27,076 nt of DNA from a virus: IMG/VR virus record IMGVR_UViG_3300013285_000062, positions 1 through 27,076 of that record; one strand, given 5' to 3'. Positions 1 through 27,076 of the stretch are shown here, piece after piece. Under the pieces are notes generated by a model. The model was not told the DNA's origin, did no database searches, and saw nothing but the letters and a program-made list of their open reading frames with translations. The position numbers and the translations under genes were made by a program. The first letter of the stretch is position 1, and every line of letters starts with the position of its first letter.

Positions 1-491
1 GGTACAGTATAAAGTGCTGCTTGATTTTTACCAACCCCTGCATTGATTTTGGCTACCACGTTACCCGCAGAGGGAGACGAACTCGTTACTGTAATGTCTC
101 CTGTATTGGATGCATTGGTCATAATGATTGAGTTGACTCGAAGGTAGCTATTGACTGTTGTGACAGCAGAAGTTCCATTTAATGTCTTAGTTTCGCTAAT
201 CTGGTTGTAACCACTGTCAAGTCCAGAAATTAAGACGCTCTTAGCTGATGTATCTGATGCACTACTGCTAACAATCGAGAGCTGCACTGCTGCCGTAGGA
301 TAGACGTACTGAGTTGGCACGTTGGCTAATTCCCAAAGCAAGCAAGCTGTTGTAGTTGCGGCTGAATTATAGCCAAAGATATTGACTACCGAACAGCCGG
401 AGACTTGCCCACGCGAAACTTGCATATACCACGGGGCAGTAGATACAGAAGTTGTTGCTCCTGCTATTGAAGGGTAGACAGTAATTGTCAT
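1..491 (-). CDS. Conserved phage virion-associated protein, C-terminus cut by window edge
   Basis: The frame opens with ATG at 491 (MTITVYPSIAG...) and stays open to base 1, giving at least 163 residues. The ATG overlaps the stop of the preceding gene as TAATG, so translation is probably coupled. The stretches VSRGQVSGCSVVNIFGYN, LISGLDSGYNQISE and TLNGTSAVTTV match a pattern I recall from small conserved proteins in the tail-gene block of many podoviruses and cyanophages. It is rich in Thr, Ser and Val and has no signal peptide or membrane segment, as expected for a beta-rich virion protein. The exact role is unknown. Its place directly after the nozzle gene suggests a tail or fibre accessory. 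Confidence is high that it is a gene and low on function. Confidence 0.75.
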   Translation of the reverse strand, partial: MTITVYPSIAGATTSVSTAPWYMQVSRGQVSGCSVVNIFGYNSAATTTACLLWELANVPTQYVYPTAAVQLSIVSSSASDTSAKSVLISGLDSGYNQISETKTLNGTSAVTTVNSYLRVNSIIMTNASNTGDITVTSSSPSAGNVVAKINAGVGKNQAALYTV

Positions 492-907
492 TAGGATACT
501 CCTCCAGAAATACTGATTGTGCAGCCAGTTGATGATGAATAAACTTGAATTGTTCCGCCAGATCCTAATACCTGCGATCCAGTCCATTGCATAGTGCTAT
601 ATGCAGGAATGTTAGTGTTGTAAAAAATTGCGTTACTAGCCCCTGCCGTTCCGCCAGAAGCAACGAGTGAAACGTAAGCGGTAATAGCCGCTCCCGTTGT
701 ATTGCAAATGTTGATATCTGTTACATACGTAACAACACCTGCTGGGCAAGTATAGACAGTCGCATATGATGTCGTTGCAGACGCTCGAGTTAAAAGAGTA
801 GGCGCTCCAACATTATTGGTAAATGTCGTGAACTCAGAATTTAATCCGTTGATGGCAACGACACCATTTTTTAATGCCGTCAGAATGTCACTTAGTGATG
901 CGCTCAT
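491..907 (-). CDS. Small conserved phage structural protein (138 aa)
   Basis: The start and stop codons overlap both neighbours as TAATG (907 and 491), placing the gene in one translationally coupled unit with the nozzle gene and the partial gene after it. The N-terminus (about 1-35) looks helical. The rest is a beta-rich domain with the phrases YTCPAGVVTYVTDINICNTT, YVSLVASGG, FYNTNIPAYSTMQWTG and ISGG. I recall this pattern from small conserved proteins in phage late regions, where a PAG...ICNT...SL...GG core recurs; the function is not settled. A virion accessory role (cap, decoration or fibre attachment) is inference from position. No catalytic motif or membrane segment is visible. Confidence 0.7.
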   Translation of the reverse strand: MSASLSDILTALKNGVVAINGLNSEFTTFTNNVGAPTLLTRASATTSYATVYTCPAGVVTYVTDINICNTTGAAITAYVSLVASGGTAGASNAIFYNTNIPAYSTMQWTGSQVLGSGGTIQVYSSSTGCTISISGGVS

Positions 908-3900
908 TAGTATTTACCGTCAGGTTGGCTTCGATAGCGAATATTACCAATTCGCCAAAAGCTTCCAAGATCGTTACTAGAAATACCGACTGAAACAAGT
1001 CGGCCACGGAATCTAGGACTAAACCATTGCGTATTTGAAGTCACTTCATACGGACCATACACAGACACAAGACCATTTGTTGCTGTAATCGTTGTGCTTG
1101 CAACAGTCTGTGAGTTGCTGATAGTCCATGTTGACCCACTACCACTCACAATGGTTGTGTTTAAGGTAACGCCCGGCGCGCTAATAAATTGGCCAGCGGC
1201 GATTGTTCCCGATATTAATGAAGTTACTGTCAATGTAGTATCAGAAATCGATCCTATGAAACTAGCATCACTTGTTGCCTGAGTTGGAAAATCAACAGTA
1301 TAGAACGTGATATTGACGGCCGCTGTTTGCGTATTACCGTAATATCCCCATTTCATGTCTGGCCAGACCTCGTCAATAAACATTTTGATATCAGCATCAG
1401 AGATTGTGAAGTAACCCGTCTGAAAGCTGGCACGCAACGGTGACCCGTCTGCATCTGTCGAAGTCTCATGCTGGTACAAGTATAGTGAGCTTGGATCTGC
1501 TCCAATAGGCGGCCCAAGAACAGACTGATCAACCCACGCTGAGCGGCTGAGTACGCCAAAGTCCCATTGCTGCAAGTAAACATTATATTTAACGTAGGCA
1601 TTTATCTCACCGCCATCACTGACGGTTGGATAAAACCACGATATTTCGCCAAAACGTGAATTAACAGCGACTCGTATCTTGTCTAGATTTGTTGTGTCAA
1701 GGTCTTGGAATATCACATCCCAAACAGGGCATGGAACAGGCTGTACTCCGCCTCCAGAGAGTGTAAAGAACTGCGATGGCCCCATCCAATAGACTGATCC
1801 ATTAACAGAAGCAGCGGCTTTCTTTGCGATCAAGCCACATCCTGTACCGATCTCATTGAACGAATACACGTACGGCTGCCCGATATATTGCATTGACCAT
1901 AATCCGATATCAGTCCACACAAGACCCTGTTGTGATGCCTGAATGCATCCAACAATCTTGGATCCTTTTGACAGCCTGTATGAACCTGCTTGATTTGTGA
2001 CGTTTGCGATCCATGATCCGTAGTTATCAACATCGCACCAGCGAATTAGAAGCGGATCTTGTACGCCAGTGAAAGTTGAGCCCCACGCAATGATTTGCCG
2101 TTGTGGCATAGCAACAAAGATACCGTCATTGACTGGGGGAGCTTGCGGTATAACCGTTGCGGTCAGGCTATTTGTCACGGGCTCCCATTGGTAAATCGGT
2201 TGGAATGGTGCGCTCTGTATTGATATTGTTCCAGAACCTGTTTGTGCAGCAGTAACTGTTGAAGCAAAGTACACTGAATTTTGAGACAGCGCAGTGATCG
2301 TTGTGCTTGATACAGTTTGTGAAGAACTAATTGTCCAAGACAGCCCACTACCGGAAACAATACTGGTATTGCTCAAAATGCCGGTCCCACTGATGATCTG
2401 GCCGATAGCGATCGTCCCAGAAGATACAGCAGATACTGTTAATGTCGTTGCAGAAATAGACCCCGTAAAAGTCGCAGCAGAGACTACCGTATACGTCCCA
2501 TTCCATGTGGAAGGAGTCACCCCTGAGACTGTAATTATCTGACCAACAGGAATTACGTAAGCAGCTCCAGTATAGCTTAAAGAACCAACGCTACCTGTTC
2601 CTGAAGCACCTGTCGTTGCTAATGAAATTTGAGAAGCCGTAGGACAGCTCAATAAGATCTCTCCCCAATTGTCCATTGTCCAATTGGTGGCTGGAATAGC
2701 TGTTCCTCCAGACGGGCTCAAGGCTTGACCGTTACCCCAAGTCCCAAGACCCCAAGGCCCAATACCCCAACCGACAGATGTTGGTGCAGATCCAAAACCA
2801 AAGTTGTACGTAAATTGCGCGTTACCGTTGTTAATATAGGCGCTTGCAGATGATGTAGCGACTGTGCTTGCATTAATTGTAAAGTTACTAACATCTTTAA
2901 CAAGCTGTACGATGTAATTTCCGTACAAAGTAACGCCGCCAACAGTCGTAGGCACAAGGACTGGATATGTGCTTCCAGCAGAGTACCCATGATTTGGAAG
3001 GGTTACGGTAACTTCTGTTGCATTTGTTGATGTTTTAAATAGGGCAACAATAGCTGTTGTAGAAGCGGTCATTGCCTCAGCAGAAATAACAGACGTTTGC
3101 GAAATGCTTAAGTACCAAGTCAATCCGCTTCCAGACAAAATCATTGTTCCCGGAGACACTCCAGTTCCACTAATTACTTGACCTACTTTGATTGTCCCTA
3201 CGACAGTTCCAGAAACTGTCAAGACATTTCCAGTGATGGCGCCAGTAAATGATGCGTTGCCTGCAACGCCCGTTATTGTCGTTGTCGATGCGGTCTGTGA
3301 CGGGCTTACAGTCCATGAGGATCCGCTACCTGCAGTAATGACAGTTCCTGCCGTTATTCCTGTTCCAGTTAGGACTTGGCCGATTGAAATGATTCCGCTA
3401 GTGACGGAACTAACCCCCAAAGTAGTACCAGAAATAGACCCAGTGAATACAGCAGTACCGGACGTAATTGGAGCCGGAAGGGCAGTTCCAAGAGAGTTGA
3501 TAGATAAAATTGTGTAACTCGTGCCATTAACGCTCGTATACCCATCTGGATCACAGGCATATAGGCCAAACAGAATTAGGCCACCAACGCTAATATGGGT
3601 CGGTATGTAGACAGAATCATATTGTGTAATGTTCTTAATTGTCGTATCTATGACAAGGACAATTGAGCTTCCAGAAGTGGTCGTAATGTTTGGAGAAATG
3701 TTGTCAGTCGATACTTGAGGCGTAATATCTTTCAGAGAATTATTTGTAATAACCGACAACTGTGCCGTATAAGTATTACTAATATTTTGTGTTCCAATAG
3801 CAAGGTGAGAATTTGAATTTGTATCTGCCCAAGCCCATAGGCCTCGAACAATAGAGGCTATTTGGCTGCCATAGAACTTGGTCCATCCGCCCAATTTTTG

Positions 3901-4029
3901 GATTAGGCCGATTCCGTTCCTGTCTGGTATAAACCGAATTAGGTTTGACGTAGAAATTCCAGCTTGATTAAGTGCTGGAGTTTCGTTCTGGTCAAGCCCC
4001 GGTATAAGTTTAATTGATGAGTGTGGCAC
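907..4029 (-). CDS. Tail nozzle / packaged-DNA stabilisation-like protein with inserted modules (1040 aa)
   Basis: The N-terminus ([20 protein letters not shown], then [18 protein letters not shown] and ITPQ) and the core ([65 protein letters not shown]) fit the P22 gp10 / T7 tail-tubular-B-like nozzle proteins of podoviruses. These form the distal end of the short tail through which DNA passes. The C-terminal part ([20 protein letters not shown]) also fits. The gene is longer than its base fold needs because it carries four copies of a 61-63 residue module (residues 194-254, 260-322, 520-580, 923-983) and one copy of a second module type (about 481-604) that surrounds the third. It follows an adaptor gene with a 6-nt gap and ends in a TAATG overlap. 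Nozzle assignment is from pattern; module insertion is seen directly. Confidence 0.82.
1081..1263 (-). repeat. 61-residue module A, copy in the nozzle C-terminus
   Basis: Nozzle residues 923-983, beginning [13 protein letters not shown] and ending [11 protein letters not shown]. It interrupts the C-terminal strand region between FPTQATSD and VYGPYEVT, which I would expect to be nearly continuous in a simpler nozzle protein. Its length is exactly 61 codons, as in three of the other four copies. Confidence 0.75.
2218..2589 (-). repeat. Module B split by a nested module A in the nozzle gene
   Basis: Nozzle residues 481-519 ([35 protein letters not shown]) match the first part of the B modules of the 530-residue fibre gene. 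Residues 581-604 ([19 protein letters not shown]) match their last part. Residues 520-580 (2290-2472) in between are a complete 61-residue module A. The simplest reading is that A entered an existing B. Confidence 0.72.
3064..3450 (-). repeat. Two tandem module A copies in the nozzle gene
   Basis: Residues 194-254 ([13 protein letters not shown] ... [11 protein letters not shown], 61 residues) and 260-322 ([13 protein letters not shown] ... ending EAMTA, 63 residues, more diverged) lie head to tail with a 5-residue linker. They sit within the beta-rich N-terminal half of the nozzle. At DNA level the two copies differ widely, so this is not a recent duplication. Confidence 0.75.
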
Positions 4030-4035
4030 GGACCA

Positions 4036-4809
4036 TTACCTTGTCGGAGTCGCGACAGGTGAGGTCGATGTCGATGACCACGCGGACTCTTGAAACTTAT
4101 TTCTGTACGCTTCCTTGCTTGCGCTTGGCAATAGGGCCATATACTGAGATTCATAGCTCTGAGCCATTGAAGGATCGTCAGACATCCTGCCAAAGTTACG
4201 TTGGTATGCGCTGATATATATCATGCTTGCCATGATCAGAAGGTCAGGCAGATATGTGCTAATGAAAGTCGTATTTGTTGATGCAAGCGAAGGTGTGGCG
4301 CTGTTGTACAGAGACGGCATGCGAATCGTGCCAGTTACCGATAGGGTATAGGAAGAGTTAGAATACGGCCCAAAAATAATGTTGTTATACGTATTTCCGC
4401 CGGTGGCAGAGTCTCCACCAACCATCGCAAAGTATGCTGGAATTGAGGTGAAGGATGAATCATTGTAGACGTTTTGGATATATTCTTTAGTTGTTGGAAG
4501 GACAGGAATAGTTGAGGTTCCAGAGACAACCCCGATAGTTTGTATAGTCACAAAATCATTGACAGATATTTGAAGCAAATTGGCCCCACTAGCAAGCGTG
4601 TACGTGTTACTTGTCAGTAAGGGAAGAAGGTCTAGATCTCTTTGTATGCGTAATTCTGCATAGTTCAGCATCTGAGGAATAATGGCATTGAATGCCGCGT
4701 CCACACCCTGTACAACGCCATTAACTGTCTGAGTATTGACGACAGCCATTGTAGCAATCTGAGTAACGTACCCGTTGTAGGTCAATTCATTTGTATTAGG
4801 AGTTGACAT
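4036..4809 (-). CDS. Head-tail adaptor-like protein (257 aa)
   Basis: The segment AIIPQMLNYAELRIQRDLDL (about residues 42-61) is the helical signature I associate with phage adaptor proteins of the SU10 / T7 gp11-like type, which sit under the portal and link head to tail. It is followed by a beta-rich middle (TLASGANLLQISVNDFVTIQ, IPVLPTTKEYIQNVY) and a helical C-terminus (ISTYLPDLLIMASMIYISAY). The gene is immediately upstream of the nozzle gene (6-nt gap), the usual adaptor-nozzle pairing in podoviruses. A second adaptor-like gene occurs at 13191-13880, so the two may form successive rings, or one may be a differently placed neck protein. Confidence 0.72.
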   Translation of the reverse strand: MSTPNTNELTYNGYVTQIATMAVVNTQTVNGVVQGVDAAFNAIIPQMLNYAELRIQRDLDLLPLLTSNTYTLASGANLLQISVNDFVTIQTIGVVSGTSTIPVLPTTKEYIQNVYNDSSFTSIPAYFAMVGGDSATGGNTYNNIIFGPYSNSSYTLSVTGTIRMPSLYNSATPSLASTNTTFISTYLPDLLIMASMIYISAYQRNFGRMSDDPSMAQSYESQYMALLPSASKEAYRNKFQESAWSSTSTSPVATPTR

Positions 4810-4815
4810 AAAACT

Positions 4816-5238
4816 CTACCCTTTTATCTGCTTTCCAGACTTTAAATCAGCCAGAGTCAGTCCGCCCGTATACTGAAAATGCGCTAGCTCTTTAAACGTC
4901 TTCCATTCGCCAGCCCAATCAAGGCCAGCTTCCTTCCCAAGCGATCCAATTTGTTCCCAAACTGGATGAGACCCGTCCCAATCAGCTTTCCCATTTACAA
5001 TAGGAACAACATCTATAGCGCACCTATAGTTATGAAAAGAATACCCTCCCTTGGCATTTGTCACAATCTTGCCGGGTACTGTACGACCTTGTGCGTACAA
5101 AGCATCCTGAGACTCAATATCTCGATACGTTGAGGTGATAATTACGTCAATATTATGTGCCGCGCACGATGCCATAAACTGATCAACTTTTAATTTTACA
5201 GCAGGAACGAGGTCAGATAAATTTCTTGAATTAATCAA
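4816..5238 (-). CDS. Endolysin, M15-type L-alanyl-D-glutamate peptidase (140 aa)
   Basis: This is a peptidoglycan hydrolase of the VanY/M15 zinc-peptidase fold, like the T5 endolysin. TSTYRDIESQDALYAQGRT leads to SFHNYRCAID, supplying zinc ligands His69 and Asp76; ELAHFQ supplies His120, with Glu117 at the place of the catalytic acid of the xxxH motif. I chose the TTG at 5238 as start. It has AGGAAGG 8 nt upstream, its product begins NSRNLSDLVPAV as the family usually does, and the TTG overlaps the stop of the tiny upstream gene as TTGA. The other in-frame candidate, TTG at 5262, has no Shine-Dalgarno. There is no signal peptide or membrane segment, so export would depend on the holin-like protein encoded just upstream. 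Confidence 0.9.
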   Translation of the reverse strand: MINSRNLSDLVPAVKLKVDQFMASCAAHNIDVIITSTYRDIESQDALYAQGRTVPGKIVTNAKGGYSFHNYRCAIDVVPIVNGKADWDGSHPVWEQIGSLGKEAGLDWAGEWKTFKELAHFQYTGGLTLADLKSGKQIKG

Positions 5239-5306
5239 GGTGCTGGCCTTCCTGTATTGCAACTAATCAGAATGAGCAGCAGCAGAGTAATTATGACGTA
5301 ATTCAT
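5235..5306 (-). CDS. Tiny lipobox peptide in the lysis cassette (23 aa)
   Basis: The translation is MNYVIITLLLLILIS followed by CNTGRPAP. It has a hydrophobic stretch (residues 4-14) and a good lipobox, Leu13-Ile14-Ser15-Cys16, which would leave a lipidated 8-residue mature peptide. A GAGG Shine-Dalgarno lies 5 nt before the ATG. The ATG overlaps the stop of the 77-residue gene (ATGA), and its own stop overlaps the TTG start of the endolysin (TTGA). The reading frame is thus locked between two coupled genes. Small lipoproteins beside endolysins are usually outer-membrane spanins or release lipoproteins, but this one is far shorter than any I know. It could be a functional lysis lipopeptide or only a leader that couples translation to the endolysin. 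Confidence 0.6.
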   Translation of the reverse strand: MNYVIITLLLLILISCNTGRPAP

Positions 5307-5536
5307 CCCAACCTCATTGAGCACTCAATGCCAACAAAAATTAACGGAAACTTATGATCCTCAACTATCTCCTTCATGTCTTGGGAAGGTTTAGGTCTTC
5401 CCCATTCATCAACTGCTGGAGCTACTCCCACCGTTGGCTGGCAATCCAACCTTTGCCGATGTAATGCAGTGCATGACGGCATTAACGATGCCAACAGAAG
5501 CAACAACGCCCGCAGCCAGATTTTGTACTGTCCCAT
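5303..5536 (-). CDS. Spanin-like or lipoprotein-like protein embedded in the holin-like gene (77 aa)
   Basis: The gene starts inside the 102-residue membrane-protein gene in another frame, overlaps it by 128 nt, and then fills the gap before the endolysin. Its ATG has a TGGAG Shine-Dalgarno 7 nt upstream. The N-terminus is one hydrophobic segment (about 6-19) followed by LMPSC, an imperfect lipobox with Cys22. The remainder is a polar, Pro-containing tail (VAPAVDEWGRPKPSQDM) that would lie in the periplasm. Position and overlap resemble embedded Rz/Rz1 spanin genes, whose products join inner and outer membranes for the last step of Gram-negative lysis. Which spanin part it would be is unclear because the tail is short and lacks a clear coiled coil. 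Confidence 0.6.
   Translation of the reverse strand: MGQYKIWLRALLLLLASLMPSCTALHRQRLDCQPTVGVAPAVDEWGRPKPSQDMKEIVEDHKFPLIFVGIECSMRLG
5315..5330 (-). promoter_or_regulatory. Inverted repeat just before the tiny lipopeptide gene
   Basis: Perfect 7-nt arms, CATTGAG and CTCAATG on the minus strand, are separated by 2 nt; as RNA this gives a 6-bp stem with a 4-nt loop. It lies inside the end of the 77-residue gene and its last bases run into the GAGG that serves the 23-codon gene. It could tie translation of the downstream lysis genes to ribosomes crossing the 77-codon gene. Regulation is inference. Confidence 0.4.
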
Positions 5537-5717
5537 TGTCTAACTCCAGCGGATACCCAAACGCCTTTGCAAGACCTAATGCCGTACCAAAAATAGCTAA
5601 CACTGCGTTTGTGGCAATCGTCCGGTTCTTCCACGTTGCAGAATTTGCAACTTCTTTCCCTTCTTTGAATAGCTCAAAGAACTGCGGAACACTTTTGATG
5701 ACTGTAAAGATGCCCAT
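5409..5717 (-). CDS. Putative holin, two membrane segments (102 aa)
   Basis: The product MGIFTVIKSV... has two hydrophobic segments, about residues 34-54 (IATNAVLAIFGTALGLAKAF) and 64-85 (VQNLAAGVVASVGIVNAV), then VGLPANGG and a serine tail. I chose the ATG at 5717: it overlaps the stop of the upstream gene as TAATG and has a weak AAGG about 8 nt upstream. An upstream in-frame ATG would add MQREGGL with no better site. The size, two membrane spans and place just before the endolysin fit a small holin, which would form the inner-membrane lesions that let the endolysin out. There is no family-specific motif, so this rests on context. The 77-residue gene is embedded in its 3' part. Confidence 0.65.
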   Translation of the reverse strand: MGIFTVIKSVPQFFELFKEGKEVANSATWKNRTIATNAVLAIFGTALGLAKAFGYPLELDNGTVQNLAAGVVASVGIVNAVMHCITSAKVGLPANGGSSSSS

Positions 5718-6058
5718 TAGGCCGCCTTCACGCTGCATTGATTGACAACAGTGGTTGCCAGCGTCGATAGCGTTTGCACAGTGACATCGTGGCCTGCGGC
5801 TTTAAATCCAACCACTGCGGCTTCAATACCCGCTGCAATTGCGGCAGTGGCGATGGCTTGAGGGCTTAATGCGCCGGGGGAAGCAAGGACCGCCAAGACA
5901 GCGGTAGCCACCTGTTCCGCAATTTGTTTCAGATCATGTTCAGCAACTTGTACAAGTTCGTTCCATGCTAACAATGCATCTTTTTCAATTGCTTTGCCGA
6001 TTGGGTTTTTATGAAAAAACGCATCTGTTGTTTCTTTAATTGTGTTCCAAAATGTCAT
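5717..6058 (-). CDS. Small Ala-rich helical protein of the lysis region (113 aa)
   Basis: I chose the ATG at 6058 (MTFWNTIKETTDAFF) because AAGGAG lies 6 nt upstream; a longer frame from 6136 would overlap the preceding gene and lacks support. The N-terminal half is amphipathic helix. The C-terminal half is alanine-rich and hydrophobic (VATAVLAVLA, IATAAIAAGIEAAVVGF), which may associate with a membrane or form a helical bundle. It ends in a TAATG overlap with the holin-like gene. I do not recognise a family with a known function. Its place between two small membrane proteins suggests a lysis accessory, for example a second holin or antiholin. Confidence 0.65.
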   Translation of the reverse strand: MTFWNTIKETTDAFFHKNPIGKAIEKDALLAWNELVQVAEHDLKQIAEQVATAVLAVLASPGALSPQAIATAAIAAGIEAAVVGFKAAGHDVTVQTLSTLATTVVNQCSVKAA

Positions 6059-6068
6059 ATAAATCTCC

Positions 6069-6263
6069 TTAACGACCAGTAGGTAACGAATTTTTTCCAG
6101 CAAGCCATAGGGCTGCGCCAACAACACAAAGGCCAACTAGCCAAGCTAGTTTTTTTAAGACCCCTTGGCCAACTTCTGCATATACGATCTGAAGAGCACG
6201 ACGCGCAGCCTTTTCAGCAATCGCATCTATCTGACTGTCTGTGAGTGGGTGATCTTGCGTCAT
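6069..6263 (-). CDS. Small single-span membrane protein, holin-like candidate (64 aa)
   Basis: The N-terminus is polar and helical (LTDSQIDAIAEKAARRALQI). One strong membrane segment follows (about 39-56, KKLAWLVGLCVVGAALWLAG), then a short basic end. AGGAAGAG stands before the ATG. Similar small proteins (an IAEKAA...VYAEVG helix followed by one membrane span) occur in lysis regions of many phages and are often listed as holin or unknown membrane protein. It starts the run of lysis-region genes with an 18-nt gap to the gene before and a 10-nt gap to the one after. Confidence 0.7.
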   Translation of the reverse strand: MTQDHPLTDSQIDAIAEKAARRALQIVYAEVGQGVLKKLAWLVGLCVVGAALWLAGKNSLPTGR

Positions 6264-6281
6264 GGCTCTTCCTAAAAATCA

Positions 6282-6458
6282 TTATGGCTCGGTGAGAACG
6301 GGAAGCTCTTCAGACTTTGAACAATTTACTTGATCTAGTCCTTGAGTACGAATTTTGTCAATTAACGGAGAAGAAATGTCATAAGGCGCCTTTGAAAGCA
6401 CTTGTAAAACTACGTTCACTTCATCAACAGTAAGTTTTAAATTAATTTCCATTTTCAT
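6282..6458 (-). CDS. Small conserved phage protein (58 aa)
   Basis: The frame reads MKMEINLKLTVDEVNVVLQV, then LSKAPYDISSPLIDKIRTQG, and ends ELPVLTEP before TAA. AGGA precedes the start; either the ATG at 6458 or the in-frame ATG at 6452 could be used. The core, a hydrophobic beta strand then EVNVVLQVLSKAPYD and LIDKIRTQ, is the pattern of a very common small phage protein (EvN.iL..L...PY..v..LI.kI..Q) found beside lysis or structural genes. Its function is unknown. Without it the interval 6264-6466 would be an unexplained gap. Confidence 0.72.
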   Translation of the reverse strand: MKMEINLKLTVDEVNVVLQVLSKAPYDISSPLIDKIRTQGLDQVNCSKSEELPVLTEP

Positions 6459-6466
6459 ATTTCCTT

Positions 6467-6961
6467 TTAGGGTGTTTCCAAAGATGGTATTGGAGTTATC
6501 GCGTTAGGGTTAAATCCGGGGAAACCGGGTGGTATTTCATAAATAGCAGCAGGTGTATCAAGGATTGCAGTCGCCTGAACTGACGTTAATTGATAGTCAG
6601 CAGGAATTGATGACCCTTGAAGGTACTGAATAGCAGCAGCCAAAGACGGGTCTTTCAGATTCACATACAGAGCAAGGCTTAGTGAATTCTCAAAATTTGC
6701 AATCACAGGATCTGTTGTAACAGCCTGAAGCATTGCACTCCATGCGCTCTGGGGCCAACGATTTTTAAGAGAAAGGCTCGTAATGATCCATGTGCTAACA
6801 GGAACAGGCGCAGAAAATGCCGTCCCATCATAGGTCCAATTAGGGCTTACTTGAGGTTGATCATCTACATTGACCACTGTGTACGGAGGGAATACTGGCT
6901 GAGTATCCTGTTGGACAACGTATATAACAATTCCATTATTGATTAATGCCCAGTTACTCAT
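6467..6961 (-). CDS. Tail fibre assembly-like / fibre-associated protein (164 aa)
   Basis: The start overlaps the stop of the glycine-rich fibre gene (TAATG at 6961). The N-terminus [19 protein letters not shown], then VNVDDQPQVSPNWTYDGTAF, fits the small proteins that follow fibre genes in many phages (a beta-rich W-A-x-I-x-x-G-x-V head and a GW-YDG element). The middle is helical (about 75-115, SAWSAMLQAV and NSLSLALYVNLKD). Such proteins are proposed to help fold or attach the fibre; I cannot tell a chaperone from a virion component here. Confidence 0.6.
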   Translation of the reverse strand: MSNWALINNGIVIYVVQQDTQPVFPPYTVVNVDDQPQVSPNWTYDGTAFSAPVPVSTWIITSLSLKNRWPQSAWSAMLQAVTTDPVIANFENSLSLALYVNLKDPSLAAAIQYLQGSSIPADYQLTSVQATAILDTPAAIYEIPPGFPGFNPNAITPIPSLETP

Positions 6962-8043
6962 TACGCATTACTCCCAAAATCTTCAATAACGATTAGTCCA
7001 CCGGCTCCAGCACCGGCTGCTCCACCAACAGCGGATCCACCAGATCCAGAAGCGCCACCACCGCCACCGCCACCACCGTACCCATTACCTGCAGATCCTG
7101 CGCCGCCAGTTCCGCCGTTAGTTGCTGATCCAGAACCACCAACTCCACCGGCTCCATATTGGCTGTCTCCGCCTCCGCCTCCGCCTGCACCAGAACCTGC
7201 TCCAGATCCGCCAGATGCTGAACCAGACAGGCTAAATGCTCCAGTACCCGTTGGGGTTGGTTGACCAACGCATCCGCCAGCATATCCATTGCCAGTAGTT
7301 CCATTGACTGCAGTTCCGCCTGCACCGCCAACGCTATTGCTAATGCCAGCAGTATTTACGGCATTTGCTGGTGGAGTTAATGATCCTCCGACAGTTGCAA
7401 ATTGGCCGCCGTATCCAAGGATATTTCCTGCAGATCCGCCAAGCGATCCGCCGCTGCCTGCAATAGAAACTAATTGGCCGAATGTCGTATTACTTCCGTT
7501 ACTGCCAGCAGTTGCTGCAGTAGTTGGACTGAAAATAGCTCCCGTACCTCCAGACCCACCAGATCCGACAATCCATGTTGTTGGAGAAGTCACTCGCACC
7601 CAATACATAACAGTCTGCCCGGCTCCTCCTCCACAACCGCCATAACGACTTCCAGAAGCAGCGGCAGCTCCGCCGGCGCCGCCGCCGCCGCCTGCAACTA
7701 GTGTTACTCGGCACCATGAGCTATAAATGACTGCAGTAATCGTTGTTGATGACACAGATTGAGAAACGCTAACAGTCCATGATAACCCACTACCAGCCGT
7801 AATTTGTGTGTTGGTCGTGACTCCGCTTCCAGATATCCATTGCCCAATTGCAATCGTTCCTGAAGTAACTGAAGAAACAGTTAGAGTTGTCCCAGTAATT
7901 GTTCCAACAAAGACCGCGTTAGTTGTTGACGAGTAGGGAATATAAGCCGCAGTACCAGAGCCTGTTCCAGAAGTGTACGTAACAATTTGCTGCGGAGTAG
8001 AGCCTGCTCCGCCGCCGGGGAAGAATTGAGTAAGTGTTGTCAT
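6961..8043 (-). CDS. Glycine-rich tail fibre / adhesin (360 aa)
   Basis: The N-terminus contains [20 protein letters not shown]. After an inserted 61-residue module A (residues 44-104) comes [20 protein letters not shown], then a long glycine-, serine- and alanine-rich region with GGGGGG runs to near the C-terminus, which ends [13 protein letters not shown]. The order TYTSGSGTYTxP...WCRVxLVGGGGGGG...GxIxIEE is typical of glycine-rich phage fibre or adhesin proteins, whose glycine-rich loops can form the receptor-binding tip. The module breaks this family's usual head between YIPYSS and WCRVTL. It is followed at once by the assembly-like gene and preceded after 1 nt by another fibre gene. Confidence 0.75.
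7732..7914 (-). repeat. 61-residue module A in the glycine-rich fibre
   Basis: Fibre residues 44-104, from [13 protein letters not shown] through [14 protein letters not shown] to [11 protein letters not shown], are exactly 61 residues. It is the same module as the four nozzle copies, in a protein of otherwise unrelated fold. Confidence 0.78.
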
Positions 8044-8044
8044 A

Positions 8045-9637
8045 TTAGGAAACCACCCAACCGTAGGTTGTATCGTAAACGAGATAAAAAGCCGCGCTAT
8101 TAATGTTAATTGCCATGTTAGCCAAGTTATTCATAATCTTAAGGCCATTATTTGCTAGGGTAATATTATTTGTTGCACTGTATTGACCAACATCAATAAA
8201 TTGAACCCAATCGCCTGCGCTAGCAGAAGCAGGCATTGTTAGAGTAAAGGCGCCGCCTAAGCTATTTAAGTGGTATCGAGTAAAGACGACAGCAGTCGTT
8301 CCGTTGCCTGAAACTGTTGTATAGGTCTGAGATACGCCCTGAACGCTAGTCCAGCTTGTTGTGTTATTCGCGTTAGTCGTCAGTGCCTGCCCTGCGGTTC
8401 CACTGGTTGCAGGCAACGTAAACAGCCATTCATTTGCCCCAGTTCCTCCACTGATGGAGTTAAAGGCAGGGACAATGCTTGGATTTGATGTTGCACCATT
8501 GCAGGCGACAGCAATACGGTAACCAATAGGAATCGTAATAAAATTAGATGATTGAGTCGTTGTGCCATTTGATGCATAGACTTTAATGGCGCCGCCAGTT
8601 GGGAATGCAATTGTTCCTGCAACTGTCTGTGAGCCAGTTGTTGCGCTAAGGAAAGAAACAGAGCTTGTTGTTGATGCCGTAATTGTGTATGTCCCGTTAT
8701 AACCAGACGGTGTTACACCAGAGATTGTTACAGACGATCCGACAGGAGGAGCAACGGCCATTGCCGCAAAGCTAACGGTTGCTGTTGCCGTATAGTTAAA
8801 TGCAATTGTTCCAGCAACAGTCTGTGGCCCAGTTGTTGAAGACTGAGAATATGTAATAGTCGTTGTTGTTGATCCAATGATCGTATACGTTCCCGTATAA
8901 CCAGACGGGGTGACTCCAGAGATAGTAACTGTTGTACCAACGGTTGGCGCAACAGACTGCGCGGCAAAAGAAATAGTTGCAGTGTTAAATCTAATTGTTC
9001 CAGCAACTGTTTGTGTTCCTGTTGCAGAACTAGTAAATGAGACAGACGTTGTTGTCGATGCAGTAACCGTAAATGTTCCGTTATATCCTGACGGAGTGAC
9101 ACCAGAAACCGTCACTTGAGATCCAATTATTGGGGCCGCAGACAATGCAGCAAACGATATTGTTGCAACAGTCCCTGTTCCTGCAGTACCAGTTGTCGCG
9201 GTAGTAACAGTTCCGCTTGCAGCAGTCGTTGCAACAGTTGTCGTTGTTCCGCTTGTTGATGTCGTTGCGGCAGATGATGTCGTGTTATTGTAAATGTAAT
9301 ATAGCTTTGGCGTGATCGGAAGGATCAGATTCTGCGTATAATTAGTAGTGCCATTGCACTCAATATACATGTTACGAGCAGAAACTGGAGTTGCTGCAGA
9401 TGCTGGAAGAGATGGTTGACCGTAGATAAGTCCTGCCGTTGTATTGCTTCCTGCATCGGCACCATTCAATGTTGTAAGCGTAATATCAGCATTCGCGAAT
9501 GGCTGATATACATAAGCAGCAATCGCTTGATCAAAAAGCGTTCCTTCATTTAAATTCGTGACGTTACCCCAGTTACCGGATTGATCTCCAGTCGCCATGA
9601 GGTTTACGCCAAGATTGCTTGAATATGTACTTGACAT
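8045..9637 (-). CDS. Tail fibre protein with three tandem B modules (530 aa)
   Basis: The N-terminus [20 protein letters not shown], then [10 protein letters not shown], is the start of a very common fibre family (MSSTYSxNLxxxLxxTGxQSGxWGxxTNxN), thought to be the part joining the virion. After [10 protein letters not shown] and a Thr-rich linker come three copies of a 60-65 residue beta module (about residues 157-344). The fibre then resumes at [11 protein letters not shown] and runs through [20 protein letters not shown] to a C-terminal beta domain ([20 protein letters not shown]). The role is host binding or its support. The inserted array separates parts that would otherwise join. Confidence 0.78.
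8605..9165 (-). repeat. Three tandem B modules in the fibre gene
   Basis: Each unit runs from (T)ATxSFAA through [20 protein letters not shown], TxTxxxSTTTxxxxxS to TVAGTI. Copies lie at about 8985-9165, 8803-8984 and 8605-8790, with unit lengths of 61-65 codons. The protein sequences are close while the DNA differs at many third positions, so the units have been apart for some time. Confidence 0.75.
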
Positions 9638-9651
9638 AGAAGAGCCCTAAA

Positions 9652-12450
9652 TTATGACCAGTTGCCAATGTTAGTAACAGAGCTAGAACCCATCTGACGA
9701 ATCTTAAAATACGAACCAGCGTTGACAATTGCTGCTGCCGCAATTCCTAAAGAAACTTGCGGAATGACTGTACCGGTCCCTGCCACACTAATAATTCCAA
9801 TAACCTTTGCAACACCAACCGTGTTTGCAGTGGACGGACAAATTGATGTATTTGCTGCTGTATTAAACCCAAATTGAAATGCAGTTCCGCTTGTAAAAGA
9901 AACTGGTTTAACCGCTAAACATTCCCAATACTGAGTAATTGTTGCTGTTCCACCCAGCGCAAACCCATAACTACTTGATGTACTAGACAATGACGAAAGA
10001 AAAAACGCACACTCAAATTCATACGTTCCAACAGGCAAGGTAATAGCGCCGTTTGTAGTTGAATTAAAAAGTTTTTGAGCAGCGGTTTGGCTTGTTAACG
10101 TATAAGGTGATGTCAAAATTTGAAATTGCTCTGCCATCCAAACGCTTCGTGATGACGATGACGGAGTAAAATAACCTACAGTCCCGTCATACTCTATAGA
10201 TCCTGCTGTCGCAGTCGTTAGGTTTGTACCAGATGTTAATAAAATTGGCGCAACTGACGTTGTACCAGCAGTTACGGTGACTCCAGTAAACCGTCCAGCC
10301 GCAGCAGTTGTCACGCCAATGGACGTATTGTTAATTGTGCTGGCAGCGGTTGGGTTAATCGTTAAAGCACCAGCAGGACTGATTGCTACAGTGCCTGTAC
10401 CAGTCGGGCTAATAGCCACGTTTGCGGATGCAGGACTTAACGTTGTCGTGCTAGATGCTGATAGGGTTGTAAAAGCACCCGTGCTGGCGGTTGTTGCACC
10501 AATGGACGTATTGTTAATTGTGCTGGCAGCGGTTGGGTTAATCGTTAAAGCACCAGCAGGACTGATTGTGACCGTTCCTGTACCAGTCGGACTAATCGCC
10601 ACGTTTGCAGAAGCGGGGCTTAACGTCACTGTGCTGGTTGAGGTGATTGTCGTAAACCGTCCCGCAGCAGCCGTTGTCACGCCAATCGACGTATTGTTAA
10701 TTGTGCTTGCAGCAGTGGGGTTAATTGTTAAAGCGCCAGCAGGACTAATGGTCACAGTGCCAGTGCCGGTTGGGCTGATTGCGACGTTGGCAGAAGCCGG
10801 ACTTAACGTTGTCGTGTTAGATGCTGATAAGGTTGTAAAAGCACCCGTGCTGGCGGTTGTCGCACCAATGGATGCGTTGTTGATCGTGCTGGCTGCGGTT
10901 GGATTAATTGTCAATGCACCAGCAGGACTGATTGTGACCGTTCCTGTACCAGTCGGACTAATCGCCACGTTTGCAGAAGCCGGACTTAACGTTGTCGTGT
11001 TAGATGCTGATAAGGTTGTAAAAGCACCCGTGCTGGCGGTTGTTGCACCAATGGATGCGTTGTTAATTGTGCTTGCAGCAGTGGGGTTAATTGTTAAAGC
11101 GCCAGCAGGACTAATGGTCACAGTGCCAGTGCCGGTTGGGCTGATTGCGACGTTGGCAGAAGCCGGACTTAATGTCACGGTGCCGGTTGCCGTGATCGTT
11201 GTGAACCGTCCCGCAGCGGCGGTCGTTACACCAATGGACAGATTGTTAATGGTTCCAGCCGTGGCAGGGTTTAGCGTGACAGTTCCTGTTCCCGTTGGAC
11301 TGATTGCCACGTTTGCGGATGCAGGACTTAATGTTGTCGTGCTAGATGCTGATAGGGTTGTAAAAGCACCCGTGCTGGCGGTTGTTGCACCAATGGACAG
11401 ATTGTTAATGGTTCCAGCGGTTGCTGGATTGATCGTCACTAATCCGGTTCCGGTTGGGCTTAACACCACGTTGGCATTGGCAGGACTTAACGTAACAGTG
11501 CTTGATGCAGACAACGTGTCTGTCGTTATACCGCCTGTAAATCCGCTCGGGCCTGTTGTGACTGTAAACGTGTCAACATTCATGCCTCCAGTTATTTGGA
11601 CTTGAGGAATTGAAAAAACGCTTGCCGTAAAACCCGCACAACTTAACGTTTGATTTGACGTCACATTGGTCAGAGCAACGCAATTGAAAAACGTTGCGTT
11701 CTGGGCAGTGGTTCCCCCTATAACAACATTGTCCATGTAAGACAAAGTGGCTGGATTGATTGTAACGGTACCTGTGCCGGTCGGACTGATATCAACGGCA
11801 GCATTGGCAGGATCTAATGTGACTGTGCTGTTGGCGGTAAGCGTATTATTAAATATGTGAGCTCCAGTCCATGTTGGAGCAATTGATTGGCTTAAATACG
11901 GGGCTGCATCAGACCGCATAAAGGTCGTTGCAGAGCCATTAACAGCCGTGAGCCCAATGCTTGCTGTTGGGTTTGCAGATGAACTACCGCTAGGATATGG
12001 GGCCCATGCTGTATTTCCAGAACCGTCTGTTTGAAGTATATAGTTCGCAGTACCAGCCGTTGTCGGCAGCGTTAATGACCAAGACCCGGCGGCAGCCGCT
12101 GTCTTAATGGAAACCGTTCCACTACTAGAACCGCTCAGATTTAATTGCGATCCGCCAATCAATTGGCCGATTGTAATTGGCCCAGTCAGCGTTGGGGAGG
12201 TCGCTAGGACCACATTTCCTGTGCCAGTGGACCCTAAATTATCTAAAAATCCACCATTGTTATATAAAATATTTCCAAACGTACCGCCTGCAATGGTCGT
12301 TGAACCAATAAGTAGATTATTCGTTGGAGAAATAGTTGCTATCTGGCCTGTTGTAATGGCAACAGAAGACCCATTTTGAACGCCCAAAAGCTGTTCAGAG
12401 CCACTCAATGCAGTAGCTGAAGGAAGGTTTGGAATGGTGATATTTGCCAT
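9652..12450 (-). CDS. Long repetitive tail fibre protein (932 aa)
   Basis: The N-terminus MANITIPNLPSATALSGSEQ, then LLGVQNGSSVAITTGQIATI, is a widespread phage fibre head likely to attach to the virion. Residues about 310-725 are a tandem repeat built on TLSPASANVAISPTGTGTVT, INPTAASTINN and SIGATTASTGAFTTL. It probably forms a long beta-structured shaft. The C-terminal 160 residues (from WMAEQFQILTSPYTLTSQTA) are non-repetitive with VGTYEFECAFFLSS and ALGGTATITQYW, the look of a compact beta receptor-binding head. The gene starts 3 nt after the zinc-ribbon gene and is followed by a second fibre gene 14 nt on. Fibre assignment is strong; the receptor is unknown. Confidence 0.82.
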   Translation of the reverse strand: MANITIPNLPSATALSGSEQLLGVQNGSSVAITTGQIATISPTNNLLIGSTTIAGGTFGNILYNNGGFLDNLGSTGTGNVVLATSPTLTGPITIGQLIGGSQLNLSGSSSGTVSIKTAAAAGSWSLTLPTTAGTANYILQTDGSGNTAWAPYPSGSSSANPTASIGLTAVNGSATTFMRSDAAPYLSQSIAPTWTGAHIFNNTLTANSTVTLDPANAAVDISPTGTGTVTINPATLSYMDNVVIGGTTAQNATFFNCVALTNVTSNQTLSCAGFTASVFSIPQVQITGGMNVDTFTVTTGPSGFTGGITTDTLSASSTVTLSPANANVVLSPTGTGLVTINPATAGTINNLSIGATTASTGAFTTLSASSTTTLSPASANVAISPTGTGTVTLNPATAGTINNLSIGVTTAAAGRFTTITATGTVTLSPASANVAISPTGTGTVTISPAGALTINPTAASTINNASIGATTASTGAFTTLSASNTTTLSPASANVAISPTGTGTVTISPAGALTINPTAASTINNASIGATTASTGAFTTLSASNTTTLSPASANVAISPTGTGTVTISPAGALTINPTAASTINNTSIGVTTAAAGRFTTITSTSTVTLSPASANVAISPTGTGTVTISPAGALTINPTAASTINNTSIGATTASTGAFTTLSASSTTTLSPASANVAISPTGTGTVAISPAGALTINPTAASTINNTSIGVTTAAAGRFTGVTVTAGTTSVAPILLTSGTNLTTATAGSIEYDGTVGYFTPSSSSRSVWMAEQFQILTSPYTLTSQTAAQKLFNSTTNGAITLPVGTYEFECAFFLSSLSSTSSSYGFALGGTATITQYWECLAVKPVSFTSGTAFQFGFNTAANTSICPSTANTVGVAKVIGIISVAGTGTVIPQVSLGIAAAAIVNAGSYFKIRQMGSSSVTNIGNWS
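10277..11517 (-). repeat. Tandem repeats of the long fibre shaft
   Basis: There are about seven repeat units of two lengths, near 53 and 61 codons. The longer ones carry an extra segment reading SPAGALTINPTAAS. Unit junctions are of two kinds, GATTASTGAFTTLSAS and GVTTAAAGRFTTI. Long stretches are nearly identical at DNA level, unlike the module A and B copies, so this array can gain or lose units by recombination. A degenerate copy lies upstream at about 11690-11850. Confidence 0.85.
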
Positions 12451-12453
12451 TGA

Positions 12454-13188
12454 CTAAATCCCCGTCTGAGGTATCTGAGTATACCCGTAAGGAAGCCCTA
12501 CTTGAACAGTTATCATGTTTGCTGTAGAGGTCAATAATGATCCAGCAGCAACAATGATCCCTGTCTGGTAGGTAAATGCCGTTGCGGTCGTTACCGTTAC
12601 GCTAAAAAACCCGTTTGCTGCAGTCGCTGATAGTCCTTCAACTGATATCTGGCTATTTGTTGTTAAATTGTGTGCGGAAGGGCAGGTAACGCTAATTGTC
12701 TTTGTCCCATTAGATGAGACAGACAATAGGGGCACGGCAACGCCATATTTAACGGTACCCAATAGGGGCATGACAGCCCCCGGCTCAAGGCCGGCAGGAG
12801 CCCCATAAGGCTGATCAGTTGCATTGCTGCCATCTTGGGTCGTAATCGTTATCGTCTGCGGGATTGGGATGCCTGTCAGTGGATCGTAGACGGTAGGAGC
12901 AGACAATGTAATGTAGTCTGTTGAGGCTTCTTGAAAGGTCTCAACACGCGCATTCATAATTGGTGTTGGGTCAGCAGGAACAACAATTGCTCGAAGCTGC
13001 TCTTGGGGCGTATCTAAACAGTCCCTGCAGACAAGAATACGGATATTCTGAAGGGACGCGCCGCGCCAATCAAATTGCCATTGTAGATCAACAAAGTTAT
13101 AGCGGAATCCACACCGATCGCAAATGGCATGCGCTTGCGGATTGGTTGCGTTTGTCCGTGCAAAACCAGCTTGCGATGCATAGGCCAT
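12454..13188 (-). CDS. Zinc-ribbon virion-associated protein (244 aa)
   Basis: Two CxxC pairs, Cys23/Cys26 (AICDRCGFRY) and Cys54/Cys57 (LVCRDCLD), with the conserved-looking linker DLQWQFDWRGASLQNIRI form a zinc ribbon. DTPQEQLRAIVVPADPTPI follows. I recall this combination from a conserved phage family placed among neck and tail genes, function unknown. Residues about 155-220 (ISVTCPSAHNLTTNSQISVEG through TAFTY) are a separate beta module that resembles one in the 770-residue protein. It lies 2 nt after an adaptor-like gene and 3 nt before the long fibre gene, so it may help join fibres to the neck; that is inference. Confidence 0.75.
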   Translation of the reverse strand: MAYASQAGFARTNATNPQAHAICDRCGFRYNFVDLQWQFDWRGASLQNIRILVCRDCLDTPQEQLRAIVVPADPTPIMNARVETFQEASTDYITLSAPTVYDPLTGIPIPQTITITTQDGSNATDQPYGAPAGLEPGAVMPLLGTVKYGVAVPLLSVSSNGTKTISVTCPSAHNLTTNSQISVEGLSATAANGFFSVTVTTATAFTYQTGIIVAAGSLLTSTANMITVQVGLPYGYTQIPQTGI

Positions 13189-13190
13189 GA

Positions 13191-13880
13191 TTAAGGCCTA
13201 AAGTAGCTGGCTATCATCGGTGATATATATTGAGCTGCAGTTTCTACGTTTTGCTGCGCTGCAATACTATAAGACTCATCGGCTAAGGGTTTAAGGAGCT
13301 GGACCTTGTCTGGCGCCCAGATCATGGCCAAACGCTGTGCCATCCCGTAGGCAAATGCCTCTAGGAAGTAATACGGTATCTCAACATTTTGACCATTCGT
13401 AAAGTTTGAATCTTGGACCTGACGAACTCGATAGTAGTTGAAAGTGCTTTCGTTACCATCTGGTACGGGCCACAACGTCACCGTAGGCGACAGGAGGCGA
13501 TCAAACCAATAGGTGGTAGGGAAGCCCTGCTGCGCTGGATTAGGGTATGAGGCGTACTCTGTGCGGCTAATAGGCAGTATCAGACGATTGATTGAGGCGC
13601 CCCCAGTATTCTGCACAACATAGGCATCAAGCATGGCGACCGTATTACTTGGAACGCTATAGCTAGATGTGCCCTGAACTAGCGTAATTGTCTGAAGGTC
13701 AACCGCCCATAGGTTGACCCCCTGACTGCTCCAACGCCCTAGCATCATGTTTGCGGCCATACGAGCCGATTCCATGTGCTCCTGTAGTAACGCCGTGTTA
13801 CGAACGCCACAGAGGTTAAAGGCGTAAAGTGTGATTTCGCCTAGACTGGGATTGAAGTTATATGAAGCACTGGTTGTCAT
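13191..13880 (-). CDS. Head-tail adaptor-like protein (229 aa)
   Basis: The helical N-terminus (LYAFNLCGVRNTALLQEHME, then SARMAANMMLGRWSSQGVNLW) is the signature of the P22 gp4 / T7 gp11-like adaptor family: a pair of helices, then W-x-x-x-G-x-x-LW. It continues with strands (TITLVQGTSSYSVPSNTVAM, LILPISRTEYASYPN, QGFPTTYWFD, VTLWPVPDGN). A helical end follows (LEAFAYGMAQRLAMIWAPD). In podoviruses this ring sits beneath the portal and seals the packaged head. It is separated from the second adaptor and the nozzle by about 8 kb of fibre and lysis genes, which is a less usual order. Confidence 0.78.
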   Translation of the reverse strand: MTTSASYNFNPSLGEITLYAFNLCGVRNTALLQEHMESARMAANMMLGRWSSQGVNLWAVDLQTITLVQGTSSYSVPSNTVAMLDAYVVQNTGGASINRLILPISRTEYASYPNPAQQGFPTTYWFDRLLSPTVTLWPVPDGNESTFNYYRVRQVQDSNFTNGQNVEIPYYFLEAFAYGMAQRLAMIWAPDKVQLLKPLADESYSIAAQQNVETAAQYISPMIASYFRP

Positions 13881-13886
13881 AGCCTA

Positions 13887-16199
13887 TTACGACATCGCTT
13901 CCTGACAGATCACATTAGCCGAAATCTTCGTTGCTGCATTTGTTGATATTGCAATTGTCAAAATGTCAGGAATATTTCCCTTAATGTTTGTTAAAACTGG
14001 GAAGAAGTTAGTCAAGTCAATTTGCAATAGGCCTGAAGAGGTGGGAGACAAGAAGGCCTGAACAACTTCACCACCGCTCAAATACCCTGCCGATACATCG
14101 CGCTCTGCAAAGGAATATATTGATCCGAGGTTTGCTTCTGGTTGGAAATTAGCGCCTGCTAATCCTAACTGCGCCGTTGGAGTACTTGCTATTAGCTCTA
14201 CGTAACAAGCAACGTCAGACGTAAGAACTAAAGACTGCGGCAGTAACTGACCACGATCAATTAACCCAACTGAATAATTGCAACCCGTCGTTGGTGCATA
14301 TGGTAATGCAAGTGCATTAACAATATCTTGAATCGTTAATGTAGTCGAAGTATTTGCCGTAATTTGCGCCGTGTACTGAGCTGTGATATTTCCGGCAGTT
14401 GTCGTAATTGCGCCCAAGACGTTGCCGTACCCAGTATTAATGGAAAATGCTGTTGCACTTCCAACTGCAATAACTGGATATACACCATTGATAGTACCAG
14501 TGGCCGACGTAAAACCAGATAAAATAACCACATCGTTTGTGGTCAAAGAATGGCTAGCAGTCGTTGTAATTGTTACGTAGGCTCCAGAAGTCGCTACTGT
14601 CGTGTACGTTGCAGCAGAGCCTGTGTTACCCACGCTTAGAAGGTAAGTTCCAGTACTCCCTGTTGTGCCCGTCAATTGGCTAACTATGGTTGGAGGAGTT
14701 GCAAACGTACCGCCACTTGATGCGGTACCTAATACCATTCCGGGGTAAATCGTTGCGCTGGTGACCGTTACAGTTAGGATAACTGTTGGTGCAGTTGCTG
14801 AACCAGAGGCTATAGTTCCTGTAATGTTTGTCGTTGCTTGGGCCGCGCTAACAATCGTTGTTGCAGCACCTGTCGCCGCGCCTGCTACGTTAGGCTGGTA
14901 GTTCAGCTTACGGCCAACTAAAGACGGGACATATACAACGGTTCCATTAACTGATGCAGTTCCCGATGTAGCATTTGCGTAGCTAATTGTGTTGTTTGTA
15001 ACAGCAGTAACTGTTGCAGAAGCATTGTTAAAACCAGATGAAGTAACGCCTGATACGTTCAATGTACTGCCTACAATAGGCATGGCAGATGAAGCAGGGA
15101 CCGTGATAATTGCAGTTGTTCCGTTGCCCACAATTGAAATTGGAGTGACTGATGTACTAAATGTGCTTGCTGCCGCAACTAATGAAGTTGTTGTACTTGA
15201 TGCCCCGACAACTGCTCCATTGGTTTGGTTATAAGAGCTTTGACCCATCGCCTTCATGCGGAACGATAGAAGCGGGTACCGAACCTTGTTTGCAGATACA
15301 GAAACGACTGGATAAGCAAGGTTCTGGCCATACGAATACGTGAACCCACGTTGCCTATCTTGCGTACCTTCAACTAGAACAGACACGCCAAAATGTTTAA
15401 AAGTTGTAGCAACAGTTGCCGATACCTGACGCTGCTCGTAACGGACCGGAAGATTACCAGTACGGCTCCAAGGAACGACCTGTGCAGATCCCGTAAAAGA
15501 ACTATTGCCAGTTCCAATCTCATGCAGGATGTACGGTTCGCCATTCAAGATGATGCCCCAGCGCAAGCAGCCTGCTCCGTACCAGCTATATTCCATCCAA
15601 ATCATTTGGACTTTTGACCAATCAATGCTGGACTTGATGCCATTTGGATCAGTCCAATTTTGATAAGTGATCACTGTATCAACAGGAGTACCACCAGTTG
15701 GGGACTGAGAATCAGAACGAACAACAACATTCATGCCTTGCGGGTTACCGCTAGAAGGTCCAATTTGTTGAAAAAAGATTCCGTTGCAGTCGTCAAAGAT
15801 TCCAACATTCTGAGTCTGTCCAGCCGCTGGTCCGCCAAAGTTGACGTTTGATGCAACGTACAGGCTCTTACCGGGCTGATAACGATGATAAGGGCGAGAC
15901 TGGCGAATCGTAATATCGCCTGCATTGACAACCTGCATTTGAACGCCACCAAGGCCCGGCAGGTTCGTAATCGTTGCCGTGTTTGCCGAGTTCGTGGAGT
16001 TCTGGCCATATGTTGTATTGTAAGTGTAGTTCTCCCAACGCAATGGCTGTGAGCCATACTCAAAGTCGGCATCATAGATGTTCTGATGCTGCACGACCTT
16101 CTGCCGGCCATTGGTGTCGCGGACGCGCTGAGGAAGAATGTACTGACCCGCTTGTGAGTCAAATCCAGTTGCTAATGTACCGTCAGTAAGACCAGACAT
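13887..16199 (-). CDS. Large conserved structural protein with inserted beta modules (770 aa)
   Basis: The N-terminal 300 residues contain DADFEYGSQPLRWENYTY, RQSRPYHRYQPGKSLYV, GIFDDCNGIFFQQIG, QMIWMEYSWYGAGCLRWGII and NLPVRYEQ. I recall this set from a conserved virion protein of many environmental phages, of unproven function, plausibly a beta-sandwich adhesin or tail-associated protein. The base protein resumes near residue 630 with RGQLLPQSLVLTSDVACYVE and ends in an Ala/Thr-rich domain. Between them (about 350-606) lie three different inserted beta modules. It sits between a conserved head-proximal gene and the adaptor, each within 14 nt. Confidence 0.72.
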   Translation of the reverse strand: MSGLTDGTLATGFDSQAGQYILPQRVRDTNGRQKVVQHQNIYDADFEYGSQPLRWENYTYNTTYGQNSTNSANTATITNLPGLGGVQMQVVNAGDITIRQSRPYHRYQPGKSLYVASNVNFGGPAAGQTQNVGIFDDCNGIFFQQIGPSSGNPQGMNVVVRSDSQSPTGGTPVDTVITYQNWTDPNGIKSSIDWSKVQMIWMEYSWYGAGCLRWGIILNGEPYILHEIGTGNSSFTGSAQVVPWSRTGNLPVRYEQRQVSATVATTFKHFGVSVLVEGTQDRQRGFTYSYGQNLAYPVVSVSANKVRYPLLSFRMKAMGQSSYNQTNGAVVGASSTTTSLVAAASTFSTSVTPISIVGNGTTAIITVPASSAMPIVGSTLNVSGVTSSGFNNASATVTAVTNNTISYANATSGTASVNGTVVYVPSLVGRKLNYQPNVAGAATGAATTIVSAAQATTNITGTIASGSATAPTVILTVTVTSATIYPGMVLGTASSGGTFATPPTIVSQLTGTTGSTGTYLLSVGNTGSAATYTTVATSGAYVTITTTASHSLTTNDVVILSGFTSATGTINGVYPVIAVGSATAFSINTGYGNVLGAITTTAGNITAQYTAQITANTSTTLTIQDIVNALALPYAPTTGCNYSVGLIDRGQLLPQSLVLTSDVACYVELIASTPTAQLGLAGANFQPEANLGSIYSFAERDVSAGYLSGGEVVQAFLSPTSSGLLQIDLTNFFPVLTNIKGNIPDILTIAISTNAATKISANVICQEAMS
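14380..15150 (-). repeat. Three unlike beta modules in series inside the 770-residue protein
   Basis: In order: a B-like module at about residues 350-422 (STLNVSGVTSSGFNNASATV), a diverged A-like module at about 456-533 (NITGTIASGS, YPGMVLGTASSGG, TYLLSVGN), and a C-type module at about 536-606 (ASHSLTTNDVVILSGF, TAFSINTG). Boundaries are approximate; similarity to the A and B modules elsewhere is moderate. Confidence 0.55.
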
Positions 16200-16212
16200 A
16201 CGTTATCTCCAA

Positions 16213-16863
16213 TTAGTAAGGCGCGTTGCCAAACTGGGTAAATACAGCCGAAACAGAGCCAGTTCCGCTATTTAAGGTAACTTTTGCCCATGTCGGAGAG
16301 TAAGTATAGTTCGTTTGTATTGAAGCGGTTGCTCCAACAGCAGACGGATCAGAACTATTCAGCCAAACAACTTGATACGGTAAAACAGGGCTTGTTGGGT
16401 CGGTTGGGTCCTGTAACGTCTGTTGTACAGTGTAATTAACTGTTCCGTTAATCGTACATTGAATTGCAGTCTGAGACAGTGCATACGAATCAAAACGAAC
16501 CCACATTGAAGATGCAATTGTCGTTGTCCCAATAGTCAATGAGCCTGCCGCAGAGGCACTGATTGTGATGGAAGTGACTGTTTTAAAATCAATGTTTGTA
16601 TAAACGGTATTAGCATTTGGACCAGTAATAACTTCAATCTGCTGCTGCCCGTTCCAGTCAGTACCAATAATCGTAAAAGACTTTGCGCTCTCGTTTGCAG
16701 TCGTTGTAATAAGGACGCGACGAGGCGTATCGAGTATAGCAACGCCACCAGAGACAAGTGAGCCATTGAGTGTTAAAGAGCCAGCAGAAGGCGTCTGAGA
16801 AAGGCAAATAGCATTTGCGCTTGCAGTCGCGAGTGGCCCAACGGTAACGGTAACTGGACGCAT
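16213..16863 (-). CDS. Conserved phage structural protein of the head-tail block (216 aa)
   Basis: AGGAAGGA lies 8 nt before the ATG. The protein (MRPVTVTVGPLATASANAIC, then LSQTPSAGSLTLNG) is rich in Thr, Ser and Val, with TPRRVLITTTANESAKSFTI, GTDWNGQQQIEVI and WVRFDSYAL. I recall the MRxVTVTVGPLA...SQTP..G.LTLNG...RR..I...GN pattern from a conserved protein just after the capsid genes in many phages. The function is unknown, probably a virion beta-domain protein. No signal or membrane segment. It starts the tail-proximal block after the terminator at 17191-17215. Confidence 0.7.
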   Translation of the reverse strand: MRPVTVTVGPLATASANAICLSQTPSAGSLTLNGSLVSGGVAILDTPRRVLITTTANESAKSFTIIGTDWNGQQQIEVITGPNANTVYTNIDFKTVTSITISASAAGSLTIGTTTIASSMWVRFDSYALSQTAIQCTINGTVNYTVQQTLQDPTDPTSPVLPYQVVWLNSSDPSAVGATASIQTNYTYSPTWAKVTLNSGTGSVSAVFTQFGNAPY

Positions 16864-16908
16864 TATATTATTCCTTCCTCAGTCGCAGAATGTCTTGATA
16901 GTAGCATT

Positions 16909-17178
16909 TCAGCATTTGACATCCCATCGTTTTAACGCAAGATTGATCCTACTATTTGGATCATGCGCTGTCTTTGCAGAAGTCAGCTTGTGCTTCATTC
17001 CGCACATTCGCGTTCTGAAGTTCTCTCGTCTCTGAGCAGCTTCTGAGCTATGCGACGCTTCTTCCGAAGTAACAGGCCTCTTAATATGATGGCCTTCGGC
17101 CCTCAGAGAGGCCCTACCTTTTTCATTAAGTCCGCCAGATGGCGACTTACCTTCTTTTCGAGTCCAAGCACCAGACAT
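16909..17178 (-). CDS. Small basic conserved phage protein, DUF6321-like (89 aa)
   Basis: I chose the ATG at 17178 (MSGAWTRKEGKSPSGGLNEK) because GAGG stands about 6 nt upstream; the longer frame would begin inside the terminator hairpin. AWTRKEGKSPSGGLNEKGRA, then RRENFRTRMCGMKHKLTSAK and DPNSRINLALKRW match, as I recall, the family DUF6321 of phage proteins (a WxRKEGKNPxGGLNxKGRxS head and a RMxGMKxKxTSxKTAxDPxSRIN tail). The function is not established. It is strongly basic, so nucleic-acid binding or capsid interaction is possible. It is the first gene after the second terminator. Confidence 0.78.
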   Translation of the reverse strand: MSGAWTRKEGKSPSGGLNEKGRASLRAEGHHIKRPVTSEEASHSSEAAQRRENFRTRMCGMKHKLTSAKTAHDPNSRINLALKRWDVKC

Positions 17179-17190
17179 AGGAACCTCAAG

Positions 17191-17215
17191 AAAAAATGGG
17201 GGCGCAGAGGCCCCC
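17191..17215 (-). terminator. Rho-independent terminator after the capsid block
   Basis: On the minus strand, stem GGGGGC / GCCCCC (17215-17210 with 17203-17198) has a 6-nt loop, followed by A and six T (17196-17191). A T run on the other side makes it partly symmetrical. No promoter is evident between it and the next gene 13 nt later, so downstream genes probably depend on read-through. Confidence 0.75.
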
Positions 17216-17241
17216 TTTTTGAGCAAGGCTTATGCTAGAGC

Positions 17242-17556
17242 TTACTCGTATTCCATCTCAATTCCGCGACCCTTCGGCGGCGTACCCTTACGGGCCGACG
17301 AGAATGGGTTGCCAGAATCGCAGGAACCTCCCGACTTACGTGGTTTGCGACCAGCGTGATGCTTGGCGTGCTCGCCATGAACCTTCATTCCATGCTTGCG
17401 CTTTGCACGGCCACCATGCTTCTTCTCTTCTGCCTCGCTAGCAATCTTGCTAGCATTCGTGCGATCTTCTGGGTTCATTCTGAGGTCCATTTCGGCCTCA
17501 TTCACTCCACCAGTATTACGGTGCTTACGACCGTGATGACCTTTATGACCTTTCAT
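17242..17556 (-). CDS. Small Lys/His-rich GG-motif protein (104 aa)
   Basis: AGGAG lies 7 nt before the ATG. The protein is highly basic and histidine-rich: MKGHKGHHGRKHRNTGGVNE, then KKHGGRAKRKHGMKVHGEHA and KHHAGRKPRKSGGS. The end (NPFSSARKGTPPKGRGIEME) looks conserved in my recollection of similar phage proteins. It has no membrane segment. The KHGG and RKxGG motifs recur in the basic protein encoded at 22435-24624, so the two may share a role. It sits directly after the capsid genes and before the terminator, which suggests high expression with the capsid. DNA condensation or packing inside the head is a possibility only. Confidence 0.68.
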   Translation of the reverse strand: MKGHKGHHGRKHRNTGGVNEAEMDLRMNPEDRTNASKIASEAEEKKHGGRAKRKHGMKVHGEHAKHHAGRKPRKSGGSCDSGNPFSSARKGTPPKGRGIEMEYE

Positions 17557-17570
17557 TGAAAACTCCTAAA

Positions 17571-18077
17571 TTAAGTGTACTGGCCGTTAGTAAAGCCGTT
17601 GACGCCCTGACAGTATGAAACCGCAACGATGTATCCACCAGCAGTTCCGCTCTGAGCACTCGCCTTGCAATAGATCTGAATATCCTGTGTAGAAGATGAA
17701 TTCAACCATGCAGGGACTAAAGAGGTAACAGAAACTGTCTGCTGACCAACGGCGCCAGAAATGCCCGTTGCCAATTCATTGCAAGCCGTGCTCGTTCCAA
17801 TGCTGATAGTCGCACTAGAATTTAAAACAGTCGTCACATACACATAAATGTCGGTGATGATGCTTTGAGCTGGGATTACAATACTCGTTGCAAAAGCAGT
17901 TGTGCTTTGTGGAATTGCGCTATTAACAACTCCATTCACTTCACTAAACTGAACCATGCTGACAAAGCCGACGTTCTGCGTTCCGCTACTACCGCCAGCT
18001 CCAGAAAGATTACCCGTGCCGTCGCTGTTAAGGACATTACCTGCTAACAGTGGCCCCGTAAAAACTGTTGATGACAT
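17571..18077 (-). CDS. Capsid decoration-like protein (168 aa)
   Basis: AGGAG lies 6 nt before the ATG. The protein MSSTVFTGPLLAGNVLNSDG, then GTQNVGFVSMVQFSEV, IVIPAQSIITDIYVYVTT, SSATISIGTSTACNELATGI and GGYIVAVSYCQG, fits a small beta-rich family found straight after the major capsid gene in many environmental phages (FxxGP-LA-N...G-V-M-Q...IPA-SxIxDIxVxVTT...IGTS...L). It probably decorates the head surface or forms part of the virion; I recall no experimental assignment. Confidence 0.65.
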   Translation of the reverse strand: MSSTVFTGPLLAGNVLNSDGTGNLSGAGGSSGTQNVGFVSMVQFSEVNGVVNSAIPQSTTAFATSIVIPAQSIITDIYVYVTTVLNSSATISIGTSTACNELATGISGAVGQQTVSVTSLVPAWLNSSSTQDIQIYCKASAQSGTAGGYIVAVSYCQGVNGFTNGQYT

Positions 18078-18094
18078 AGTTGTCTCCTAGGTTA

Positions 18095-18114
18095 GGCCCC
18101 CATTGCTGGGGGCC
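18095..18114 (-). other. Perfect 7-bp hairpin after the major capsid gene
   Basis: GGCCCCC and GGGGGCC flank a 6-nt loop in the gap after the major capsid stop codon. It is followed by TAACCTAGG, not a T run, so it is not a standard terminator. It could protect the 3' end of a processed capsid message or slow polymerase. Confidence 0.5.
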
Positions 18115-18122
18115 ATTCCGTA

Positions 18123-19037
18123 TTACGAGGTTGGGAACGAGCCGTAGATTGAGCGCCAGTTGTAGTAACCGAAGCTGTAACGCTCGTAGCCTTTAACCAA
18201 GAGGTTATCGGTCACGAAGTCAACCTGCATATCAGTTTCAAACTTCACACGCTCCATGTACGACAAGCCATCGATGTTCGTCAACAAGAACCAAGCATAC
18301 TGCGAGGTCAAGAAGTCGTTCACCATATACGACTCAGGCAGGCCACCGGCCGTGCTCATAATTGCGTTGACGTCATTGTCTGCAGTACCCGGACGCAGTT
18401 CAGTCTTCAAAAGACGAATTGCAACCGGCTCGAGCTGCGGAGGAACAACCAACTTACGAGCGCGTGCAAACACCTTGAGGCCTGCCTGATCCTTGAAGTT
18501 CGTGCGGACTGCGATCATCGCATTCAACAGCGTGGACTCGTTCAGATCAACTTGCGTTGCTGGCGTGTTAGCAACCGTCGCGCCATCAATCGGATGCGAT
18601 GTTGAGCAAAGTGCTACACCATCGCCACCGACGTTCGCGTTGTACGTCGTCGCCGTGTTAAGAATGTTCGCACCGTAGATTTCCTTGGTCTGCTGGAAAG
18701 ACTCAATAAGGCCAAGGTTTGACGGATGGAACTGACTCTTGTAGAGGTTGTCATCAATCGCTTTGCGCGTGATGGCGTAACCGAGAGCAATTTCAGCATG
18801 CTCTTGGTTATAGACATAACGCTCACCGGCGCCGTTGTCGAAGGAGGTCTGACCACCTTCAGTCTTCAACTGCGCCAAGCCGAGGTAACGCATTTCAGCG
18901 GTACGCTCAAGGGCAAGCTTTGAATCATGTTTCGTGAAGATCTTGTCGTACTGCGACGGGATCATCTCGTACTTGCCTTCTACACCCCGTAGGCCGGGGA
19001 GCAGAAGGTCTTTAATCGCACTAAGATTAACGGCCAT
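18123..19037 (-). CDS. Major capsid protein (304 aa)
   Basis: The sequence MAVNLSAIKDLLLPGLRGVE, then YDKIFTKHDSKLALERTAEM, GGQTSFDNGAGERYVYNQEH, EIALGYAITRKAIDDNLY, STSHPIDGATVANTP, LKVFARARKLVVPPQLEPVA and DNLLVKGYERYSFGYYNWRS, matches major capsid proteins with the HK97 fold related to the Mu gpT type. These have a long E-loop-like hairpin near residues 60-95 and the A-domain strands around LVVPP. Its length is normal for a capsid without a cleaved scaffold domain, consistent with the separate scaffold gene upstream. GGGGAG lies about 8 nt before the ATG. It is the second gene after the strong promoter. It forms the icosahedral shell. Confidence 0.9.
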   Translation of the reverse strand: MAVNLSAIKDLLLPGLRGVEGKYEMIPSQYDKIFTKHDSKLALERTAEMRYLGLAQLKTEGGQTSFDNGAGERYVYNQEHAEIALGYAITRKAIDDNLYKSQFHPSNLGLIESFQQTKEIYGANILNTATTYNANVGGDGVALCSTSHPIDGATVANTPATQVDLNESTLLNAMIAVRTNFKDQAGLKVFARARKLVVPPQLEPVAIRLLKTELRPGTADNDVNAIMSTAGGLPESYMVNDFLTSQYAWFLLTNIDGLSYMERVKFETDMQVDFVTDNLLVKGYERYSFGYYNWRSIYGSFPTS

Positions 19038-19051
19038 TTAAGTTACTCCCC

Positions 19052-19999
19052 TTAGATGCCAGCAAACTGCTTCAACATGGCATTGTTAAATGCCACGACG
19101 ATGCGGTTATAAGCGGTTGTATAGTCATTACCATTGACACTCTGAAGCGGCTGCGAGCCGTCAGGCGTGTAGTTGGCAAGGGCCACGATGCGGAACGGAA
19201 GCAATGGCTGATAACCACCCGGCGTAGTCAGTGTGTACTGATCAGCAAAGTAGGTTGAGAGGCCGCTTGCGGTATTGCCGTTCGTGCTTGCAGGAGAGGC
19301 GCCAGAAACGCTGTAGTTAAACCCGATGTTCTGGCCAATGCTGGCAAAGCCAACAGCGGACGAAGTCGTATTTGAGTTAGCGGTCTGCACAACAAACTGA
19401 GCTAATGGGTCGTTCACAACGTAAGCCGTTACGGCTGTGCTTGTGTTGGCGTCCGAACCGGGCCAGTAGTTGCTCCATGTGGTGCGCTTCTGGGCGACCG
19501 AAAGGTACTTGCAGCCAACGAACACGCCAGCAACAGGAACATACACAATCGACGTACCAGCAGTGTATGTGCTGCTGAATGTGCCTGTAGGTGCCGTGAA
19601 CTTGATGGTCGTTGTCGTTGAGTCGGTAACGGTAAAGTTACCAATGAACGCGCCGCCAGTTGCAAACGAACTTGCGCCAGTGATGGAAAGGACCGAACCA
19701 ACTGGAGGAGCCCAAGCGTTGGGGCTCGTTGGAACGCCGCTGGTGATCGCGGTGATGGTTGCCGTAGCAACGCCTGACGCAAACGAGATGGCGCTGATGA
19801 CGACAGTAACAGGCGAATATGCCTGCGTGACGTACCCTGTGCCAACACCAGTCGTGCTAGCAGCTTGTGCTACGGGGTCACCAAAGAATATAGGTGTCGT
19901 GTTAGACGACGAAATCGCCATTTGAACCTGTTCGTACGTAGGTGACGAACCGGTTCCTGAATACTGACTAAAACCGAACGGCGCACTTGTATTCGCCAT
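19052..19999 (-). CDS. Capsid-associated virion protein with inserted beta module (315 aa)
   Basis: AAGGAG lies 8 nt before the ATG. The head MANTSAPFGFSQYSGTGSSP, then FFGDPVAQ, and the later VAGVFVGCKYLSVAQKRTTW, SNYWPG, VVNDPLAQFVVQTAN and GFASIGQNIGFNYS, fit a conserved protein encoded beside the capsid gene in many phages (MANTxAPFGFRxY...FGDPV...GVFxGCKY...YWPG...VxDDPxxxFxVQ...IGxN). It is probably a decoration or minor head protein. Residues about 64-155 are a Thr/Ser-rich beta module (VGSVLSITGASSFATGGAFI, STTTTIKFTAPTG) that appears inserted between FGDPV and GVFVGCKY. Confidence 0.72.
   Translation of the reverse strand: MANTSAPFGFSQYSGTGSSPTYEQVQMAISSSNTTPIFFGDPVAQAASTTGVGTGYVTQAYSPVTVVISAISFASGVATATITAITSGVPTSPNAWAPPVGSVLSITGASSFATGGAFIGNFTVTDSTTTTIKFTAPTGTFSSTYTAGTSIVYVPVAGVFVGCKYLSVAQKRTTWSNYWPGSDANTSTAVTAYVVNDPLAQFVVQTANSNTTSSAVGFASIGQNIGFNYSVSGASPASTNGNTASGLSTYFADQYTLTTPGGYQPLLPFRIVALANYTPDGSQPLQSVNGNDYTTAYNRIVVAFNNAMLKQFAGI
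19535..19810 (-). repeat. B-like module inserted in the capsid-associated protein
   Basis: Residues 64-155 read ISAISFASGVATA, then PPVGSVLSITGAS, GAFIGNFTVTDSTTTTIKF. The order (SFA..., VGSxxxIxGA, GxFxVTxSTTTTIxF) follows that of the fibre B modules, but it is longer and looser. Confidence 0.5.
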
Positions 20000-20007
20000 G
20001 ACGGATT

Positions 20008-20022
20008 CTCCTTTTTCAGGAG
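20008..20022 (-). promoter_or_regulatory. Hairpin covering the Shine-Dalgarno of the first capsid-block gene
   Basis: On the minus strand CTCCT (20022-20018) pairs with AGGAG (20012-20008) across a GAAAA loop. AGGAG is the ribosome site of the gene starting at 19999. The stem is only 5 bp, so the block would be partial. A role in delaying or tuning capsid translation is inference. Confidence 0.4.
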
Positions 20023-20099
20023 GCCATCATCGCGCGCCGGGGCGATTTAGACCGGGGGTAAACCAATTTCCCTACACGCCGGGTGAGGGGTTAAAAATA

Positions 20100-20127
20100 C
20101 TTATACGCTTGTTTTTTTAAATGTCAA
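20100..20127 (-). promoter_or_regulatory. Sigma70-type promoter for the capsid block
   Basis: Minus strand TTGACA (20127-20122), a 16-nt A-rich spacer, then TATAAG (20105-20100). It matches the consensus at 11 of 12 positions and stands between the upstream terminator and the first capsid-block gene, leaving a leader of roughly 90 nt. The interval 20000-20141 holds no gene; it contains this promoter and the leader. Confidence 0.78.
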
Positions 20128-20141
20128 CTATTTGCAAATAT

Positions 20142-20163
20142 AAAAACGGCCCCGAAGGGCCGT
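20142..20163 (-). terminator. Strong rho-independent terminator with UUCG loop
   Basis: Minus strand ACGGCCC, TTCG loop, GGGCCGT, then a T run (20163-20142). The 7-bp GC-rich stem capped by the stable UUCG tetraloop is a textbook intrinsic terminator. It ends the scaffold transcript 14 nt before the promoter's -35 box. Confidence 0.9.
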
Positions 20164-20190
20164 GACAAGGAACACAACTCAAAAACAAGT

Positions 20191-20850
20191 TTAATCTTTA
20201 GGAATTGGAATAGCTTCATATGATTTTCCAATCTTAACGAGCGGAGCATCTTTGTTGTTTCGACCAAACTGGCCGTCTGGAGCCGAATTAAGTTGCGCTT
20301 CTTTCTGGCGGATCTGATTACGAGCCTTTTTAAGTTCAATTTGACGCGCTTCGTCGCTCAGTTCCTTCGGTCGCTCCATCAAGACCATCCCTTTGCGCTC
20401 AATAGAAGCATATTTAGCCCCTTCTGGCATGTAGCGAGGATGGCGCGAAGCAGGCACAGGCTCCCAACCCATGCGAGCTAATTGAACCTGATAAGCAGGG
20501 TCTTCTTGGCCTAAGACTGTCTTACGCTTCCATTCGTAAGTCCATCCATCAGGTATTTCGCTTAAGTCAATATAAAAATCGTCTGGACCTTCATCCATGT
20601 TACCAACATGGTTACGGATTTCAGCAGCGCGGCGCGCAGCTCGAGTCCTTGGGTCTTCTTCACGCATTGTTGGACGCATTTCAGGCCTCACTTCGGCTCG
20701 AGTAAAATCAATATCGGCCATGATCGGAGGTAATACAGGGGTTGGTTCTGTTGCCGGCGCTTCCGTTTCTGCAGCCTTATCCTTTGATAACAAAGGAGGA
20801 CGACCGCGTTTACGAGATTTTAAAGTGACATTTGATGACGTAAGTTCCAT
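20191..20850 (-). CDS. Conserved phage protein with AT-hook-like N-terminus (219 aa)
   Basis: AAGGA lies 8 nt before the ATG and overlaps the stop codon of the scaffold-like gene. Near the N-terminus KSRKRGRPPLLSK is a good AT-hook core (GRP with basic flanks), a motif that binds the minor groove of AT-rich DNA. A Pro/Glu-rich linker follows, then DPRTRAARRAAEIRNH, IPDGWTYEWKRKTVLGQEDP, LARMGWEPVPASRHPRYMPE and GMVLMERPKELSDEARQIEL. I recall the block GWxYEWKRxxVxGxED...GWxPVPAxRHP...GxVLMERPKE from a conserved family beside phage capsid genes, function unknown. A DNA-contact role during packaging is inference from the hook. Confidence 0.75.
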   Translation of the reverse strand: MELTSSNVTLKSRKRGRPPLLSKDKAAETEAPATEPTPVLPPIMADIDFTRAEVRPEMRPTMREEDPRTRAARRAAEIRNHVGNMDEGPDDFYIDLSEIPDGWTYEWKRKTVLGQEDPAYQVQLARMGWEPVPASRHPRYMPEGAKYASIERKGMVLMERPKELSDEARQIELKKARNQIRQKEAQLNSAPDGQFGRNNKDAPLVKIGKSYEAIPIPKD

Positions 20851-20861
20851 TTAATTAATCC

Positions 20862-21767
20862 TTAATTGAGTTTGCCTTCGCGTTGTAGCGCGAGCTTGTT
20901 TTTAGCGTAATCCTGATCGGTCATACCCATCATAGATGCCATTTCACGCTCTGCAGAGGTTAGCCTGACCGTATTTGGCCGTGCTCCGGTACCATTACCG
21001 CTGCGGCTTACGGGTGCCGCAGGAGGAGAAGAGCGTTTTTGCGTTGGTTTAGCAGAAGATGACATTGGATCTTCTACCGCTGTCTGCGAATCGTTGCGAT
21101 TAATACGTAAAGTGCTCTCAATTGCAGCAAAGTAATCATCGCTGTCAAAAGGAATACCGTCTGCAGCAGCTAGATTGTGCGCCGCAATCATTTTTTGATA
21201 CATGCGCTGATCTGTTACGCACTGCGGATTGCGTCGGACCCACTCAGCAGAGCGCGGAGAAAGTTGAGAAGCAAGCGCCTCAACTGGATCTGACGGCATG
21301 GCCCTCGGAGCAGACTGCTTTGGCGTATTTTCAAGAGCTTCTTTTCCCTGCTTAAGCTGCAAGAGCTTGGCTGCATTGGTTGCCATTTCATGCTGTATTT
21401 CAGAAGCCCTGTCGTAATCATTAATTGACATTGCTTCGCGATAATGCGATTTCAGAATATCGTTTGTTTGGTTCATTGTCGCAATTGCATTGTTAACAAG
21501 ATGCAAATTGCTGTCTTGAACCTCATTTTTTGCTTTAAAGGCACTTTCATTTGCCTGTTGGGCACGTTTTTCAGCCTCAATACGCGCATACCTTTCGCTC
21601 TCAAGTTGCGCTTTAAGTGCTTCTAAGCCTTCATCAATATCAACAACTTTATTGCGAGATGGTTCTACGACTTCATCAGCCTTAACAATCTCAACATCAT
21701 CTGGCTTGTCATCTTTCTTATCTAAATCTTCAATAGAAAAATCAATCTGTTCTGGTGCGTCTGCCAT
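20862..21767 (-). CDS. Capsid scaffolding-like protein (301 aa)
   Basis: I chose the ATG at 21767 (MADAPEQIDFSIEDLDKKDD) because AAGGAG lies 6-7 nt upstream; a start at 21827 would overlap the co-chaperonin gene by 50 nt without a ribosome site. The protein has an acidic N-terminus (about 1-45), a long coiled-coil region (LEALKAQLESERYARIEAEK, about 48-145), a linker rich in Pro, Ser and Lys, and a basic helical C-terminus (TSAEREMASMMGMTDQDYAK). That layout is typical of phage scaffolding proteins, whose C-terminal helix binds the capsid protein during procapsid assembly. It lies two genes upstream of the capsid block. Confidence 0.72.
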   Translation of the reverse strand: MADAPEQIDFSIEDLDKKDDKPDDVEIVKADEVVEPSRNKVVDIDEGLEALKAQLESERYARIEAEKRAQQANESAFKAKNEVQDSNLHLVNNAIATMNQTNDILKSHYREAMSINDYDRASEIQHEMATNAAKLLQLKQGKEALENTPKQSAPRAMPSDPVEALASQLSPRSAEWVRRNPQCVTDQRMYQKMIAAHNLAAADGIPFDSDDYFAAIESTLRINRNDSQTAVEDPMSSSAKPTQKRSSPPAAPVSRSGNGTGARPNTVRLTSAEREMASMMGMTDQDYAKNKLALQREGKLN

Positions 21768-21777
21768 AATAATCTCC

Positions 21778-22170
21778 TTACCATACCTGATCGGGGTGTT
21801 GGATTCGCCCTTTAATGTTCGTATCATCTAAAATGCGGCATAGAATTCCATGAACGGTAATTCCCCATCCGTCTGATGGTCGAAAGACAACCCAGTCGCC
21901 GACTGAGATATTCATTTCTTTAAACCATTGCTGGCTTGAATCAATAAACGCATCTGGGCCTTTCTTTAAAACAAGACCAACCTTTGATTGCGTTTTGTCT
22001 TCACTTAAGTGTTGATCTGGTAAATAAAGACCACTCTTGGTTTTTTCTGGGCGCATGTAAACGGCGCACAGAATTTGATTGTTATAAATCTCAATACTGC
22101 TGATATCACCAAGTTCTTTCTGTATAGCTTTCTTTGGATCTACATCGTGTTCCATAACCATATAAGGCAT
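21778..22170 (-). CDS. Phage GroES-like co-chaperonin (130 aa)
   Basis: The chaperonin-10 pattern is clear. A first strand IEIYNNQILCAVYMRPEKTK is followed by a loop (about 42-63) whose SGLYLP matches the GG-hydrophobic tripeptide that docks on GroEL. Then come KVGLVLKKGPDAF and the VGDWVVFRPSDGW strand pair, and ILCRILDDTNIKGRI at the end. Phage co-chaperonins such as T4 gp31 replace host GroES so that the host GroEL can fold the capsid protein. GGAG lies 6 nt before the ATG. It directly precedes the scaffold-like gene, so the capsid client is likely encoded next door. The first about 22 residues precede the usual Cpn10 start and look like a phage-specific extension. Confidence 0.85.
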   Translation of the reverse strand: MPYMVMEHDVDPKKAIQKELGDISSIEIYNNQILCAVYMRPEKTKSGLYLPDQHLSEDKTQSKVGLVLKKGPDAFIDSSQQWFKEMNISVGDWVVFRPSDGWGITVHGILCRILDDTNIKGRIQHPDQVW

Positions 22171-22181
22171 TTTTATCTCCG

Positions 22182-22382
22182 TTATTTCTGACTCAAAATA
22201 CTATTTGACTCGTCACAAGCTTCTATTGCCCATAACAAGCCTTTAATCCTGCCAACTTGGTGTTTGTAGTCTGCATAATCAACAACGCTAAGGCCATTTG
22301 ATAGATTTTCTTTCAAGCGTTCAATTTCAGTACCAATCAGTTTTTTCAATTCAATTTCAAAAGCATTTTGATAATTTAACAT
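22182..22382 (-). CDS. Small helical phage protein (66 aa)
   Basis: GAGG lies just before the ATG. The product MLNYQNAFEIELKKLIGTEI, then ERLKENLSNGLSVVDYADYK and HQVGRIKGLLWAIEACDE, is two helices. The DYADYKxxVGxIxGLxxAI core is a common small phage motif of unknown function found beside head-assembly genes. It is 11 nt upstream of the co-chaperonin gene and follows a long hairpin. It could be a small assembly cofactor; nothing in the sequence fixes its job. Confidence 0.7.
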   Translation of the reverse strand: MLNYQNAFEIELKKLIGTEIERLKENLSNGLSVVDYADYKHQVGRIKGLLWAIEACDESNSILSQK

Positions 22383-22397
22383 ATTTTCCTCATAAAG

Positions 22398-22429
22398 AAC
22401 GGGCGGTTAGGTAATCCCAACCGCCCGTT
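22398..22429 (-). terminator. Long hairpin, terminator-like with weak U tract
   Basis: Perfect 11-bp arms AACGGGCGGTT and AACCGCCCGTT enclose a 10-nt loop; the minus strand then reads CTTTATG. The stem is strong but the T run is short, so it may be a partial terminator or a transcript-stabilising stem between the basic GG protein gene and the co-chaperonin genes. I see no promoter before the next gene, which favours read-through. Confidence 0.6.
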
Positions 22430-22434
22430 AGCAC

Positions 22435-24624
22435 TTAGGCTTTGTGGCCGTAAGCCTTTATCTTCTCAAGGCGACCCATTCCACCGCCAGAAGCGTGCTG
22501 GATTGGGTATTTCACGCGACCACCACGACGGAAGGGAGGCATCCCCGGAGGCCCCATCGGTGGACCACCGGGAGGTGGGCCGCCCATAGGAGGCATGCCG
22601 GGAGGAGGTCCCATTGGCGGCGGTGGTGGCGGCATACCTTGAGGCGGGCCACCCATCGGCATACCTTGAGGAGCGCCGCCCATTGGATCATCCTGCATGT
22701 CGTGACCGTGATGGCCACCAATGATGATCTTGATGTTGGTCTTGCCCTTGTGTGTACGACCACCGTGCTTGCGCGCTAGACGGCCTCCAGTCGGTCGTGT
22801 GCCTTGGTATTCCCCATCTGATACCGACGCACTACCGCCGCGCTTCTTCGGCGCTGCAGGCTTCTTAGGCTGTTGTGGCTTCTTTGGGTGCGCAATATTC
22901 GCCCACGTTTTCTCTGAAGCCTCTTCGGCGTCTCCAGCACTGTCGTTGTAGTCCATCACTTCACCGCCGTCATCGCGATGAAACCGCTTCAGCGTTTTTG
23001 CAAACCGTGCGCGCTTTGCAACCAATGGATTGTCGCTATGAGATGCCTGCTCTAGTTTCTTTGAAGGAATCTTTTTCCCGACAGGGACATCTACTTCCCT
23101 ATGCAACACGCCGGGGTTCTTGATTGTCTTCTGGATCATTCTGCCGGCATTACCGCCCTCTGCATAAGATCCACCGCCGCTGCACTTTTTGCAACGGCAA
23201 GAGGTAGCATGGATTTCACCACCATGCTTCATACCCGGCTTAATTGCATCTTTCTTTACGACTCTGTGAATCAGCTCTTTATCTTCGGCTTCATCGTCAT
23301 GTTTCATCGTGCGACCGCCACTCTTGCGGCCTAATGCGACTTGAGGGAAATATTGTTGATACCCGCCCATTGGAGGAGCGCCAATACCATATCCGCCATC
23401 ACCCATCTCTGGCTGCATTCCGTGGTGCATGCCTCCATGCATACCTTCATGCATACCACCATGCATGCCTAAACCTTGGTCTAAGCCATAATTGGGAGGA
23501 GCCATCATTGGGCCTCCCTGAACAGGGCCCATCATTGAGCCGCCGACTGCCTTAAAAGCACCAACAGGCATTGTAAATCTAGGAAGCGGACCCTGAGAGC
23601 CCGGAACGTACTGAGGAGGCGGAGCTACAGGCGGCTTTGCTTGAAGCGGAACAGGTGTTGGAGGCAAAGCTACAGGCGGCTTTGCTGGAACCGGAACGGC
23701 ATACGTAGCACGCTCTGCGAGCGGTTTTTGAGCTGCTGGATTTACATATGTTGTAGGCATTGAAGAATTGCCGGTGCGAGTAAATCCACCTTTACCGTCA
23801 GCTTTATAAGTTCCAGCATTAGCAAGCATATTTTGCCATGAATCATCTTGTGGGTGGTCTTGGTAACCGCCTGTATTTGGATGCCCTTGCGACCCATAGT
23901 TTAGGCCAGACGATGCTCCGCCAGCAGTTTCATGTGGTGCAGCAGGGTTGACGTTAAATCCGCCAGCTTGTGGCGGAGGGGCTTTTCTTTGCCCACCATG
24001 CGGGCTGCGGTGGTTTCCTTTCTGACGGCTGAAACTACCGCCACTGGCCTTCTTGACACGTTTCTCTGCCTTACCGCCGTGTTTGCGCTCCCAAGGCGGA
24101 GTCAATTCTTTCTGCTCCTTCTCTTCGGCGTAATCAGACTTACGTTTGGCAAGCTCTTCGTACTTCTTGGTATACGTTTTGTGTGAGTTCATTGGGTCCA
24201 TTCCCTCACGGGCGGCACCCTTCATAGCCTTTTTCACCAACGGGCGATCAATTTGCCCGCCAGAGTACTTCTTGGTCTTTCCGCCATGCTTAAAGGCGCC
24301 AACGTGCTTGGAGCCGTCGCGCTCTTCATTTGCATCGCGAACATTTTTGTTAATCATGTTATTGGGGGTCAAAACAGACCCGCCGGCCTTGCGCGCCTTT
24401 CGGTCTGCGCGAAGCTTTGCCATTTTGCCAGTCATGTTGACGATCTTTCCGCCACGCTTAAATTGGCGGCGCGAAATCGGACGGGCTCCGGTCTTTACGT
24501 CGGCATCGAGTGCGTCAGGGGGGGTGTAGCCAGAGGCGTCCACTTTCATTTTTGGGTCAGTACGCATTAGACGGCTGATCTTATCTTTCATCGCCCTCCG
24601 TGCGCTTTTTGAAGCTTCAGACAT
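22435..24624 (-). CDS. Large basic, GG-motif and Pro/Met/His-rich protein (729 aa)
   Basis: I chose the ATG at 24624: GGAG lies 7 nt upstream, whereas the ATG two codons earlier touches it. The N-terminus SEASKSARRAMKDKISRLMR, then VDASGYTPPDALDADVKTGA and RPISRRQFKRGGKI, recalls a conserved phage family of unknown function. Throughout it carries basic-GG motifs (RKAGGS, FKHGGKTKK, RKHGGKAEK, RKSGGR, MKHGGE, RKHGGR, FRRGGR). It also has a Cys cluster SCRCKKCSGGG, a Met/His stretch MHGGMHEGMHGGMHHGM and a Pro/Gly/Met-rich run near the C-terminus. There is no membrane segment. It may be an internal head protein or DNA-binding virion protein; the evidence is composition and location only. Confidence 0.7.
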   Translation of the reverse strand: MSEASKSARRAMKDKISRLMRTDPKMKVDASGYTPPDALDADVKTGARPISRRQFKRGGKIVNMTGKMAKLRADRKARKAGGSVLTPNNMINKNVRDANEERDGSKHVGAFKHGGKTKKYSGGQIDRPLVKKAMKGAAREGMDPMNSHKTYTKKYEELAKRKSDYAEEKEQKELTPPWERKHGGKAEKRVKKASGGSFSRQKGNHRSPHGGQRKAPPPQAGGFNVNPAAPHETAGGASSGLNYGSQGHPNTGGYQDHPQDDSWQNMLANAGTYKADGKGGFTRTGNSSMPTTYVNPAAQKPLAERATYAVPVPAKPPVALPPTPVPLQAKPPVAPPPQYVPGSQGPLPRFTMPVGAFKAVGGSMMGPVQGGPMMAPPNYGLDQGLGMHGGMHEGMHGGMHHGMQPEMGDGGYGIGAPPMGGYQQYFPQVALGRKSGGRTMKHDDEAEDKELIHRVVKKDAIKPGMKHGGEIHATSCRCKKCSGGGSYAEGGNAGRMIQKTIKNPGVLHREVDVPVGKKIPSKKLEQASHSDNPLVAKRARFAKTLKRFHRDDGGEVMDYNDSAGDAEEASEKTWANIAHPKKPQQPKKPAAPKKRGGSASVSDGEYQGTRPTGGRLARKHGGRTHKGKTNIKIIIGGHHGHDMQDDPMGGAPQGMPMGGPPQGMPPPPPPMGPPPGMPPMGGPPPGGPPMGPPGMPPFRRGGRVKYPIQHASGGGMGRLEKIKAYGHKA

Positions 24625-24642
24625 TGTCATTCTCCAGAAAAG

Positions 24643-26247
24643 TTAAGGCCGGCGTCCCGGTTGTTGCGGAATGTTTGATACGTCGGCATCGCGCAACATC
24701 GCGCCGAATTCAGGTGATTGTGCCAGCAAATGAATCATTGCGGCGATCGCTTTTTGATCTGCCGTGCTTCGGACATGTCCGCCGGCAGCAAAACGAGGAG
24801 CTCCGTACATGTATTGATACGGGTTCGTTGGAGGAGCTGGTGGAGGAGTATAGTTTGGATTCATTGAAGAACCGGGCAGGTCATTAACACCACTTAGGAT
24901 CTGACCAGCATTCTGGATTGGGATGTAGTTGCTTCCGCCGGGCTGGTAGGACATGTAGTTACCTGATGGGTACCCGCCGTATCCTGTCATGCTGCCGTAT
25001 CCCATCGGGGCTCCGTACCCTACCCCTGTTGATGGGCCTTTGCCAGTTGCTTGGGGACCGCCACTTAAAGATGTTTGGGATCCGCCACTTAAAGGCCCCT
25101 TGCCTGTTGCCTGAGAGCCGCCCGATGAAGGCCCTTTGCCGGTCGCTTGGGGGGCGCTTGTGGACGGCCCCTTTCCGGTCGCTTGGGGGGAACCCGTAGA
25201 CGGGCCCTTGCCGGTCGCCTGTGGACTGCCGGTGGATGGGCCTTTGCCAGATGCTTGCCCATAACCACTACTTGGCTGGTTATACTGACCAGACGAGTAA
25301 TAGTTAGAAAGATTTTGTGGGTTATTTGCTGGCATTGAGTATCCCGAACTGTATCCCGATGAATTTCCGTAATTGTACCCTGTTGCTGGAGCAGAACCAC
25401 CACCGCCCGAGGAAGCAGCCAAAAGGCCTGCCGTCACCCCGGCTCCGCCTAGTTTAGCAGCAGTTGGGCTTGCGCCATTAGCCATTAAGTACCGGCTTGT
25501 CAAGTTTGATGGAGTATAGTCATTTAAATTGAATTTGTAATTAGGGTTAAACGGTGTGTTAGAAATTTCTGGAGATCCAGATCCTGCAGCAATAGCAGCA
25601 GCCGTTGAAGCACCTGTTGTTGGAATAGCTCCGCCAGACACTGGTGCAACTCTAGGCGCGGTACTTGTGTAATTACCTAAGTTATTTGGCCCGTCTGTTG
25701 ATACGCCTTGAGATACGTTGCTTGCCTGCAGGCTTCCTGTGTCATATAGGCCCCCAAGAACGCCGCCTGCCCCCGCTAGTGCGGATCCGCCTGTGATTGC
25801 AGGAGCAAATGAAGTAACTGCCTCAAGTTCGCCAGCAGCCGCTGGGAGTGCTTCACTTGCTGCTAGGCCTGCTGTCTCTGCGCCTGTTGTTGCTGCCCCT
25901 GCGCCAAGTGCAGGCCCAAGTGCTACTCCTGCTAATGGGACAGCAACCCCCGCTAAGGCAAGAGCGCCTGCGATTTTAGAAAAAGTTGAGTCTGGATTAA
26001 ATTTTTCCTGAGCTGCTTGCCACATTCCACTTTGGATCTTGTTTGCCGCGTCTGGGTTAGCGCGCATGTAGTCTATTTGCTGTTGATTAGTCATCCCCGG
26101 CAACATGCTGCTTGTATATTGATTCATAAAAGCAGCAAGCTCTGGGTTCACTGGGGCAGAGACATCGTTCGGAAGAGCTCTAGGATTTTTTGTAAACGAT
26201 GTGGCAGAAGGGATGTCTTCCCCTTCCAAAATGTTTGAAGCTGCCAT
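24643..26247 (-). CDS. Virion- or ejection-protein candidate with 12-residue repeats (534 aa)
   Basis: The ATG overlaps the preceding stop (TAATG). The N-terminus is helical (PELAAFMNQYTSSMLPGMTN, QQIDYMRANPDAANKIQSGM). A small-residue hydrophobic region follows (about 91-120, KIAGALALAGVAVPLAGVAL, then GPALGAGA), possibly membrane-active. The middle is rich in Gly, Ser and Tyr, with seven units on a QATGKGPSTGSP theme (about residues 331-410), then TPPPAPPTNPYQYMYG and a last helix after RFAAGGHVRSTADQKA. A membrane-active segment plus low complexity and a GG motif near the end are seen in some phage ejection proteins. That is inference; I recognise no family. Confidence 0.65.
   Translation of the reverse strand: MAASNILEGEDIPSATSFTKNPRALPNDVSAPVNPELAAFMNQYTSSMLPGMTNQQQIDYMRANPDAANKIQSGMWQAAQEKFNPDSTFSKIAGALALAGVAVPLAGVALGPALGAGAATTGAETAGLAASEALPAAAGELEAVTSFAPAITGGSALAGAGGVLGGLYDTGSLQASNVSQGVSTDGPNNLGNYTSTAPRVAPVSGGAIPTTGASTAAAIAAGSGSPEISNTPFNPNYKFNLNDYTPSNLTSRYLMANGASPTAAKLGGAGVTAGLLAASSGGGGSAPATGYNYGNSSGYSSGYSMPANNPQNLSNYYSSGQYNQPSSGYGQASGKGPSTGSPQATGKGPSTGSPQATGKGPSTSAPQATGKGPSSGGSQATGKGPLSGGSQTSLSGGPQATGKGPSTGVGYGAPMGYGSMTGYGGYPSGNYMSYQPGGSNYIPIQNAGQILSGVNDLPGSSMNPNYTPPPAPPTNPYQYMYGAPRFAAGGHVRSTADQKAIAAMIHLLAQSPEFGAMLRDADVSNIPQQPGRRP
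25018..25257 (-). repeat. 12-codon tandem repeat QATGKGPSTGSP
   Basis: Six 12-codon units and one 8-codon unit (QTSLSGGP) fill 240 nt exactly. The constant part is Q-A-T/S-G-K-G-P; the last five positions vary between units (STGSP, STSAP, SSGGS, LSGGS, STGVG). The short unit looks like an internal deletion. The array probably forms an extended flexible linker. Confidence 0.85.
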
Positions 26248-27068
26248 TACCTTCTTCCCATATTAGCCGTTATACGAAGCGCATGGTCAACTAGACCGCC
26301 ATAGGATTTAAACATCAATTTTTTTTTAGCGGCTGCAATGTCATCTGGAGATAGACCGATTGATTGTGCCTGTACTGGATTTAAATTTAATGTCCCAGTA
26401 AGTGTTCGTGTGAACCTGTCGGGAGGGCGTACTTGACTATCATCTCGTATGCCCCCTCGATTTCCGCGTCCGTCACCTTGTCTGCTGACTGATGTTGGTC
26501 CACCAGATATTTCAGTTCCTTGTTCAGCAATCCGACTTGCGGATAGGACATGCGGTTTATCGTCTGCGTCCCCAGAACTCGAACTGCTCTGTGCGAGATA
26601 GTTTCGTAATGCGTCTTGTCTGTCTTCATCTTTTCCATCCCATTTCATAATGGACACAGAAGGCATTCCCATTGACTCGTCCCACCCAGTGGAACGCCAA
26701 TGGTGCTTCAGGTCCTCAACTTGTTGATCGGTAGAATACTGTGGGTCAAAAGGAATACGCCCTAACTCCCTAAAACCAAATTGTCTGTAAAACGATGGCA
26801 AAAAACCCTTTGGGTGTTTTACAGATGGTACAGCATATGCGTCTAAAGCGGTAGCGCCCTCTTTAATGGCTTTTAACACCACTGAGGCACCACCGACGCC
26901 TTTGGCCCCCGGTTCATTATTTACAACGCTAGTTAAAGCAGTCTCGTTAGGACTCAATTCTGGGTGTTTAAACCCATATTCTTCTTCATAATTAGTACCG
27001 TGCTTAAGGCCGAAATACACATCGCCGCTAGGTAACTTAAACGCTCTAAACTTTCCTTTTTTAACCAT
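26247..27068 (-). CDS. GNAT-like acetyltransferase-domain protein, possibly 5'-truncated (at least 273 aa)
   Basis: From ATG at 27068 the frame is open up to the window edge, so the true start may lie outside; AAGGA sits only 1 nt before this ATG. Residues about 50-150 (NNEPGAKGVGGASVVLKAIK, GATALDAYAVP, GFLPSFYRQFGFRELGRIPF, GMPSVSIMKWDG) fit the GNAT-like domain found in phage polyvalent proteins: GxG cofactor loop, LD strand, FYxxFGF motif, then a W...P-V-x-x-M-x-x-D end. A polar, low-complexity linker (about 160-220) follows. The C-terminal SYGGLVDHALRITAN motif recalls ends of other phage virion proteins. The target of acetylation, if any, is unknown. It is joined to the next gene by a TAATG overlap. 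Confidence 0.65.
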   Translation of the reverse strand: MVKKGKFRAFKLPSGDVYFGLKHGTNYEEEYGFKHPELSPNETALTSVVNNEPGAKGVGGASVVLKAIKEGATALDAYAVPSVKHPKGFLPSFYRQFGFRELGRIPFDPQYSTDQQVEDLKHHWRSTGWDESMGMPSVSIMKWDGKDEDRQDALRNYLAQSSSSSGDADDKPHVLSASRIAEQGTEISGGPTSVSRQGDGRGNRGGIRDDSQVRPPDRFTRTLTGTLNLNPVQAQSIGLSPDDIAAAKKKLMFKSYGGLVDHALRITANMGRR

Positions 27069-27076
27069 GTCCTTGA

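Follow-up and report, generated by a model that had tools for sequence, protein, structure and literature searches.

A small beta-barrel domain nested inside another in the predicted tail nozzle of an uncultured phage

Promiscuous Ig-like domains are small, exposed and exchangeable beta domains of phage tail and capsid proteins. More generally, nested domains are mostly ancient, and the order in which they were acquired is hard to establish. The nozzles of T7 and SU10 are built on a seven-bladed propeller, with other domains entering or leaving it (PMC9509320, PMC6702177). In T7 gp12 the nozzle-tip barrel is reached through a loop of blade 3 (PMC6702177). SU10 gp17 has an insert of four Ig-like nozzle domains between propeller blades 2 and 3; these domains surround the tail and change their arrangement during infection (PMC9509320). 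That domains are inserted and shuffled in the tail proteins of phages is already known (Smug et al. 2023, PMC10684548); the literature that we searched contains no description of nested barrels in nozzles.

We analysed IMG/VR record IMGVR_UViG_3300013285_000062, a stretch of 27,076 bases from an uncultured phage, referred to here as the window. The core of one of its proteins matches phrog_3287 (E 5e-55), and homologues of this protein carry the annotation phage stabilization protein. The PDB entries 'nozzle gp16' and 'nozzle of release VP1' (Vibrio phage VP1) match with E 2e-5 for the single sequence and 7e-8 with a three-sequence profile. Judged from these matches, the core protein is a podovirus tail nozzle/packaged-DNA stabilisation protein. 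A presumed propeller hairpin of this protein carries two small domains, A and B, arranged as follows.

910..4029, minus strand: nozzle protein gene, 1040 aa, predicted beta-propeller-type tail nozzle/packaged-DNA stabilisation protein
2590..2667, minus strand: presumed propeller hairpin that serves as acceptor, first arm, residues about 455-480, from the alignment of relatives
2473..2589, minus strand: front part of the B domain, residues 481-519, with strands 481-487, 498-502 and 511-515, from the excision profile score and AlphaFold2
2290..2472, minus strand: A domain within the B domain (residues 520-580; A-profile score 77 bits), predicted to fold alone
2218..2289, minus strand: back part of the B domain, residues 581-604, with strands 585-589 and 601-605, from the excision score and AlphaFold2
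2185..2217, minus strand: second arm of the acceptor hairpin, residues 605-615, ..APFQPIYQW, kept in relatives

Frame and coordinates are exact: on the minus strand, residue 481 corresponds to position 2589 and residue 604 to position 2218. An earlier search for a split B through partial profile matches found none, because the local alignment runs on from B into A. Its place was taken by an excision test, in which a deletion of 55-67 residues was slid along the nozzle region and the remainder rescored against a B profile from which the window nozzle had been left out. Uncut, the region scores 41.6 bits. The score rises to a peak of 60-66 bits only when the deletion starts at about residue 513-521 and is about 63 residues long, i.e., at A, while excisions starting before residue 500 leave a B score below 25 bits. 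With a larger B profile, the score is 67.0-69.7 bits after removal of A (model positions 1-65) versus 42.8 bits uncut. A candidate "B in A" at 478-543 in the window was rejected as an artefact of the alignment running on from B into A.

The fold of residues 470-615 was predicted with AlphaFold2 using 12 intact-B relatives (a shallow alignment of 13 rows). In this model both B halves reach a pLDDT of about 85-97 and are joined in one FCCH-type beta-barrel, with strands 471-477, 481-487, 498-502, 511-515, then 585-589 and 601-605. In the predicted B fold, A occupies the turn that links strand 4 to strand 5; the break falls between strand GTYTV (511-515) and strand SVYFA (585-589), where the initial annotation had located it. 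The A part of the fragment model is poorly predicted (pLDDT about 40-58), A being covered by no alignment row there; modelled alone with 40 rows, A attains a pLDDT of 98.1 and a pTM of 0.83. Alignments mixing A-only, B-only and nested proteins were discarded as input for structure prediction, since MAFFT had placed B on top of A. The excision test and the fold predictions thus agree with the initial annotation that residues 481-519 and 581-604 are two halves of one B with a full A (520-580) between them, each of the two giving a fold of its own. The nest of A inside B in the nozzle is real.

The two B halves together align with the FCCH barrel of Uba6 (216-293), which is continuous there, with Z 9.7 over 74 residues (rmsd 2.0 A), and also with the FCCH barrel of Uba1 (Z 8.5) and the barrel of the phi92 endosialidase (Z 8.0). 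For A, the matches include a chain of 8eci, an Arthrobacter phage Bridgette entry (Z 7.4, 31% identity), the Uba1 FCCH barrel (Z 6.4), elongation-factor barrels, F1-ATPase barrels and several phage tail proteins. Since a Z under about 8 may reflect a shared arrangement only, the fold match of A is weaker evidence than that of B. As modelled, guest A and host B are small barrels of one general kind; the comparison of their profiles gives an HH probability of 19%, which does not establish common descent. B has no FCCH match in Pfam at E up to 1, and we therefore regard it as alike in fold and do not count it as an FCCH member. Neither A nor B matches Ig-like families in Pfam; their best fold matches are barrels, though absence from the fold list excludes nothing.

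To place the nest among relatives, 80 nozzle homologues were aligned, and further scans extended the sample to 145 parsed nozzle ORFs, with identical sequences merged and close relatives kept separate. About 100 of the 145 have a hairpin of 10-29 residues without B at this site; the strand ..WGEILLACP continues straight to ..PIYEW, so that the first hairpin arm runs directly into the second. Another 34 carry an insert of 80-99 residues, which is an intact B with no A; L001, L002, L010, L011, L063, L064, L067, L073 and others have it at the exact site used in the window. Six ORFs (window, L102, L264, L004, L005, L286) have an insert of at least 150 residues, and the remaining five were mis-parsed. 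L102 and L264 contain A inside B at the same turn as the window. In L004/L005, B is interrupted at this turn by a different module of about 74 residues (C), and in L286 an A lies inside another A in the same propeller hairpin, without B. B is also found about 30 residues upstream of the site in L028, L057, L061 (twice) and L078. By analogy with the T7 and SU10 nozzles, the acceptor loop would be the tip of a propeller hairpin. Read from these sequences, the nesting steps are all preserved among relatives: no B, B, B plus A, and B plus C.

These relatives also bear on a quite different reading, according to which the stretch of 124 residues is one native nozzle domain that resembles A and B through Thr/Ser/Gly low complexity. 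S, T and G do abound in all these proteins, and multiple alignment has difficulty in keeping A and B apart. The excision peak is however position-specific, A alone is predicted with a pLDDT of 98, and the B halves form one barrel. Moreover, residues 481-604 are no invariant part of nozzles, being missing as a whole from about 100 of them, and the intact-B relatives refute a single native domain. We therefore consider this reading extremely improbable and retain that of a nest of two domains.

A and B occur at further places in the window, both in the nozzle and in other predicted virion proteins.

3265..3453, minus strand: A copy 1, residues 193-255, between nozzle domains M1 and M2
3055..3255, minus strand: A copy 2, residues 259-325, in tandem with copy 1
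1081..1266, minus strand: A copy 4, residues 922-983, C-terminal part of the nozzle; the same site is occupied in L007-L009
7732..7917, minus strand: A copy 5, in the Gly-rich tail protein 6964-8043
8606..9181, minus strand: three tandem intact B, in the fibre gene 8048-9637
14934..15128, minus strand: fourth intact B outside the nozzle, residues 358-422 of the portal-like gene 13887-16199, 48.2 bits, E 5e-17

All five A copies, of which the nozzle has four and the Gly-rich protein one, and the three intact B copies of the fibre gene are as first described, and the B of the portal-like gene, absent from that earlier list, adds to them. The other four A copies share 55-71% protein identity with the nested one. 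Copies 1 and 2 (residues 193-325) are missing from all the other 80 nozzles aligned. A relative of the portal-like protein, L242, aligns on both flanks of the portal B and not across it. The same domains are thus found in otherwise unrelated virion proteins: A in the nozzle and the Gly-rich protein, B in the nozzle, the fibre and the portal.

Some further features of these genes were recorded. The portal relative L147 scores for A near the portal B site (339-398). Within the nozzle, M1 (3454-3717, residues 105-192) is homologous to M2 (2785-3054, residues 326-415; HH probability 95%), and M2 frequently hosts A or B inserts in relatives. The fibre-like gene 9652-12450 (minus strand, 932 aa) consists in part of tandem repeats of 183 nt (61 residues), in six to eight copies, and the long ORF 10277-11605 on the opposite strand looks like a by-product of them.

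The order of the insertions was approached with a tree of the nozzle core from which all inserts were left out. The window falls within a 99% clade whose other members have intact B, except L007-L009, which lack B and carry A at the C-terminal A site of the window. L004/L005, with B plus C, group with L067 as their sister at 100% support; as L067 has an intact B, the order of host before guest is seen here too, for another guest in this turn. Adding L102 lowers the supports in the part of the tree that contains the window. The grouping of the window with L102/L264 is not rejected (AU p = 0.27), so that there may have been one or two A-in-B events; likewise, a grouping of the window with L007-L009 is not rejected, and the C-terminal A may therefore be a shared insertion. 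In each of these placements the A-in-B proteins have intact-B proteins as outsiders, which makes B first and A later the simplest reading of these sequences, in line with the order originally proposed.

Conversely, A-in-B could be ancestral, the intact-B nozzles having arisen by precise loss of A. The nest is common to the window and L102/L264, whose grouping the AU test allows, and if they go back to one event without being sisters, some loss of A along the clade is required. However, intact B without A is present in both main groups of the tree and, outside nozzles, in the fibre and portal, an ancestral nest would call for many exact excisions of A, and the B-plus-C pair itself has an intact-B sister. 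Ancestral nesting is thus decidedly unlikely, and the acquisition of B followed by that of A is preferred.

The generality of nesting was surveyed by applying the excision test across all loci fetched. B in B was found in L274, L277, L278, L279, L281, L282, L284, L305 and L311, B in nozzle domain M1 in the L200 class, and B in M2 in L219, L238, L208, the L290 class and L289. A in M2 is present in L260 (79.0 bits vs 25.5), and A in A occurs in other proteins, namely in L158 (52.9 vs 27.9 bits), the L110 class, L338/L339 and L167. The suggestion that whole domains are added repeatedly to virion proteins is therefore borne out and extended. L110 and more than 10 relatives are large tail-type ORFs in which a divergent A-like barrel hosts a standard A, a nest that is apparently long established. 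L338/L339 come from Novosphingobium genome contigs, with the guest at another loop (model position about 31).

Compared by eye with the predicted strands (those of M1 and M2 being placed by motif likeness), the junctions of the A-in-B, C-in-B, most A-in-A, B-in-B and B-in-M1 cases lie in the strand 4-5 turn, while those of the M2 cases and of L338/L339 lie outside it. This preference, judged by eye, is suggestive. It could be, and we put this forward tentatively, that the 4-5 turn is a general acceptor at which barrels of the same fold insert recursively (A/B, C/B, A/A, B/B, B/M1), giving open-ended, tree-like growth from modules that may sit in a shared environmental pool. Perhaps, on the other hand, acceptor turns are not special at all and the preference reflects where the profile test sees insertions, an explanation that we hold plausible without thinking it probable. 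Insertions near either end of a small barrel leave a host remnant too short for recognition, and the events were counted without a resolved tree; yet insertions were detected at other loops (M2 in L260, L289 and the L290 class; A position about 31 in L338/L339), so the excision test is not blind to them.

A and B are very widely spread in environmental phage contigs. A tblastn search of A alone against cultured-phage records gave no match at E 1e-3, and that of B gave two records, both from Manatee Spring. A scan of genome contigs for A found four loci, on two MAG contigs and two Novosphingobium contigs.

Taken as a whole, the data are best explained by a nozzle that has become a nest of domains through successive in-frame insertions, and we consider this highly probable. 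At a first level, a B barrel of about 65 residues entered a loop of the nozzle propeller, as the relatives with and without B show; at a second, a whole A barrel of about 61 residues entered the strand 4-5 turn of B, as the intact-B relatives and the excision test show. At this turn L004/L005 have a different module instead, and cases elsewhere have an A within A or a B within B there. Such insertions would be tolerated because the guests are predicted to be small, self-folding barrels and the acceptor turns probably face the solvent; the first and last strands of the guest pair, and its ends should thus lie close together.

The likely source of the insertions is illegitimate or short-homology recombination of the ordinary kind between phage genomes, after which selection would have retained only in-frame, fold-compatible products. 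A dedicated system, mobile element-like or based on programmed exchange, might instead move the modules; the recurrence of different guests at the same turn and the very wide distribution of A and B would fit with it. However, the 196 A and 186 B copies from all loci fetched include no pair in which modules of 80% or higher DNA identity stand between unrelated flanks. At the DNA level, identity among the A copies of the window is just 52-65%, and inspection of the junctions by eye showed no clear duplication or inverted repeat. Since this sample of copies shows no trace of a mobile unit, whether recent or dedicated, we regard such a system as quite unlikely, and chance recombination followed by selection would be the simplest account.

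As to function, the accessory barrels are likely exposed on the presumably hexameric nozzle and, by analogy with the Ig-like domains of SU10, could change how far it extends, how stable it is, or how it touches fibres or the cell surface; B with its nested A would form a further exposed arm. These viruses appear to build their tail proteins by repeated insertion of small domains into exposed turns. As the empty site and the first, second and alternative second insertions are all kept, the stepwise growth of a virion protein can be followed. This accounts for the large differences in length and the failures of annotation among these nozzle, fibre and portal proteins, and it points to exposed turns that naturally accept whole domains. 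As far as the literature was searched, recursive barrel-in-barrel nesting with kept intermediates is new.

The FCCH barrel of E1 ubiquitin-activating enzymes and the phage endosialidase barrel, which are themselves inserts within larger domains, resemble B in fold (Z 9.7 and 8.0); no sequence relation to B was detected, B being a phage virion module, and a literature search found no work joining FCCH, phage and beta-barrel. A and B are comparable to phage Ig-like domains as small, exchangeable and probably exposed beta domains, but the latter are sandwiches, whereas A and B match six-strand barrels in fold searches. The presence of the same small domains in unrelated virion proteins agrees with Smug et al. 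2023 (PMC10684548), which treats fragments shared between proteins and whose main text is without the word 'nested'. By sequence match, finally, the window protein resembles the podovirus nozzles of the T7 gp12, SU10 gp17 and P22 gp10 type in being a tail nozzle, presumably propeller-based and hexameric. It differs from those of T7 and SU10 in that its barrel would lie in another propeller hairpin, with a third domain inside that barrel, and in that inserts of this type differ among relatives.
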